Assembly (NCBI GenBank): GCA_913776045.1
Contig: CAJYOI010000009.1
Span: forward strand, 1-64,000
Origin: an uncultured Sphingomonas sp.
Lineage (GTDB): Bacteria > Pseudomonadota > Alphaproteobacteria > Sphingomonadales > Sphingomonadaceae
Reading direction: 5' to 3'
DNA length: 64,000 nt
This document shows positions 1-64,000 of the stretch, piece by piece. A program made the position numbers and the translations under genes. Position 1 is the stretch's first letter. Each line of letters begins with the position of its first letter. Below the pieces are notes generated by a model. That model ran no database searches, had not been told where the DNA came from, and saw nothing but the letters and a program-made list of their open reading frames with translations.

Positions 1-996
1 CGCGGGATTGACGAACAGACCGCCGGTCGCCTTCGCCAACGCGTACAGACCGGCGACATCGCCCGCCCCGTGCCGTTTCGGCAGGGCGAGCGATCCGTAG
101 AGATCGTGGCGGTCGAGCCGATCGATCAGGCTGCCGATCACCGCACGCTGCTCGTCCTCACCGCTGTCCGGCCCGTCGCGCAGGCCCGCTACGATGACCA
201 GATTGCACCGCTGGCGCAGGTGCGCGTCGGCGGCATAGAGGTCGACCAGAGCGGCGAGGTTCTTTTTCCGCACGGGCCGCGCGATGGCAAGCAACATTGG
301 CTTTGCCGGATCGCGCAGAAACGGCGCGACCAGCGCAGCCGCGGCGGCCACGTCCGGGGGGCCTGCGCCGTCCAGCGACGCGCCCGGCGGCACGCAGTGA
401 ATACGTGCCGGCGATGCGCCCGGATATAGCATCAACTGCCGCTCCGCCTCGTCACGCGAAGATGCGATGATCGCGTCCGCTTCGACGATCGCCCGCCCCT
501 CATGCGCAATACGCTCGTTCAGGGAATTCCCGTCGGCCCCGACGCTGTTCGCCTTGTCGATACCCAACGAATGTGCGGTGTAGATGAACGGTATCCCGAA
601 CCTGGCGCGAACCGCCGCCGCGACTTCCGCCGCATCGGAGAAATGGGCATGAATCACGTCCGGCCGAAGATCTGCGGTTTCGATGTGGCGCAGAAGGGCG
701 ACAATGAAGGCGGGCCGATCCGCGCAGCTTGCCTCCTTCGACAGATAGGCGCGGTTGCCAGTGTCGATCCGTCGGATCGCCAAACGCGCGTCGATCACCT
801 CATACGGACGCGCGTAGGCCGAACCCAGCGCCGGATCATCGATCAGCCGCGTGACGATCTCCACGGCTGATACATCGTGTCGCGCCGCCAACGCCTGCGC
901 CGCGCCCAGCGCGTAGGTTATATGGCCCCCGGTATCCTCGGTCAGGCCGAAGGCCACGGGCGGCGCCTTGATGCAACCGCCAAGCGCGATACTCAT
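1..996 (-). CDS. Sucrose-phosphate synthase-type glycosyltransferase, N-terminal part (cut by window edge)
   Basis: The reverse strand is open from an ATG at 996 to the window edge, about 332 codons with no stop, so the C-terminus lies outside. Residues 18-27 read LTEDTGGHIT, matching the (D)TGGH/Q-x-x-Y nucleotide-sugar loop of sucrose synthase and sucrose-phosphate synthase. Later come HAHFSDAAEVA, IPFIYTAHSLG, a PVRKKNLAALV motif typical of GT4 enzymes, and a terminal LAKATGGLFVNPA like the SPS signature before the catalytic ExPFGxxxxE motif, which would fall just off the window. The expected product is sucrose-6-phosphate from UDP-glucose and fructose-6-phosphate, in the cytoplasm. Sucrose synthase or another GT4 enzyme cannot be excluded without the C-terminus. 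Confidence 0.8.
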   Translation of the reverse strand, partial: MSIALGGCIKAPPVAFGLTEDTGGHITYALGAAQALAARHDVSAVEIVTRLIDDPALGSAYARPYEVIDARLAIRRIDTGNRAYLSKEASCADRPAFIVALLRHIETADLRPDVIHAHFSDAAEVAAAVRARFGIPFIYTAHSLGIDKANSVGADGNSLNERIAHEGRAIVEADAIIASSRDEAERQLMLYPGASPARIHCVPPGASLDGAGPPDVAAAAALVAPFLRDPAKPMLLAIARPVRKKNLAALVDLYAADAHLRQRCNLVIVAGLRDGPDSGEDEQRAVIGSLIDRLDRHDLYGSLALPKRHGAGDVAGLYALAKATGGLFVNPA

Positions 997-1424
997 CACC
1001 CGCATAGCAGCCGCACCTTCTCGCAAGACGCGCGTTATCGCGTCACGAAGAAATCGCGACCCTTCGGCGCAGGATGTCCGCCGAGCCAGTGATGTTGGGG
1101 ACAATCAGATTACGCACGACAGACGCCGCGGTTTCAGTCTCCGCTGATCTCGATCATAGGGAAAGGTTGCCGGTGCATATTCAGGGCCAGGACTTGTGAT
1201 TCACGGCCAGAAGACGACGGTGTTAGTTAGGGCAATCGGCGAGGGTCTGACCCTAGCGCGTCCGCATGCCCGGCAAATCGAGAGCTTCGCCAGCCAGCCC
1301 TTTTCGCGCTTCAGATCGTAACCCGCCACGATCCGGTTCCTAGTTGACCGTATTCCGCGTCTCCTATCTTGCGCACATCAATCGCCGCGGCCGCCTCGCG
1401 TCGCCGACCTGCCCGAAAGGCTTC
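997..1424. other. Intergenic stretch without a supported gene
   Basis: These 428 bases separate the glycosyltransferase start at 996 from the end of the dehydrogenase at 1425. Short open frames here lack ribosome sites and recognisable motifs. The part next to 997 should hold the glycosyltransferase promoter, but I cannot point to a convincing -35/-10 pair. No strong terminator hairpin was found. Confidence 0.5.
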
Positions 1425-2258
1425 TCACGCCCTCTTATCGAAGCTCTCAGCCATCCGCGCGACGTTTGCAGCACGACCTGTGATAATCTCGAACGCCGCA
1501 GCGGCTTGACGCACGACCATTCCACTGCCGTCTAGCGTCGCGCACCCCAGGGCGCGGGCGGTGCGGAGCAGTTCGGTTTCCTGGGGGAAATAGACGATAT
1601 CGGCGACCCAGTGGCGCGGCTGCAGGTACTGCGTCGAGATCGGCATGCCCGGCTTCGACATCATGCCGACTGGCGAGGCGTTGACGATCCCGTCGATCGC
1701 GGCCGTGTCATGATCACTCGCTGCACGCACGACGACATCGGCGGCGAAGCGCTGCCGCAGCGTCATGGCGAGCGCGCTCGCCCGTTCGGCATCGACGTCG
1801 CATAGCTCTAGCCGGCCGACACCCGCGGTCAGCAGCGCGGTCGCCACGGCCGCCCCTGCACCGCCCGCGCCCAGTTGCAGCACGCGGTCCAGCGTCGCGT
1901 CCGGCAGGCCCGCACGCAGGCTGTCTCCGAAACCGATCATGTCGGTGTTATGGCCGGTCAGGCGCCCGTCGCGGATCGCGATCGTATTGACCGCGCCGAC
2001 CGCCTGCGCGCTGTCGGCCAGCGCGTCCAGGTGCGGGATCACCGCCTGTTTGAAGGGATAGGTTACGTTCGCGCCGGCATAGCCTTCGTCGCGCAGCCGA
2101 GCGAGCAGGTCCGGCAAAACCGCGTCGTCCCAGCCACGATCATCGAAGTCGAAGAGCGTGTAGCTCAGCTCGAACCCCTGATCCCGCGCCTCCTGCTCGT
2201 GCAGCCAGGGCGACCGCGACGCCAGAATCGCGCGACCGATGAGACCGGATTTGGTCAT
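1425..2258 (-). CDS. Shikimate/quinate dehydrogenase family protein (AroE-like)
   Basis: A 277-residue protein of normal AroE length, starting at ATG 2258 because the sequence upstream in frame is antisense to the receptor gene's end. Visible motifs are SRSPWLH (14-20, substrate pocket), NVTYPFK (64-70) with the catalytic Lys70, GAVNT (88-92), NTD (104-106) with the partner Asp, and GAGGAG (130-135, the NAD(P) loop). The enzyme interconverts shikimate or quinate with the 3-dehydro form. It sits at the end of a minus-strand run TetR, TonB receptor, dehydrogenase, and a QuiC-like dehydratase lies in the same island. I therefore infer a catabolic quinate/shikimate dehydrogenase, not the biosynthetic aroE. 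Substrate and cofactor are not readable from the motifs. Confidence 0.85.
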   Translation of the reverse strand: MTKSGLIGRAILASRSPWLHEQEARDQGFELSYTLFDFDDRGWDDAVLPDLLARLRDEGYAGANVTYPFKQAVIPHLDALADSAQAVGAVNTIAIRDGRLTGHNTDMIGFGDSLRAGLPDATLDRVLQLGAGGAGAAVATALLTAGVGRLELCDVDAERASALAMTLRQRFAADVVVRAASDHDTAAIDGIVNASPVGMMSKPGMPISTQYLQPRHWVADIVYFPQETELLRTARALGCATLDGSGMVVRQAAAAFEIITGRAANVARMAESFDKRA

Positions 2259-2313
2259 CTTGTCCCTCGCTTGTTCGGCGCGACGGCGGGAGGTTGCCGC
2301 CGCGCCGATCCCG

Positions 2314-5274
2314 TCAGAAGCTGACACGCACGCCGGCGTAGAAGGAGCGGCCGACCGCATCGTACAGCGCGACGTCGGTGCCGTTCTGCGAGCTGGCGAC
2401 ATAGGGCAGCTGCTTGTCGAACAGGTTGTTGACGCCGAAGCGTAGCTCAAAACCCTGTGCCGCCTTCACGGTCGAGAACATGTCCCAAAGCGCATAGGCC
2501 GGGACACCGACCTGCGCGGTCGCCGGCGTCAGCACCGCGCTCACGTCGCGCAGCGGCCCCTGATAGCGCCAGCGCAAGCCCAAGCTGCCGCCGTCGCCGC
2601 GATAGCCGAACGAGGTCAGCGCCTTCCACTTCGGCGTCGCGCGCGGCGGAACGCTGGTCGGCAGCGCGCCACCGTTGCTCACGCCCGTATAGTCGAGGAA
2701 CGGCGAGCCCGGCAGCAGCTGGACTTCATACTTGCGCGTCCAGTCGACGCCGGCGTTGACGAACACGCTGCTGGTCGCGCCCAGGAACGGGGTCGGGACG
2801 CTCCAGTTCGCCTGGAATTCGACGCCCTCGGTGCGCAGGCCGCCGATGTTCAGATACGGGGTGTTAACGGTCGTGATCTGTCCGGTCGCATCGCGCTGGA
2901 TCGCGGTGCAATAGGAATTGCTGGCGCTGTAGCTGGGATTGGTCCCATCAAGATTGAAGCATTTCGACAGCACGGTCAGGCCCGGCACGGTCGAAATGAC
3001 GTTCTTCACCTTGATATTGTAATAGTCGACCGACAGCGTCAGATCGCCGAGCAGCCCGCGACCCGGCACGTCGAACACGAAGCCGACGTTGTAGGTGTCG
3101 GCCTTTTCCGGCGTGAGGCCGAGGTTGCCGGCGATCGTCTGACCGGTCGCTGTGGTCGGGAAAGTGTAGGAGCTGACCGCGGCCGCCGGCACGCCCTGTG
3201 CAACGCACAGCGCCGCGACCTGCGCGCCATTTGCACCGGTACGGGCGCCCGAGCGGACATCGCACGGATCGCCGAGCGACGCCGGCGGCGTGCCGATGAC
3301 CAGCTGGGTGCCGGAGGCGGGCGTGAAGAGCTCGCCGATATTGGGCGCGCGGACGGCGCGCTGATAGCTGCCGCGGATCAGCAGCGCCTTGAACGGCCGC
3401 CAGCGCGCATCCGCCTCGTAGCTGGTGACCGATCCCGTCACCGAATAATCGGACACGCGCACGGCGGCGCCGACACCCAGTTCCTCGAAGAACGGACGGT
3501 TGGACAGCAGCGGCACGTCGACCTGCGCGGCGATTTCCTTCACGCTGATGGTGCCGGCCGCCGGGGCCGAGGCGATGATCGATTCCAGGTTCTGCGCGCG
3601 CAGGTCGCTGTCGGGCACATAATCGTAGGTGTTACGGCGATAGGTGCCGACGACCGCGATCTGCGCGGGGCCGGCGCCCAGGTCGAACAACCGCCCGTTG
3701 AGCTGCGCCTGGACCTGCGTCTGGGTCAGGTCTTCCTGCGAGAAGGCGGTCTTCGTGATATAGTCGCGGCAGGCGGCCGACAGCGACCGCGCATTGGCGT
3801 CGCCGAAGATGTTGAGCCCGCCGGCGCAGAGCGACGCTCCGCCGTCGGCGGCGTTCAGCAGCGTTTGAACCCGGCTCTTCACCACCGCATTGCCGATCGC
3901 CAGCTGATGCGCGGACTTGTCCCACGACGCGAACATGTCGAACGTCCAGCCCGGCGCGATGTCGCCGCGCAGGCCGGCCAGATACTGCTGGATCGTGTAC
4001 TGCTCGCGGAAGCTCTTGTACGGCACGCCGACATACCGGCCGTTCCAGGTGAACGCGGCGTTGGGGTTCGGGCGCGACGCCAGAATGGTGCGCAGCGCCG
4101 CCGGAATGAAGGGATTGGTCACCGGCACCGTCGTCAGCGCGCCGAACTGCGTCAGGCTGCCCCCGCTTTCGGTGTTGACCGCCAGGTCGACGTACATGAA
4201 CTGACCATAGGCGGTCAGGCCCGGCGTCAACTGATAGTCGCCCTTCAAGAACGCGGTCTTGCGATCGAGCGCGTTGGCGAACTGAATCTGCTGACCGACC
4301 GGCATGCGGACGTTGTTCGCGACGATCAGATACCCCTGAGAGTCACGGGCACCCTTGTAGTTGATCGCCCCCGTCTGGGTGAACAGCGTGCCGTCGTTGT
4401 TGAAACCCAGATTGAGCAGCGGGTTGATCGTCGTCGTGTTGCCATAGGTCGCGAACACGCCGTTCACCGCCGCACTGCTCGGCGCGTTGGTGGCGCTGGG
4501 GACGAAGGTGCCCGATCCGATGAAGGACGACGGCGTCTTGTCGTTGAAGAAGGCGCGGGTCGATCCGTTGATAGGGTCGGCCTTGGCATAGCTGAAGGCC
4601 GCAACGACGTTGCCGCGATCGTCGGCGAAGGAACTGCCGAAGGCGAGCGAGCCGTTGAAGCGGTAAGCGTCGCCGCGTTCCGAAATGCCGTTCTGCAGAT
4701 CGACGCGGAAGCCATCCAGCTTACGCACCGTCTTGAAGTTTACGACACCCGAAATCGCGTCCGAACCATAGACTGCCGACGCACCGCCGGTGATGACGTC
4801 GACTCCGCCAATGATCGCATCGGGAATGATGTTGATGTCGACGTTGCCGTTGATGTCCGACACGGGCAGGCGGCGGCCGTCGAGCAGCACGAGGTTGCGG
4901 TTCGATCCCAGGCCGTGAAGGTTGACGGTCGATCGGCCACCGGTGCCCTGCCCGCCGGTATTGCCATTGCCCGATGTGGTGAAGCTGGGGATCTGGTTCA
5001 GCGCATCGACCACGTTGACCGCACCGGTTTCGCGGATCGACGCGTCGCTGACCGACACGATCGGGCTTGCCGAACTGTCGTTCGCGCGGCGGATCAGCGT
5101 GCCGGTGACGACGACGTCGGCAGCGGTGGCGTCTTCTTCCGCCGCGGTCGTGGTCGACGTTTGCACGGCCGGATCGCCGGCCGGCACGGTCTGCGCGGCA
5201 GCAGAGGCGGCGAAGGCCGCAGCCAAGGTCAGAACGGATGTGGTGAACGCAAAGCGGAACGACGCCTGTCGCAT
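2314..5274 (-). CDS. TonB-dependent outer membrane receptor
   Basis: This 986-residue protein has a signal peptide of about 27 residues ending in ASAAAQ. A TonB-box-like DVVVTGTLI segment follows, then a plug domain (about residues 60-190, including LLDGRRLP and ITGGASAVYGSDAISGVVN). The C-terminal beta-barrel ends in the usual aromatic Phe (GVRVSF). The family imports bulky substrates across the outer membrane using TonB energy. The gene lies 92 bp downstream of the TetR gene and 55 bp upstream of the AroE-like gene on the same strand. An inverted repeat sits inside its likely promoter. From the neighbours I infer that it takes up an aromatic or quinate ester, but the ligand cannot be read from sequence. 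Confidence 0.93.
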   Translation of the reverse strand: MRQASFRFAFTTSVLTLAAAFAASAAAQTVPAGDPAVQTSTTTAAEEDATAADVVVTGTLIRRANDSSASPIVSVSDASIRETGAVNVVDALNQIPSFTTSGNGNTGGQGTGGRSTVNLHGLGSNRNLVLLDGRRLPVSDINGNVDINIIPDAIIGGVDVITGGASAVYGSDAISGVVNFKTVRKLDGFRVDLQNGISERGDAYRFNGSLAFGSSFADDRGNVVAAFSYAKADPINGSTRAFFNDKTPSSFIGSGTFVPSATNAPSSAAVNGVFATYGNTTTINPLLNLGFNNDGTLFTQTGAINYKGARDSQGYLIVANNVRMPVGQQIQFANALDRKTAFLKGDYQLTPGLTAYGQFMYVDLAVNTESGGSLTQFGALTTVPVTNPFIPAALRTILASRPNPNAAFTWNGRYVGVPYKSFREQYTIQQYLAGLRGDIAPGWTFDMFASWDKSAHQLAIGNAVVKSRVQTLLNAADGGASLCAGGLNIFGDANARSLSAACRDYITKTAFSQEDLTQTQVQAQLNGRLFDLGAGPAQIAVVGTYRRNTYDYVPDSDLRAQNLESIIASAPAAGTISVKEIAAQVDVPLLSNRPFFEELGVGAAVRVSDYSVTGSVTSYEADARWRPFKALLIRGSYQRAVRAPNIGELFTPASGTQLVIGTPPASLGDPCDVRSGARTGANGAQVAALCVAQGVPAAAVSSYTFPTTATGQTIAGNLGLTPEKADTYNVGFVFDVPGRGLLGDLTLSVDYYNIKVKNVISTVPGLTVLSKCFNLDGTNPSYSASNSYCTAIQRDATGQITTVNTPYLNIGGLRTEGVEFQANWSVPTPFLGATSSVFVNAGVDWTRKYEVQLLPGSPFLDYTGVSNGGALPTSVPPRATPKWKALTSFGYRGDGGSLGLRWRYQGPLRDVSAVLTPATAQVGVPAYALWDMFSTVKAAQGFELRFGVNNLFDKQLPYVASSQNGTDVALYDAVGRSFYAGVRVSF

Positions 5275-5320
5275 ATGATCCTCCCCGTTGCCGTCGAGTA
5301 TCCCAACGGTCAGTGCTGGA

Positions 5321-5350
5321 TCATTAGTGTTACGAACTGGTTCCTGTCAA
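5321..5350 (-). promoter_or_regulatory. Receptor promoter with embedded operator (site A, 5331-5346)
   Basis: On the minus strand TTGACA (5350-5345) and TAATGA (5326-5321) are separated by 18 bp. The spacer holds almost all of the inverted repeat TACGAAC-TG-GTTCCTG (plus-strand reading, 5331-5346). The repeat recurs at 6113 and 13021. It ends about 57 bp before the receptor start. Its position between the two promoter boxes suits a repressor site. The adjacent TetR protein is the natural candidate (inference). Confidence 0.6.
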
Positions 5351-5366
5351 CAGTGTCGCCAATCGA

Positions 5367-6047
5367 TCAATCGCTCCGTTGCTTACCCACCCAAGCCAGC
5401 AGGATGTCGCCCACCTGCGCCGCCCGTTTGGCTATCGCCGCGTGGCTGGTCATGTCGACGCCGAAATTATGCGCGAAGGTGAACTGGTTGGAGACGTTGT
5501 AGAACGCTAGCGCGGTCATGTTCATGTGCAGGTCGATGGGGTCGATGCCGGAGCGGAACGAGCCTTCCGCGACGCCGCGATTCAAGATGCGCCCGAGCAG
5601 GTCGATGACCCGGCGGTTGTTGGTCGGCAGCCCGTCGATCTGACGGAGATGTTCGGCCCGGTGGATATTCTCGTTCATCACGAGTCGCACCAGTTCGGGG
5701 TGTTGCGAGTGATAGCGGACGTCGTGTTCGATCAGCCGGCGCAACGCGTCCACCGCGGTGCCACTGTCGATGTCCACCTCCGCCTCGCTCGATCGCACGC
5801 GGCGATAGGCGCGTTCCAGCACGGCGCGGTACAATTCGTCCTTCCCGCCGAAGTAATAGTAGATCTTCCGCTTGGTCGCCTTGCCGGCGATTTCGTCGAT
5901 GCGGGCGCCGGCCAGCCCCTTTTCGACGAATTCCTCGGTTGCGACGTCCAGGATCGCATCGATCGCCGCCTCTCGGGCTTCCGCGCGCGTACGACGGGTC
6001 TTTGCGGGCGATGGAACGGCGTCGGCAGGGTTGGGATCGTCTGACAT
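5367..6047 (-). CDS. TetR family transcriptional regulator
   Basis: A 226-residue protein with a TetR_N DNA-binding domain at about residues 24-75. The recognition helix region reads ARIDEIAGKATKRKIYYYF (48-66) and is followed by GGKDELYRAV, both diagnostic of the family. The C-terminal ligand domain (about 90-226) has the usual all-helical character. The gene is transcribed toward the TonB receptor and is divergent from the esterase genes that start at 6217. It probably represses the island through the shared inverted repeat and is released by a pathway compound. That link is inferred from position only. Confidence 0.92.
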   Translation of the reverse strand: MSDDPNPADAVPSPAKTRRTRAEAREAAIDAILDVATEEFVEKGLAGARIDEIAGKATKRKIYYYFGGKDELYRAVLERAYRRVRSSEAEVDIDSGTAVDALRRLIEHDVRYHSQHPELVRLVMNENIHRAEHLRQIDGLPTNNRRVIDLLGRILNRGVAEGSFRSGIDPIDLHMNMTALAFYNVSNQFTFAHNFGVDMTSHAAIAKRAAQVGDILLAWVGKQRSD

Positions 6048-6098
6048 AATCGCGGTCTAACCCGCACACGTTCGCGCGCAACGGCGTTTTCTAGATTG

Positions 6099-6128
6099 AC
6101 CAATATTGGTGGTACGAACCAGTTCCTC
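6099..6128. promoter_or_regulatory. Divergent regulatory region with operator site B and a second palindrome
   Basis: The sequence TACGAAC-CA-GTTCCTC (6113-6128) matches sites A and C. It lies 66 bp from the TetR start and 85-105 bp from the esterase start. Directly beside it is a perfect 12-bp palindrome, ACCAATATTGGT (6099-6110). A TTGACC hexamer at 6096-6101 could be a plus-strand -35 box, but I see no good -10 match at the right spacing. Dual control of the divergent genes is inferred. Confidence 0.5.
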
Positions 6129-6216
6129 TTTTTGCTTTGCCGTTCAAGATCAGGTTGATAGGATGGGGAAAAGCGCCGGTCGATGGAGGCCGGCTTCTCA
6201 TGTGGGAGGATCGTCG

Positions 6217-7182
6217 ATGAAACGCACGCTATGCGCCTTGATGCTCGTCGGCGCCGCCGCTGCGGGCAATGCCCAGGAGCGTCAATTCCCGACCGCAGCC
6301 GCCCCGGTCACCGAGGACAAGTTTCCCGTGGTGCCGGCGTCCTTCCCGGGCGGCGTGAAGGCGTATCGCGACGTCGTCTACCAGACGATTCCCGGCTACC
6401 GGCCGCAGATCGTCGACATCTATGTTCCCGCATCCAAGGGCCCGCACCCGCTGATCCTGTATATCCACGGCGGCGGATGGATAGGCGGCCACACGCGGCA
6501 TTCGGGCGCGCTCGCCGATTTCCCCAAGGTCCTGGCATCGCTCGCCGCCGAAGGCTTCGTCGTCGCCAGCCTGGAATATCGCCTGTCGGGTGAAGCGCGT
6601 TTCCCGGCGCAGTTGCAGGATTCGAACGCCGCGCTGCGGTTCCTGCGAAGCAGGGCCGGCGACTACGGTATAGATCCCAGCCAAGTCGGCGTGTGGGGCG
6701 GGTCGGCCGGCGGGCATCTCGCGGCACTGACCGCCGTCACGTGCCGCGATACCGAGCTTGACCCGGCGGCAGCGGGCGACGGCTGCGTTCAGGCTGCGGT
6801 GACGTGGTACGGCGTCTACGACTTTCGCGGCATGACCGCGACGCCCGACGGTAATGCCGCGGGCGGCAAGCTGCTCGGCTGCGACAAGACGTGTCCGGCC
6901 GACAAGATCGCCGCGGTCAGCCCGGTCACGTATATCGACGCCAAAGACCCGCCGTTCCTGCTGATCCACGGCGAGGATGACAAGGTCGTGCCGGTCGCTC
7001 AGTCGCGGCTGGGCGAAGCGGCGCTGCGCAAGGCCGGGGTGAAGGTCGAATCGATCTACATCCCCGGCGTCGACCATAGTTTCATCGGCAAGACGCCGCA
7101 GGACACCCGGGCGGCGACGCTGAAGGCGACCAACGCGACCTTCGATTTCTTCCACAAAACGCTGGGCGTGCCGCGCCGGTGA
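6217..7182 (+). CDS. Secreted alpha/beta hydrolase (esterase)
   Basis: This 321-residue protein starts at ATG 6217, behind the ribosome site GGGAGGA (6204-6210). A cleavable signal peptide of about 20 residues ends in GNAQ. The fold shows an oxyanion motif HGGGW (84-88), nucleophile elbow GGSAGG (161-166, Ser163), an acidic residue in HGEDD (251-255) and His287 in GVDHSF. This is the BD-FAE/hormone-sensitive-lipase-like group of carboxylic ester hydrolases. It opens a plus-strand operon of four genes with 3- to 4-base overlaps or gaps, so its product should act in the periplasm on the ester brought in by the receptor. A feruloyl or chlorogenate esterase role is inference. Confidence 0.88.
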   Translation: MKRTLCALMLVGAAAAGNAQERQFPTAAAPVTEDKFPVVPASFPGGVKAYRDVVYQTIPGYRPQIVDIYVPASKGPHPLILYIHGGGWIGGHTRHSGALADFPKVLASLAAEGFVVASLEYRLSGEARFPAQLQDSNAALRFLRSRAGDYGIDPSQVGVWGGSAGGHLAALTAVTCRDTELDPAAAGDGCVQAAVTWYGVYDFRGMTATPDGNAAGGKLLGCDKTCPADKIAAVSPVTYIDAKDPPFLLIHGEDDKVVPVAQSRLGEAALRKAGVKVESIYIPGVDHSFIGKTPQDTRAATLKATNATFDFFHKTLGVPRR

Positions 7183-8756
7183 CGGGGCGCACACCGTTTG
7201 CGGTCATCGCGCTGGCGACGCTGACCGCGCAGAGCCAGCACGCGGCACCGGTCCGCACGACCGATGCCGGACGGGTGGAGGGTATCGTCCTGTCCTCGGG
7301 CGTCGATGCTTTCCTGGGCGTACCCTTCGCAGCGCCGCCGGTGCGCGACCTGCGCTGGAAGCCGCCGCAACCGCGTCGGACCTGGTCGGGCGTCTATCAT
7401 GCCGACCGCTTCGCGCCCGAATGCCTGCAGCCCTTACGCAGTTCGCGGCAAAACCATTATTTCGGCGAAGAGGCGACCAGCGAAGACTGCCTGTACCTGA
7501 ATGTGTGGGCGCCGCGCACGGCGAAGAAGGCGCCGGTCGTCGTCTGGATCTATGGCGGCGGCTTCACCATCGGGTCGGCGAGCATGGCGAATTACTCGGG
7601 CGAGCCGCTGGCGCGATCCGGCGTCGTCCGGGTCAACCTGGCCTACCGCGTCGGGGCGCTGGGCTTCCTCGCCCACCCCGCGCTCAGCCGGGAGCAGCAG
7701 GGCCGGTCGGGCAACTACGGGCTGATGGACCAGATCGCCGGCCTTCAGTGGGTTCGCCGCAACATCGCGCGCTTCGGTGGCGATCCCGAGAATGTGACGA
7801 TCGTCGGCCAGTCCGCCGGATCGATGTCGGTAGCCCTGCTCCAGGCGAGTCCGGCCGCCCGCGGGTTGTTCCGCCAGGCCGTGGGGATGAGCGGCAGCCC
7901 GTTCGGCGGCATGCTGGGCCCGGCCACGCTGGCGACCGGCGAGACGCAGGGCGTGGAGCTGGCGACGGCGCTGGGCGCGCCGACACTCGACGCCCTGCGC
8001 GCGGTGCCCGGCGACCGGATCGTCGCCGCGCAGGGCGCCCGCGTGTCGATCGTGCAGGACGGACATGTGGTGCCCGGCCCCGCCGAGTCCGTCTTCGTCG
8101 GACGGCGCCAGAACGACGTACCTGTCCTGATCGGCTACACCCGCGACGAGAGTTTTCGTCCCTTCGACCGCATTTCCGATCGCGCCGGGCTGATCGCGGC
8201 GGTGCGCGAACGCTATGGCGCGCGGGCCGATGCGATCCTGAAGGTCTATGACTCCGGCGACGCCAGCCGCGATGCCGCCGACATCGCGCGAGATGCGTCG
8301 GTCGGCGTTCAGATGGCGGCCTGGGCGAGCCATCAACGGCGCTACGGAACGGCACCTGCCTATGCCTATCTGTTCACGCGTCGCCAGCCCTATGCCCCCG
8401 GTATCACCTTCAGCGACCATGATCCGGCGACGGCCGGCGCCTATCACACCGGCGACGTCCCCTATTGGCTGCGCACCCGCGATTCGCTGAACCTTTTTCG
8501 CCGTACGCGGGACTGGGAACCGGGCGACGTCAGCCTGGAACGCGAGATGTCGGACGCGCTGCTGTCGTTCGCCCGCACAGGAGTCCCGACCAGTCCCACC
8601 GTCGGGCGCTGGCCGGCGTTCGACCCGACCGATCCGCGCCTCGTCCGCTTGGCGCCGCGCAGCGAGATCGTCGCCTGGCCGCATTACCGCGATATCGCGC
8701 TGTTCGATGGCGCCGCCGTGCCGCCGCGGCCGGCGGGCGCACGCCCGCGCGACTGA
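7179..8756 (+). CDS. Type-B carboxylesterase
   Basis: A 525-residue protein of normal family length. The GTG start at 7179 overlaps the previous stop (GTGA), which supports this start. A short hydrophobic leader (residues 7-20) suggests export. Family marks are the SEDCLYLNVWAP segment (101-112), oxyanion GGGF (126-129), the GQSAG elbow (210-214, Ser212), an acidic GYTRDES segment near 325 and a His in AYHTGDVPYW near 425. Such enzymes hydrolyse bulky carboxylic esters. Two different esterases in one operon suggest a substrate with several ester positions, or stepwise hydrolysis. Confidence 0.93.
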   Translation: MTGRTPFAVIALATLTAQSQHAAPVRTTDAGRVEGIVLSSGVDAFLGVPFAAPPVRDLRWKPPQPRRTWSGVYHADRFAPECLQPLRSSRQNHYFGEEATSEDCLYLNVWAPRTAKKAPVVVWIYGGGFTIGSASMANYSGEPLARSGVVRVNLAYRVGALGFLAHPALSREQQGRSGNYGLMDQIAGLQWVRRNIARFGGDPENVTIVGQSAGSMSVALLQASPAARGLFRQAVGMSGSPFGGMLGPATLATGETQGVELATALGAPTLDALRAVPGDRIVAAQGARVSIVQDGHVVPGPAESVFVGRRQNDVPVLIGYTRDESFRPFDRISDRAGLIAAVRERYGARADAILKVYDSGDASRDAADIARDASVGVQMAAWASHQRRYGTAPAYAYLFTRRQPYAPGITFSDHDPATAGAYHTGDVPYWLRTRDSLNLFRRTRDWEPGDVSLEREMSDALLSFARTGVPTSPTVGRWPAFDPTDPRLVRLAPRSEIVAWPHYRDIALFDGAAVPPRPAGARPRD

Positions 8757-8759
8757 GGG

Positions 8760-9821
8760 ATGCTGGCACTCGCCCTCGCTGCGACGCTGGCCGCGCCGCC
8801 GGCATGTGCCGCCGACGACACGCTCGCCTATGTCTGCGGCACGGAAAAGCCGGAAGACGTCGTCGCGCTGCCCGGTACGCGCTGGCTGATCGCCAGCGGG
8901 TTCGCATCCGGCGCAGGTCTGAAGCTGGTGGACACGACCGCCCGCCATGCGACGCGCTGGTACGCGGGCGATGCCGCACAGCACCGGCCCGATCCGCGCT
9001 GGATGCGCACCTGTCCCGGCGCTCTCGACCCCGCGCTGTTCAACGCCCGCGGATTGTCGCTGCGCGCCACCGAGCCCGGCACGTGGCGGTTGCTGGTCGT
9101 CAATCACGGCGGTCGCGAGTCGATCGAGATGTTCGACATCGCCGCCACCGGCGACACCGCGCCGACGCTGAGCTGGCGGGGCTGCATCCCGATGCCGGCA
9201 GGCCAAGTCGCCAACAGCGTCGCAAGCTTTGCCGACGGGACGATCCTGGCCACCGTCCTCACCCGCCCCGGCACGACGATCGGCGACTTCATGCTCGGTC
9301 GGCCGACCGGCGCAGTGTGGCGGCTCGCACCCGGCGCCGACCGGTTCGAACGGCTGCCGGGCACCGAACTGCCCGGAAACAACGGTATCGAAACCGATCC
9401 GGACGAACGCCATTTCTACGTCGTCGCCTTCGGCTGGCACGCGGTCGTGATGTACGACCGTAGCGATACCCGCGAACCGGTCGACCGGATCGTCGCGCCC
9501 GACTTCATGCCGGACAATATCCGCTGGTCGGGCGAGCGGCTGCTTGTGGCGGGCATGCGGCTGGACGAACCCGCATGCGGCGGACTGCGTGCGGTCGTCG
9601 ACGGCGTTGCAGACCCGATGCTCTGCCATCGCGGCTGGGTCGTCGGCGCCGTCGACCGCGCCGCACGTCGTATCGCGACCGTGGCCTATGGCCGCCCGCA
9701 GGTGCAGTTCAACGGCCTGTCCGCCGCCGCGATCGTCGGCGATCGACTGTGGCTGGGATCCTTCCAGTCCGATCGGATCGCCTACCTCTCCTTGCCGAAA
9801 CCCGGGAGTGTCACGCCATGA
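8760..9821 (+). CDS. Secreted beta-propeller protein (SMP-30/strictosidine-synthase-like), function unknown
   Basis: A 353-residue protein starting 3 bases after the previous stop, with a signal peptide of about 18 residues (cleavage near ACAAD). The body shows repeated blades with Asn-rich turns, for example LLVVNHGG, LPGNNGIETDPD, DFMPDNIRWSG and VQFNGLSAAAI. Those Asn/Asp positions resemble metal ligands of SMP-30/gluconolactonase and paraoxonase-like six-bladed propellers. Its place in the operon between esterases and the dehydratase suggests a periplasmic lactonase or accessory hydrolase, perhaps for a quinate lactone. I do not recognise a characterised homologue. Several cysteines could form disulfides. 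Confidence 0.7.
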   Translation: MLALALAATLAAPPACAADDTLAYVCGTEKPEDVVALPGTRWLIASGFASGAGLKLVDTTARHATRWYAGDAAQHRPDPRWMRTCPGALDPALFNARGLSLRATEPGTWRLLVVNHGGRESIEMFDIAATGDTAPTLSWRGCIPMPAGQVANSVASFADGTILATVLTRPGTTIGDFMLGRPTGAVWRLAPGADRFERLPGTELPGNNGIETDPDERHFYVVAFGWHAVVMYDRSDTREPVDRIVAPDFMPDNIRWSGERLLVAGMRLDEPACGGLRAVVDGVADPMLCHRGWVVGAVDRAARRIATVAYGRPQVQFNGLSAAAIVGDRLWLGSFQSDRIAYLSLPKPGSVTP

Positions 9822-11680
9822 CCAGCCTCAACGCCATCGCGACCGTTTCGATCAGCGGGACGCTGGAGGACAAGCTGCGCGCCGCCGCCGCGGCCGGGTT
9901 CCGCGCGGTCGAGATATTCGACACCGACTTCGTCGCATCGGCCCTGACCGCCGAACAGGTCCGCGCGCTGCTGGACAGCCTGGGCCTCGCGTGCGTGCTC
10001 TACCAGCCGCTCCGCGACGTCGAGGGAATGCCCGAGCCGCACCGGACCCGTGCGCTGGCGCGTGCCCGCCAGAAGTTCGACGTCATGCAAACACTCGGCT
10101 GCGATCGGCTCTTGCTGTGCTCGAACACCTCGCCGCTCGCGTCCGGGGATCGCGACACGATCGTCGCCGATCTGCGCGCGGTGGGCGACATCGCCGCGGA
10201 ATATGGCGTCACCGTCGGCTATGAAGCCCTTGCCTGGGGCCGCCACGTCGCCGATCACCGCGACGTCTGGGATATCGTCCAGGCGGTCGACCATCCGAAC
10301 ATCGGCATCCTGCTCGACAGCTTCCACTCGCTCGCGCGCAAGATCCCCGTCGAGTCGATCCGTGCGATTGACCCGTCGAAGCTCGTCTTCGTCCAGCTCG
10401 CCGACGCGCCGCTGCTCGACATGGACTATCTCTACTGGAGCCGGCATTTCCGCAGCCTGCCCGCGCAAGGCGGGTTCGACCTGACCGCCTATGTCGCCGA
10501 GATTCTGCGGATCGGCTATGACGGGCCGCTGAGCCTGGAGATTTTCAACGACCGCTTCCGCGGCAGTTCGGCGGAGATGGTCGCGCGCGATGGCCTCCGC
10601 TCGCTCGATGCGCTGCGCGATGCGGCGGCACGGAAGCTGGGACGCGAGACGACGATGCCTGCGCGCGCCAAGATCGACCGCGTCGAGTTCGTCGAATTCG
10701 CGGTCGCCGAGAAGGATGCCGACGAGCTTGCCGCGATGCTGCGCAGCGCCGGCTTCGACCGGATCGGGCATCACCGCAGCAAGCGGGTCGATCTGTGGCG
10801 TGCGGGCAACGTCAACTTCGTCCTGAATTACGAGGATGATGGCTTCGCCGCCAGCTATCGCACCGTTCACGGCACCGCGATCTGCGCGATCGGCCTGGTC
10901 GTCGCCGATGGTCCGGCGGCCATCGCGCGCGCGCGCGCCCTCGGCGTGCCGGACCATCCCAGCGATCTGCCCGCGATGCCCGCCCTTCGCGGCGTCGCGG
11001 GCAGTCTGGTCTATGTCCTGGACAGCGAAGCGGCGCGCACGATCTGGGACGATGAATTCGTGATCGACGCCGCGTCGGACGGGCCGCGCGTGGATGTCCT
11101 GGCGATCGACCACCTTGCCGCGACCGTCCATCACGACGAATTCCTGTCGTGGCAACTCTACTGGCGCGCGCTGTTCGACGTGCAGGTCCAGACGCCGCAG
11201 GACGTGATCGATCCCAATGGCCTGGTCCAGAGCCAGGCGATCCAGAACCGCGAGGGCAGTTTCCGCATCACGCTGAACAGCACGGACGCGCCCGGCGCCC
11301 TGTCGGCGCGGTTCCTGACGCAATCGTTCGGCGCGGGATTCCAGCACATCGCCCTGCGCGTCTCGGACGTCGCCACGACCGCGGCTGCGCTGGCGGCGCG
11401 CGGGCTCGAACGCCTGCCGGTCCCGGCCAATTACCATGACGACGTGGCGGCGAAGTTCGGCCTGTCCGACGACGAGACGACGGTGCTGCGCCAGTACGGT
11501 ATCCTGATCGACGAAGAAGCCCCCGGCTGCCGCTATCACCAGTTGTACAGCCGGGCATTTGCGCGGACGTTCTTCTTCGAATTCGTCGATCGCGCCGGTT
11601 ACGATGGCTATGGCGCGCCCAATGCGCCGATCCGGCTGACGGCGCAGAACCGCTTTCGCCCTGCGCCGCCGCTCGACTGA
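9818..11680 (+). CDS. quiC: 3-dehydroshikimate dehydratase, fused isomerase-like/HPPD-like (QuiC type)
   Basis: The 620-residue protein starts at ATG 9818, overlapping the previous stop (ATGA). The N-terminal half (about 1-280) is a sugar-phosphate-isomerase/AP-endonuclease-2-like TIM barrel with metal-ligand segments in GYEALAWG, LLDSFHSL and SLEIFNDRF. The C-terminal half (about 290-620) is a 4-hydroxyphenylpyruvate-dioxygenase-like vicinal-oxygen-chelate domain with AIDHLA, QHIALRV and FFFEFVDRAGYDGYG. This two-domain layout and length match Pseudomonas QuiC1, which converts 3-dehydroshikimate to protocatechuate. It is the main reason for reading the island as quinate/shikimate catabolism. 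No 3-dehydroquinate dehydratase is seen in the window. Confidence 0.88.
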   Translation: MTSLNAIATVSISGTLEDKLRAAAAAGFRAVEIFDTDFVASALTAEQVRALLDSLGLACVLYQPLRDVEGMPEPHRTRALARARQKFDVMQTLGCDRLLLCSNTSPLASGDRDTIVADLRAVGDIAAEYGVTVGYEALAWGRHVADHRDVWDIVQAVDHPNIGILLDSFHSLARKIPVESIRAIDPSKLVFVQLADAPLLDMDYLYWSRHFRSLPAQGGFDLTAYVAEILRIGYDGPLSLEIFNDRFRGSSAEMVARDGLRSLDALRDAAARKLGRETTMPARAKIDRVEFVEFAVAEKDADELAAMLRSAGFDRIGHHRSKRVDLWRAGNVNFVLNYEDDGFAASYRTVHGTAICAIGLVVADGPAAIARARALGVPDHPSDLPAMPALRGVAGSLVYVLDSEAARTIWDDEFVIDAASDGPRVDVLAIDHLAATVHHDEFLSWQLYWRALFDVQVQTPQDVIDPNGLVQSQAIQNREGSFRITLNSTDAPGALSARFLTQSFGAGFQHIALRVSDVATTAAALAARGLERLPVPANYHDDVAAKFGLSDDETTVLRQYGILIDEEAPGCRYHQLYSRAFARTFFFEFVDRAGYDGYGAPNAPIRLTAQNRFRPAPPLD

Positions 11681-11693
11681 CTGATCAGTCGAG
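11672..11693. terminator. Perfect palindrome shared by two convergent gene ends
   Basis: CTCGACTGA, a CTGA spacer, then TCAGTCGAG. The left arm holds the last codons and stop of the dehydratase gene, and the right arm is the complement of the same codons and stop of the MFS gene. The stem is 9 bp and has no T-run, so a bidirectional terminator role is possible but weak. Confidence 0.45.
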
Positions 11694-12983
11694 CACGATC
11701 CGCTTCACGTCGCCCAGCACGACGATATACGCCAGTGCCCCCAGCAGCGCGACGATCCCGATGAAGGCGAGCGCATAGAAGAAGCTGCCTGTCGCCGCGA
11801 CGATCCCGCCGACGACCAGTGGCGTGACGATGCCGGCCAGGTTCGCCGCCAGGTTGAAGATGCCGCCCGTCACGCCGAGCATCCCTTCGGGCGCAATATC
11901 CGAAACCAGAGTCCACCCGAGCGCCGCCATGCCCTGCGCGAAGAAGGCGAGGCTCAGGATCGCGATGACCGCGGCGTTGCTCTCGACGAAGTTCGCAGCG
12001 ATGATGGTCGATGCGAGCAACAGCCCGAGGATGATCGGCAGCTTGCGTGCGACGTTGGGCGACTTGCCCTGGCGCAGCATCCGGTCCGACCACCAGCCAC
12101 CGAACAGCACGCCGACCGAGGCGGCAATGAACGGGGCGATCGCGAAGAAGCCGATCTTCAGCCAGTCCATGTGCCGTTCGGTCGCGAGATAGGTCGGAAA
12201 CCAAGTAAGGAAGAAGACGAGCGTCGAATTGCCCGCGAACTGGCCGAGGCAGATACCCCACATCTGCCGCGTCTTGAGCAGCTTGCCTGCCGCCGACCAG
12301 TCGAAGCGCTGGACGGGCGGCTGGTCGAGCAGTGCACCACCGGCGACGATCTCGTCGAGTTCCGCCTGGTTCGCGCGGCTCTGTCGCGGTTCGCGATAGC
12401 CACGCCACCAGACGATCGCGAACAGCAGACCGATCACGCCCGCCCCGACGAACAGCGACCGCCAGCCGAACGTGGCAAGTGCCGCGAACAGCAGCGGGCT
12501 GAGAAACGCCAGGCCGATATATTCGCCGACCGTATAGACTCCGGTTGCGAACGCACGTTCGTCGCGGGGAAACCAGGTCGCGACGACGCGGCTGTTCGCA
12601 GGAAAGCAGGGGCTTTCGGCAACGCCCAGTGCCAAGCGCAAACCGATAAGCGCCCCGACACCGTGGACAAACGCCTGCAGCAGCGTGAAAAACGACCAGA
12701 AGGCGACCGACAGGCAATAGGTCAGCCGCGTCCCGAACCGGTCGAGAAACGCCCCGCCCGGCACCTGTGAGGCGGCATAGGACCAGCTGAACGCGGAAAA
12801 GATCACGCCCATCAGCGCAGCGTTGATCCCCAGCTCCTTTGTGAGTGCCGGTGCTGCCACGCCAAGGATCGTGCGATCGAGATAATTGATGAGCGTGCCC
12901 GAGGCGATCAGCGACAACATGACATAGCGTTGTCGCGTGGGAGCAGGCTCGCCCACATGCACGTCAGTCCCCACCCTCGGCAT
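11685..12983 (-). CDS. MFS transporter, anion:cation symporter (ACS) type
   Basis: The start is ATG 12983, with GGAGAGGAG just upstream, giving 432 residues and about 12 membrane segments. The NYLDRTILGVAAPAL segment in the first helix and a DRFGTRLTY loop are typical of the ACS group of sugar-acid carriers (galactonate, glucarate). The gene converges with the dehydratase gene, 4 bases apart, and has its own promoter with operator site C. Import of quinate, shikimate or the acid freed by the esterases is inferred from context. Confidence 0.88.
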   Translation of the reverse strand: MPRVGTDVHVGEPAPTRQRYVMLSLIASGTLINYLDRTILGVAAPALTKELGINAALMGVIFSAFSWSYAASQVPGGAFLDRFGTRLTYCLSVAFWSFFTLLQAFVHGVGALIGLRLALGVAESPCFPANSRVVATWFPRDERAFATGVYTVGEYIGLAFLSPLLFAALATFGWRSLFVGAGVIGLLFAIVWWRGYREPRQSRANQAELDEIVAGGALLDQPPVQRFDWSAAGKLLKTRQMWGICLGQFAGNSTLVFFLTWFPTYLATERHMDWLKIGFFAIAPFIAASVGVLFGGWWSDRMLRQGKSPNVARKLPIILGLLLASTIIAANFVESNAAVIAILSLAFFAQGMAALGWTLVSDIAPEGMLGVTGGIFNLAANLAGIVTPLVVGGIVAATGSFFYALAFIGIVALLGALAYIVVLGDVKRIVLD

Positions 12984-13016
12984 AGCCGCGGCTCCTCTCC
13001 AAAGTTCGTTAGGACA

Positions 13017-13046
13017 TTTATACGGACCAGTTCGTAACATAATCAA
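13017..13046 (-). promoter_or_regulatory. MFS promoter with embedded operator (site C, 13021-13036)
   Basis: On the minus strand TTGATT (13046-13041) and TATAAA (13022-13017) are 18 bp apart. The best copy of the inverted repeat, TACGGAC-CA-GTTCGTA (13021-13036), fills the spacer and reaches the -10 box. One arm mismatch separates it from a perfect palindrome. It lies 38 bp before the MFS start. The layout is the same as at the receptor promoter. Confidence 0.65.
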
Positions 13047-13228
13047 GGGCGGAAAGCTTGTCGGTTTCAGGCCGGCAGAATGATCATGTGCGATAGCGGG
13101 CACCGAGGTTAGGGATCTCGTGAGCCGGCAGGAGGACGTTGCTTGCCGCAAAGGTCGCTCGACATGTCAATGCGATGATACATTGTCACCCTTGACGATA
13201 GACGGTCCGGCAAGGCACAGGGCCGGCC

Positions 13229-13978
13229 ATGCAGCACACGACGACGCCCCACGCCCCTCCGCCGGACATCGCCCTTACCGCGGTCACGCTCGCTTACGGG
13301 ACTCACCGCGTGCTTGACGGCCTGTCTCTGCATGTGGCGGCAGGCGAGATCTATGCGCTGCTCGGCGGCAACGGCGCGGGCAAGTCGACCACATTGTCGG
13401 CGCTGCTCGGCTTCGTGACGGCGGACGCGGGCAGCGTGCGGGTCGGCGGGATCGATCCGGCGGCCGACCCCGACGCCGCGCGGCGGCGGATCGCGTATCT
13501 TCCGGAAAATGTCGCGCTGTACGAACATCTGAGTGCGGTCGAGAATGCCGACTATCTGCTCGCGCTATCCGGCAATCCCCGCAGCCGCGGCGAGATCGTC
13601 GAGGCGCTGAGCGGCGCCGGGCTACAGGACCGCGCGTTCGACCAGCGGCTGGGCGGCTTTTCCAAAGGCATGCGGCAAAAGGTCGCGATTGCGGTCGCGC
13701 TGCTGCGCGAGGTGCCTGTGCTGCTGCTCGACGAGCCAACCTCCGGGCTCGACCCGCGGGCGACGGCAGACTTCAACGCGCTGCTCCGCGCGGTACGGAC
13801 CCGTGGCACGGCGGTGCTGATGGTCACCCACGACCTGCTGAGCGCCGCCGATGTCGCCGACCGTATCGGCTTTCTCGAGCGCGGACGCATCGTCGAGGAA
13901 ATCGCGGCCGAAGGCGAAGCCCGCTTCGACGTCCGCGCGCTCCATGACCGTTTCGCGCAGCAGGCGCTCGCGGCGTGA
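13229..13978 (+). CDS. ABC transporter ATP-binding protein
   Basis: A 249-residue ATPase with Walker A GGNGAGKST (46-54), signature GGFSKGMRQ (142-150), Walker B VLLLDEP (164-170), D-loop SGLD and switch His201 in VTHD. It resembles the CcmA/NosF class that pairs with ABC-2-type permeases. The stop overlaps the GTG of the next gene (GTGA), so it forms one operon with the two permeases. It is divergent from the MFS gene, with 245 bp between the starts. The substrate is unknown. Confidence 0.93.
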   Translation: MQHTTTPHAPPPDIALTAVTLAYGTHRVLDGLSLHVAAGEIYALLGGNGAGKSTTLSALLGFVTADAGSVRVGGIDPAADPDAARRRIAYLPENVALYEHLSAVENADYLLALSGNPRSRGEIVEALSGAGLQDRAFDQRLGGFSKGMRQKVAIAVALLREVPVLLLDEPTSGLDPRATADFNALLRAVRTRGTAVLMVTHDLLSAADVADRIGFLERGRIVEEIAAEGEARFDVRALHDRFAQQALAA

Positions 13979-15411
13979 GCGCGGCTTCGCTCATCGCGCG
14001 CGACGAGCTGCGGCTGATGCGGCGCAACCGCGTCGCGGTGACCGCGGTCGTCCTGCTGCTGCTGCTTACGCTGGCCGCGGTCGTCACCTCCTGGACGCAT
14101 CAGCAGGGCATCGCCGACGTCCGAGCGCGCCATCAGGCAGAGGCGAACCACGCGTTCGAGGCGCAGCCCGATCGTCACCCCCACCGCGTCGTCCACTATG
14201 GCCATTTCATCTTCCGCCCACTGGGGCCGCTCGCCGCGTTCGATCCCGGCGTCGACGCCTTCACCGGCAACAATATGTTTCTTGAGGGGCATCGCCAGAA
14301 CACGGCCAATTTCGGCGATGTCCGCCAGAGCTCGCTGCTCGTGCGCTTCGGCCAGCTGACGCCCGCCTTCGTGCTCCAGGCGGTGGCGCCGCTGCTGCTC
14401 ATCTTCTTGGGCTATGGCGCCGTCGCGCGGGAGACGGAGCGCGGGACGCTGCGCCCGCTGATGCTGCAGGGCGCCTCGGCCCGCGCGATCGTGTTCGGCA
14501 AGCTCGGCGCGCTTGGCCTGGTCGCGATTCTTGTCGGGTTGCCGGCGATGATCGGCTTCGTGCTCATCTCCGGCCAGCCGGGGGCCTTTGCCGGGCCGAT
14601 GGCGGTCATCGCGCTCGCTTATGCCGCCTATCTCGCCTTGTGGGTCGTCGCGATCATTTTGGTATCGATGCTGGTGCGGCGGCGGCGCGATGCGCTGCTC
14701 GCGCTGCTCGCGCTGTGGGCGGTCAGCGTCGTGCTGTTGCCGCGCGTCGCGCCCGACATCGCCGCCGAAGCCTATCCGCTCGCCAACCGCTTGCAGACCG
14801 ACGTCGCGATCGCGCGCGACCTGCGAGTGATGGGGGACAGCCACAATCCCGACGATCCCCACTTCGCGCAATTCAAGGCCAACGTGCTCAAGCGCTACGG
14901 CGTCACCCGCATCGAGGATCTGCCGGTCAACTACAAGGGGCTGATGGCGCTGGAAGGTGAAGCGATGACGTCGCGTCTGTTCGACCGCTATGCCCGCGAA
15001 AGCTATGCGACGCAGGCGGCGCAGAACCGGTTGGTCGCCGCGGTCGGACTGCTCAGCCCGACGATCGCGCTGAAACAGGCGTCGATGGCCGCCGCTGGCA
15101 CCGACTTCGCCGGACACCGCCGCTTCCTCGAACAGGCCGAACGCTATCGCTACGATCTGGTCCAGCGGCTGAACCGGCTGCAGGCCGAAGCGGTCAGCTA
15201 TGCCGACGACACCGCCAAGGACGCCGACGCCGATCGCCGCAAGCGCATCGGCGCGGACAATTGGCAGCGGATGCCCGAATTCGCCTTCCGCCAGCCGGGC
15301 GCCGACGCACTCGTCCGTGCAAGCCTGCCGGGGCTTGCCCTCCTCTTCGCCTGGCTGGCCGTCGCGGGCCTCGCCACCGCTGCGGCGACGCGCCGTCTGG
15401 GACGCAGGTAA
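13975..15411 (+). CDS. ABC-2 type permease, DUF3526-like (first)
   Basis: A 478-residue membrane protein, GTG start at 13975 overlapping the ATPase stop. The first helix is at about residues 20-38, followed by a large extracytoplasmic region (HRVVHYGHFIF, FTGNNMF). Helices at about 120-260 come next, then a second large soluble loop (about 270-450) and a final helix. The layout fits permeases carrying a DUF3526-type domain, which usually occur as pairs beside one ATPase. The stop TAA shares its last base with the next ATG. The role is unknown; membrane-protein handling or export are possible. Confidence 0.8.
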   Translation: MSAASLIARDELRLMRRNRVAVTAVVLLLLLTLAAVVTSWTHQQGIADVRARHQAEANHAFEAQPDRHPHRVVHYGHFIFRPLGPLAAFDPGVDAFTGNNMFLEGHRQNTANFGDVRQSSLLVRFGQLTPAFVLQAVAPLLLIFLGYGAVARETERGTLRPLMLQGASARAIVFGKLGALGLVAILVGLPAMIGFVLISGQPGAFAGPMAVIALAYAAYLALWVVAIILVSMLVRRRRDALLALLALWAVSVVLLPRVAPDIAAEAYPLANRLQTDVAIARDLRVMGDSHNPDDPHFAQFKANVLKRYGVTRIEDLPVNYKGLMALEGEAMTSRLFDRYARESYATQAAQNRLVAAVGLLSPTIALKQASMAAAGTDFAGHRRFLEQAERYRYDLVQRLNRLQAEAVSYADDTAKDADADRRKRIGADNWQRMPEFAFRQPGADALVRASLPGLALLFAWLAVAGLATAAATRRLGRR

Positions 15412-16664
15412 TGCAGATCTGGAAACACGAAGCGCGGCTGCTGCTGCGCTCGCGCCTGGCGAGCGTCGCGCTCGTGCTCCTCGCGCTGCTGAGCGCCGCC
15501 GCGGTCGCAGCGGGCATGGCGGAGAGCGCGCGGCAGCGCGCCGCCATCGACGCGATCGCGCCTGCACAGGCCGAGGATATCGGTGCGGTCGCGACCTACA
15601 TCGACCGCGAAAAGGATGCAGGCAGCGCGGCCTATTACAGCTTCCACACCACCTGGGACGCCCCCGCCCCGCTCGCCTTCGCCGCGATCGGCATGCGCGA
15701 CGTGGCGCCCTATATCCTGCGCGTCCGTGCGCTTGGGCTGGAGGCGCAGATCTACGATGGCGACACCTTCAACCCCGAACTGGCGTTGCCCGGTCGCTTC
15801 GACTGGTCGTTCGTGCTGGTCTTCCTGGCCCCCCTGTTTGCAATCGCCCTGTTCCACGACCTGCGCTCGGGCGAGCGCGAGGCGGGGCGTGCGCGGATGC
15901 TCGACGCGCTACCGGGCGCACAGCGGCTGTGGCTGCGGCGGGGCCTGGTGCGGTTCGTCCTGTTGCTCGCGGCCCTTGCCACGCCGTTCGTGGTCGGCGC
16001 GATCCTGTCGGGCGTCGGTTTCGCCGTGATCCTGCTGATCGTCGCGGTGGCGGCTCTGTACCTGCTGTTCTGGATCGGAGTGTCCGGCCTCGTCTCACGC
16101 CTGGGTCGCGGATCGACCGCGAATGCCGCGACGCTGGCGGGGCTGTGGCTGGTGCTCGTGCTGATCGCCCCGACGCTGGCAAACGTCGTTATCAACCGGG
16201 CCGTGCCGGTCGACGAAGGCTCGCAGATCGCGCTCGCCCAGCGCGAGAACGTGCACCACGCCTGGGAAATCCCGCGCGAAGAAACGATGCGCCGCTTTTA
16301 TGCGCGCTACCCGCGCTGGTCCGACTCCGCGCCGCTGACCGAGGCGTTTCACTATAAATGGTATTTCGCCTTCCATCAGAATGGCGACGATAGCGTAGCC
16401 GCACGGGTGAAGGCCTATCGCGACGGCCTGCAACACCGCGCCGCGACGGCGAGTGCGCTCGGCTGGGTGCTGCCTTCGGTCGGCGTCCAAACGTTACTGA
16501 CCCGCCTGGCGCAGACCGACCTCGCCGCCCAACTCGCCTATCAGGATCGCATCCGCGACTTCCACCGTCGCCTGCGCGAATTCTACTATGGCTACATGTT
16601 CTACGACCGCCCGTTCGCGAAGGCGGATTTCGAAAAGGCGCCGGAATTCGAGGATGGGCGTTAG
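15411..16664 (+). CDS. ABC-2 type permease, DUF3526-like (second)
   Basis: A 417-residue paralogue of the preceding permease, starting at ATG 15411 inside TAATG. It has the same plan: a helix at about 10-30, a periplasmic loop, five helices at about 140-265, a soluble stretch, then a C-terminal tail rich in aromatic residues. The tail carries REFYYGYMFYDRPF. It presumably pairs with the first permease and the ATPase as a heterodimeric transporter. No binding protein or secretion-signal gene is next to it. Confidence 0.82.
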   Translation: MQIWKHEARLLLRSRLASVALVLLALLSAAAVAAGMAESARQRAAIDAIAPAQAEDIGAVATYIDREKDAGSAAYYSFHTTWDAPAPLAFAAIGMRDVAPYILRVRALGLEAQIYDGDTFNPELALPGRFDWSFVLVFLAPLFAIALFHDLRSGEREAGRARMLDALPGAQRLWLRRGLVRFVLLLAALATPFVVGAILSGVGFAVILLIVAVAALYLLFWIGVSGLVSRLGRGSTANAATLAGLWLVLVLIAPTLANVVINRAVPVDEGSQIALAQRENVHHAWEIPREETMRRFYARYPRWSDSAPLTEAFHYKWYFAFHQNGDDSVAARVKAYRDGLQHRAATASALGWVLPSVGVQTLLTRLAQTDLAAQLAYQDRIRDFHRRLREFYYGYMFYDRPFAKADFEKAPEFEDGR

Positions 16665-16689
16665 GGCCCGCTACCGATCGTTCAGGTTG

Positions 16690-17015
16690 CCCTAGCGGCC
16701 TTGCAGGATGCGTCATCGGCGGTTTCGCCTGCACCTGCACCCGATAGTCCGCCGGGCGCATCCCGGACTTCTTCAACTTGTCGTACAGGGTGTTGGGCGC
16801 GATCTGCAGGTGGGCCAGCGTTTCGGGGATATCGCCGGCGTGGCGGATCAGCGCAGCGCGGATCAGGCCTGCCTCGAATTCGGCGACCTGGCTGTTCAGG
16901 GCGACCGGCGGGCCGTCGGCGGCGGGCTCCGCGAGCAGGCCCGGCGCGACGCAGCGGGCGTAGCTGCGCAGTTCGCGCACGTTGCCGGGCCATGCGTGAC
17001 CGGCGAGATGTGCGG
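16690..17015 (-). pseudogene. Remnant of a sigma-54-dependent response regulator (DctD/NtrC type), C-terminal end
   Basis: The minus strand encodes HAWPGNVRELRSYAR, the conserved end of an NtrC-type AAA+ domain. A Fis-type helix-turn-helix follows (AGDIPETLAHLQIAPNTLYD, then KLKKSGMRPADY). Upstream, the AAA+ and receiver domains are missing or scrambled over several frames. Downstream there is no stop at the expected place, and the frame runs on antisense through the permease gene. This is a decayed gene end. A DctD-type regulator would suit the neighbouring kgtP-like transporter. Confidence 0.7.
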
Positions 17016-17189
17016 GTCGGCGACACTGTCGCGATGGTGCGAAAGCGCAGGTCGGCTTCGGTTCCGATCACGAAGGCGGGACACGAAACTTGCCGACATC
17101 CGCGGCCCGGTGCGCACGCCGGCCAGTTGTCGGGCTTCGGCGACACGCCGCTCGACCGCGAGGAGCGTGGCTGTATCGAGGTCACCGGC

Positions 17190-17535
17190 CGCGCAGCAAA
17201 TCCATCGGCACGCTGACCTACGAAACCGGTCCCTGGCTCAGCCGCATCGCCGCGACCCGCTTCGGCGAGATCATGACGGTCGCACCCCCAAATTGCCCGA
17301 ACGGGCCCAGACCTTCACGCCCAGGGTGGGGACCGACGTATCGATCGCCTAACGCCTGTCGGATGCCGTCGAGCCGCAGATCGGCGCGAACGACGTGTTC
17401 GACGTCTATCCCCACCGCGTCGCCGACCCCGCCTGACCAAAGACGGCACGGTGTGCTACAGCCGGTTCGCCACGCAGTTCAGGTTCGACGGCGCCTCCTG
17501 TTTCGCCGCGGCCAACTCGAAATTCCGATGTAGTA
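17190..17535 (+). pseudogene. Remnant of a TonB-dependent receptor, C-terminal barrel end
   Basis: Three plus-strand frames in order give LTYETGPWLSRIAATRFGEI (from 17213), then PKLPERAQTFTPRVGTDVSI and GANDVFDVYPHRVADPA (17392 region). The last segment is TKDGTVCYSRFATQF (from 17436) and FDGASCFAAANSKF. Together they read as the last 110 or so residues of a TonB receptor. The frame changes at least twice, and in-frame TAA (about 17350) and TGA (17434) codons interrupt it. The final strand lacks its stop. The gene is dead and its N-terminal part is gone. Confidence 0.75.
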
Positions 17536-17573
17536 CCCTGTCTCTAACCTCCACGCTCGATCGGCAGTTTCAT

Positions 17574-18902
17574 ATGACACGCTCTCCTCCCGCGGCCCAT
17601 CCGATGCCCGACACGAACGCCGCGGGCACGACACAGCGCGATCGGCTGAAGGCGATCATCGGCGGGTCGACCGGCAATCTGGTCGAATGGTACGACTGGT
17701 ATGCCTATGCGGCGTTCACGCTGTATTTCGCGCCACATTTCTTTCCATCGGGTGATTCGACCGCGCAACTGCTCGGCGCGGCGGCGGTGTTCGCGGTGGG
17801 CTTCTTCATGCGGCCGATCGGTGCGTGGATCATGGGCATCTATGCCGACCGCAAGGGGCGCAAGAGCGGCCTTGCGCTGTCGGTGACTCTGATGTGTGCC
17901 GGCTCGCTGCTGATCGCGATCGCCCCGACCTACGAGACGGTCGGGCTGATCGCGCCGGCGATCCTGGTGCTGGCGCGGCTGATGCAGGGCCTGTCGGTCG
18001 GCGGCGAATATGGCGCGAGTGCCACTTATCTGTCGGAAATGGCCGGCAAGAACCGCCGCGGCTTCTTCTCGTCGTTCCAGTACGTCACGCTGATCGGTGG
18101 CCAGCTGACCGCGATCGGCGTCCTGCTGCTGCTCCAGGCGACGATGTCCGAAGCGGCGCTGGAGGCCTGGGGCTGGCGTATCCCGTTCGCGATCGGTGCG
18201 GTGCTGGCGGTGGTCGTCTTCTGGATCCGCCGCGGGCTGGCCGAGACCGAAAGCTTCAAGAATTCGAATAATACCGACGCGCCGAAGTCGGGCATGTTCG
18301 CGCTGTTCAAGCATCACCCGCGTGAGGCGATTACGGTGATGCTGCTGACCGCCGGCGGCACACTCGCCTTCTACGCCTACTCGATCTACATGCAAAAATT
18401 CCTGGTCAACACGACCGGACTCAGCCGCGAAGTCGCCTCGCAGATCAATGGCGGCACATTGTTCATCTTCATGCTGCTCCAACCGGTTGCAGGCGCGCTC
18501 AGCGACAAGATCGGGCGCAAGCCGCTGCTGATCGGGTTCGGCGTTCTCGGCGTGCTGTGCACCTATCCGCTGTTCTCAACGCTGGAGACGACGCGCGATC
18601 CGACGACCGCCTTCTTCCTGGTACTCGGCGGGCTCGTCATCGTCACCGGCTACACGTCGATCAACGCGGTGGTGAAGGCCGAGCTGTTCCCCGCCCACAT
18701 CCGCGCGCTCGGCGTCGCGCTGCCCTATGCGCTCGCCAACACCATCTTCGGCGGGACGGCCGAATATGTCGCGCTGCGCTTCAAGAACGCCGGGTGGGAG
18801 CGCGGCTTCTACTGGTACGTCACCGCGATGATCGCGATCTCGCTCGTGATCTACATCCGAATGCGCGACACCCGCCAGCACAGTGCGATCGTGGAGGATT
18901 GA
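17574..18902 (+). CDS. kgtP: MHS-family MFS transporter, alpha-ketoglutarate permease-like
   Basis: A 442-residue, 12-helix carrier starting at ATG 17574; ATG 17604 is a possible later start. Marks of the metabolite:H+ symporter group are GNLVEWYDWYAYA in helix 1 and the loop signature GIYADRKGRKSGL. Also present are RLMQGLSVGGEYGASATYLSE and DKIGRKPLLIGFG. The closest match I recognise is KgtP, a proton symporter for 2-oxoglutarate; shikimate (ShiA) and proline/betaine carriers share these motifs. The DctD-type remnant upstream suggests lost two-component control of dicarboxylate uptake. Confidence 0.82.
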   Translation: MTRSPPAAHPMPDTNAAGTTQRDRLKAIIGGSTGNLVEWYDWYAYAAFTLYFAPHFFPSGDSTAQLLGAAAVFAVGFFMRPIGAWIMGIYADRKGRKSGLALSVTLMCAGSLLIAIAPTYETVGLIAPAILVLARLMQGLSVGGEYGASATYLSEMAGKNRRGFFSSFQYVTLIGGQLTAIGVLLLLQATMSEAALEAWGWRIPFAIGAVLAVVVFWIRRGLAETESFKNSNNTDAPKSGMFALFKHHPREAITVMLLTAGGTLAFYAYSIYMQKFLVNTTGLSREVASQINGGTLFIFMLLQPVAGALSDKIGRKPLLIGFGVLGVLCTYPLFSTLETTRDPTTAFFLVLGGLVIVTGYTSINAVVKAELFPAHIRALGVALPYALANTIFGGTAEYVALRFKNAGWERGFYWYVTAMIAISLVIYIRMRDTRQHSAIVED

Positions 18903-19210
18903 GGCCACGGAGCCCCGCCGCCGCGAACCTCGGCAACTGCCGATGACGACGATCTCAGCGGACGAGTTCGCCCGAAATCGTAGCCACGTCCCGCCGTCAC
19001 AAAGGCGGGGGTCATGGCCACCTGTCACGCCAGCCAGCACAGCGGGTACGAGCTGCGCGACGGAAAGCCGGTGAAGCAATCCGTCGTCGCACGGCTCCAG
19101 CGCCGCTCCGCGCCGATGACGGGAGAGACGAGGGACGCCGCCACGAGGCAAGATCGGCTCTGTCGCGATGGTGCAGATCGGTCGGAAGCCGATCCAGCGT
19201 ACTGAAACGA

Positions 19211-19246
19211 GAATGGGCGGCGCGTCCTTCGACGCCCCGCCCATTC
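19211..19246 (-). terminator. Long stem-loop, probable terminator
   Basis: GAATGGGCGG-C-GCGTC, a CTTC loop, GACGC-C-CCGCCCATTC: a 16-pair stem with one C/C mismatch and a tetraloop. On the minus strand it is followed by TCTCGTTT, a weak T-rich tail. It lies 106 bp past the cytochrome c1 stop. Confidence 0.5.
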
Positions 19247-19317
19247 CTGAACTTAGACTATCCTGCCCCGTCGTCAGGCGAAGCGGCTACGCCGCCCTTT
19301 TCCCTGACGTGGCGTCG

Positions 19318-19343
19318 CCTGCGATTGCTCACACAATCGCAGG
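19318..19343 (-). terminator. Stem-loop directly after cytochrome c1
   Basis: CCTGCGATTG, a CTCACA loop, CAATCGCAGG: a perfect 10-bp stem starting 9 bp past the cytochrome c1 stop. No clear T-run follows, so it may protect the transcript 3' end, with the longer hairpin at 19211 ending transcription. Confidence 0.5.
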
Positions 19344-19351
19344 GTGCACGC

Positions 19352-20194
19352 TCAGTGCTTCTTGTCGCGCCAGACGCTCTTGTAGGCGCCCCAGGTCAGG
19401 AAGCAGAAAATCAGCAGGAACAGCACCGATGCCCAACCGGCAGCGTGGCGGGCCTGGAGCTTCGGCTCGGCGGTCCAGGTCAGGAACGCCGCAACGTCGG
19501 TCGCCATCTGATTGACCGAAGCCTTGGTGCCGTCTGTGTAGCCGACCTGGCCATCGCTGGTCAGCGGCTGCGCCATCGCCAGATTCAGGTTGGCGAAATA
19601 CGGGTTGTAGTGCAGCCCCTTCGGCGTCTTGGCATCCGGGAACTTGCGCAGCAGCTCGGCCGGCTGGTTCTGATAACCCGTCAGCAGCGAGTAGACGTAC
19701 GCCGGGCCATCGTGCCGTGCCTTCGTCATCAGCGACAGGTCGGGCGGCACCGCGTTGTTGTTGGCGGCGCGCGCGGCGATGTCGTTGGCGAACGGCGCCG
19801 GAAAACGATCCGACGGCAGGTTCTTGCGCGTCGCCATCTCGCCCGTTTCCGGGTTCGGGGCGGGCGTTTCGATCGCCCACTGCGACGCGATCGCCTTAAC
19901 TTCGGCTTCCGAATAGCCGATCTGCTGAAGGTCGCGGAACGACACCAGCTTCAGCGAGTGGCACGCCGAGCAGACTTCCTTGTAGACCTGGAAGCCGCGC
20001 TGCAGCTGCTGGTTGTCGAAGTGGCCGAACACGCCGTTCGACGGGAGCTTCAGCTCCTTGGGGGTCTTGTGGAACTCGTGCTCCGCGGTGGGAGCGGCAG
20101 GTTCCTGGATGGCGCCGACGGTCGTGGAGATGAACCCCACGAACGCCATCACCGCAAAGGCGAGGCCGACAAGACCGGCGATGATGCGAACCAT
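19352..20194 (-). CDS. petC: Cytochrome c1, bc1 complex
   Basis: A 280-residue protein with an N-terminal helix (4-22). It has the haem c site CSACH (75-79), the sixth-ligand Met region (NLNLAMAQPL), and a C-terminal anchor helix (about 255-272) followed by WRDKKH. Cytochrome c1 takes electrons from the Rieske centre and passes them to soluble or membrane cytochrome c on the periplasmic side. It is the last gene of the petABC operon, 16 bp after cytochrome b. No cytochrome b/c1 fusion is seen, unlike in some Bradyrhizobium species. Confidence 0.96.
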   Translation of the reverse strand: MVRIIAGLVGLAFAVMAFVGFISTTVGAIQEPAAPTAEHEFHKTPKELKLPSNGVFGHFDNQQLQRGFQVYKEVCSACHSLKLVSFRDLQQIGYSEAEVKAIASQWAIETPAPNPETGEMATRKNLPSDRFPAPFANDIAARAANNNAVPPDLSLMTKARHDGPAYVYSLLTGYQNQPAELLRKFPDAKTPKGLHYNPYFANLNLAMAQPLTSDGQVGYTDGTKASVNQMATDVAAFLTWTAEPKLQARHAAGWASVLFLLIFCFLTWGAYKSVWRDKKH

Positions 20195-20210
20195 TGTTCT
20201 GTCTCGTCCC

Positions 20211-21518
20211 TTATTCGGCCGGCGCGATCGCGCCGCCGCTCATCGCGGTCTTGGTGGGTGCGGTGCCGCCGCGCTTCGCCAGCACAGCCTCGGTGATCGA
20301 GTTGGGCAGCGGACGCGGGCGTTCCATCGCCGACACGATCGGCAGGATCACCAGGAAGTGGAGGAAGTAATAGGCCGAAGCGATCTGGCCCATGATGATG
20401 TTGCGCGCGATCGGTTCCGCACCGCCGACATAGCCCAGGATCAGGACGTCGACGAGCAGCGCGACCAGGAACCAGCGGTAGACCGGCCGGTAATTGGCCG
20501 AGCGCACCGGCGAGGTGTCGAGCCACGGCAGGAAGAACAGCAGCAGGATCGACCCGAACATCGCGAGCACGCCCCACAGCTTGGCGGGCATGATGAAGTC
20601 GATCGTGAACGACTTCAGGATCGCGTAGAACGGCAGGAAATACCATTCGGGAACGATGTGAGCCGGCGTCGAGAGCGGGTTCGCCTGGATGTAATTGTCC
20701 GGGTGGCCCAGCAGGTTCGGCGCGAAGAAGATCAGCGTCGCGAAGATCAGCAGGAAGACGCCCAGGCCGAAACCGTCCTTCGCCGTGTAATACGGGTGGA
20801 AGGGCACGGTGTCCTGTTCGTCCTTCACTTCCACGCCGGTCGGGTTGTTCGACCCGGGGATGTGCAGCGCCCAGATGTGGAGAATGACCACGCCCAGGAT
20901 GACGAACGGCAGCAGATAGTGGAGCGAGAAGAAGCGGTTCAGCGCCGCGGCGTCAGGTGCGTAACCGCCCAGCAGCCAGATGCGGATCGTCTCACCCACC
21001 AGCGGAATCGCCGAGAAGAAGCCGGTGATGACCTGCGCGCCCCAGAAGCTCATCTGGCCCCACGGCAGGACATAGCCCATGAAGGCGGTCGCCATCATCA
21101 GCAGGAAGATCACGACGCCCAGCAGCCACACCATTTCGCGCGGCGGCTTGTACGACCCGTAATAGAGGCCGCGGCCGATGTGGATATAGACGACCGCCAG
21201 GAACATCGACGCGCCGTTGGCGTGCGCATAGCGCAGGAACCAGCCGGCGTTGACGTCGCGCATGATCGATTCGACCGAGCCGAACGCGGTGTTCGCATCG
21301 GTCGAGAAATGCATGGCGAGCACGATGCCGGTGACGATCTGCATCGCCAGCGCCGCGCCGGCGAGGACGCCGAAGTTCCAGAAATAGTTGAGGTTGCGGG
21401 GCACCGGATAACCGGCGCCGACCGCATTGTAGACGAAGCGCGGCAGCGGCAGACGGTCGTCCAGCCACTTCATCAGCGGCGCCTTCGGCTCGTAATGCTT
21501 GGCCCAGGGAAAGCTCAT
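20211..21518 (-). CDS. petB: Cytochrome b, bc1 complex
   Basis: A 435-residue protein with eight or so membrane helices and the two paired haem b His sites (for example [11 protein letters not shown] and [21 protein letters not shown]). The [14 protein letters not shown] segment is the Qo-site signature. It oxidises ubiquinol and moves protons across the inner membrane. It is 19 bp downstream of the Rieske gene and 16 bp upstream of cytochrome c1. Confidence 0.97.
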
Positions 21519-21537
21519 TGTCTGTCTCTCGTCCCTA

Positions 21538-22095
21538 TCAGCCGACCGTCACGACGGTGTCGGAGGTGAATTCATAATCGGGCACGTGCAGGTTGGTCGG
21601 CGCCGGACCCTGGCGGATGCGCCCCGCCGTGTCGTAGGCCGAACCGTGGCACGGGCAGAAATAACCGCCGAACGGCCCCTTGTTCTCGCCCTCGCCTGCG
21701 CCCAGCGGCACGCAGCCCAGATGGGTGCAGACGCCCAGCGTGATCAGCCAGTTGGTCTTACCCGCCTTCGTGCGCTGCTCCAGCGTCTGCGGATCGCGCA
21801 AGCTGGACACCGGGACCGCATCGGCCTCGGCGATTTCCTTCGGCGTCAGGTTGCGCACGAACAGCGGCTGCTTGCGGAAGGTCGTCTTGATCGCCTGCCC
21901 CGGCTGGATCGCCGAGATGTCGACTTCGGTGCTCGACGCGGCAAGCACGTCGGCCGACGGGTTCATCTGGTTGATCAGCGGCAGCGCGATCACGCCGACG
22001 CCGACGCCGGCGAAGGCGACCGCGCCGATCTGCAGATAGTCACGGCGGCGGGGATCCTGCGGACCCTCTGCGATCGCCTCGTGGTCAGTTGCCAT
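21538..22095 (-). CDS. petA: Rieske iron-sulfur subunit, bc1 complex
   Basis: A 185-residue protein with an N-terminal Arg-rich segment ([11 protein letters not shown]), a membrane anchor (about 23-42) and the two cluster loops CTHLGC (123-128) and CPCHGS (147-152). The 2Fe-2S cluster is held by Cys123, His125, Cys147 or neighbour, and His150. The RR segment before the anchor suggests Tat insertion, as known for Rieske proteins. It is the first gene of petABC. Confidence 0.96.
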
Positions 22096-22280
22096 GCACT
22101 AGCCCTTGCACTTCGAATCTGACGGCCGCGCGAACGCGCGCCGATACGCGGGAATCATTGTGGCATAGCCGCAATGCACCCCCGGTTGCCCCCGGTGGTT
22201 GGCTTGCCTGATAAACAGGCCCCGCCCGCTTTGCCAACAGCAATTTGCGTGCGCGCTTGCGCGGCGCTACCCGACCACCC

Positions 22281-22742
22281 ATGCGCGTCGCCCTGTACCA
22301 GCCCGATATCGCCGGAAACGTCGGCGCCGTCATGCGCACCTGCGCCTGCCTGGGCGTGCCCCTGGACCTGATCGAGCCGATGGGATTCCAGTGGGACGAC
22401 AAGCGTGTCGCGCGGGCGGCGATGGACTATATCGACCATGTCTCGGTCACGCGGCACGCCGATTGGGACGCGTTCCAGGCGCAGGCGCGCGGGCGGCTGG
22501 TCCTTCTTACGACGCGCGGCGCCACCCCGCTGCACGACTTCTCCTTCGAGCGGGACGACGTGCTGCTGTTCGGTCGCGAGAGCGCGGGCGTGCCCGAGGA
22601 CGTCCACGCGCGTGCCGACGCCGCTGTCGTCATCCCGATGGCGCCGCCGCTCAGGTCGCTGAACCTGAGTGTGTCGGCGGCGATCGTACTGGCCGAAGGG
22701 TTGCGACAGACGAACAACTGGCCTTCCACCACTGCACTCTAA
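22281..22742 (+). CDS. trmL: tRNA (cytidine(34)-2'-O)-methyltransferase
   Basis: A 153-residue SPOUT methyltransferase, starting at ATG 22281 because homologues begin at M-x-V-ALYQPDIAGN. The motifs are PDIAGNVGAVMRTCACLG, LLFGRESAGVPEDVH and PPLRSLNLSVSAAI, the last forming the SAM-binding knot. It methylates the wobble ribose of some tRNA-Leu species. It is divergent from petA, with 185 bp between the starts. Confidence 0.93.
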   Translation: MRVALYQPDIAGNVGAVMRTCACLGVPLDLIEPMGFQWDDKRVARAAMDYIDHVSVTRHADWDAFQAQARGRLVLLTTRGATPLHDFSFERDDVLLFGRESAGVPEDVHARADAAVVIPMAPPLRSLNLSVSAAIVLAEGLRQTNNWPSTTAL

Positions 22743-22777
22743 ACGCTTGTTAAAGCAAGTCGTGCTACGGTTTCCGG

Positions 22778-23182
22778 ATGGTCCAGCCCACCTATCATAT
22801 CATGCCCGATGTGGCGGGCGCCTTTCTGCGGATCGACTTGGCCGGCGATTGGGACGCGGAAATCACCGCACGCTTCACCGCCGACGTGACGAAGACGCTG
22901 CGCGAGATGCTGGCGGGCGGCCTGCGCCAAGGCGAACTGCGCACCCTGATCGACATGCGCGACAAGAACATCCTGCCGCGACATCTCGTCGCCGAATTCG
23001 CCCGGTTGGTGCGCCCGGATTCACCGTCGAAGCAGATCGCGCTGGTGGTTTCCAGCGCTCTCCACCGATTGCAGACCAAGCGGGTGGCCGACGAACGATC
23101 GCGCCTATTCGATACCGAAGCGGAGGCACTGGCCTGGCTGGGGATGGACCAGCGAACCGCGCTTCTCGCAATGACATCCTGA
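22778..23182 (+). CDS. Conserved small protein, SpoIIAA/STAS-like fold suspected
   Basis: A 134-residue soluble protein with no signal peptide. The pattern of two N-terminal strands, a helix with an acidic/hydrophobic face, the LIDMRDKN segment (about 69-76) and a C-terminal FDTEAEALAWL helix is typical of SpoIIAA-like (DUF3478-type) proteins. A start at ATG 22778 is supported by length and hydrophobic pattern. It lies 35 bp after trmL. No function can be assigned. Confidence 0.6.
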   Translation: MVQPTYHIMPDVAGAFLRIDLAGDWDAEITARFTADVTKTLREMLAGGLRQGELRTLIDMRDKNILPRHLVAEFARLVRPDSPSKQIALVVSSALHRLQTKRVADERSRLFDTEAEALAWLGMDQRTALLAMTS

Positions 23183-23415
23183 CATCGCAGACGTCTAACC
23201 GACATTGATAAGCCGACGCATATTCAGAAACCGGGTTTCATGCGTCAAACCCCGTCATTCGCGCTGTTCGCCTCGCTCCGCCTGTCCATCTCCGCCGGCG
23301 CCCACTCATCGCGACACAGGTCGCGCGTCGAGACGATGGCCCTGAGCAGGGGGAAGCCGAGCGCATGGTCGCCGAGCGGACCACCGCAAGCCGCAGCGTC
23401 GTCGCGGCGCGATAG

Positions 23416-24399
23416 GTGCCGAGGATCGCCGCCAGGCGCATCACCATCGGCGTCAAGACGCGGAAGGGGGGCAGCCGGACGTTTAACGACGCGCCGTTCG
23501 GCAAGCGGTCACTGTGGATCGGCGGCAATACGGCGCCCGCGGCCAGGGACCAGCAATGGCACAACCAGGTCCGTCTCTACGACCCGGCCGAGGGCAGCTA
23601 CCTCGCCCCCCGCGCGCCGACCAATAGGTGGAATCTGTGGCATGAGGGGCATATCGACCCACTCTTCGCCGCGTCGATCGACGCTCAGGTCGCGGTGAAC
23701 GGCGTCGATTCCAATCGCGCGTACCTGATGGGCTATTCGGCGGGCGGCGACGGCGTGTGGCAGGTCGCCCCGCGCACGGCCGACCGCTTCGCCGCGGCAG
23801 CGATGATGGCCGGGCACCCGAACGACGCCTCGCTGATCGGCTTGCGCAACCTGCCGTTCGCGATTTTCATGGGTGGTGCGGACGCGGCGTACAAGCGCAA
23901 CACGCTGGCCGCCGAGAAGACCGCCGAACTCGACCGCCTCCAGGCCGCCGATCCGGGCGGCTACGTCCATATGTCGCTCATCTATCCGGGGCTGCCGCAC
24001 TGGATGAACCGCAAGGATGCCGAAGCGCTGCCGTGGATGGCCGGCTCCACCCGTAATCCTTGGCCGAAGCGGATCGTTTGGGTCCAGGACGATGTGACTC
24101 ACAAGCGCTTCTACTGGCTGGAAATTCCCGACGCCGCCGCAGCCGCCGCCAAACAGGGCGACACGATGGAAGCGGTGGTCGAGGGCCAGACGATCGCGCT
24201 GACGGGGCTGATGCCGGCAGGCACGATGGTCTGGCTGTCCGACCGGCTGGTGGACCTCGACCGGCCGGTGCGGGTGACGGTCAACGGTCGGGTGGCGTAC
24301 GCCGGCAAGGTCGCGCGGACGGCGGCGGCGATCGACCGGTCGCTGGCGGAGCGGTTGGATGGGGCTGACGTGGCGACGGCTGCGTTGCAGTTACAGTGA
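23416..24399 (+). pseudogene. Decayed alpha/beta hydrolase (PHB-depolymerase-like family)
   Basis: The open part codes for about 327 residues with the nucleophile elbow GYSAGGDG, an acidic segment (FMGGADAAY) and His in LPHWMN. Where relatives carry an oxyanion stretch like SLWISMHGGGN, this protein has SLWIGGN, so about four residues are missing. An in-frame TAG at 23413-23415 directly precedes the GTG. Similar coding continues upstream of it (VAERTTASRSVVAAR, about 23366-23412), so the N-terminal half is cut off. Loss of the oxyanion hole and leader suggests an inactive gene, though the long open frame shows recent decay. Confidence 0.6.
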
Positions 24400-24804
24400 G
24401 GCGTAAACAGCTAGTCCTGCGACCGGTATCGCAATTAGGATCAGGCATCCCCACCACGGGATAGGCTTACTGAACCGCTCTCCATATGGGTCGAGTTCCT
24501 GCCAGAACGCTTCTGCGGCCGCTACGAGTTCATCAATGCTCGCGTCGTCCGATCTCACATCACCGACTTGGGCTAGCGCTCTACGCAATAAGTCTTTCAA
24601 CCCTTCAACATCTGGTGGGGCGTCTATCTTATTGATAGTGACCATATCGTCGATGGCGATGATCGAAAATTTCTGACCAGTCGCATCGAATGCTCGTGGA
24701 TAGAGGCGGCTGTTAACATCGACAGCTTCCAACCAACTCTCTGCGACGGCAATCGATGGAAAGACCAATAATGGTTCGTCAGATTCGACAAATAGACTTG
24801 GCAT
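24391..24804 (-). CDS. Orphan protein with C-terminal membrane helix, low GC
   Basis: A 137-residue protein of no recognised family. Residues 1-115 are soluble and acidic (SLFVESDEPLLVFPSIAVAE at the start). Residues 116-136 (WWGCLILIAIPVAGLAVYASL) form one membrane helix at the extreme C-terminus, as in tail-anchored proteins. Base composition is visibly lower in GC than both neighbours. Its 3' end overlaps the decayed hydrolase by 9 bp. These points suggest acquisition by transfer. Confidence 0.55.
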   Translation of the reverse strand: MPSLFVESDEPLLVFPSIAVAESWLEAVDVNSRLYPRAFDATGQKFSIIAIDDMVTINKIDAPPDVEGLKDLLRRALAQVGDVRSDDASIDELVAAAEAFWQELDPYGERFSKPIPWWGCLILIAIPVAGLAVYASL

Positions 24805-24906
24805 TTGGTCAACGTGTCAGCAGCGCGCAACGCTGGCAACACCACTGCAGCCTGAGACATTCCGCCCCATCGACTTGAGCCCCTGCCCTCCGCTAAACGC
24901 GCGGGC

Positions 24907-25749
24907 ATGCAGCCGTTAGACGCCGAACAGACCCAAGCCCGCCATTGGTTCGAGCACCTCCGCGACCTGATCTGCGCCGAGTTCGAAGCGATCGAGCGCG
25001 AGGCCGGGTCGGATGCGGTGTTCGACTATACGCCGTGGGACCGTTCCGATCCGTCAGGCGCGCCCGGCGGCGGTGGCGTCCGGGGCGTCATGAAGGGCCG
25101 GGTGTTCGAGAAGGTCGGGGTCAACGTCTCGACCGTCGGCGGTACGTTCGAGGGCGAGTTCGCCAAGTCGATCCACGGCGCGGCGGAGAATCCGCAGTTC
25201 TTTGCGACCGGCATCAGCCTGGTCGCGCATATGGCGAACCCGCATGTGCCAGCGGTCCATATGAACTGCCGCTTCCTCAGCACCACCAAGCGCTGGTTCG
25301 GCGGCGGCGCCGACCTGAACCCGCCGCTGCCCTCCCCCCGAGACACGCAGGACTTCCACGCCGAGCTGAAGGCCGCCTGCGACGCCCACGGCGCCGATTA
25401 CTACGACCGCTATTCGAAATGGGCGGAAGAGTATTTCCGCATCCCCCACCGCGGCGTGAACCGCGGGGTCGGCGGTATCTTCTACGACCATCTGGAAGGC
25501 GATTTCGCCGCGAACTTCGCCTTTACGCAGGATGTCGGCCGAGCGTTCCTGAACGCGTACCCGCGGATCGTGCGGCGGCGGATGAACGACGCATGGAGCG
25601 TGGAGGACGAGGCGGCGATGCTCGCGTGGCGCGGACGCTACGCCGAATTCAACCTGGTCTACGACCGCGGCACTTTGTTCGGTCTGAAGACCGGCGGCAA
25701 TATCGACGCGATCCTGATGAGCCTGCCGCCCCGCGCGACATGGCCCTGA
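24907..25749 (+). CDS. hemF: Oxygen-dependent coproporphyrinogen III oxidase
   Basis: A 280-residue enzyme of normal length that converts coproporphyrinogen III to protoporphyrinogen IX in haem synthesis. Family marks are GGGGVRGVMKG (about 54-64), FEKVGVNVSTVGG, the substrate-site segments FFATGISLVAHMANPHVPAVHMN (long hydrophobic core) and WWFGGGADLNP-like RWFGGGADL, and GRYAEFNLVYDRGT. The stop overlaps the start of the next gene by 10 bp. Confidence 0.96.
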   Translation: MQPLDAEQTQARHWFEHLRDLICAEFEAIEREAGSDAVFDYTPWDRSDPSGAPGGGGVRGVMKGRVFEKVGVNVSTVGGTFEGEFAKSIHGAAENPQFFATGISLVAHMANPHVPAVHMNCRFLSTTKRWFGGGADLNPPLPSPRDTQDFHAELKAACDAHGADYYDRYSKWAEEYFRIPHRGVNRGVGGIFYDHLEGDFAANFAFTQDVGRAFLNAYPRIVRRRMNDAWSVEDEAAMLAWRGRYAEFNLVYDRGTLFGLKTGGNIDAILMSLPPRATWP

Positions 25750-26327
25750 TCCCGGTCGCCAACGCACAGGTGGCGACGATCGTCACCTCGCTGGAAATGC
25801 GGACACGGCCCCGCCCGCGCCCGCTGCCCGATTCGCGGCTGCGGCTGGTGCGGTGGAAGGCGCCGGCGCTCGCCACCTATCGCGCGCTGTTCCGGCGGAT
25901 CGGGGGCCCGTGGCTGTGGTTTTCGCGGCTGGTGATGGACGACGCGCGACTGGCCACGATCGTCCATGACTCGAAGGTCGAGGTCTATGCAGTGCTCGAC
26001 CCCGCGGGGATCGAGGTCGGGATGCTCGAACTCGATTTCCGCGAAAGCGGCGCATGCGAACTGTCCTATGTCGGCCTCATCCCCGAACTGGCGGGCCAGG
26101 GGCACGGCCGCTGGTTGATGGCGCACGCGCTGCAGCGCGCCTGGGCGCCGGGCGTCACGCGGGTGTGGGTGCATACCTGCACGCTCGACCATCCGAAGGC
26201 GCTGGGCTTCTACCGGGCGAGCGGCTTTACGCCCTGCAAGCGCACCGTCGAGACGTTCGACGACCCGCGTGCGATGGGCATTCTGCCCGCGGATGCGGCG
26301 CCGCATGTGCCGTATCTGGCAGGATAG
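25740..26327 (+). CDS. GNAT family N-acetyltransferase
   Basis: A 195-residue protein starting at ATG 25740 inside the end of hemF. The acetyl-CoA loop is ELAGQGHGRWLM with the preceding strand CELSYVGLIP. The C-terminal HTCTLDHPKALGFYRASGF is the standard GNAT beta5-alpha4 end. It is likely co-transcribed with hemF. The acceptor is unknown. Confidence 0.9.
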   Translation: MALIPVANAQVATIVTSLEMRTRPRPRPLPDSRLRLVRWKAPALATYRALFRRIGGPWLWFSRLVMDDARLATIVHDSKVEVYAVLDPAGIEVGMLELDFRESGACELSYVGLIPELAGQGHGRWLMAHALQRAWAPGVTRVWVHTCTLDHPKALGFYRASGFTPCKRTVETFDDPRAMGILPADAAPHVPYLAG

Positions 26328-26339
26328 AGACATTTGATG

Positions 26340-26361
26340 CCCCTCCCCTTCAGGGGCGGGG
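26340..26361. terminator. Bidirectional stem-loop between convergent genes
   Basis: CCCC-T-CCCC, a TTCA loop, GGGG-C-GGGG: an 8-pair stem with one mismatch, placed between the acetyltransferase stop (26327) and the stop of the minus-strand membrane gene (26372). There is no clear T-run. Confidence 0.45.
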
Positions 26362-26371
26362 TGAAGTGGCC

Positions 26372-27124
26372 TTACACTGCCAGCCGCCGGTACAGCGCGA
26401 CCTGCACCAACGCGAGGACCAGCGCGCCCACCGCCGCGATGCCGCAGGCAAGCCCCGCTCCGATCGCGACGATGACCGGATTGCCGCCGCCCGCCGTCCC
26501 GAACGACAGCGCGATGCTGCCCAGCAGACCGGGGATCAGGAACACGCTCGCGTAGATCGCCGCCAGCACCCACCCACGGCTGGCGGTCAGCGCCCAGCTG
26601 CGCGCAATCGCGGCGACCGCGCCGATCGGCGCTTCGGCGACGATCACCGGCCCCATCAGCATCGTGCGGCCGTAGATGTAGAACAGCGGCCCCGCGGCGA
26701 CGATCATCAGCATCGGCACGGCCAGCGCCATCGACATTAGCCCCGCCATGGGCAGCGACACCAGGATCGTCGCCAGCAGATAGCGCTGGAACAGTGCCAG
26801 CGCCCGGCCGAGCGCGCCGCCCACCGACACCCGATCGCGGTTGAGGTACAACGCGAAGATGGCCAGCGACCCGAACAGCGCGATCGCCGGCGACACCAGG
26901 TACCAGCCGCCATAGCTGCCCGCCCATGCCTGGATCGCATCGCCCCAGGCGCGCATCGCGGCTTCGTCGCGCGCCTCTGGCACCGCGGGCAATGGCGGCA
27001 GCAGCAGTTGCGCCGCGAACGGTCCCAGGAAGAAGGCGAGCCCGGCCAGCGGCAGCAGCAGGCTGCCGTCGCGCCGCCAGGCGGCCAGCGCGTCGCGGAA
27101 GGGCACGGCGAAGAAGCGGTTCAC
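26372..27124 (-). CDS. Integral membrane protein, unknown function (second of a pair)
   Basis: A 250-residue hydrophobic protein with about six helices. The GTG start at 27124 overlaps the stop of the upstream gene (GTGA), which fixes the start. Short polar loops such as FRDALAAWRRDGSLL and EAPIGAVAAIARSW recall the glycerophosphodiesterase-membrane-domain/YciC-like group, in which an amphipathic helix precedes each helical hairpin. Together with its partner it could form one membrane complex. No function is known. Confidence 0.75.
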   Translation of the reverse strand: MNRFFAVPFRDALAAWRRDGSLLLPLAGLAFFLGPFAAQLLLPPLPAVPEARDEAAMRAWGDAIQAWAGSYGGWYLVSPAIALFGSLAIFALYLNRDRVSVGGALGRALALFQRYLLATILVSLPMAGLMSMALAVPMLMIVAAGPLFYIYGRTMLMGPVIVAEAPIGAVAAIARSWALTASRGWVLAAIYASVFLIPGLLGSIALSFGTAGGGNPVIVAIGAGLACGIAAVGALVLALVQVALYRRLAV

Positions 27125-27984
27125 GGCCGCGGATCGTCCTGCATCGGCGCTGCCGCGGCGACGACCGATCCGCCGGCCGCCCCGACGATCGCGACGTACA
27201 GCCGTGCGCAGAACGCGGCCGCCAGCACCGTGAACACCGCCGATACGGCCGACGTGGCGATCGCGGTAACCACGCCGGTCAGCGTAACCGGCCCGGTACC
27301 GCCGTCGAACAGACGCAGGATCGTGCCGAACACCGTCTGCACCGCCAGCACCGATACGAACGCGACGATTCCGTAGAGCAGCAGCACGCCGAGCAGACGC
27401 CATGTCAGGCCGCGCGTCAGGCGGAAGGCATAGGGAATCGCGCCCGCCCCGCGCCGTTCCTCGACGATCACCGCGCTCAACGCCGCCAGTCGGGCGCCTA
27501 GGAACAGGACCGCGACGAACGCGACCACGCCGTACAGCGTCGCGATGCCGACATAGGTCCCATTCAGCCGCTCCATCATGACCTGCCCGCTTGCCACCGC
27601 GGTCGCATCGATCCCGCCCATGACCACCAGCACGATCGCCGGCAGCATCAGCAGCGTCGCGGCGAGGCCGACCAGGATGAAGCCCCCGATCGTCGGCAGC
27701 AGCCGCCGGGTCGCGATGCCGATTATCTCCCCGGAGGTGCGTGCTGTCCCCACCGTCGCAGCGATGATCGCCAGCTGCGCCCACAGCGACAGCAGGGATG
27801 CGACGAGCGATACCAGGCTGAACGTGATCTTGAGTCCCGGCGCGGCCATCTCGCGAAGCCCGTCGAAACTGGTTATCGCCGCCGACGGCAGGAAAATCCC
27901 GAGGATCGCGATCGGCAGGATGACGCCCAGACGATCCCCCAGCGTTTCGACCGTACGGTCCCAGACATAGCCCATCTTCACCAT
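27121..27984 (-). CDS. Integral membrane protein, unknown function (first of a pair)
   Basis: A 287-residue protein with about six helices. It is related in style to the downstream gene: MVKMGYVWDRTVETLGDRLG (1-20) followed by ILPIAILGIFLP, and a second half opening IPYAFRLTRGLTWRLLGVLL. It resembles YciC/DUF-type membrane proteins common in sphingomonads. It is divergent from lipB, with about 70-100 bp between the starts. Confidence 0.75.
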   Translation of the reverse strand: MVKMGYVWDRTVETLGDRLGVILPIAILGIFLPSAAITSFDGLREMAAPGLKITFSLVSLVASLLSLWAQLAIIAATVGTARTSGEIIGIATRRLLPTIGGFILVGLAATLLMLPAIVLVVMGGIDATAVASGQVMMERLNGTYVGIATLYGVVAFVAVLFLGARLAALSAVIVEERRGAGAIPYAFRLTRGLTWRLLGVLLLYGIVAFVSVLAVQTVFGTILRLFDGGTGPVTLTGVVTAIATSAVSAVFTVLAAAFCARLYVAIVGAAGGSVVAAAAPMQDDPRP

Positions 27985-28085
27985 AACGCTCGCGCCCCCT
28001 TCGTCGCACCGGACAGCCGCGTTCGCTTAGCGGATAGTTCGCCGGCTTGCCAATGACGCCGCGCGCCCGCATCTGGAACGGCATC

Positions 28086-28754
28086 ATGGCCGACCTTCCC
28101 GACGACATCGAATGGCGTGTCAGCGCAGCGCCCGTCCCGTACGACGTCGCACTGGCGGAGATGGACGCACGCAACCGGGCGGTGCAGGCGGGCGAGGCGC
28201 GCGAGCTCGTCTGGCTGCTCGAACACCCGCCGCTCTATACCGCGGGGACCAGTGCGGACGTCGCCGAGTTGATCGACCCGCGCTTTCCCGTGCACGCTAC
28301 CGGACGCGGGGGGCGCTATACCTATCACGGGCCGGGTCAGCGGATCGGCTATCTTGTGCTCGATCTCGCCAGGCGCGGCAAGGACGTGCGCTGCTTCGTC
28401 CATGCGCTGGAGGGCTGGGTGATCGACGCACTGGCCCAGATCGGGATTGCCGCCTTTCGCGCCGAGGGGCGGATAGGCATCTGGACGCACGACCCCCTGC
28501 GCGGCGAGGCGAAGATCGGCGCGATCGGGGTGCGGGTGAAGCGCTGGGTGACGATGCACGGCTTTTCGGTGAACCTCGCCCCCGACCTGTCGCACTTCGG
28601 CGGAATCGTACCCTGCGGCATCGCCGATTACGGCGTGACGAGTGCCCAGGCGCTCGGCAAGGACGCCGCCTTCGCAACGTTCGATGCGGCCCTGGCGTTG
28701 AGCGCGCGACCGTTTCTGAACGCCCTGTCCTGTCCGACAAAAATCGAGGCTTGA
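28086..28754 (+). CDS. lipB: Lipoyl(octanoyl) transferase
   Basis: A protein of about 222 residues that moves octanoyl groups from acyl carrier protein to lipoate-dependent enzymes. Motifs are [13 protein letters not shown] (the RGGxxTxHGPGQ signature), the catalytic Lys in [11 protein letters not shown] and the catalytic Cys in [13 protein letters not shown] prefer ATG 28086, with GGAACG 7 bases upstream. An in-frame ATG at 28053 would add 11 residues and cannot be ruled out. Confidence 0.94.
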
Positions 28755-28846
28755 GGGTCAGGGTCTGTTTGACTAATGTCCACCACGATTTGGGTATTAC
28801 AAGGCCTAGAGCCGGCCCTGATCGCCTTATCTAGGGAGCTTCCACA

Positions 28847-29122
28847 ATGCGTGCACTTCTCACCAAGGCCCTCACCGGCTCGATGATCGCCGGCGCTGCG
28901 CTGCTGGTTTCGGCTTGCGGTGGTTCGACCACCAACACCACCGAAAACACCGTCATCACCGACCTGAACGCGACCGACGCGACCATGGACGGCACGATGT
29001 CGGACAACATGACCCCGGTCGACGGCGCCATGGGCAACGACATGATGATGTCGAACGACACCATGATGGCGAACGACACCATGATGATGTCGAACACCAC
29101 GACGACCACGAACGCGATGTAA
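28847..29122 (+). CDS. Met/Asn/Thr-rich small lipoprotein
   Basis: A 91-residue protein with a lipoprotein signal: LVSAC lipobox, Cys24. The mature chain is low complexity: Thr/Asn-rich (STTNTTENTVIT), then repeats built on NDTMM and MMMSN up to a Thr/Asn tail. A ribosome site AGGGAG precedes ATG 28847, and a strong terminator follows at 29183, so it is a single-gene unit. It should be anchored in the outer or inner membrane facing the periplasm. Met clusters can bind Cu(I), but no experimental relative is recognised, so the role is open. Confidence 0.8.
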   Translation: MRALLTKALTGSMIAGAALLVSACGGSTTNTTENTVITDLNATDATMDGTMSDNMTPVDGAMGNDMMMSNDTMMANDTMMMSNTTTTTNAM

Positions 29123-29182
29123 TCGTCGCGTCGCGGCGGATCGCGGCGGGCCAGATGCCCCCGCGGTCATCGTGACAGAGAC

Positions 29183-29216
29183 AAAGGGCCGCCCGGCACG
29201 TCCGGGCGGCCCTTTT
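29183..29216 (+). terminator. Rho-independent terminator of the lipoprotein gene
   Basis: AAAGGGCCGCCCGG, a short CACGT loop, CCGGGCGGCCC and then TTTTCTTTT. This is an 11-pair GC-rich stem plus a T-run, 60 bp past the lipoprotein stop. It is the clearest terminator in the window. Confidence 0.85.
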
Positions 29217-29424
29217 CTTTTGCGCGTGACGGCAGCGTGCCCGGCTCGTCAAGCCATGCTCGCCCCCTTCCCCGGTCATTCCCTCCCGCAACCGGATTCG
29301 GTTCGTCGCAACCGATCGCCGCGCCGCCCTTCGCCGGGCAGAAACCGCTTGGGTGAAAGCCTGATTATGCTTAATGAATCCGCGGGCTTCGGCGGGCTGT
29401 GCCGTCGGCAGCAAGAGGGTGGTG

Positions 29425-30102
29425 ATGACGTTGCGTATCCTGACGATGGTAGCGGCTGCGGGTTTGGCGGTTGCGGCGGCAGCCCCGGCGCGGGCGCAGT
29501 TCTTCTTCCAGTCCCCCGACCTGCGGGGCCAGCCGGTCGACGGCAGCGAACCCGGCATGGTCGGCCAGGCCCTCCCCGGCGCCACACCCGACGAGTTGAA
29601 GGCGGCACTCGCCTGGAACCTGCGCGCTGCGCTCAACGTCGCGGCGCTCCAGTGCCAGTTCGCGCCGCAGTTGCTGACGCTGCAGAACTACAACAAGCTG
29701 ATCAAGGATCACGAGGCGGAGCTGGCCAGCCAGTACGCCGTGCTCGGCAAATATTTCTCTCGCGTCAACAAGACGCCGAAGGCGGGCCAGACCGAACTCG
29801 ATAAGTTCGGGACGCGTGTCTATTCCGGCTATTCGACGGTCGGCGCGCAGCTGACCTTTTGCCAGACGGCGGGCGACATCGCGCACATGGCGGTCTTCAC
29901 CCCGCGCGGCAGCTTCACCACGCTGGCGCAAGAGCGTCTCCGCCAGCTGCGCAACAGCCTGGTACTCGCCGGCGAACAGCGATTCCCCTGGGGCTTCAAT
30001 CCGCCCGTACCGGTCCGCCTGCCACGGTTCGAGGACGTGTGCTGGCGCAAGGAACAGTGGAACGTGAAGACCTGCGGGGCCTATGTCTCGCCGTTTGCGT
30101 AA
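29425..30102 (+). CDS. Secreted protein of unknown function
   Basis: A 225-residue protein starting at ATG 29425, with AGAGGG just upstream. The signal peptide ends near ARAQFFF (about residue 24). The mature chain keeps four cysteines (in LQCQF, LTFCQTAG, EDVCWRKE and VKTCGAY), a pattern expected of two disulfides in the periplasm. It ends in FPWGFNPPVPVRLPRFEDVC, a Pro/Arg-rich tail. I do not recognise a named family. Confidence 0.7.
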   Translation: MTLRILTMVAAAGLAVAAAAPARAQFFFQSPDLRGQPVDGSEPGMVGQALPGATPDELKAALAWNLRAALNVAALQCQFAPQLLTLQNYNKLIKDHEAELASQYAVLGKYFSRVNKTPKAGQTELDKFGTRVYSGYSTVGAQLTFCQTAGDIAHMAVFTPRGSFTTLAQERLRQLRNSLVLAGEQRFPWGFNPPVPVRLPRFEDVCWRKEQWNVKTCGAYVSPFA

Positions 30103-30129
30103 ACCTCCCCACCCCTGGGGAAGTTCGTC

Positions 30130-30211
30130 GTCATCCCGGACTTGATCCGGAATCCAGAGCCAAAAGCCGTAGCGCTCGCGACCTTCGATCCCGGATCAAG
30201 TCCGGGATGAC
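30130..30211. repeat. Palindromic intergenic repeat, family 1 (copy 1)
   Basis: GTCATCCCGGACTTGATCCG at the left and its near-exact inverted copy at 30191-30211 on the right, 82 bp end to end. A second copy of identical length lies at 46021-46102. It sits just after a gene end, as REP-type elements do, and may fold as one long hairpin in RNA. Confidence 0.75.
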
Positions 30212-30229
30212 GGTCGCGAGATCTGGCGC

Positions 30230-30862
30230 CTACCGCAGCCCCAACGCCTTGTGGGTCTGCAGCGACAGGCGCCACTTTGGCCGCACCATTGCGAAGTCGA
30301 CCGCGGCCTGAACGTTCGCCGCCCCCCGCGCATCGTCCATCGGCTGCACGAGGAAATGGGCGAAGTCCCACGCCTCCATCGCATCCGCATCGCTGCCGGG
30401 CTGCGGCCAGACCAGCTTTAACTCGTCACCCGACCGCTGGACCACATCGCTGCCCGCCTTGGGGCTGATGCACACCCAGTCGATGCCGGGATGCGCCGCA
30501 ATCGTACCATTGCTTTCCATCGCGATCTCGAAGCCTTGCGCATGCAGCGCATCGACGATGGCGTCGTCGATCTGAAGCATCGGCTCGCCGCCGGTCAGCA
30601 CGACGAAGCGCCGCTCGGCGCCTTCGCCCCAGTGGTCGGCAACTGCCTGCGCGAGGGCCGCAGCGTCGGCGAACTTGCCGCCGCCCAGCCCATCGGTGCC
30701 GACGAAATCGGTATCGCAGAATTGGCAGATGGCGCTCGCGCGGTCCTGTTCGCGGCCCGACCACAGGTTGCAGCCGGCAAAGCGCACGAAAACCGCGCGC
30801 CGCCCGGCATTCACGCCTTCGCCCTGCAACGTGAGGAAGATTTCCTTGACCGCGTAGGTCAC
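30230..30862 (-). CDS. queE: 7-carboxy-7-deazaguanine synthase
   Basis: A 210-residue radical SAM enzyme that makes the deazaguanine core in queuosine synthesis. Motifs are EIFLTLQGEGVNAGRRAVFVR at the N-terminus (split over LQGEG) and the cluster cysteines in CNLWSG with CQFCDTDF, giving a long C-x14-C-x2-C spacing typical of the proteobacterial class. LTGGEPM and ESNGT follow. It starts 10 bp past the queC stop, so queC-queE form an operon. Confidence 0.95.
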   Translation of the reverse strand: MTYAVKEIFLTLQGEGVNAGRRAVFVRFAGCNLWSGREQDRASAICQFCDTDFVGTDGLGGGKFADAAALAQAVADHWGEGAERRFVVLTGGEPMLQIDDAIVDALHAQGFEIAMESNGTIAAHPGIDWVCISPKAGSDVVQRSGDELKLVWPQPGSDADAMEAWDFAHFLVQPMDDARGAANVQAAVDFAMVRPKWRLSLQTHKALGLR

Positions 30863-30872
30863 GCGTTCGTCC

Positions 30873-31562
30873 TCACGGCCGGACGGCGTAGACCGTTGGG
30901 TCGGGCAGCCCGGCGTCGTCGAAGCCCTTCGAGCGCAGGCGGCAACTGTCGCACAAACCGCAATGCACGCCGCCGGGTGCGGGATCGTAGCAGGACCAGC
31001 TCATGCCCGCGTCCAGCCCCAGCCGCGCGGCCTCGACCACGATTTCGGCCTTGGTCATGTTCTGCAAGGGCGCGCGGATCTGGAACGGGGCGCCTTCCAC
31101 GCCCGCCTTCGTCGCCAGTTCGGCAAGCTGCTCGAACGCGGCAATGAATTCCGGGCGGCAGTCGGGGTAGCCCGAATAGTCGAGAGCATTGACCCCGATA
31201 TAGAGGTCGCGTGCACCGACCGCTTCGGCCCAGCCGAGCGCCAGGCTGAGGAAGATAGTGTTACGCGCGGGCACGTAGGTGACGGGAATCCCCTCGCCCA
31301 CGCCGTCCTTCGGCACGTCGATGTCCGCGGTCAGCGCCGACCCGCCGAACGCCGACAGGTCGAGCGGCAGGACGACGTGGCGTTCCGCCCCCAGCGACGC
31401 GGCGATGCGACGCGCGGCTGCCAGTTCGACCTGGTGGCGCTGGTTGTAATCGATCGACAGCGCGAACAGCCGATGCCCGTCCTCGCGCGCGCGCGCGGCG
31501 GAAACCATCGAGTCGAGGCCGCCGGAAATCAGGGCGACCGCTACGGTGTCTGAAGATGTCAT
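30873..31562 (-). CDS. queC: 7-cyano-7-deazaguanine synthase
   Basis: A 229-residue PP-loop ATPase, ATG at 31562. SGGLDS (about 13-18) is the ATP loop. [17 protein letters not shown], in two parts CYDP and CGLCDSC, is the zinc site. It turns 7-carboxy-7-deazaguanine into preQ0 with ATP and ammonia, the step after QueE. Confidence 0.96.
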
Positions 31563-31617
31563 GATGCGCGCCTTGCTACGCGCTTCGACCGCGAATCGCA
31601 ATTGCCGGACGACGAAA

Positions 31618-31637
31618 GGGCCGCCCGAGGGCGGCCC
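31618..31637 (-). terminator. Terminator after the chemoreceptor pair
   Basis: GGGCCGCC, a CGAG loop, GGCGGCCC: an 8-bp GC stem. On the minus strand it is followed by TTTCGTC. It lies about 100 bp past the end of the chemoreceptor gene and before queC. Confidence 0.6.
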
Positions 31638-31737
31638 AGTCAATCTGTCAGCTAGGGAGCTGCGCGCCGTATCAGGCACATCCCCGCTCTAGACTGATAT
31701 TGGTTAAGGTCATGTGAACAAGACTTTTATCGCCGAA

Positions 31738-33081
31738 TTATGCCGCCTCGCGCGTGACGAAGGCGTCGGCCGCCTGTCGCAGCCCGGCCAGCGTCGAATC
31801 GATCCGGTTCACGTCGCCGCCCAGCCGTTCGATATCGGTCGCGACGCATTCGGTATCGCTGTGGATCGCAGCGATCGTCGCCGACATCGAATCCGCCGCC
31901 AGCGCGGTTTCGTCGACGGATGCAGTGATCGCAGTCACCGTCATCGCCTGCGCCTCCATGGCATAGCGGATGCGGTCGGCGGACTGCTGTAGTTCGACGA
32001 CGGTCGACCGGATGCCAGCGTTGGTATCCACAGCGACGCGGGTGGCGGACTGGATCGCGGCGATCTTCGCGGCGATATCGTCGGTCGCCCGCGCGGTCTG
32101 ATTCGCCAGGCTCTTCACTTCCTGCGCGACGACAGCGAAGCCGCGACCGGCATCGCCGGCTCGGGCGGCCTCGATCGTCGCGTTCAGCGCCAGCAGATTG
32201 GTCTGTCCTGCGATGTCGCGGATCAGGCCCAGGATCGATTCGATCGACTTCGCATGGTCGCTCAGCGCCTCGCTCATCCCCACGGCATCGCTCGCCTGGT
32301 CGGAAGCGAGGGTCGCGACGTCGGCGGCGGCTTCGACCTCCAGCCTGGCATCCTCGATCGCGCGGATCAGGCCCGCGGCGGTCTGTGCGGCCTCGCGCAT
32401 TGCGACCGCCGATTCCTCTGCGGCTGCGGCGACTTCACTCGTCTTGCCGAGCATGCCGCGCGTCGCACGGGACGTGGCCCCGGCCTGCGACTGGACGTCG
32501 CTGCCCTGCATCGCCGCCTGTTCAATCAGGGTCGAAATCGATTCGCGGAACGTCGACGCGCGGTCCCGGCGCAGACCGTCACTGCGATCGCGCTCCAGCG
32601 TGTAGACATGCGTCGCCAGGAAGTCCGCCTCGATCTGTGCGACGCGACGGATGATCGAACACAGCCGGGAGTATTGTTCGTGATCGGTGCCGATATCCTC
32701 GGCGATGACGTCTATCGTGACCTGATGACCATAGGACAGAGCGGCGAATTGCGCGGATAGCGACACACCGGCATCGATCGCGCGGGCGAACTGGCTGCAG
32801 CCCGACCGGATCCAGTCACTGTTGTCGATGTCGCGATATTTCGCGCAGGTGTACGCGACGCCTTGCGCCTTCAGCGATGCGATCGTCTCCGGCGTCAATG
32901 CCTTCATGATCGGCGCCGCGGCGCGCGAGACGAGGTAGTGATCCCAGAAACGGTCGACGATTTCCGCTTCCTTGCCCCCGATCGCCGCGGCGACCGCAGC
33001 GCAGCCGGGCCGCAGATCGCCATCCCAATCATAGTCGTCGATTCTCAAGACAGCAGCGCGGGCGTTGAAAAGCGTGTCCAT
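31738..33081 (-). CDS. Soluble methyl-accepting chemotaxis-type sensor, globin-like N-terminus
   Basis: A 447-residue protein without membrane helices. Residues 1-170 form a helical sensor with [13 protein letters not shown], which resembles the globin-coupled (protoglobin) domain, although the expected proximal-His motif HxxIGL is not seen. Residues 200-447 are a coiled-coil signalling domain with the hairpin tip [20 protein letters not shown] and [13 protein letters not shown]. It should act on CheA/CheW or a related kinase in the cytoplasm. It is 9 bp after a paralogue and ends before a hairpin. Confidence 0.85.
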
Positions 33082-33090
33082 CGAAACACC

Positions 33091-34467
33091 CTATGCGGCG
33101 ACCATCGTGACGAAATCGCCGGTGTTCCCGCGCAGGGCATCCAGTTGCTCCTCCAGCGCGGTGAAGCCGGCGCCGACGCGGTCGATGTCGGCCGCGACCG
33201 TTTCGGTATCGCTGCGGATCGCAGCGATCGTCGCCGACATCGAATCGGCGGCCAGCGCGGTCTCGTCGACCGATGCGGTGATGGCGGTAACGGTGGTCGC
33301 CTGTGCCTCCATCGCGTGCCGGATGCGATCGGCCGATTCCTGCACCTCGACCACGGTCGCCTTGATGCTGGCGTTTGTCTCGACGGTGACGCGGGTCGCC
33401 GACTGGATCGCGGCGATCTTGGCGGCGATGTCGTCTGTCGCCCGCGCGGTCTGGTTGGCGAGGCTCTTCACTTCCTGCGCGACGACCGCGAAGCCACGGC
33501 CCGCGTCCCCGGCCCGCGCCGCCTCGATCGTGGCGTTGAGCGCCAGCAGGTTGGTCTGGCCGGCAATGTCGCGGATCAGGCCCAGGATCGATTCGATCGA
33601 CTTGGCGTGATCGCTCAGCGCTTCGCTCATGCCGACCGCTTCGCTCGCCTGGCTCGAGGCGCGGGTCGCGACTTCGGCCGCCGTTTCGACCTCCAGCCGG
33701 GCATCCTCGATCGCCCGGATGAGGCCCGCGGCGGTCTGCGCCGCCTCGCGCATGGCGACGGCCGACTGTTCCGCCGCGGCCGCGACTTCACTCGTCTTGC
33801 CCAGCATGCCGCGTGCCGCCAGCGACGTCGCGCCGGCCTGGCTGCGCAGCGACTGGCCGGCCTGCGATGTCTGCTCGACCGTCATGGCGATCTTCTCGCG
33901 AAAATCGGTTGCCAGCCGGTCGCGGGTCAGGCGCTCGTCATGTTCCTGGAGCAGGCGATGAATGGTGCCGGTAACGTCGCCTTCCAAGCCGGTCAGGCGC
34001 ATCAGCACTTCGATCATCCCGGCCAGCGTCGGGTCACCCGCCGGCGTCTTGCGCAGCACGATTTCCAGCGCCACTCGGTCGCTGGCGCTGATCATCGATC
34101 GCAGGGCGAACAGATCAACCTTGGCGAGATAGGCGGCAGAGACCGACCGTTCGATCGATTCGATCCAGCGCCGGCCGGTCGTGTCCAGGAAACGGTCGCG
34201 CAGAAACGTTGACCCAAGGTCGATCATTTTGCGCGTTTCGTGCGGGGCCCAGTCGCGCTCGTCGCCGAAATGGGTCAGCCACTGGCGCCAATAGGCTTCT
34301 GACACGCTGCCGATTTCGGGTTCGATCACCTGCCAGACGGCACGGCACATCTCGAGCCCCATGGCATCGAAACCGAACACGCGCAGGCGGCGGTCGAGGT
34401 CAATCTGGGCGGCAAGACTGCCAGGGGCGGGCATCGTTTCGATCACGTCGGTCTCCGTCGCGGGCAC
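33091..34467 (-). CDS. Soluble methyl-accepting chemotaxis-type sensor, paralogue of the next gene
   Basis: 458 residues from a GTG at 34467; an ATG at 34434 is an alternative start. The sensor half (about 20-190) has [16 protein letters not shown] and AYWRQWL, like globin-coupled sensors of alphaproteobacteria. The proximal His position appears to be Ser or Ala in [15 protein letters not shown]. The signalling half matches the downstream protein almost residue for residue, including a run of about 80 identical positions around the hairpin tip. The sensor halves differ strongly. The pair probably reads two signals into one output. Confidence 0.83.
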
Positions 34468-34520
34468 GTCACTCGCCTGCGGTTAGACCGGAACGCTACC
34501 GCGCGAAGGTTAAACGGCCG

Positions 34521-35579
34521 TTAGTGTCGACTGATTCGCCCGGCATCGACATGAAATTGCACCGCCGTCCCCGGCAGTCCGGCGAACAGCGCGGCTTCGG
34601 TACCCGTCATCCATACCTGCCCGACGCCGGACAGCGCGTCGAACAGCGCGGCGCGGCGATGCGGATCGAGGTGGGCTGCGACTTCATCGAGCAGCAGGAT
34701 CGGCGGTCGCCCGGTGCGATCAGCGACGAGTGCGGCATGAGCGAGCACGATGCCAAACAGCAACGCCTTCTGTTCGCCAGTCGAACTGATTGCGGCGGGC
34801 TGTCCCTTGTCGAGATGGGTGACGACCAGGTCGCTGCGGTGCGGGCCGACCAGCGTACGGCCGGCCGCGGCGTCGCGCCGACGCCCATCGGCCAGCCGCC
34901 GTGCGAGATCGTCCTCCTCCCCGCCGTCGATCGTCAGGCCGGCACGTGCGAAGCCGCCCGGCGCCCCGGCTAGCCGGTCGTTCAGCGCGTCGACGGTCGC
35001 CCGGCGCGCCGCAACGATCGCCGCGCCATGGTCGCCCATCGCCCCCTCCAGCGCCCCGAGCCACGTCGGATCGGCGGGCGTCTCGTCGGCAAGCAGCCGG
35101 TTGCGTTGGCGCATCGCCGCTTCGTAGCGCGCGGCGTGATGGGCATGGGCGGGTGCGAGCGCGAGCACCAGCCGGTCGAGGAACCGCCGCCGCTCCGACG
35201 CGGGCTCGACGAACAGCCGGTCCATCGCCGGGGTCAGCCACAAGATGCTCAGCCGTTCGGCGAGCGCATTGGCGGTCGCGGTGGCGCCGTTGATCCGGAC
35301 GATCCGCCGTTCCGGTGCCGACGCCAGCGTGCCGGTCGCGACCTCGTCGCCGCTCACCAGCGTCGCGGCGACCCCGAAACCCCCGCCGCCCTCGACCCGC
35401 GCGATCGCCGACAACGCCGCACGCCGCAACCCGCGGCCAGGCGCGAGCAGCGATACCGCCTCCAACACGTTGGTCTTGCCCGCACCATTGTCGCCCGCGA
35501 GCACGACGAACCCCGGCGCGGCGACGATCGTCGTCGCAGCGTGGTTGCGATAATCGGTCAGGACGAGGCGGGACAGCAT
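34521..35579 (-). CDS. recF: DNA replication and repair protein RecF
   Basis: A 352-residue SMC-like ATPase, ATG at 35579. [12 protein letters not shown] at the start, Walker [11 protein letters not shown] (about 27-36), the STGEQKALL signature and Walker [14 protein letters not shown] are all present. It loads RecA at gapped DNA with RecO and RecR. It lies 2.1 kb from dnaN on the same strand, with three other genes between, so the classical dnaA-dnaN-recF order is broken here. Confidence 0.95.
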
Positions 35580-35663
35580 GGACCGTCCGTCTCTAGCGAC
35601 ACTCTGGAACGGCGGACAGCGTCTTCCCATCTGTTACGCCCAGGGAACGAAAGAGGTCGGGGA

Positions 35664-36119
35664 ATGCTGGATATTCTGGTCGCGCTACTGCTGACATGGG
35701 CGGCGCTGACGGTGGCGGGAGATACGCCGGCGGGGCGAGCGCTGCGGCGGATACTGGTCGATTGGCCGGCCGAGCGGCTGTCCCGCATCACTCGCGGTCA
35801 TGTGACGCTGTCGATCCTGGTGTTCGGCGGCACTGGCCTGCTGGTCGCGGTGCTCGGCCACGAAGCCGCGCGCTTCCTGGCGATGGGCCTGCCCGAACTG
35901 GCGAGCTGGATCACGATGTTCGAAGTGACCGCCTATCTCGACGCCGCAGTCGCGGTGGTGACGGCCGTAACGGCGACACGCTTCGCCGGCGTCAAGGCGT
36001 GGCTGCGCACGCTTCCCCACTCCAAGCGCCCCCGCAATCGCGCCCCGCGCCAGCGTCCGGCGCAAGGCGTGCGGAAAGCGTCCAACGACGATGAACCTGG
36101 ATGGGCGCTGGCGGCCTGA
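35664..36119 (+). CDS. Small membrane protein of unknown function
   Basis: A 151-residue protein, ATG 35664 behind AAGAGG. Three helices are visible: 3-18, about 50-68 and about 85-112. A very basic, Pro/Arg-rich tail (SKRPRNRAPRQRPAQ) follows. Divergent from recF, with 84 bp between starts. No family recognised. Confidence 0.65.
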   Translation: MLDILVALLLTWAALTVAGDTPAGRALRRILVDWPAERLSRITRGHVTLSILVFGGTGLLVAVLGHEAARFLAMGLPELASWITMFEVTAYLDAAVAVVTAVTATRFAGVKAWLRTLPHSKRPRNRAPRQRPAQGVRKASNDDEPGWALAA

Positions 36120-36207
36120 CGGAGGGGTGTCACCGTTTCCGGATACCGAAACATCCCTCCCGACGCGCTATTGCGCCACGTTCCCTTCCAGGGAAGGATC
36201 GGGCCGA

Positions 36208-37005
36208 TCAGATCGCCTGCTTGCCCTGCGCCGCCAGCATCGCCTGCGCCTTGTGGTACAGCACCGGCTCCGCGATCCCCAGCCGAGCCCGCGCGCTCTC
36301 AAGCGGTTCGGCGAGCAGCGTCACATAATCCTCGCCCGAAAGCCACCTTGCGCGCTTGCCGTGACGATACCCCTCCCAAACCGCACGCAGCACGGCGGTG
36401 TTTCGAGTAACCGACAGGCTCTTCAGCGCGCCCATCGCCGCGATCGCGGCCCAGCCGAGGCCGCCGGTCTGCGCATAGGAAAAGGCGACCAGGCACAGCT
36501 CGCCCAGATGCTCCTCGGCGGTATAGCCGGTCAGCGTGTGCCAGATATCGTGCATGTCGCGCTCGCGACGGCCGAACCACGTATAGGGGTGCTCGACGAC
36601 GACCGCGTCGGGATCATAGTCGGTGACGCTGATGTCCGCGAGGCCGGCGGCCGAGAAGCCGGTGCGGTCGAGAAACGCGCGATACGCCGCGCCGACCGTC
36701 CCCTCCGGCAGCGAATCGAGCCACGCGCGGTCGCCGAATTTCTCGGCCAGCTCGACGCGCTCGTACGCAATCCGCCCACCGTCGCGCGTGGCGATCAGCT
36801 TGCGATAGCCCTTTTGACTGGCGTCCGCGTTCAGCGCGCGCATGATGCGGAAGACCTGCACCGTGTCATCGCCGTTCGCCATCAGGTTACGCAACGCGCG
36901 CCAGGCCGAGCCCCAATCGCGCTTCAGCGGTTTGCCGGGATTGTACGGCGCGACCGTCGGGGCGGGACGGGTCCGGGCGGAGAAGTCGATCGCTTGCGTG
37001 GCCAT
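36208..37005 (-). CDS. Ubiquinone biosynthesis protein Coq4 homologue
   Basis: A 265-residue protein with the Coq4 zinc-binding signature HDIWHTLTGY and downstream Glu in EEHLGE (HDxxH-x11-E). VVVEHPYTWFGRRERD just before it is also conserved. In yeast and human, Coq4 is needed for coenzyme Q assembly and has been linked to oxidative decarboxylation of the ring. Bacterial homologues occur in alphaproteobacteria. The start at ATG 37005 gives the usual length. Confidence 0.88.
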   Translation of the reverse strand: MATQAIDFSARTRPAPTVAPYNPGKPLKRDWGSAWRALRNLMANGDDTVQVFRIMRALNADASQKGYRKLIATRDGGRIAYERVELAEKFGDRAWLDSLPEGTVGAAYRAFLDRTGFSAAGLADISVTDYDPDAVVVEHPYTWFGRRERDMHDIWHTLTGYTAEEHLGELCLVAFSYAQTGGLGWAAIAAMGALKSLSVTRNTAVLRAVWEGYRHGKRARWLSGEDYVTLLAEPLESARARLGIAEPVLYHKAQAMLAAQGKQAI

Positions 37006-37133
37006 GCCGCATCCTTACTTACAATAATGTCAGTATGGCGAATGTCTTGCGCCGAATCAAGATGCTGCATGGCCAAAGGAACGCGGCACCGCGCTGTGCC
37101 GTTGAAGCGCCGATACATTAAGGAGTCACACCG

Positions 37134-37448
37134 ATGGTCGCCGATCCCCGCCCCAGCCTGCCCGTCCCCAGCGCGCACACCTTCGGGCTGCTGACACTGG
37201 GCGCAGCTGTCGTCGGTGGCGGCGCCTATCTGGCGCGACGGCTGGTGAAGCGGGGCGCGTTCGCCGGGAACGCAGAACACGCGGCTCCCGATCTGGCGCT
37301 CGACAAGCCGCATCCGGGTCCGACGGATCGCTCGCCGGACGCGTTCCGGCCCGATCCGACCGCGCCGGTACCCGCGAGCGAGCGCGACGGTCTGCGTCCT
37401 GCGACCGGGCCGGGGCCGACGCTGGTTGCCGGACGATCGGACGGGTGA
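37134..37448 (+). CDS. Small single-helix protein with Pro/Asp-rich tail
   Basis: A 104-residue protein with a very good ribosome site, TAAGGAG, 9 bases before ATG 37134. One membrane helix at about 14-36 is followed by a basic stop-transfer (RRLVKRG) and a disordered tail rich in Pro, Asp and Arg (HPGPTDRSPDAFRPDPTAPV). The function is unknown. The start region is divergent from coq4. Confidence 0.6.
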   Translation: MVADPRPSLPVPSAHTFGLLTLGAAVVGGGAYLARRLVKRGAFAGNAEHAAPDLALDKPHPGPTDRSPDAFRPDPTAPVPASERDGLRPATGPGPTLVAGRSDG

Positions 37449-37475
37449 TGTCGGGCTGACCCCACCCCAACATCC

Positions 37476-37567
37476 GTCATTCCCGCGAAGACGGGAATAC
37501 ATTCTGGCTGATCGCCGTTAGACCCACCGATTTCAGCGACTATGGATCCCGCCTTCGCGGGCATGAC
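37476..37567. repeat. Palindromic intergenic repeat, family 2
   Basis: GTCATTCCCGCGAAGACGGG at the left and its degenerate inverted copy CCCGCCTTCGCGGGCATGAC at the right, 92 bp overall. It uses the same GTCAT...ATGAC ends as family 1 but a different core. It lies in the gap between the small single-helix gene and dnaN. Confidence 0.7.
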
Positions 37568-37724
37568 GATCGCTTAAGTATCGCCCGGAAAGGCCGTCAC
37601 GGGAGCAAATCCCGTTAGCCTGCCCCGGTGAAGGCCGGGGTCGGTCGCGGGCTAATGCCCGCGCGGGCCGGTCTTTCGTGTCCGCTAGCGCGAACCGGCA
37701 GTCACGCTGCCCTCACCGTCTCAC

Positions 37725-38840
37725 TCAGACGCGCATCGGCATCAGCACGTACAGCGCCGGCGACTTGTCGTTCTCGCGGATCAGCGTCGGCGCCGCGGCG
37801 TCGGCCAGGTGCACTTCGACCGAATCGCCCTGGATCTGATTCAGGATGTCGAGCAGATACCGGCTGTTGAAGCCGATCTCGAACGGCATCGATGCGTAAT
37901 CGCCCGGCACTTCCTCGATCGCCGCGCCGTTTTCGGGGCTGGTCACCGACAGCGTGATCTTGTCGCGATCGAGCGCCATTTTTACCGCACGCGTCTTTTC
38001 GCTGGCGATGGTCGACACGCGGTCGACGCCCTCTTCGAAGCTGCGTGGGTCGAGCTTCAGCAGTTTGTCGTTCGCGGTCGGGATGACGCGCGAATAATCG
38101 GGGAAGGTGCCGTCGATCAGCTTGCTGGTCAGGATCGCCTGGCCGAGATCGAAGCGGATCTTGCTGCCCGACAGCGACACGCCGACCGACCCGTCGACCT
38201 CATCGAGCAGCTTGCGCAATTCGCCGACGCACTTCCGCGGCACGATCACGTCCGGCATCGCCTCCGCACCTTCCGGCCGCGGCACGGTCACGCGCGCCAG
38301 GCGGTGTCCGTCGGTCGCCGCTGCCTTCAGCACCGGCTGACCGCCGTCGTCGGCGACGTGCAGGAAGATACCGTTCAGATAATAGCGCGTCTCTTCGGTC
38401 GAGATCGCGAAACGAGTCTTGTCGATGATCTGCTTCAGCGTCTCCGCCGGCAGTTCGAACGTCGTCGGCAATTCGCCTTCGGCGATCACCGGGAAATCAT
38501 CGCGCGGCAGCGTCGGCAGCGAAGAGTTGTAACGACCGGCGCGAATCTGGAGGCGCCCTTCGGCGGCGGTCAGTTCGACCTGACTGCCTTCGGGCAGCTT
38601 GCGGGCGATATCGAACAGCGTGTGCGCGCTGACCGTCGTCGTGCCCGGCTGGTCGACCGCGGCCGGCACCGTCTCGTCGACCTGCAGGTCGAGATCGGTC
38701 GCCATCAGCCGGATCGCGCCTTCGCCGGTCGCGTCGATCAGCACGTTCGACAGGATGGGAATGGTGTTGCGCCGCTCGACCACCGACTGGACGTGGCTGA
38801 GGCCCTTCAACAGGGTCGCGCGTTCGATCGTCGCCTTCAT
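37725..38840 (-). CDS. dnaN: DNA polymerase III beta subunit (sliding clamp)
   Basis: A 371-residue clamp protein, starting MKATIERATLL at ATG 38840. RNTIPILSNVLIDA, ATDLDLQV and the C-terminal VLMPMRV are all conserved and belong to the three clamp domains. It tethers the replicative polymerase to DNA. It is a single gene here; GC-rich stem-loops such as CCCCGG-TGAAGG-CCGGGG (about 37623-37640) lie downstream and may end its transcript. Confidence 0.97.
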   Translation of the reverse strand: MKATIERATLLKGLSHVQSVVERRNTIPILSNVLIDATGEGAIRLMATDLDLQVDETVPAAVDQPGTTTVSAHTLFDIARKLPEGSQVELTAAEGRLQIRAGRYNSSLPTLPRDDFPVIAEGELPTTFELPAETLKQIIDKTRFAISTEETRYYLNGIFLHVADDGGQPVLKAAATDGHRLARVTVPRPEGAEAMPDVIVPRKCVGELRKLLDEVDGSVGVSLSGSKIRFDLGQAILTSKLIDGTFPDYSRVIPTANDKLLKLDPRSFEEGVDRVSTIASEKTRAVKMALDRDKITLSVTSPENGAAIEEVPGDYASMPFEIGFNSRYLLDILNQIQGDSVEVHLADAAAPTLIRENDKSPALYVLMPMRV

Positions 38841-39037
38841 GCCTTCAAAACCCCCGGAACGCCCCCCAGCGCAGACTCGCGACCGGTGGCAGAATTCGTG
38901 CCGACTCACACCCTAGCGGAGGCCGAAGGGGCGCGGCAAGCACTCGCTCGCTCTTCGGGCGGCACGCGTTACCGGATGGTTAACCCGGCGCTCACACCTG
39001 TGGACAACTCGGACGTTCGCAGCCAATCGTGCATGAC

Positions 39038-39691
39038 ATGACAGCACGACGCCCCCGCGCCGGCCGCGACTTCGTCATGCGGCATGGCGAGACGGTCTAC
39101 AATCTCGCCGGGCGGATGCAGGGCGACCATCCGCACACGCCCCTGACGCGCGCCGGGTTCGCCCAGGCCGATGCGATGGGCGCGGCCCTGCGCGCGTTGC
39201 TCGGCCCCCGTCCCAAACTCACGATGTGGTCCTCGACGGCCGGTCGCGCGCTCCAGACGCTGGCGGTGATCGCCGAGCATCTCGACCTCGACTGGCACGC
39301 CGCACGCACCGATACCCGACTGGTCGAGATTGGCATGGGGACATGGAGCGGCCGCTACTACCGCGACCTGATTCCGGAGGTTGGCGAGTTCGTCGACCGC
39401 CGGCAGGGCCTCTACACCCGCCCACCCGAAGGCGGCGAATGGTATGACGCCATCGCCACGCGCGTGTCGGCCTGGCTCGACGACACCGACGACGATCCCG
39501 GCGACCGGCTGGTCCTGATGCACGGCATGTCGAGCCGCGTGCTGCGCGGCGTGATGACCGGCCAGAATGTCCTGCCCGGCTTCGACGCCCCCGTCGCGCC
39601 TGCCCTGCCGCAAGGATCGATCGCGCTGATCGAGCATGGCCGCGAGACGGTCGTCCACCGTGGCAGCGGCGCGCATGAGACGCCGACGTGA
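39038..39691 (+). CDS. Histidine phosphatase (phosphoglycerate mutase superfamily)
   Basis: A 217-residue protein, ATG 39038 (a GTG 9 bases earlier is possible). The RHGET motif with the phospho-His (about 16-20), SSTAGRALQTL (second Arg), the acidic VEIGMGTWSG and HGMSSR with the second His are all in place. It is a cofactor-independent-style phosphatase of unknown substrate. Its end overlaps the next gene (GTGA). Confidence 0.88.
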   Translation: MTARRPRAGRDFVMRHGETVYNLAGRMQGDHPHTPLTRAGFAQADAMGAALRALLGPRPKLTMWSSTAGRALQTLAVIAEHLDLDWHAARTDTRLVEIGMGTWSGRYYRDLIPEVGEFVDRRQGLYTRPPEGGEWYDAIATRVSAWLDDTDDDPGDRLVLMHGMSSRVLRGVMTGQNVLPGFDAPVAPALPQGSIALIEHGRETVVHRGSGAHETPT

Positions 39692-40155
39692 GCGTCCTGC
39701 TAGCCCTAGCGCTCCAGACGGCGTTTGCGGGGCGGCAGGCGATCGGCATCTACGCCGGCTGGGGCGCCTTTCGCGACGCGAGTCCCGCGCGCTGCTTCGC
39801 CATCGCCGAACCGCTCGGCCGCACGCGCACCACCCGCCCCTTCGCCAGTATCGCGTCCTGGCCGGGCGCAGGTCTGCGCCACCAGCTTCACGTTCACCTG
39901 AGCCGCCCACGCGCCGCGAATGCCCGGGTCACGCTGTCGATCGGCCAGCGCCGCTTCGACCTGCTGGCCGGCGCCGCCGACGCCTGGTCCCCCGATGCCG
40001 CCACCGACACCGCCATCGTCGCCGCGATGCGCGGCGGGCGCAGCATGAGCGTCGAAACCCGTGGGCGCGACGGCCGCCCGATGGTCGATGTCTATGCGTT
40101 GCAAGGCGCGGCCACAGCAATTGACGCGGCAGCGGTGGGGTGCACGCGTCGCTGA
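39688..40155 (+). CDS. Secreted protein, IalB-like
   Basis: A 155-residue protein, GTG start at 39688 overlapping the upstream stop. A leader of about 15 residues precedes GIYAGWGAFRDASPARCFAIAEP. That segment recalls the W-x-x-x-C core of invasion-associated locus B proteins. Only two cysteines are present, in ARCFAI and VGCTRR. The localisation is probably periplasmic. The function is unknown. Confidence 0.6.
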   Translation: MSVLLALALQTAFAGRQAIGIYAGWGAFRDASPARCFAIAEPLGRTRTTRPFASIASWPGAGLRHQLHVHLSRPRAANARVTLSIGQRRFDLLAGAADAWSPDAATDTAIVAAMRGGRSMSVETRGRDGRPMVDVYALQGAATAIDAAAVGCTRR

Positions 40156-40191
40156 CGGCTCGCGCTGGAAAAACTTCGCCCCATCGGCTAT

Positions 40192-41409
40192 ATGGCGCAC
40201 ATGCATTCAGCCTCGGCCGCCCCCATGTCCATTCCCGGACATATCGATCCCGTGCCCGTCCCCCGTCCCCTGCCGATGCGCAGCGACGGGCGGATCGACC
40301 TGCTCGGGCTGTCGCGCGACGACCTGAAAATGGCGTTGGAGACGGCGCAGCTGGAACCGAAACAGGCCAAGCTGCGCGCCAAGCAGCTGTGGCACTGGAT
40401 CTACAACCGCGGCGTCACCGATTTCAAGCTGATGACCGACATCTCGAAGCAGCTCCGCCCGTGGCTGGCCCAGCGCTTCGTCATTTCGCGCCCCGAAGTC
40501 GTGACCGCGCAGGTCAGCAGCGACGGCACGCGCAAGTGGCTGCTCCGTTCGGACGACGGGCAGGATTACGAGGCGGTGTTCATCCCCGACGCCGACCGCG
40601 GAACGCTGTGCGTGTCGAGCCAGGTCGGCTGCACCTTGAACTGCCGCTTCTGCCACACCGGCACGATGCGCCTGGTCCGCAACCTGACCCCGGCGGAGAT
40701 CGTCGGCCAGGTCATGCTCGCGCGCGATGCGCTGGGCGAATGGCCGAGCCAGCCCGAGGGGCGCATGCTCACCAACATCGTCATGATGGGCATGGGCGAG
40801 CCGCTGTACAATTTCGACAATGTCCGCGACGCGCTGAAGCTGGTGATGGATGGCGACGGCCTGGCGCTCAGCAAGCGGCGCATTACCCTGTCGACCAGCG
40901 GTGTCGTGCCACTGATGGCCCGCGCGGGCGAGGAGATCGGCGTGAACCTGGCCGTCTCGCTCCACGCCGTGACCAAGGACGTGCGCGACGAACTCGTGCC
41001 GCTCAACAAGAAATACGGCATCGAGCAGCTGCTACAGGCCTGCGCCGACTATCCGGGCGCCAACAACGCGCGCCGCATCACGTTCGAATATGTGATGATA
41101 AAGGACAAGAACGACAGCGACGAAGAGGCGCACGAGCTCGTGCGGCTGCTGAAGCAGTACAAGCTGCCAGCGAAGGTCAACCTGATCCCGTTCAACCCGT
41201 GGCCGGGTTCGGATTACGAGACATCGACGCCCGAACGCGTGCGGTCCTTCTCGAACATCGTGTTCGAAGGCGGCATCTCCGCCCCCGTCCGGACGCCCCG
41301 CGGTCGCGACATCGATGCCGCCTGCGGCCAGTTGAAGACCAGCGCCGAACGCAAGAGCCGGGCGGAGCTCGATCGGCTGGCGGAGGAAAAGCAGGCGGCG
41401 CTGGGATAG
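40192..41409 (+). CDS. rlmN: 23S rRNA (adenine(2503)-C2)-methyltransferase
   Basis: A 405-residue radical SAM methylase. CTLNCRFC (about 144-151) is the cluster motif, and the catalytic Cys near the C-terminus is in [21 protein letters not shown] and NLAVSLHAV are also conserved. It methylates A2503 of 23S rRNA and A37 of some tRNAs. Several in-frame ATGs (40192, 40201, 40225) could serve as start; the N-terminal 30 residues are not conserved. Confidence 0.95.
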
Positions 41410-41487
41410 CGTTCAGTTCGGCACCTTCCGCATTGCGCGTTATCCCGTCTGTTGCTCTATGTGGGGGCAACAGTGGAGGGGCGGGCA

Positions 41488-43515
41488 ATGCGTGCATGTA
41501 TCTGGTCGCTAGCCGCGATCGTCGTCGTCATCGCGCCAGCTGCGTCGGCTCAGGTCGATCCCGTAAAGCGCGGGCCGACCCCGGCCTGGGTGCAGCCATC
41601 CCAGCCCCTCGCGGTGCCTGATAAGCCGAGCGGCGCCGTGTTCATGCGACGACAGGATATCGTCGTCCACGTGACCCCCGAAGGACAGCAGCAGTATTTG
41701 GGGTACAGGGTCAAGATTCTGCAGTCGAGTGCTTTGCAGATCGGCAATCTGGGGCTGGTGTGGAACCCGGCAGCCGGATCGCCGATGGTGCACCAGATAA
41801 CGGTGTATCGCGACGGCCAGGCGACCGACGTACTGAAAGGAGCGACCTTTCAGATCCTTCGCCGCGAAGGCAATCTCGAACAGGCGCAGCTCGACGGGCT
41901 GCTGACCGCCACCCTGCAAATCCCCGATCTGCGGGTCGGTGACGAACTCGAAGTCGGCATGACGCTGCCGGGCGCCGACCCGACGCTGGGCGATCGCGCG
42001 TCCGGCGTGCTGTTTCTGGGCCCCGCGCCCGCGGCGGGACGGTATCGCCTGGCCCTGACCTGGGATGCGAAGTCCCGGCTTACGGTGCGCCCGACCGCCG
42101 ATATCGCGCCGCGGATTTCAGCCGTCGGCCGATCCGTCGAACTGCTGATCGACAATCCGGACGCGGCGCCACCGCCGAAGGACGCTCCGCCCCGCTATCA
42201 GTGGCTTCGCGCGATCGAATATACGGGCTTTGACAGCTGGGCGGATTTGTCACGCCATTTTGCGCCACTGTACGCAAAGGCATCGATGCTGTCGCCAAAC
42301 TCCCCTATCAAGGCGGAAGCGGCGCGGATCGCCGCCAGTCACGCGACTCCGATGGCCCGTGCCGCCGCTGCCTTGAAACTGGTGCAGCAGGATGTCCGCT
42401 ATATCTACGTCGGCCTCAACGGAGGCAACCTGACTCCGGCGACCGCCGAACAGACATGGCAGCGCCGTTACGGCGACTGCAAGGGAAAGACCGCGCTGCT
42501 CCTCGCGCTGCTTCGCGAGCTGGGCATCCCGGCCAAAGCGGTGCTGGTGAACGCCAGCGGGGCCGACGACGGACTAGACCGCCGTCTGCCCGGACCGCAG
42601 CTGTTCGATCACGTCCTCGTCCGGGCGCAGATCGACGGCGCGGAGTATTGGATGGATGGCACGTTGCCGCCTGTCGCGCCGCCTGCGGCCCGCCCCGTCC
42701 TTCCGCTTCGCTGGGTGCTGCCGATCACGGTCGAGGGCGCGGCCATCGAATCGCTGCCGTTCGCGACGGCGGCAGTGCCCGAAGAGGTGAACCTCTACGA
42801 AATCGATGCGCGTGCCGGGTTCGACAAGCCGGCACGGATCACTACCACGTCGATCGTACGCGGCATGAAGGGACTGGAACAGCAGGTCCAATTTTCCGCG
42901 GTCGACAAGCAGCAGATGCTTGCCGCGTTCCGCCAGCAGCTGACCGGCGACACGTGGCAAGCCATAGAGGAAGTCGACTGGCGCTACGATGACAAAGCCG
43001 GCGCCAGCGTCCTGCGAATATCCGGGACCGGCATGGTGGACTGGGATGACGACGCGGGCGAAAAGTCGCTGGCGCTGCCCGGCGGCGGGTTCAACCCGCC
43101 TGAAAAGCGCATCCGGCTGGCTAGGCAAGACGGGGCCGAAGTGCCGTTCTATCAGGCGCCGGACTTCAGCTGCCACGTCACCACCGTTCGCCTACCCACT
43201 ACGACTCAACCGATGCAGTGGTCGGCGAAGCCGAGTTTCGACATGCGATATTTCGGCCGCCACTATTATCGTGCCTTCGACTTGCGCGACGGCGCGATCC
43301 GCATGATCCGCGCCTCCCGCGTGGAGCAGCCGGAAATCGACGCGGCAACCGCCAGCCAGGATAATGAACGCCTGTCGAAATTCGACAATAGCATGGGCTG
43401 GATCACATATGATCCCGCAAATAAGGCCGGAAAAGTTGGTACCGGCGTGCCGGTCCCGGCAACCTATGATCGAGACTGGGTCGATGACGACGTGCCATGT
43501 ATGCCGAAGCCGTAG
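41488..43515 (+). CDS. DUF3857/transglutaminase-like secreted protein
   Basis: A 675-residue protein starting at ATG 41488 (GGAGGGGCGGGCA upstream). It has a signal peptide (to ASAQ, residue 22) and a DUF3857 beta-sandwich (about 45-220). A transglutaminase-like cysteine-protease fold follows, with Cys in YGDCKGK (about 330), His in LFDHVLV and Asp in YWMDGTLP. A C-terminal beta domain completes it. The catalytic triad looks intact. Such proteins are common beside cell-envelope genes of Bacteroidetes and Proteobacteria, but their substrate is unknown. Confidence 0.85.
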   Translation: MRACIWSLAAIVVVIAPAASAQVDPVKRGPTPAWVQPSQPLAVPDKPSGAVFMRRQDIVVHVTPEGQQQYLGYRVKILQSSALQIGNLGLVWNPAAGSPMVHQITVYRDGQATDVLKGATFQILRREGNLEQAQLDGLLTATLQIPDLRVGDELEVGMTLPGADPTLGDRASGVLFLGPAPAAGRYRLALTWDAKSRLTVRPTADIAPRISAVGRSVELLIDNPDAAPPPKDAPPRYQWLRAIEYTGFDSWADLSRHFAPLYAKASMLSPNSPIKAEAARIAASHATPMARAAAALKLVQQDVRYIYVGLNGGNLTPATAEQTWQRRYGDCKGKTALLLALLRELGIPAKAVLVNASGADDGLDRRLPGPQLFDHVLVRAQIDGAEYWMDGTLPPVAPPAARPVLPLRWVLPITVEGAAIESLPFATAAVPEEVNLYEIDARAGFDKPARITTTSIVRGMKGLEQQVQFSAVDKQQMLAAFRQQLTGDTWQAIEEVDWRYDDKAGASVLRISGTGMVDWDDDAGEKSLALPGGGFNPPEKRIRLARQDGAEVPFYQAPDFSCHVTTVRLPTTTQPMQWSAKPSFDMRYFGRHYYRAFDLRDGAIRMIRASRVEQPEIDAATASQDNERLSKFDNSMGWITYDPANKAGKVGTGVPVPATYDRDWVDDDVPCMPKP

Positions 43516-43572
43516 AGCACAAGTGGGACGATCCCGTGTCGCCCGCCACAGACGACTGACCACGAAGCGGTG

Positions 43573-44331
43573 ATGACGCAACTTAGCGCTATCACCCTGC
43601 CCTTCGTCGCCGGTTGCGTCGGCGGGGCGATGAATGCGCTGGCCGGGGGCGGGTCGTTCGCGACGCTGCCGTCCCTCATCGCGCTCGGGCTGCCGGCGAA
43701 CATCGCCAATGCGACGTCGAACATCGCGTTGCTGCCGGGGGCAGGCGCGAGTGCGCTTGCCTACCGCAAGGAGTTGATTCCGTTGGGCGGCGTCGGCTGG
43801 CGGACGCTGGCGCTGATCACCTTCGTCGGCGGGCTGGCGGGCAGCGCGTTGCTGGTCGTCACCCCCAGCCGTGCGTTCGACCTGATCGTGCCCTGGCTGC
43901 TGCTGTTCGCCTTTCTGGTTATGGTGTTCGGCACGCGCGCCTCGGCCTGGCTGCACGCGCGTGTGACGATCGGGCCGCGGACACTGGTCGTCGCACAGGC
44001 GATGCTCGGCACCTACGGCGGCTATTTCGGGGGCGGCGTCGGGCTGATCACGACCGCGGTCTACGGCCTGCTCGCCAATGTCATTCCCCGCGCGCTCTTC
44101 GCGCAGCGCACGCTGATGCTGGCGGTCGCCAATTTCGCCGCGGCCTTCGTCTTCATGTGGTTCGGCATGGTCCGCTGGCAGGCCGCGCTGCCGATGCTGC
44201 TGGGCGGTATCCTCGGCGGCTGGCTGGGCGCGGTGGTGGGCAAGCGATTGTCACCGCTCGCGGTGCGCGTCTGGACGCTCGCCGTGACCGGGGCGACGAC
44301 CGCGGTTTTCTTCTGGCGAGCGTACGGCTGA
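43573..44331 (+). CDS. TSUP family (TauE/SafE) exporter
   Basis: A 252-residue protein with about eight helices and the two internal repeats opening with AGGGSFATLPSLIALGLPA and YGGYFGGGVGLITTAVYG. Both have the Gly-rich hairpins of TauE/SafE carriers for sulfite and organosulfur anions. A GTG one codon earlier (43570) is the only alternative start nearby. A terminator follows. Confidence 0.9.
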   Translation: MTQLSAITLPFVAGCVGGAMNALAGGGSFATLPSLIALGLPANIANATSNIALLPGAGASALAYRKELIPLGGVGWRTLALITFVGGLAGSALLVVTPSRAFDLIVPWLLLFAFLVMVFGTRASAWLHARVTIGPRTLVVAQAMLGTYGGYFGGGVGLITTAVYGLLANVIPRALFAQRTLMLAVANFAAAFVFMWFGMVRWQAALPMLLGGILGGWLGAVVGKRLSPLAVRVWTLAVTGATTAVFFWRAYG

Positions 44332-44339
44332 CCAGCGAA

Positions 44340-44362
44340 ATCCTCCCCTGCAAGGGGAGGAT
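44340..44362 (+). terminator. Terminator-like stem-loop after the TSUP gene
   Basis: ATCCTCCCCT, a GCA loop, AGGGGAGGAT: a perfect 10-bp stem starting 8 bases after the stop. It is followed by GAGATTTCATTTT, a partial T-rich tail. Confidence 0.6.
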
Positions 44363-44523
44363 GAGATTTCATTTTCCTACATCGCTCCAATCTGCTTCAC
44401 CCGTTCGAGAGCCGGCACCGCGCGAAGCGGCAAAGGTGACAAAAGTGACGAAGGCTGACGAATGAACGGCGTTACCGTAACTTTTGAAGGAGCGCTTGGG
44501 AGGGACGGGGCGTTTTGCAGCCG

Positions 44524-45264
44524 ATGACCAGCGCACCCGACCCTGCCGTGCCGGCGACCGGCCGGATGATCCGTCGCCATGCGCTGTCGACGCGGCTGTG
44601 GCATTGGATCACCGCGGTCAGCGTCATCATCCTGCTGGGCAGCGGGCTGATGATCCTGAATGCGCATCCGCACCTCTACTGGGGCCGCTATGGCGCGAAT
44701 TTCGATCCTGCGTGGTTCCATGTCGGCTGGGTCTTCGAAGGCGGCCGGGTGCCGGGCTGGCTGACGATCCCCGAAAGCTACAATCTGGCGCTCGCCCGGC
44801 AATGGCATCTGCTCTTTGCGCTGGTGCTCGCGGTCGCCTTGCTCGCGTTCATGGTCGTGAGCCTTGTCAACCGGCATTTCCAACGCGACCTGCGCGTGCG
44901 GGCGAAGGAACTGGCGCCCCGGGTATTGGCCCACGACGTGCGCGAACACCTGGCCTTGCGCTTTCACGATCCGGCCGAACCGCGCGCGTACAATATCTTT
45001 CAGAAGCTGAGCTACGTGGCGATCATCTTCATCGCTCTGCCCGGACTGATCTTCACCGGACTTGCCATGTCGCCGGGCATGAACGCGGCGTGGCCGTGGC
45101 TGCTCGACGTGCTCGGTGGGCGGCAATCGGCGCGGTCGATCCATTTCATCCTTATGCTCGTCATCGCCCTGTTCATCATCGTTCACCTGGCGCTCGTGCT
45201 GCTGGCGGGCGTGTGGAACGAGGTGCGCTCGATGGTCACCGGCAAGTGGCGGGTGCCCGAATGA
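44524..45264 (+). CDS. Di-haem cytochrome b membrane protein (b561/FdnI-like)
   Basis: A 246-residue protein, ATG 44524, with four helices. Candidate haem ligands are His in STRLWHWI (helix 1), RQWHLLFAL (helix 2), SARSIHFIL (helix 3) and IIVHLAL (helix 4), the pattern of formate-dehydrogenase gamma/hydrogenase b-type cytochromes. Its stop overlaps the ATG of the molybdopterin enzyme (ATGA), so the pair should work together as a membrane anchor and electron carrier. Confidence 0.87.
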   Translation: MTSAPDPAVPATGRMIRRHALSTRLWHWITAVSVIILLGSGLMILNAHPHLYWGRYGANFDPAWFHVGWVFEGGRVPGWLTIPESYNLALARQWHLLFALVLAVALLAFMVVSLVNRHFQRDLRVRAKELAPRVLAHDVREHLALRFHDPAEPRAYNIFQKLSYVAIIFIALPGLIFTGLAMSPGMNAAWPWLLDVLGGRQSARSIHFILMLVIALFIIVHLALVLLAGVWNEVRSMVTGKWRVPE

Positions 45265-46007
45265 TCCTGACCCGCAGACAGGCGCTGGTGACGGCAGCGG
45301 GCGGGCTGCTCGCCGGTTGCGACCGTGTGGCGTCGGGCGATGTCGGCCAGCGGCTGCTCGGCTCGGGCGAGAACGGTCACCGCATCCTCCAGCGCGCGCT
45401 GACCGACCGGACCGCGCTGGCGCCCGAATTCCGCGCCGACCAGCGATCGCCCTTCTTCCGCCCCAACGGCACCCGCAACCCGAACACGCCCGATTACAAC
45501 GCGTCGGCCGCCAACCGCTTCGCCGATTGGCGGGTGCGCATCGACGGGCTGGTCCGGCGTCCGCTCGACCTGTCGATCGCCGACCTGCGCGCAATGCCGG
45601 CCAGGGCGCAGATCACGCGCCACGATTGCGTCGAGGGGTGGAGCGCGATCGGCAAATGGACCGGTCCGCGGCTGAAGCCGATCCTCGAATTCGCCGGCCT
45701 GCGCGACGATGCCCGCTACCTCGTCTTCCACTGCGCCGATCGGCTGGGCGGGCGGCCCTATTACGAATCGATCGACCTGATCGACGCCTTCCACCCGCAG
45801 ACGATCCTGGCGTGGATGCTCAACGACCGGCTGCTGGGGGTGCCGAACGGCGCGCCGGTTCGGCTCCGGGTCGAGCGGCAGCTGGGGTACAAGCATGCGA
45901 AGTACATTCAGCGGATCGAGGCGGTCGCGTCGCTCGATGGGATGTTCGGCGGCAAGGGCGGGTACTGGGAAGATGTCGCGGGATATGAATGGTATGCGGG
46001 GATTTAG
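45261..46007 (+). CDS. Molybdopterin-dependent oxidoreductase, sulfite-oxidase fold (YedY/MsrP-like)
   Basis: A 248-residue protein with an N-terminal TRRQALVTAAGG twin-arginine-like motif and a possible lipobox at LLAGC. The molybdenum-ligand Cys is in RHDCVEGWSAIGKWTG, the oxidoreductase signature. NGAPVRLRVERQLGYKHAKYI further along is also conserved. It is exported folded, probably by Tat. Together with the preceding cytochrome b it forms an oxidoreductase of unknown substrate. It differs from MsrP-MsrQ because the cytochrome is of a different type. Confidence 0.88.
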   Translation: MILTRRQALVTAAGGLLAGCDRVASGDVGQRLLGSGENGHRILQRALTDRTALAPEFRADQRSPFFRPNGTRNPNTPDYNASAANRFADWRVRIDGLVRRPLDLSIADLRAMPARAQITRHDCVEGWSAIGKWTGPRLKPILEFAGLRDDARYLVFHCADRLGGRPYYESIDLIDAFHPQTILAWMLNDRLLGVPNGAPVRLRVERQLGYKHAKYIQRIEAVASLDGMFGGKGGYWEDVAGYEWYAGI

Positions 46008-46020
46008 CCCCTTCAAGGCC

Positions 46021-46102
46021 GTCACCCCGGACTTGATCCGGGGTCCAGGGCCACACAGGACCACGCCCATAACCCTGGATGCCGGATCAGGTCCGGCATG
46101 AC
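46021..46102. repeat. Palindromic intergenic repeat, family 1 (copy 2)
   Basis: GTCACCCCGGACTTGATCCG at the left and CCGGATCAGGTCCGGCATGA at the right, with the two inverted. It has the same 82-bp length and ends as the copy at 30130, with a diverged centre. It sits 13 bp past the oxidoreductase stop. Confidence 0.75.
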
Positions 46103-46122
46103 GATGTGAAAGACCGTATCTT

Positions 46123-46968
46123 ATGCGCCTCCGCTCGCTGCTCTTCGTCCCCGGCGACCGGCCCGACCGGATGGAAAAGGCGCTGGCAAGCGGTGCCGAT
46201 GCGCTGATCCTAGACCTGGAGGACGCGGTCGTTCCCGCGGCCAAGGACGACGCTCGCCGCGCGGTCGCCGACTTCCTCGGCCGCTCGAACCGTGACGTCG
46301 CGCTGTTCGTCCGCATCAACCCGCTCGACGGCGGCCTGGCCGATGCCGATATCGACGCGGTTGCCCCCGCCCGCCCCGATGGCTGGGTGCTGCCAAAGGC
46401 AGAAGGGAGTGCGTCCGTGCTCGACCTCGACGCCCGCCTCGCCGACCGCGGCGACCGCACCGCCCCGATCCTGCCGATCGCCACCGAGACGCCGCGCGCG
46501 ATCTTCCAGATCGGCACCTACGCCGACGCCCCCGCGCGGCTCGCCGGGCTGACATGGGGCGCCGAGGATCTGCCCGCTGCCATCGGTGCAGAGACCAGCC
46601 GTGAAGAGGACGGCAGCTACACCGCCCCCTACCATATGGCCCGCGCGCTCACCCTGTTCGGCGCCGCCGCCGCCGGGGTCGCGCCCATCGAGACGGTCTA
46701 CCCCGCCTTCCGCGACACGGCCGGGCTGGAGGCCTACGCCCGCCGCGGGGCGCGCGACGGCTTCACCGGCATGATGGCGGTCCATCCCGCGCAAGTGCCG
46801 ATCATCAACGCCGCGTTTACCCCCTCACCCGAGGCAATCGCCCGGGCGCAGGCGATCGTCGATGCCTTCGCCGCCGATCCGGGCGCCGGGGCGCTCAGCG
46901 TCGATGGCCGCATGGTCGACGCTCCGCACTTGCGCCAGGCCAAGGCATTGCTCGCTCGCGCAGGCTGA
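46123..46968 (+). CDS. HpcH/HpaI aldolase, CitE-like (malyl-CoA/citramalyl-CoA lyase group)
   Basis: A 281-residue TIM-barrel protein. SLLFVPGDRPDRMEKAL at the N-terminus, DLEDAV, VRINPL, TWGAEDLPAAIG and MMAVHPAQV hold the conserved metal- and CoA-binding residues. It cleaves or forms short CoA-linked dicarboxylates such as malyl-CoA or citramalyl-CoA, or acts as a malyl-CoA thioesterase. The other citrate lyase subunits are absent, so the citrate lyase complex is unlikely. Confidence 0.9.
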   Translation: MRLRSLLFVPGDRPDRMEKALASGADALILDLEDAVVPAAKDDARRAVADFLGRSNRDVALFVRINPLDGGLADADIDAVAPARPDGWVLPKAEGSASVLDLDARLADRGDRTAPILPIATETPRAIFQIGTYADAPARLAGLTWGAEDLPAAIGAETSREEDGSYTAPYHMARALTLFGAAAAGVAPIETVYPAFRDTAGLEAYARRGARDGFTGMMAVHPAQVPIINAAFTPSPEAIARAQAIVDAFAADPGAGALSVDGRMVDAPHLRQAKALLARAG

Positions 46969-47010
46969 TCGGGGCTTCCCGGCCCGCGGTCGATACGGTA
47001 GCGCACCATC

Positions 47011-48234
47011 ATGGCGCTGATCGACACCTTCTTCGCCCGAGCCTTCCGCCGCGGCGAGCTCACTGTCATCCACCCCGACGGCACCAGCCGCACCTTCGGT
47101 ACCCCTGACCCTGAATTCCCGCCTGTCACCATCCGTCTAGGCAAGGGCGCCGCGCTGCAGATTCTGCGCGATCCCGCCGTTGGCGCCGCCGAAGCCTTCA
47201 TGGACGGGCGATTGACGATCGAACAGGGCGACATCCGCGGCCTGCTGTCGATGGCGACCGCCAGCAACCTGTGGGAGCGAGGCAGCCCGGCGCTGGCCGG
47301 CACGGCGTTCGGCCGCGGCTTGGCCGCGCTGCGCTTTCGGCTCGACCGGGCGAACATGGCGCGGCGGGCGAAGCGCAACGTGGCGCATCACTACGACCTG
47401 TCCGACCGGCTGTACGACCTGTTCCTCGACGCCGACCGCCAATATTCCTGCGCCTATTTCACCGACCCCGCCAACAGCCTGGAACAGGCACAGGCCGACA
47501 AGAAGGCACATATCGTCGCCAAGTTGGGCGTCAGGCCTGGGATGCGCGTGCTCGACATCGGCTGCGGCTGGGGCGGGATGGCGCTCTACATCCATGCCAA
47601 GACCGGGGCCGACGTGACCGGCATCACCTTGAGCGAGGAACAGCTGAAGGTCGCCCGCCGCCGCGCCCAGGAAGCGGGAGTCGCGGACCATGTCCGCTTC
47701 GAGCTGATCGACTATCGCGCCATGGCCGGCCGGTTCGACCGCATCGTTTCGGTCGGCATGTTCGAACACGTCGGGACCAAGCACTACCGAAGTTTCTTCG
47801 CCAAATGCCGCGAGTTGCTGACCGACGATGGTGTCATGCTGATGCACACCATCGGCCGCGCCGGGGGACCAGGCGTCACGGACACCTTCACGTCAAAGTA
47901 TATCTTTCCCGGCGGCTATATCCCGGCGCTGAGCGAAGTCGCCCGCGGCTACGAGGGGCTGCGGATGTACTGCACCGACGTAGAGGTGCTACGGCTCCAC
48001 TATGCCCTGACGCTCGATGCCTGGTACGACCGGACGGTCGCGGCGAAAGATGCCATCGTCGCGCTGTACGACGAACGCTTCTACCGGATGTGGACCTATT
48101 ACCTCGCCGGTTCGATGGTCAGCTTCCGCTACGGAGGCCTCGTCAACTACCAGTTCCAGTTCGCCCGCGACCGCCACGCCCTGCCAATCACGCGGGATTA
48201 CGTGGCGGAGGCGGAAGCCGCGTTGCGAAGCTGA
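47011..48234 (+). CDS. cfa: Cyclopropane-fatty-acyl-phospholipid synthase
   Basis: A 407-residue SAM-dependent enzyme. VLDIGCGWGGMALYIH (about 174-189) is the SAM loop. YSCAYF, FDRIVSVGMFEHVG and MLMHTIGRAGG are all in place. It adds a methylene bridge to unsaturated acyl chains in membrane lipids, often in stationary phase or acid. It starts 42 bp after the lyase gene. Confidence 0.94.
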   Translation: MALIDTFFARAFRRGELTVIHPDGTSRTFGTPDPEFPPVTIRLGKGAALQILRDPAVGAAEAFMDGRLTIEQGDIRGLLSMATASNLWERGSPALAGTAFGRGLAALRFRLDRANMARRAKRNVAHHYDLSDRLYDLFLDADRQYSCAYFTDPANSLEQAQADKKAHIVAKLGVRPGMRVLDIGCGWGGMALYIHAKTGADVTGITLSEEQLKVARRRAQEAGVADHVRFELIDYRAMAGRFDRIVSVGMFEHVGTKHYRSFFAKCRELLTDDGVMLMHTIGRAGGPGVTDTFTSKYIFPGGYIPALSEVARGYEGLRMYCTDVEVLRLHYALTLDAWYDRTVAAKDAIVALYDERFYRMWTYYLAGSMVSFRYGGLVNYQFQFARDRHALPITRDYVAEAEAALRS

Positions 48235-48274
48235 CCCGATCGCCCCGATGATCCGGGGCGAGCAAGTGAGCGGA

Positions 48275-50329
48275 TCATCGCGTCGCCAGTTCGCGCACCA
48301 GCCCTGGCGCCGGATAGACCTTCTCCAGCGCCTCCTGCACCGCCGCCGCCGACACGACGACCGTCCGGTTGAGCAGCGGGTCGTAACCGAAATTGCCGCC
48401 GAGCGAATGGATGTTGCCGTCGAACGCGGCGCCGATCACCGATCCATCCTTCGCGATCACCGGCGAACCCGAATTGCCGCCGATGATGTCGTTGGTCGTC
48501 ACGAAGTCGTACGCCGTCGCCATTGTCACCCGGTCACGGGCGCGAACGAAAGCTTCGGCCAGCTTGAACGGCTCCTGGCCCGTGGCGCGCTCGTACATGC
48601 CGCCATAGTCGGTCATGAACGGGGTCGGCCGCCCGCGCTCGGTCCAGCCCTGAACCTTCCCGTAGGAAATGCGCAGTGAGAAGGTCGCATCCGGGTAGTT
48701 CGCCGCGCCGTACGCCGCGAAGCGCGCCTTGGCGAGCTTCGCCTGCGCCGCGGTCACGGGGCCTGCGACCTCCGCATCATAGCGCGCCTGCAGCGCGCGG
48801 CCGGCAGCGTCGTTTGCCAGCGCGAACCGGATCAGCGGATCGTCCGTCGCCCGGATCGCCGCCATGCCACCCTTGAACAGCCGCTCGCGAACCGCCGGAT
48901 CGGCGAGCCTCGTGCCCTTCACGAGTCGCGCCGCCAGGTTTTCCGGCGATTCGCGCCCGAGCAGCGCCTTCACCTGCGGATCGTCGACACCGACGAATTC
49001 GCGGGTCTTGCTCAGCCAGAATTCCAGGCTCATCTGTTCGAGCCACGGATAGACGGGCGCGCCATCGGTGATCTGCTTTTCGAGCAGCGGCAACGCGCTG
49101 TCGGTGAAGCCCGGCAGGCGATCCGAATTCGGCTTCTCACGCTCGGCTGCCGCGCGCACCAGCGCTCGGGCATAACCGTAGAGCGTTGAGCCGAAGCCCG
49201 CGCCGCTCTCCAGGAAATAATAGGGGTAATAGAGGTCGCGCAGCTTCACATCGGCCGCCGCGATTTCGGCCCACGGATCGCCGACCGACTTGCCGGCCTT
49301 GGCGCGCAGGTCGCGCTCGTTCGTCGCGAGCTTGGCGGTAAAGGCGTCGTCGTTCAGCGCCTTCTGCTGGCCCCAATAGACCTTATAGCTGTTCTCGATG
49401 CCGTTCAGCGTCTCCAGACCTTCGCGCGCCTGGGTGGCGCTTTCCTCGCGCATGGAGATCAGGCGGCCGCGGTATTCGGACAGCAACGCGACGCGCATCG
49501 GCAGTGCCACTTCGCGCTGGAACGCGCGCTGGTCCTCGGTCAGCAGGCGCTGGGTGCGGCCGGGATTGCCGACGACGAAGGTGGCCTCGCCCGCCTGCGG
49601 CGCCCGCGGATTCCATGTCAGATGCTGCGGGGTCGCGACGGGACGGCCGTTTTCATAGGCGCGCAGGAACGAGGCATCGAGCGCATAGCGCGGGAAGTTG
49701 AAATTGTCGGGATCCCCGCCGAACGCCGCGGCAGCCGCTTCGGGTGCCCAGACCAGACGGACGTCCGAATATTTGCGATACTTGTACAGCTTGTACTGGC
49801 CGCCGCCGAAGAAGGTCACGACTTGGCAACGGATCGTCGCGTCGCCGCGCGTGCAATTCTCGCTTTCGATCGCCGCGATCGCCGCGTCGCGTGCCTTGGT
49901 CAGGGCAGCCCCGGTGGATGTCCCGATAGCGGCGGTGACGCGGGGGCTGACGTCGGTGATCGACATCACGACCTCCGCCTGCTGGCCCGGGCATTTCTGC
50001 TCCTTCGACCGATCCGCGGCGACGAAGCCGTCGGCGAGGTAATCGGTTTTGTCGCTCGACAGATCCTGCGCGCAGGTGGCGATGCAGTGGTGGTTGGTGA
50101 GGATCAGTCCTTCGGCCGACACGAACGAGGCCGAACACCCGCCGGTCAACCGAACCGCCGCCGCCTGCACGCGATCCAGCCACGCCTTGTCCGGTGTCCA
50201 GCCCAGCGATTTCTGCACGCGAGCGGTCGGGAAGGCGTCGAACGTCCACATACCTTCATCGGCGCGGGCCGCGCCCGTCAGCGCAAATGACAAGGCGGCG
50301 GCGGAAGCGAGATAGCGGGCAGCGGTCAT
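48275..50329 (-). CDS. S46 family serine peptidase (dipeptidyl-peptidase 7/11-like)
   Basis: A 684-residue protein, ATG 50329 (the in-frame extension upstream has no signal peptide). The leader ends near ARADEG. The catalytic triad is His81 in LILTNHHC, Asp in GDPDNFNFPRY (about 212), and Ser in IIGGNSGSPV (about 625). The DGNIHSLGGNFGYD segment after the Ser region resembles dipeptidyl-peptidase 7-type enzymes with a Gly at the S1-pocket position, not the Arg of the acidic-specific DPP11. It would remove dipeptides in the periplasm. The specificity call is tentative. Confidence 0.92.
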   Translation of the reverse strand: MTAARYLASAAALSFALTGAARADEGMWTFDAFPTARVQKSLGWTPDKAWLDRVQAAAVRLTGGCSASFVSAEGLILTNHHCIATCAQDLSSDKTDYLADGFVAADRSKEQKCPGQQAEVVMSITDVSPRVTAAIGTSTGAALTKARDAAIAAIESENCTRGDATIRCQVVTFFGGGQYKLYKYRKYSDVRLVWAPEAAAAAFGGDPDNFNFPRYALDASFLRAYENGRPVATPQHLTWNPRAPQAGEATFVVGNPGRTQRLLTEDQRAFQREVALPMRVALLSEYRGRLISMREESATQAREGLETLNGIENSYKVYWGQQKALNDDAFTAKLATNERDLRAKAGKSVGDPWAEIAAADVKLRDLYYPYYFLESGAGFGSTLYGYARALVRAAAEREKPNSDRLPGFTDSALPLLEKQITDGAPVYPWLEQMSLEFWLSKTREFVGVDDPQVKALLGRESPENLAARLVKGTRLADPAVRERLFKGGMAAIRATDDPLIRFALANDAAGRALQARYDAEVAGPVTAAQAKLAKARFAAYGAANYPDATFSLRISYGKVQGWTERGRPTPFMTDYGGMYERATGQEPFKLAEAFVRARDRVTMATAYDFVTTNDIIGGNSGSPVIAKDGSVIGAAFDGNIHSLGGNFGYDPLLNRTVVVSAAAVQEALEKVYPAPGLVRELATR

Positions 50330-50442
50330 CGCAGGTGAACTCTCCAGTCGGTTATTGATGCGCGTTGTGACGTGACAATGTCTCAAGGGCAAGGGGCTCG
50401 CCGGGGTGACGAGCCGCCGCCGCCCGGCTAACGCCTCGCGGC

Positions 50443-51741
50443 ATGGCGCATGCTCCCCTCACCCGCCGCGCGATCCTGGCGCAGGCCTGGCCGATCATGC
50501 TGGGCCAGGCGACGGTGCCGCTGGTCGGGATCGTCGACACCGCCGTGATCGGGCGGACGGGCGATGCCGCCGCGCTGGCGGGCGTGGCGCTGGGCGGAAC
50601 GATCGTCAGTTTCCTGTTCTGGAGCTTCGGCTTCCTGCGGATGGGGATGACGGGGCTGACCGCACAGGCCAGCGGGCGCGGCGATGTGGAGGAAGTGTCG
50701 GGGTTGCTCGCGCGCGGGCTGGTGATCGGCGCGGGAATGGGCGCGCTGTTGATGGCGATGCAACTGGTCCTGATACCGGCCGCCTTCGCGCTGTTCGCCG
50801 GCGGCGCGGCGATCGATGCGGCCGGACGAGCCTATGTTTCGGCACGGTTCGTCGGTGCGCCGGCGGCGCTTGCGGTCTTCGCGATCAACGGCTGGTTGCT
50901 CGGGCTCGGCCGGACGCGGGCGGCGCTCGCGATGCAGGTGTGGATGAACGTCATCAACATCGCCGCCTGCGCGGTGCTGGTGTGGCATCTGGAACTTGGT
51001 GCACGCGGAGTCGGGCTGGGCACCGCCATCGCCGAATGGAGCGCGTTGCTCGCCGGGCTGATGATCGTAGCGCCGCAGTTGCGCGGGCTGGCGCGGTGCC
51101 GGGTGTTCGATCGCGCGGCAATCGTCCGACTGTTGGCGGTCAACGCCGACATCATGGTCCGCACCATCGCGTTGCTGACCTTGCTCGCCTGGTTCGCAAA
51201 TGCGGGCGCGCGGCTGGGCGCGGAGACATTGGCCGCGAACCAGATCCTGATGCAGGCAGTGGCGCTGGTCGCCTTCGTGCTCGACGGCTTCGCCTTCACT
51301 GCAGAGGCGCGGGTCGGCCATGCGATCGGCGCCGGCTCGCGCGCCGACATGCTCCGCGCGATCCGGCTGACGGGCGAGTTCTCGCTCGGCGCCGCGGTCC
51401 TGTTCGCCGCGATGATCGCGCTCGGCGGCGCGGCGGCGATCCCGGTAATGACGACCAACGCTGCTGTACAGGCGCAGGCACTGGCGCTGCTGCCCTTCGT
51501 CGTCGTCCTGCCGGTCATCGGCATGCCCGCCTGGCTGCTCGACGGCATCTTCATCGGCGCCACCGAAGGCCGGGCGCTGCGCAACGCCGCGATCCTGGCG
51601 ACCGCGCTGTACGTCGCCACCGATCTGCTCTTACGCGGGAACGGCGACATCGGCGTGTGGATCGCGCTGACGTTCAGCTACCTCTACCGGGCGATGACGC
51701 TGGGCGCGTATTTCCCGCGCCTGTTGCGACGCCTCGCCTAG
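50443..51741 (+). CDS. MATE family efflux transporter (DinF-like)
   Basis: A 432-residue, 12-helix protein. ILAQAWPIMLGQATVPLVGI at the start, DTAVIGRTGDAAALAGVALG, and the second-half counterpart ANQILMQAVALVAFVLDG are conserved in MATE proteins of the DinF subgroup. It exports cationic or toxic compounds using Na+ or H+. It starts 18 bp before argG on the same strand, but argG is likely to have its own ribosome site. Confidence 0.92.
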   Translation: MAHAPLTRRAILAQAWPIMLGQATVPLVGIVDTAVIGRTGDAAALAGVALGGTIVSFLFWSFGFLRMGMTGLTAQASGRGDVEEVSGLLARGLVIGAGMGALLMAMQLVLIPAAFALFAGGAAIDAAGRAYVSARFVGAPAALAVFAINGWLLGLGRTRAALAMQVWMNVINIAACAVLVWHLELGARGVGLGTAIAEWSALLAGLMIVAPQLRGLARCRVFDRAAIVRLLAVNADIMVRTIALLTLLAWFANAGARLGAETLAANQILMQAVALVAFVLDGFAFTAEARVGHAIGAGSRADMLRAIRLTGEFSLGAAVLFAAMIALGGAAAIPVMTTNAAVQAQALALLPFVVVLPVIGMPAWLLDGIFIGATEGRALRNAAILATALYVATDLLLRGNGDIGVWIALTFSYLYRAMTLGAYFPRLLRRLA

Positions 51742-51759
51742 GTCCCTAAAGGCGCGCGC

Positions 51760-52980
51760 ATGACCGACTCCTCCATCAAGCGCGTCGTGCTGGCCTATTC
51801 GGGCGGCCTCGACACCTCCGTCATCCTCAAGTGGCTGCAGACCGAGTATAATTGCGAGGTCGTCACCTTCACCGCCGACCTGGGCCAGGGCGAAGAGCTG
51901 GAGCCCGCGCGTCGCAAGGCCGAGATGGCGGGCGTGAAGGCCGAGCACATCTTCATTGACGACCTGCGCGAGGAATTCGTGAAGGACTATGTCTTCCCGA
52001 TGATGCGCGCCAATGCGCTCTACGAAGGGCTGTATCTGCTCGGCACCTCGATCGCGCGGCCGCTGATCGCCAAGCGCCAGATCGAGATCGCGAAACTCGT
52101 CAACGCCGACGCCGTCAGCCACGGCGCGACCGGGAAGGGCAACGACCAAGTCCGCTTCGAACTCGGCTATTACGCGCTGAACCCGGACATCAAGGTCATC
52201 GCGCCGTGGCGCGAATGGAACCTGACCAGCCGCACCAAGCTGATCGAATTTGCGGAAGCGCACCAGATCCCCGTCAGCAAGGACAAGCGCGGCGAGGCGC
52301 CCTTCTCGACCGACGCGAACCTGCTGCACACCTCGTCCGAGGGCAAGGTGCTGGAGGATCCGTGGGACGAGGTTCCCGACTATGTTTACTCGCGTACGGT
52401 CAATCCGGAGGACGCGCCCGACCAGCCGGAAACGATCACGATCGATTTCGAACGCGGCGACGGCGTCGCGCTGAACGGCCAGGCGATGAGCCCGGCGACG
52501 TTGCTCGCCGCACTCAACGACCTGGGTCGCAAGCACGGCATCGGCCGCCTCGACCTGGTCGAGAACCGCTTCGTCGGCATGAAGAGCCGCGGCATGTACG
52601 AGACGCCGGGCGGCACCATCTATGCCCTCGCCCACCGCGGCATCGAGCAGATCACGCTCGACCGGGGGGCTGCGCATCTGAAGGACGAACTGGCGCCGCG
52701 CTATGCCGAACTGGTCTACAACGGCTTCTGGTTCTCGCCGGAGCGCGAGATGCTGCAGGCCGCGGTCGATCACAGCCAGGAAAAGGTGTCGGGCACCGTC
52801 CGGCTGAAGCTCTACAAGGGCAACGTCATCGTGACGGGTCGCAAGTCGCCCAATTCGCTCTACAGCGAAAAGGTCGTGACGTTCGAGGACGATCAGGGCG
52901 CCTATGATCAGCGCGACGCCGCGGGCTTCATCAAACTCAACGCGCTACGCCTTCGCCTGCTGGGCCGGCGCGATCGTTGA
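51760..52980 (+). CDS. argG: Argininosuccinate synthase
   Basis: A 406-residue enzyme that joins citrulline and aspartate with [21 protein letters not shown] (about 9-26, the PP-loop), [16 protein letters not shown] and [10 protein letters not shown] are hallmark segments. Length is typical. It is the last housekeeping gene before the GT-C membrane protein array. Confidence 0.97.
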
Positions 52981-53011
52981 TCCGATGGTAACCATGCCCC
53001 GCTAGCCCGGC

Positions 53012-54457
53012 ATGATGAACACGGGCGAGCGGGACTGGTGGCAGACGCGGTGGTTCTTCGCCGCCGTCGTCCTGTTGGCGACACTGCCCTTGCTCTGGCC
53101 GGCGGTGCCCCCGCTGACCGACCTGCCCGGACATATCGGGCGGTACCGATTGATGCTGGATGGCGGCTCAGGGCCGCTGGCGCGCTGGTTCGTCTTTCAC
53201 TGGCGGGCGACCGGCAATCTCGGCGTCGATGTAATCATCGCTGTGCTCGGCCCGCTGATGGGTCTGGAGCCAGCGGTCAAGCTGGTCACGATCGCCATCC
53301 CAGCGCTGACCGTCGCCGGGCTGCTGACGCTGTCGCGCACCGTTTTCGGACGGGTCAGCCCATACGCGATCGCAGCCCTGCCGTTAGCCTACGGACTGCC
53401 GTTCGGCATGGGCTTCGTCAATTTCGCGCTGTCGATCGCGCTGGCGCTGTTCGCCCTTTCGCTCTGGCTGCGCATGGCCGGCAGCCGCTGGCGCGCCGCG
53501 GTGTTCGTGCCGGTCGCGCTGGCGATCTGGTTTTGCCATATCTTCGGCTGGGCCGTCCTGGGCCTTGCGATCTTTGCGGTCGAGCTCGCTAGGTCCCGCC
53601 ATCCGATCCGCGCGGCGATCGTCTGCTGGCCCCTCGCTGCGCCGCTGCCGCTCATGCTGGCGACCGCTGGCGGCGGCGGCGTGACGGGCGGATATAGCCT
53701 TGGCGGGAAACTGTTGCCGCTGCTGACCGTGGTGCGCGACCGATGGATGGCATGGGACGTCGCGGCCGTCGCGGTGATGCTCGGGTTAATCGGATACGGC
53801 CTCGCGCGTGGACACGTCGACCGGCGGCTGGGCGCCGCCGCGGTGGCGCTTACCCTCGCCCTGATCGCCATTCCGTCTTGGCTGCTCGGCTCCGCCTATG
53901 CCGATTCTCGGGTGGCGCCGATCGCGCTGATGATGGCGCTCGTCGCGCTACGTCCCGCGACGCGGCGGCAGGCGTCCGCCATCGCGCTGATCGCAATGCT
54001 CGTTTTCGCGATGCGGATCGCCGGGACGACCGCCAGCTACGCGATGGCGGCGGCGGAGCAGGAACGCGCGCTGGCGGCCCTCGACCATATCCCCGACGGC
54101 GCTCGCGTCGTCGCGCTGGTCCGGCCGGGGTGCGACGACTTCTGGAGCGTCGCCCGCTTCGATCACCTCGGCGGCCTGGTCACCGCGCGACGCCGGGCTT
54201 TCGTGAACGACCAGTTCCAGGGGAATGCTGCGGCCCTGCTCGACGTCCGCTATCCCGCCGCGCGGCCGTTCGAGCGCGATCCGTCGCAGTTTCTGGACTG
54301 CGACGCGGGGTCCCTGGCCCGTACGGTGTCGACCATTCCACGCAGCGCGTTCGATCGGGTCTGGGTATTGAACCTCGACACTCCGCCCCCCGCCGCCCTC
54401 CCCGGCGTGACACGCCTGTGGGTCGATGGCGGGCATGCGCTCTATCGGATCGACTGA
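53012..54457 (+). CDS. GT-C-like polytopic membrane protein, paralogue 1
   Basis: A 481-residue protein with about 11 helices and a soluble C-terminal domain of about 130 residues. The first periplasmic loop carries PPLTDLPGHIGRY. HWRATGNLGVDV, GFVNFALS, ICHIFGW-like WFCHIFGW and SAYADSRVAP follow. The C-terminal part holds PDGARVVALVRPGC and RRRAFVNDQFQ. The same set occurs in the proteins at 56125 and 57639. Family members of GT-C transferases carry an acidic catalytic residue in the first loop, and DLPGH is a candidate. No function is established. Confidence 0.72.
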   Translation: MMNTGERDWWQTRWFFAAVVLLATLPLLWPAVPPLTDLPGHIGRYRLMLDGGSGPLARWFVFHWRATGNLGVDVIIAVLGPLMGLEPAVKLVTIAIPALTVAGLLTLSRTVFGRVSPYAIAALPLAYGLPFGMGFVNFALSIALALFALSLWLRMAGSRWRAAVFVPVALAIWFCHIFGWAVLGLAIFAVELARSRHPIRAAIVCWPLAAPLPLMLATAGGGGVTGGYSLGGKLLPLLTVVRDRWMAWDVAAVAVMLGLIGYGLARGHVDRRLGAAAVALTLALIAIPSWLLGSAYADSRVAPIALMMALVALRPATRRQASAIALIAMLVFAMRIAGTTASYAMAAAEQERALAALDHIPDGARVVALVRPGCDDFWSVARFDHLGGLVTARRRAFVNDQFQGNAAALLDVRYPAARPFERDPSQFLDCDAGSLARTVSTIPRSAFDRVWVLNLDTPPPAALPGVTRLWVDGGHALYRID

Positions 54458-54493
54458 CGGGAAATTAACCATCGCAGCCCTAGCGTGGTGCCG

Positions 54494-56128
54494 ATGTCCG
54501 CCCGCCTGCGCCCGATCCTGCCTGTCCTTGCGCTGACGATCCTGCTCGGCATGGCGTGGGCGCTGGCCGACTGGGCCCGGCTGTCACGCCTAATGCTTCC
54601 CGACACCGACGATGCGATGCGGCTGCAGCAGGTTCGCGACTGGATTGACGGACAGGGATTCGGTGACGTCGCTCAGCACCGGCTGGCAGGCGGGCTGGCG
54701 ATGCACTGGTCGCGGATCGGCGATCTCGTCCCCGCCGCGATCATCCTGCTGCTCCGACCATTTGCCGGCACGACCGACGCAGAAGTCGCTGCGGTCGTGC
54801 TGTGGCCGCTTGCCCAATTCGCCGTCCTGCTCGCCCTCGTCCGAGACGTGACGCGACGCTTCGCCCCGGCAGCGGGAGGGACGGCGCTGGTGCTTATCGC
54901 GCTTGCCTATCCTGCATCCAGCCTGTTCCTGCCTGGGCGGATCGATCATCACGCGATGCAGCTGCTGTTGGTCGTCGTGCAGCTTCGCGCGGTGCTGGCG
55001 CGGCCCAGCTATGCGTCCGGCGCGATAGCCGGAGCGGCCGTCGCGGTCGGTGCGAGAATCGGCCTGGAGACCGTTCCGTTCGCGCTGGTCACCGGCGCGA
55101 TCATCGTCCTCGAGCGTCTGCGCGGCGATGGCGAGCGCCAGACGGGATTCGGCCTGACGCTCGCCGCCGGCCTGATCCTGCTTGCGCCCATCTCCGCGCA
55201 CGGCGGCACCTGCGACACGATCGAGCCGGTGATGCGCTATGCGGCCGCTGGCGGCCTGGCGCTCGCCGCGATCGGAAGTATCGACCGGTACAGACCGGCG
55301 TTGCTGTCGGGCTGCGGTGCGGCCCTCGTTCTCCTGAGCTGGCCGGCCGTCGCGCCCTGCCTGTCCGGCCCCTATGCCTCCGTCGATCCGCTCGTGACCC
55401 GGTTGTGGCTACGGCAGGTCGCCGAAGCGCAACCCCTGTTCGGCGCGCCGCTTGCTAGCGCGATCGGCTATGTCGGCTTGCTGAGCGCCGGCCTGATCGC
55501 GAGCGCGGTGCTTGCGCGACGCGACGGCGGTGGCTGGTGGCGGCTGCTTGCCTATCAGGTCGCAGCCCTCGCGATCACGCTGTTCCAGCTCCGCGGCGCC
55601 TATGTCGGGGCCGCGCTGGCAGTTGTGCCGATCGCCGTGTTGCTGACACAGGCACGGGCCGCGAAGGAAACCGCGGCGGTGCTAGGCCTGTGGATCGCCG
55701 GCGCCGGCCTCGCCTATCCACTCATTGCCGGTGGTCTTGCCCCCAAAGCGGCGATCGCCGCGCCATCAATCGATTGCGCGGGCGCGGCGATGATCGACCG
55801 GCTGAAGACGCTGCCGCCGGGCACAGTCCTGTCCGGCATCGATGCGGGAAGCTATATCCTAGCCGGCACGCCGCATTCCGTGATCGCCGCGCCCTATCAT
55901 CGCAACAATGCCGGCAATGCCGCGGCCTACCGCTTCTTTCTCGGGCCGCCGGCGCAGGCCGCCGCCATAGCGCGCCGCTGGCACGTTCGTTACATCGCGT
56001 TGTGCCCGGGCATGTTCGGCGACGTCCGGCCGCCCGCCGGATCGATCGCCGCCGGAAACGTCCCGCGCTGGCTGCGCCCGATCGACGGGTCGGCGGCACT
56101 CTTCCGGGTCGACGATCTCCCGCAATGA
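54494..56128 (+). CDS. STT3/AglB-like GT-C membrane protein
   Basis: A 544-residue protein with about 12 helices, ATG 54494 (GTG 54485 possible). The first loop has MLPDTDDAMRLQQVRDWIDG, matching the acidic motif of oligosaccharyltransferase-type GT-C enzymes, and PGRIDHHAMQLLLV further on is the second. The C-terminal soluble part has SGIDAGSYILAGTPHSVIA and PYHRNNAGNAAAYRFF. It lies between two copies of the other family and its stop overlaps the next ATG (ATGA), which argues for co-function. A lipid-linked sugar donor is likely. The acceptor is unknown. Confidence 0.78.
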   Translation: MSARLRPILPVLALTILLGMAWALADWARLSRLMLPDTDDAMRLQQVRDWIDGQGFGDVAQHRLAGGLAMHWSRIGDLVPAAIILLLRPFAGTTDAEVAAVVLWPLAQFAVLLALVRDVTRRFAPAAGGTALVLIALAYPASSLFLPGRIDHHAMQLLLVVVQLRAVLARPSYASGAIAGAAVAVGARIGLETVPFALVTGAIIVLERLRGDGERQTGFGLTLAAGLILLAPISAHGGTCDTIEPVMRYAAAGGLALAAIGSIDRYRPALLSGCGAALVLLSWPAVAPCLSGPYASVDPLVTRLWLRQVAEAQPLFGAPLASAIGYVGLLSAGLIASAVLARRDGGGWWRLLAYQVAALAITLFQLRGAYVGAALAVVPIAVLLTQARAAKETAAVLGLWIAGAGLAYPLIAGGLAPKAAIAAPSIDCAGAAMIDRLKTLPPGTVLSGIDAGSYILAGTPHSVIAAPYHRNNAGNAAAYRFFLGPPAQAAAIARRWHVRYIALCPGMFGDVRPPAGSIAAGNVPRWLRPIDGSAALFRVDDLPQ

Positions 56129-57594
56129 TAAGAAGCCGGGAAGCGCTATGGCTGGTGGCAGCGATGCTCCTCGTCGTGCTGCCGCTCGTCTGGCCGGCGA
56201 TCCCGCCGCTCAATGACCTGCCGGAACATATCGGCCGCTATCACATCGCTGCGACGATCGACCGTTCGCCGGAGTTGCAGCGCGCGTGGGCCTATCACTG
56301 GCAGCTGATCGGCAATCTGGGCGTGGACCTGCCGGTGATAGCCATTGCGCCGTGGATTGGCGTCGAACGCGCCACGAAACTCGTCGTGATGCTGATCCCC
56401 GCCGCCTTTGTCGCCGGACTGTGGACGATCGGGCACGTGCGCGATCGGCCGGTGCCTCCGCTCGCCGGCTTCGCCTTCGCGCTCGCCTATAGCCACGCCT
56501 TTTCGCTGGGGTTCGTCAACTTCGCCCTGTCGGTGTCTCTGTCGTTCTTCGCGCTGGCGGGATGGATCGCGCTCCACGACAGGCCGTTCATCCGCGTGCT
56601 CGTATTCGTGCCTGTGTCTTGGGCTCTCTGGATCGCGCACAGCTCCGGTTGGGGCATGTTCGGGCTGATGGCATGGGCGAGCGCGATGATGCTCGAGCGC
56701 GAGCGTGAGCTTGGCTGGGGGGCCTCCATCCGCAACGCCACGCTGGCCAGCTTGGCGCTGGCGACGCCCCTCCTCACCATGATCGGCAGCGACGGGCCGG
56801 CGATCGCGCCATTCTGGATCTGGCCGTCGAAGGCCAGCGCCATCGCATCTTTGGTCCGCGATCGATGGCAGTGGTTCGATGTCGCCAGCGCCTGCATCGT
56901 AGTGCTGCTGGTCCGGACCGCCCTGCGTCATCGCGACTGGCGTTGCGACGCGGTGATCGCCGCGCCCGGCGCTATCCTGCTGCTCGCCTTCGTCACCCTG
57001 CCCCATGGAGCGATCGGCGGTGCCTATGTCGATATGCGCGTCTTGGCACCGGCCTGCGCGCTGCTGCTCTGGTCCGTTCGGATCGAGTCGCTGCGAACCG
57101 CCCGGCGCCTCTTCGCCGCCGGGGCCGCCTTCCTCGCCATCCGTATGCTTGCGACGACCCTCAGCTATGCAAGCTTCGCGGCGGTTTGGGAGGAGACGCA
57201 GGCTGCGATCCCGGCCATGCCCCGCGGCGCGCGCGTGCTGAGCCTGGTCGCCGAACCCTGCACATCGACATGGCGTTCCGACCGGCTGGGCCATCTGGCC
57301 GGCCTCGCCATCACCCGCCGCGACGTGTTCGAAAACGGCGCCTGGGCGATCGCGGGTCAGCAGTCACTCCGCATCCGCGGCGACGCCGATCCGGTCTATC
57401 GCACCGACCCATCGCAGCTCGTCTATCCCGCGGGCTGCTTGCCCGACACGACCGATCGCAATCGCGCACTTGCCGCGTTCGATCGCCGCTATTTCACGCA
57501 CGTCTGGCTGATCGGTCTGCCGGGCCCGGTGCCGGCAGACCTGCGCCCGGTCTTTCGCAACGCGCGCTCGACGCTATACCGGGTCGTCCGCTGA
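56125..57594 (+). CDS. GT-C-like polytopic membrane protein, paralogue 2
   Basis: A 489-residue protein, ATG 56125 overlapping the previous stop. It repeats the family layout: PPLNDLPEHIGRY in the first loop, HWQLIGNLGVDLPV, SLGFVNFALSVSLSFF, IAHSSGWGMFGL and GGAYVDMRVLAP. The soluble end carries PRGARVLSLVAEPC and TRRDVFENGAW. It is more diverged than paralogues 1 and 3 in its last 100 residues, which may set its acceptor. Confidence 0.72.
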   Translation: MIRSREALWLVAAMLLVVLPLVWPAIPPLNDLPEHIGRYHIAATIDRSPELQRAWAYHWQLIGNLGVDLPVIAIAPWIGVERATKLVVMLIPAAFVAGLWTIGHVRDRPVPPLAGFAFALAYSHAFSLGFVNFALSVSLSFFALAGWIALHDRPFIRVLVFVPVSWALWIAHSSGWGMFGLMAWASAMMLERERELGWGASIRNATLASLALATPLLTMIGSDGPAIAPFWIWPSKASAIASLVRDRWQWFDVASACIVVLLVRTALRHRDWRCDAVIAAPGAILLLAFVTLPHGAIGGAYVDMRVLAPACALLLWSVRIESLRTARRLFAAGAAFLAIRMLATTLSYASFAAVWEETQAAIPAMPRGARVLSLVAEPCTSTWRSDRLGHLAGLAITRRDVFENGAWAIAGQQSLRIRGDADPVYRTDPSQLVYPAGCLPDTTDRNRALAAFDRRYFTHVWLIGLPGPVPADLRPVFRNARSTLYRVVR

Positions 57595-57638
57595 TCGGCC
57601 TTGCCGCGGGGGCGCCCCCACCCTTATGGACGATTGCG

Positions 57639-59285
57639 ATGCAGACGCCGGCCGATACCCCGCTTCGTTGGTGGCAGACCCGCGCGTTCGTCGTCTTCGT
57701 CGCGCTGGCGACGGCCATCCCGCTGCTGATCCCCGACATCGCCCCGCTGGTCGATCTGCCGGGGCATATGGCGCGGTACCGCGTCCAGTTGGCGCATGAC
57801 AGCGCGGCGTGGCTGAACGACTGGTATGATTTTCGCTGGCAGCTGATCGGCAACCTGGGGCTCGACCTGCTGATCGAGCCGCTGGCGCCGATCTTCGGCC
57901 TCGAACTGGCGGTCAAGCTGATCGTGCTGACGATCCCGCCGCTGACCGCGGTCGGGTTCCTGTGGATCGCCCGCGAAGTCCATGGCCGCATCCCGGCGAC
58001 CGCGCTGTTCGCGCTGCCGCTGGCATATAGCTATCCCTTCCACTTCGGCTTCGTGAACTTCGCGCTGTCTATGGCACTGGCGCTGAACGCCTTCGCCTTG
58101 TGGCTGCGGCTGGCGCGGCTGGGCAGGTTTCGGCTGCGGGCGATCCTGTTCGTGCCGATCGGGCTTATCCTGTGGGTGTGCCACACGTTCGGTTGGGGCG
58201 TGCTGGGCGTGCTCGCCTTCTCCGCCGAGCTGATCCGCGAGCATGACAAGGCGACCGAGCGCGGCGTCGTCGCGCGGTGGGTGCGGCCGTGGTTCATGGC
58301 GGGCATCCACTGCCTGCCGCTCGCGCCGCCTGCGCTGCTGATGCTGATGTGGCGCAGCGGCGGGCATGTGACGGGGCAGACCGGCGACTGGTTCAACTGG
58401 CGCCAGAAGGTCAATTGGGTGACGATGGTGCTGCGCGACCGGTGGATGCCGTTCGACATCGCTTCGGTCGCCGTGCTGCTGTTCGTGCTGCTGAAGTCGG
58501 TGCGCGACCCGACCGTCCAGTACTCGCGCAACCTGACGCTGTCGGCGCTGTTTCTGCTGGCGGTCTTCATCCTGCTGCCGCGGATCGTATTCGGATCGGC
58601 CTATGCCGACATGCGGCTGGCGCCGTTCATGATCGGCATCGCGCTGATCGCCATCCGCCCGCGGCCGGGCACGACGGCGCGCGGGGTCGGCATGCTGGCA
58701 CTGGCGGGCCTCGCCTTCTTCGTCGCCCGCACCGCGGCGACGACGGTCAGCTTCTGGCATTACGACAAGAGTTACGACCGCGAACTGGCCGCACTGGAGA
58801 AGCTGCCGAAGGGCGCGCGGCTGGTCAGCTTCGTCGGCGAGACCTGCTATAACCAGTGGACGATGACGCGGTTGCAGCATCTGCCCGGCATGGCGATGGT
58901 GCGGCGCCTGGCCTTCACCAACGACCAATGGTCGATGCCCGGCGCGCAGCTGCTGACGGTCAAATATCAGGCCGGCCGGCCGTTCAACCACGACCCGTCG
59001 GAGATCGTGACGACCACCCAGTGCCCGACCGAATGGTGGCGCCCGGTGTCGATCAGCTTGGTGCGTTTCCCGCGCGACGCGTTCGATTACGTCTGGCTGA
59101 TCAGCCCGCCCAATTACGACAAACGGCTGGAGCAGGGTCTGGTCCCGATCTGGCGCGACGGGACAAGCGCGCTGTTCCGGGTCGACCACAATGTGCCCCC
59201 GGCCGAACTGTCGATCGACGATTGGGGGCCCTACCGCGAGATCCTGCTCAAGCGCCGCGCGGCGCGGCTCAAGCGGTCTTCCTGA
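57639..59285 (+). CDS. GT-C-like polytopic membrane protein, paralogue 3
   Basis: A 548-residue protein, ATG 57639. Same family: APLVDLPGHMARY, RWQLIGNLGLDLLIEPLAP, GFVNFALSMALAL, WVCHTFGWGVLG, SAYADMRLAP, PKGARLVSFVGETC, RRLAFTNDQWS. A longer C-terminal end includes NVPPAELSIDDWGPYREILL and a basic tail. The last 17 bp overlap the convergent FemAB-like gene. It closes the four-gene array. Confidence 0.74.
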   Translation: MQTPADTPLRWWQTRAFVVFVALATAIPLLIPDIAPLVDLPGHMARYRVQLAHDSAAWLNDWYDFRWQLIGNLGLDLLIEPLAPIFGLELAVKLIVLTIPPLTAVGFLWIAREVHGRIPATALFALPLAYSYPFHFGFVNFALSMALALNAFALWLRLARLGRFRLRAILFVPIGLILWVCHTFGWGVLGVLAFSAELIREHDKATERGVVARWVRPWFMAGIHCLPLAPPALLMLMWRSGGHVTGQTGDWFNWRQKVNWVTMVLRDRWMPFDIASVAVLLFVLLKSVRDPTVQYSRNLTLSALFLLAVFILLPRIVFGSAYADMRLAPFMIGIALIAIRPRPGTTARGVGMLALAGLAFFVARTAATTVSFWHYDKSYDRELAALEKLPKGARLVSFVGETCYNQWTMTRLQHLPGMAMVRRLAFTNDQWSMPGAQLLTVKYQAGRPFNHDPSEIVTTTQCPTEWWRPVSISLVRFPRDAFDYVWLISPPNYDKRLEQGLVPIWRDGTSALFRVDHNVPPAELSIDDWGPYREILLKRRAARLKRSS

Positions 59286-60408
59286 ACGGGGTCATCTCGC
59301 CGAGAAACGCCTGTTCCTCCTCGACCGCCAGCCGCTCGCGCTCCAGGAAATCGGCGACCGCACGGCGGAAGTTCGGGTCCGGCAGGTAATGCGCCGACCA
59401 GGTCGGGACGGGCGTATAGCCGCGCGCCAGCTTGTGCTCGCCCTGCGCCCCGGCCTCGACCGTCTTGAGGCCCCGAGCAATGGCGGCGTCGATCGCCTGG
59501 TAGTAGCAGAGCTCGAAGTGAAGGAAGGGCACGTCCTCCACGCAGCCCCAATAGCGGCCGTAGAGCGTGTCCGCGCCGATCAGGTTGAGCGCCCCGGCGA
59601 TCGGGCGTCCGTCGCGCTCGGCGAGGATCAGCAGGCACTGGTCCGCCATCCGCTCGCCCAGCAGCGAGAAGAAGGCGCGGGTCAGGTACGGCGTCCCCCA
59701 TTTGCGGCTGCCGGTGTCCTGGTAGAAAACCCAGAAGGCGTCCCAATGCGCCTCGGTAATCTCGGCGCCGGTCAGGTGGCGGATGGTCAGCCCCTCGATG
59801 GCGCCTGTGCGTTCCTTGCGGATCGCCTTGCGCTTGCGGCTGGCGAGGTCGGTCAGGAAATCGTCGAAGCTGCCATAGCCGCGGTTCGCCCAGTGGAACT
59901 GCGTGCCTTCGCGGATCAGCCAACCGGCGGCCTCGAACAACGGCAGCTGATCGGGGCTGACGAAGGTCGCGTGAGCGGAGGACAGTTGGTGCTGATCGAC
60001 CACCGCCTCCACCGCCGCGATCAGCGCGGGCGCGGATGCGGCGTCGCGCATCAGCAGCCGCGGCCCCGGCACCGGCGAAAAGGGCACCGCGACCTGGAGC
60101 TTGGGGTAATAGCGACCCCCGGCCCGCTCCCACGCATCGGCCCAGGCATGGTCGAAGACATATTCGCCCTGGCTGTGGCTCTTGGCATAGGCCGGCGCGA
60201 CGCCCGCGATCTGCCCGTCGGCGCCATCGATGACGACCGGCACCGGCTGCCACCCGGCGCGCGCGGTGGCGGAGCCGGACTCCTCCAGGATCGACAGGAA
60301 GGCGTGGCTGACGAACGGATTACCGGCACCGGCGCAGGCGTCCCACTGGTCGGCGGGAATGGCGCGGACGCCATCGGCGATGCGGGCGGTGACAGGAGTG
60401 GAGCTCAC
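59269..60408 (-). CDS. FemAB/GNAT-like acyltransferase (peptidogalycan family)
   Basis: A 379-residue protein with two GNAT-like folds. GEYVFDHAWADAWERAGGRY and YYPKLQVAVPFSPVPGPRLL (about 80-120) are typical of the DUF482/peptidogalycan group, and LASRKRKAIRKER plus HFELCYYQAIDAAI complete it. The group is thought to transfer acyl or aminoacyl groups. It converges on and overlaps paralogue 3 by 17 bp. Confidence 0.85.
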   Translation of the reverse strand: MSSTPVTARIADGVRAIPADQWDACAGAGNPFVSHAFLSILEESGSATARAGWQPVPVVIDGADGQIAGVAPAYAKSHSQGEYVFDHAWADAWERAGGRYYPKLQVAVPFSPVPGPRLLMRDAASAPALIAAVEAVVDQHQLSSAHATFVSPDQLPLFEAAGWLIREGTQFHWANRGYGSFDDFLTDLASRKRKAIRKERTGAIEGLTIRHLTGAEITEAHWDAFWVFYQDTGSRKWGTPYLTRAFFSLLGERMADQCLLILAERDGRPIAGALNLIGADTLYGRYWGCVEDVPFLHFELCYYQAIDAAIARGLKTVEAGAQGEHKLARGYTPVPTWSAHYLPDPNFRRAVADFLERERLAVEEEQAFLGEMTPFRKTA

Positions 60409-60507
60409 GCTGGCGTATCTAGGGAGCCGATCGGCCCGCGGGAATGGGGGCGAAGGTCACGAAGTTCACACCAAGAGCGGGTTTTTCCGCGCTGCCCGCC
60501 CCCGTAC

Positions 60508-60583
60508 CGTGCTCCGGCGCAGGCCGGAGCGGTGGCATGCGCGAGGCTTCGACCGCCAACGCTCCGGCCTACGCCGGAGCACG
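60508..60583. repeat. Palindromic intergenic repeat, family 3
   Basis: CGTGCTCCGGCGCAGGCCGG at the left and an inverted copy CCGGCCTACGCCGGAGCACG at the right, 76 bp overall. It sits in the 296-bp gap between the FemAB-like start and the small membrane gene. Nothing else recognisable is in that gap. Confidence 0.7.
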
Positions 60584-60704
60584 ATCCTACTTACCCGTTG
60601 GGGTCTTGGATTAATTCAGCTGTCAAAGAGAGTCGGCGTGTCAGCCGCGGATTACCCAGCAGATGTTTTCCAACATTGCTAGGCGCTCTGCCTTAAACGC
60701 ACCG

Positions 60705-60869
60705 CTAATCGCTAATGCGCCAACGTTGTTTGATCGCAGGCGCATACCAGCCGGCAACGAAAGCTACAGGCATTGCAACGAGAACGCCGAGTAAGCCGAA
60801 ATTTTTCCATAAGATGGCGGTAATAATCACTCCGGTCATGTGGACCGCGAACTTCCAAACGAACTTCAT
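60705..60869 (-). CDS. 54-residue membrane protein
   Basis: A short gene: ATG 60869, with AGGAA six bases upstream, and TAG at 60707-60705. The product starts MKFVWKFAVHMTGVIITAIL and has two hydrophobic stretches (about 6-20 and 24-42) and a basic end (KQRWRISD). Codon use is less GC-rich than its neighbours. The function is unknown. The ribosome site and membrane profile favour a real gene. Confidence 0.5.
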   Translation of the reverse strand: MKFVWKFAVHMTGVIITAILWKNFGLLGVLVAMPVAFVAGWYAPAIKQRWRISD

Positions 60870-60934
60870 CTGCAGTTCCTAAGCGGTCACAACACTGTCA
60901 GCTATCGGGAATAGAGGGTCATCAAACAAGCCCC

Positions 60935-62206
60935 TCACCCCTCCCCTGGCACCACCATCCGCACATCCCGCTGCGGCACGGGCACCGTCACCCCATGCTC
61001 CCCAAACAGCGCCCAGATGCGCTTGAGCACATCGGCCTTCACATTGCCGACGCCGCCTTCGGGATCGCTGATCCACACGCGGACCTCATATTCCAGCGCA
61101 TAGTCGCCGAACGCGGTCATCCAGACTGCCGACGGCGGGTGGTTCAGCACCCGCCCGCTGTCCTTCGCCGCGCGGGCCATCAGGCTTTCGGCCAGGTCGA
61201 CGTCGCTGTCGTAAGCGATCTTCACCGGAATCGCGATGCGCACGTTGCGGTCGGAGAAGGACCAGTTCTCCACCTCCTGCGTCATCAGGATCTCGTTCGG
61301 GATCAGGTGCTCCTTGCCCTCGCGGGTGATGACGCTGACCGCGCGGACGCCGATCTTGTTGACCCAGCCGAAACTCTCGCCGACCGCGATGACGTCGCCG
61401 GGCTTCACCGACCGGTCCATCAGCAGGATGATGCCGGCGATCAGGTTGCCGACGGTCTTCTGCAACCCGAAACCGATCGCTAAGCCGAAGGCGCCGCCGA
61501 AGACCGCGAAGGTCGTGAGGTCGATGCCGAGCGCATCGATGCCGAAGAAGAAGGCGGTGACGAGCAGCGCGATGCCGGCGAGCTTCTGGATCAGCAGGCG
61601 CTGGGTCGCATCCAGCGTCTTCGTCCGCCCCAAGGCCTGGGCGATCGCGCGGTTGATGACGCGGACGATCGCCAACAGGACGACGACGGTCAGCAGCAGC
61701 GTGAGGAGCGACCAGAGCGACACGCGCCGCCGCCCGACGTCGATACCGATCGCGTCCAGGGTACTCGTGATCGGCTCGTACCCCCCGACCGAGCGGCCGA
61801 GGATCGCGACGAAGACCAGTGCGCCGACCGTCCACGCCATCCACGACGGCAACCTTACCGCGCGCAGCAGGGTGAGGACCAGCATCGCGGTCGCCGCCCC
61901 CAGCGCGACGCCGATGCCGATGCTGGCGAGCGTCGCCCACGGGTAGCCTTGCGCGATGATCGCGAGCAGCAGCGCGGCGGTGCCGTGGCGGACAAGGCTG
62001 CACAGCCGGGTTTCGACCGATTCCCCGGCGTCCCCGACGCGGTCGTGCCAGATTTCGGTCAGCGGCGGGCCGATGCGGCGCCCGGCATACCAGCCGGCGA
62101 GCAGCGCCAGCAGGACGAGGCCGAGCGCGATCGCCGCCTGTGTCAGATCGTCGCCGCCGGGACGCAACAGGCCGAGGTCGGCCAGCCAGGACTCGATCTG
62201 CGTCAC
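60935..62206 (-). CDS. MscS-family mechanosensitive ion channel
   Basis: A 423-residue protein, GTG 62206 overlapping the upstream stop (GTGA). The pore helix and hinge read FGGAFGLAIGFGLQKTVGNL, the MscS TM3 signature, and DRSVKPGDVIAVGESFGWV starts the soluble beta domain. Four more helices precede TM3. It releases solutes on osmotic downshock. It is encoded with metC-like and sulfurtransferase genes in an overlapping run. Confidence 0.93.
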   Translation of the reverse strand: MTQIESWLADLGLLRPGGDDLTQAAIALGLVLLALLAGWYAGRRIGPPLTEIWHDRVGDAGESVETRLCSLVRHGTAALLLAIIAQGYPWATLASIGIGVALGAATAMLVLTLLRAVRLPSWMAWTVGALVFVAILGRSVGGYEPITSTLDAIGIDVGRRRVSLWSLLTLLLTVVVLLAIVRVINRAIAQALGRTKTLDATQRLLIQKLAGIALLVTAFFFGIDALGIDLTTFAVFGGAFGLAIGFGLQKTVGNLIAGIILLMDRSVKPGDVIAVGESFGWVNKIGVRAVSVITREGKEHLIPNEILMTQEVENWSFSDRNVRIAIPVKIAYDSDVDLAESLMARAAKDSGRVLNHPPSAVWMTAFGDYALEYEVRVWISDPEGGVGNVKADVLKRIWALFGEHGVTVPVPQRDVRMVVPGEG

Positions 62207-63399
62207 CGCGCGGCGGCGGCCCAGGCGGCGAACCCGCGCTCCAGATCGGCGATCAGGTCGGCGGGATCTTCGAGCCCGATGTTGAGGCGGACGAGCGGCC
62301 CGCGGTTCCAGCGCGTGGCGGTGCGATAGCGCGCGGGATCGACCGGGATCGCCAGGCTTTCGAACCCGCCCCAGCTGTAGCCGATACCGAACAATTCCAG
62401 CGCGTCGATCAGCGCGGCGCGCTCGGCCTCTCCACCCGAGACCAGTTCGAACGCGAACAGCCCCGCCCCGCAGGTGAAGTCGCGGTGGAAATATTCGCTG
62501 CCCGGACAATCGGCGAGCGCAGGGTGTAGGACGGCGGCGACTTCGCTGCGGGTCTTGAGCCAGCGGGCGATCTCCAGCGCGCTGTCGGCATGGCGATCGA
62601 GCCGCAGCGCCATCGTGCGCAGGCCCCGGCTGCCGAGCCAGGCGTCGTCGGGCGACACCGTCTGGCCGAGTTGAAAGCTGGTATCACGCAGCGCCGGCCA
62701 GTGCTCGGCGGTCGAGGTGACCGAGCCGAGCATCGTGTCGGAATGGCCGGTGACGTATTTAGTGCAGGCGAGGATCGAAAGATCGATGCCCAGCGCCATC
62801 GCCGGCAGCCGTAGCGGCGTCGCCCAGGTGTTGTCGAGCAGCGTGACCACCTCGCGCGCCTTGGCGGCGGCAACGATGGCGGGGATGTCCTGCACCTCGA
62901 ACGTCAGGCTGCCGGGGCTTTCGAGGAAGATCGCGCGGGTGTTCGGCCCGATCAGGTCCGCGATGCCGGCCCCGATCATCGGGTCGTAGAAGCGCGTCGT
63001 GATCCCCATCCGCTTCAACAGGCCGTTCGCCAGGTTGCGGGTCGGGTCGTAGGTGCTGTCGACCAGCAACAGCTCGTCGCCCGGCGAGAGAACGCTGAGC
63101 AATGCGGCGGCGATGGCGGCGACGCCCGAGGGGTAGAGGAACGTCGCCTCCGCGCCCGGTTCGAGTTCGGTCAGCGCGTCGGCTAGGCTCCACTGGGTGG
63201 GCGTCCCGCGGCGGCCGTAGAACAGGCGGTGGTGGGTGTCTTTCGCCGCACTCGCGCGCAGATGGGCGACCGATTCGTAGAGGATGGTCGACGCGCGCCA
63301 CACGGGGGCGCTGACGATGCCTTGCGTCCATTCCGGCCGCCGCCCGGCGCGGACGACCCGCGTCCCGGCACCGGCGTTGCTGGGGGTGTCACCGCTCAT
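62203..63399 (-). CDS. metC: Trans-sulfuration enzyme, cystathionine beta-lyase type
   Basis: A 398-residue PLP enzyme of the Cys/Met metabolism family. YGRRGTPTQWSLADAL, FLYPSGVAAIAAAL, LLDNTWATPL and the PLP-lysine region ACTKYVTGHSDTMLGS are all conserved. The GHSD after the Lys and overall form favour MetC-type cystathionine beta-lyase. It overlaps its neighbours by 4 bp on both sides. Confidence 0.9.
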   Translation of the reverse strand: MSGDTPSNAGAGTRVVRAGRRPEWTQGIVSAPVWRASTILYESVAHLRASAAKDTHHRLFYGRRGTPTQWSLADALTELEPGAEATFLYPSGVAAIAAALLSVLSPGDELLLVDSTYDPTRNLANGLLKRMGITTRFYDPMIGAGIADLIGPNTRAIFLESPGSLTFEVQDIPAIVAAAKAREVVTLLDNTWATPLRLPAMALGIDLSILACTKYVTGHSDTMLGSVTSTAEHWPALRDTSFQLGQTVSPDDAWLGSRGLRTMALRLDRHADSALEIARWLKTRSEVAAVLHPALADCPGSEYFHRDFTCGAGLFAFELVSGGEAERAALIDALELFGIGYSWGGFESLAIPVDPARYRTATRWNRGPLVRLNIGLEDPADLIADLERGFAAWAAAAR

Positions 63400-64000
63400 C
63401 GTCCGGTTTCCTTGGGCGTCGTGGCATCGCTGCCCCAATCGGCCCAGGACCCGCCGTAAAGCGCGGCGTCGCGCCCGAGCAGGTGGAGGCCGAAGACGAG
63501 CGAGCAGGCGGTGACGCCCGATCCGCAGGTGGTGGTTATGGGCACATCGAGATCGACGCCCGCGTTCGTGAAGGCGGCAGCGAGCGCGTCGCCGTGTTTC
63601 CAGGTGCCATCGGCTTCGTAGAGTGTGGCGTAATGGACGTTGCGCGCGCCCGGGATGTGGCCCGGGACGACGCCCGGCCGCGGCTCGGGCTCTTCGCCGG
63701 CGAAGCGTGCGGGGGAGCGCGCGTCGACGATCTGGTCGGTGGTCGTGCGGACATCGTCCTTGTCGCGCAGGGACTCGACGACGCGGGCGATCGTCGTGGC
63801 GCCGAGAGTGATGCCCTCCCCTGCCTCCAGCGGTCGCCCTTCGCTGCGCCACTTGGCGAGGCCGCCGTCGAGGATCGCGACCGACTTGGCGCCTGACGAT
63901 TTCAGCAGCCACCAGCCGCGGGCGGCGGTCTTCAGCGGGCTGTCGTCATAGACGACATAGGCCGTATTCGGGTCGATCGCGACGGCTCCGGGCTTCACGG
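63396..64000 (-). CDS. sseA: 3-mercaptopyruvate sulfurtransferase, C-terminal part (cut by window edge)
   Basis: The frame is open to the right edge, about 201 codons, so the N-terminus lies outside. The second rhodanese domain is visible with DARSPARFAGEEPEPRPG, GHIPGARNVHY and the catalytic Cys in TTTCGSGVTACS. CGSGVT is the active loop of SseA-type enzymes, which move sulfur from 3-mercaptopyruvate. Its end overlaps the metC-like start (ATGA), so both belong to one sulfur amino-acid unit. Confidence 0.9.
   Translation of the reverse strand, partial: VKPGAVAIDPNTAYVVYDDSPLKTAARGWWLLKSSGAKSVAILDGGLAKWRSEGRPLEAGEGITLGATTIARVVESLRDKDDVRTTTDQIVDARSPARFAGEEPEPRPGVVPGHIPGARNVHYATLYEADGTWKHGDALAAAFTNAGVDLDVPITTTCGSGVTACSLVFGLHLLGRDAALYGGSWADWGSDATTPKETGR

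Follow-up and report, generated by a model that had tools for sequence, protein, structure and literature searches.

A variable locus of putative GT-C glycosyltransferases beside a genus-core family member in Sphingomonas

The locus studied here lies in a 64,000-nt stretch of DNA, which we call the window. Its conserved left border is an open reading frame at 51760..52980 (+), whose product we take from the sequence to be argininosuccinate synthase (argG) and which stands outside the glycosylation function proposed below; argininosuccinate synthase is also annotated adjoining copy 3 (see below) in S. parapaucimobilis. There follows a variable cassette of three genes, namely copy 1 (53012..54457, +), a 481-residue paralogue of the GT-C family described here; an STT3/AglB-like protein without the WWDYG motif (P0002; 54494..56128, +; 544 residues from the ATG, 547 if the GTG at 54485 is the start); and copy 2 (56125..57594, +), a 489-residue paralogue that occupies the slot directly upstream of copy 3. 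Copy 3 itself (57639..59285, +) encodes a 548-residue protein with a GT-C fold and is the family member that belongs to the core of the genus. A convergent FemAB-like gene (59269..60408, −; Pfam PF04339, E 3.2e-160) forms the right border. ORF analysis upheld the four frames of the initial annotation with their coordinates, including the ATGA in which the start of copy 2 overlaps the stop of the STT3-like gene. Intergenic distances are 31 bp (argG/copy 1), 36 bp (copy 1/STT3-like), −4 bp (STT3-like/copy 2) and 44 bp (copy 2/copy 3), and from this spacing we infer that the four genes form one operon. A consensus promoter scan of positions 51600-60600 found no promoter, which is uninformative since shuffled sequences gave 0.9 on average, and the whole 64,000-nt window held no tRNA or tmRNA gene (ARAGORN) and no Rfam family at gathering score.

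Copies 1 and 2 share 36% identity, copies 1 and 3 44%, and copies 3 and 2 36%. When the genome was searched with copy 3, three family members were found, all at the present locus, with E-values for copy 1 (2.6e-103) and copy 2 (2.9e-76) far beyond chance. The motifs that had been listed as common to the three copies were seen in all of them, with the exception of PPL, where copy 3 has APLVDLPGHMARY. The acidic first-loop residue proved to be invariant: Asp39 in copy 3 numbering (codon 57753..57755, +), just past the first predicted membrane segment of copy 3 (residues 16-34), is shared by all 43 sequences of alignment A8, from which L197 was omitted because of its in-frame stops. Copies 1 and 2 keep all 20 tabulated conserved positions. 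In known GT-CA enzymes an acidic first-loop residue has a functional role (PMC11127046). By analogy with GT-C enzymes, Asp39 is proposed as the putative catalytic base.

The GT-C membrane core that the initial annotation had suggested looking for by structure prediction was found in copy 3, the one protein modelled. Its AlphaFold2 model reached a pLDDT of 93.5 and a pTM of 0.93, and VIA-align, used as a second look at the top pdb chains, matched it to the GT-C fold, the matches including STT3, PglB and AglB. The GT-CA enzymes with solved structures (Pmt4, STT3/PglB/AglB, DPY19, ArnT, AftD and EmbB) are thus like copy 3 in fold and in their acidic first-loop residue, but identity to copy 3 in the structural alignments is just 6-12%, and neither Pfam nor NCBIfam has a family that copies 1-3 match at its cut-off. 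No glycosyltransferase family was matched among 65 members of the copy family (best chance match E 0.026), and a PDB profile search with the family returned chance matches only. Profile-profile comparison by hhalign with STT3-like, GT39-like, PMT_2 and GT87 sets gave weak matches to known GT-C sets (single-pair E 0.0006 to 0.022, probability 2-29%); E was 0.19 for the GT39-like set and 0.84 for a MATE negative control. These sequence routes are weak; we base the fold assignment on the AlphaFold2 model and its VIA-align match, and copies 1 and 2 are predicted to share the fold through their homology to copy 3. Some GT-C folds, such as PIG-U, have no transferase activity. The best explanation of these results is that copies 1-3 belong to a GT-C (GT-CA-type) family of membrane glycosyltransferases that is new at the sequence level, their activity being predicted. 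A literature search outside subscription journals and preprints found no published description of the family or the locus, and copy 3 is labelled 'hypothetical protein' in one annotated record (S. parapaucimobilis).

The fourth protein, P0002, carries DTDD and GRIDHH, which we take to be STT3/AglB motifs (PF02516, GT66). Across its family of 48 sequences, residues D37, D39, R43, W72-S73-R74, R149 and D151 are kept and H152 and H153 are nearly invariant, and towards its C-terminus the family profile aligns with 3vgp, a domain of A. fulgidus AglB (E 0.0021). Unlike STT3/AglB proteins, however, only five of the 48 members match PF02516, weakly (E up to 1, best E 0.0033), neither P0002 nor its relative on contig C1 being among them, and WWDYG is not kept: the aligned family stretch reads a-p-l-d-l-G-a-y, retaining only the D and the G, with SGIDAGSYIL in P0002. 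A collinear profile match to the PMT_2 set was also obtained, in which the acidic pair is aligned (E 0.00022, probability 45%), and comparison with the GT39-like set gave E 0.083. These weak matches point to a remote relative of the STT3/AglB type. If P0002 were an oligosaccharyltransferase, the locus might serve protein glycosylation, with copies 1-3 extending a lipid-linked glycan or modifying a glycoprotein in the manner of ALG/OST enzymes. The presence of STT3, PglB and AglB among the fold matches of copy 3 fits such a role, as does the AglB-like C-terminal domain, but we consider it improbable given the missing AglB motif and the neighbours found at the loci of relatives, which are of the GT2/GtrA type that makes single-sugar lipid phosphates. 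The genome contains two STT3-like members, one here and one on C1, and STT3-like matches of all types together are present in 61 of 61 genomes of the genus. One STT3-like relative, at NZ_CP155751.1:198865-200502 on a plasmid record, is labelled 'AcrB/AcrD/AcrF family protein', apparently a misnomer.

A survey of gene neighbourhoods in Sphingomonas recovered relatives of the locus, in line with its description as a sphingomonad locus. Copy 3 was matched in 60 of 61 genus genomes, the present one included, and in all 55 of good quality. Eighty named loci were compared, those with the highest copy-3 identity among 125 and hence close relatives. The FemAB-like gene lies downstream of copy 3 in 78 of the 80 and argG upstream in 56, the other 24 not showing it within the stretch at hand. 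A linked STT3-like gene, in some cases partial, occurs in 62/80, and one, two or three copies are found in 53, 24 and 3 of these best 80 loci, respectively. In 15/80 copy 3 has neither an STT3-like gene nor a paralogue in view, and these partners are therefore dispensable. In an even sample of the genus, 44/60 genomes have a linked STT3-like gene and only 16/60 a linked paralogue; this count omits three second-piece rows (G028, G026 and G007), and STT3 rows were typed only near copy 3. The fixed array originally described thus gives way to a locus whose copy number and linkage vary. As to whether the paralogues are scattered in related genomes, the answer is divided: 20 of 38 paralogue matches in the even sample are unlinked, a few lying on short contigs that hide linkage, and the rest are linked.

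What lies between argG and copy 3 ranges from nothing at all, through a lone STT3-like gene or one accompanied by one or two paralogues, to sets that include GT2, GtrA, oxidoreductase, methyltransferase or GT87 genes. In the named loci we counted, upstream of copy 3 and with gap ORFs collected from 110 residues upward, at least 12 GT2, eight FAD oxidoreductase, seven methyltransferase and three GtrA genes, one of each being confirmed by Pfam. A GT87 gene (PF09594) takes the same place in two genomes: in S. parapaucimobilis it separates argG from copy 3, and in G010 it immediately precedes copy 3. Profile comparison of GT87 with the copy family, however, gives only E 0.022 at 2% probability. 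The order copy 1-STT3-copy 2-copy 3 was seen, among the loci examined, only in the window and in L032, from Sphingomonas sp. Leaf33, the nearest named relative found (copy 3 94% identical); L034, L035 and G030 have three copies in other arrangements. The 'array' is thus not a conserved unit but one configuration of a variable locus that adjoins a genus-core putative transferase.

Some individual loci merit description. In S. parapaucimobilis YK209 (L232; NZ_CP155751.1:279727-297271) the replicon that carries the argG-GT87-copy 3-GNAT block is 425 kb long, is labelled a plasmid and also bears housekeeping-type genes such as tldD. The slot paralogue at L098:6521-7966 has lost the loop His (DLPAALVRY) and a stretch of the C-terminal domain and is probably degenerate. 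Unlinked paralogues with in-frame TAG stops, probably pseudogenes, lie at G024:C1:311850-313460 (L197; two stops), G058:C2:320028-321638 (one) and G018:C1:1639123-1639503 (two, in a short fragment). Outside the genus the copy family is unevenly distributed: of 12 genomes from other genera of the same taxonomic family 10 gave no match, and matches were obtained in other alphaproteobacterial families and in at least two genomes outside the class, the numbers of matches being lower bounds with at most three candidates scored per genome.

Divergence within the cassette differs from that of its flanks. Between the window and Leaf33, identity drops where argG ends and rises again where copy 3 begins; copy 1 is 69% identical to its counterpart in L032, which is also its sole partner in the tree. 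The cassette genes have dN of 0.16-0.22 and dS of 0.77-0.91, against 0.03-0.04 and 0.40-0.48 for argG, copy 3, femAB and metC; outside the cassette, however, dS is not low throughout, mate (0.58) and cfa (0.69; 253 codons, partial) being intermediate. The mscS row was dropped from this table, its dN of 1.74 at 87% identity being an alignment-register artefact. The corresponding dN/dS ratios are 0.20-0.29 for the cassette, 0.13 for mate and 0.06-0.09 for argG, copy 3, femAB and metC. Such raised ratios would be expected if copies 1 and 2 were degenerating duplicates under relaxed constraint and without a function of their own, and the lost loop His in L098 is of the same kind; yet the ratios stay far under 1, both copies have open frames and both retain the conserved positions, and we regard degeneration as highly improbable.

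In 27 loci a paralogue fills the slot directly upstream of copy 3. Of the 351 pairs that these loci form, 44 reach 80% identity or more in copy 3; the slot paralogues are less than 55% identical in 24 of these 44 pairs and 75% identical or more in 16. The STT3-like gene was compared in 57 loci, where copy 3 reaches 80% in 65 of 1596 pairs, the STT3-like proteins being below 55% identical in 19 and at 75% or above in 29; in both counts the pairs are not independent. L048 and L056 are a clear example, with copies 3 97% and slot paralogues 41% identical. Among the close relatives of S. faeni (L109), a methyltransferase-GT2-STT3-like stretch of ~3.9 kb is present in L110 and L111 and absent at that position in seven others. 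BLASTN of L048/L056, L055/L056 and L063/L084 had raised the candidate of chimeric slot genes, with a constant 5' third and a swapped remainder. This was rejected by residue-binned identity, which averaged 52% in the N-part and 36% in the C-part for the 24 swapped pairs and 48% and 38% for 187 background pairs: N-terminal conservation is general to the family and the differences span the whole gene.

Two processes could produce this variability, exchange and differential loss of old duplicates. Tentatively, the locus may be a chromosomal slot resembling a serotype switch, in which a genus-core GT-C gene keeps its place near argG and entire GT-C, STT3-like and lipid-sugar synthase genes next to it pass between close strains, giving strain-specific surface glycans by way of a GT-C family absent from Pfam and NCBIfam. 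Alternatively, birth and death of tandem duplicates from a multi-paralogue ancestor, of which lineages keep different members, would require neither strain exchange nor selection for surface diversity. In the tree the copy-3 orthologues form a single clade (42 rows, 100/100), and the paralogues fall into several old clades, some well supported, although long branches call for caution. This age fits birth and death, as do the two paralogues of different clades side by side in L034, like copies 1 and 2 in the window, the unlinked state of over half the paralogue matches and the stops in the three unlinked rows. It would, however, demand for L048/L056 and L055/L056 (copy 3 94-97%, slot 41-42%) an ancestor that kept both paralogues until very recently, and in the cassette dS is raised along with dN, though mate and cfa dS also exceed those of argG and copy 3. 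We consider birth and death conceivable but somewhat doubtful.

The link to lipid-linked sugars proposed initially gained support from the neighbours of copy-family relatives. Six queries from Sphingomonas and Stakelama detected a GtrB- or GtrA-like gene, mostly the synthase, in 13 of 19 copy-family loci outside the genus (stretches of 8.8-16 kb; six of 16 class matches outside the genus and all 13 new phylum matches), but in none of 20 control stretches, 14 kb in length, that came from 12 of these genomes (Fisher p 3e-6, with loci not independent, several remote loci coming from the same families and controls hand-picked at round coordinates). Within the genus, 4 of 16 unlinked paralogue loci (15 of the 20 paralogue rows and one from G583) have such a neighbour; none was found within the stretch read at 6/19 remote and 12/16 unlinked in-genus loci, and the window's own cassette has neither a GtrB nor a GtrA gene. 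By Pfam, L185 and L192 carry GT2 domains, L116 has a GT2-GtrA fusion, and L194 encodes a small transporter of the EamA type. The genome has three GtrA-type genes elsewhere. One, on C1, has a GT2 gene and the second STT3-like gene as neighbours, and another is part of a GT2-GtrA fusion on C52. The C1 region (L115:9010-13192), where the second STT3-like gene adjoins GtrA, methyltransferase and GT2 genes, probably encodes a lipid-phosphate sugar pathway. L195 comes from a different genus in the same family and has argG followed on the same strand by an 867-residue frame (6245-8845, −), PAP2_3 (residues 131-338) then a copy-family domain, and then methyltransferase, GT2, GtrA-like and STT3-like genes. 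PAP2 proteins act on lipid phosphates, so this possible gene fusion would fit lipid-linked sugar chemistry and tie the copy family to it. Donor supply by polyprenyl-phosphate sugars is consistent with these neighbours.

Starting from the in silico evidence for the family, the fold of copy 3, the conserved residues, gene linkage in relatives and variability, we think it likely that these proteins are periplasmic GT-C transferases that decorate an envelope glycan, in part strain-variably, with predicted donor and acceptor. From the same evidence we infer a lipid-phosphate donor, a periplasmic site, an acceptor in the envelope and surface diversification. A GtrB-like GT2 enzyme would load a sugar onto polyprenyl phosphate in the cytoplasm and a GtrA-like flippase would turn it to the periplasm, the genes for both presumably being those on other contigs such as C1 and C52. 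In each GT-C protein the first-loop Asp (Asp39 in copy 3) may then activate the acceptor, and the sugar would be moved onto an envelope glycan or glycolipid. Copy 3 would perform a step common to the genus and the genes between argG and copy 3 would supply strain-variable further transferases altering the final surface sugar; different acceptor specificities for the three related putative transferases, as first suggested, are plausible. The acceptor might, within this main reading, be a glycolipid (for example a glycosphingolipid) modified in an ArnT-like manner instead of a polysaccharide, which appears rather unlikely, as the locus showed no recognisable sphingolipid-specific gene and the copy family extends to other alphaproteobacterial families and at least two genomes outside the class.

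Envelope decoration by GT-C transferases has parallels in known systems. The GtrA/GtrB/Gtr(type) and GT136 pentofuranose systems (PMC11127046) likewise link a synthase, a flippase and a GT-C enzyme, as is seen in relatives of the copies; here, in contrast to those three-component systems, the synthase and flippase lie outside the window's locus, several GT-C genes stand together and a genus-core GT-C gene flanks the variable part. The horizontally acquired gtr operons of Salmonella (PMC3688519) offer an analogy for variable glycosyltransferase genes that alter a surface glycan, whereas the present locus is a chromosomal slot from argG to a genus-core GT-C gene and the surface change is predicted.

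Sphingomonads are not known to have classical LPS, which bears on what the putative copy-3-type transferases would decorate. Overall, the four neighbouring membrane proteins are probably enzymes that add sugars to the outer coat, one of them near-universal among relatives and the others differing between close species. The analysis provides a fold and a likely role for a protein of 60 of the 61 sampled genomes, and pinpoints a compact locus for the study of surface-sugar diversity in Sphingomonas.
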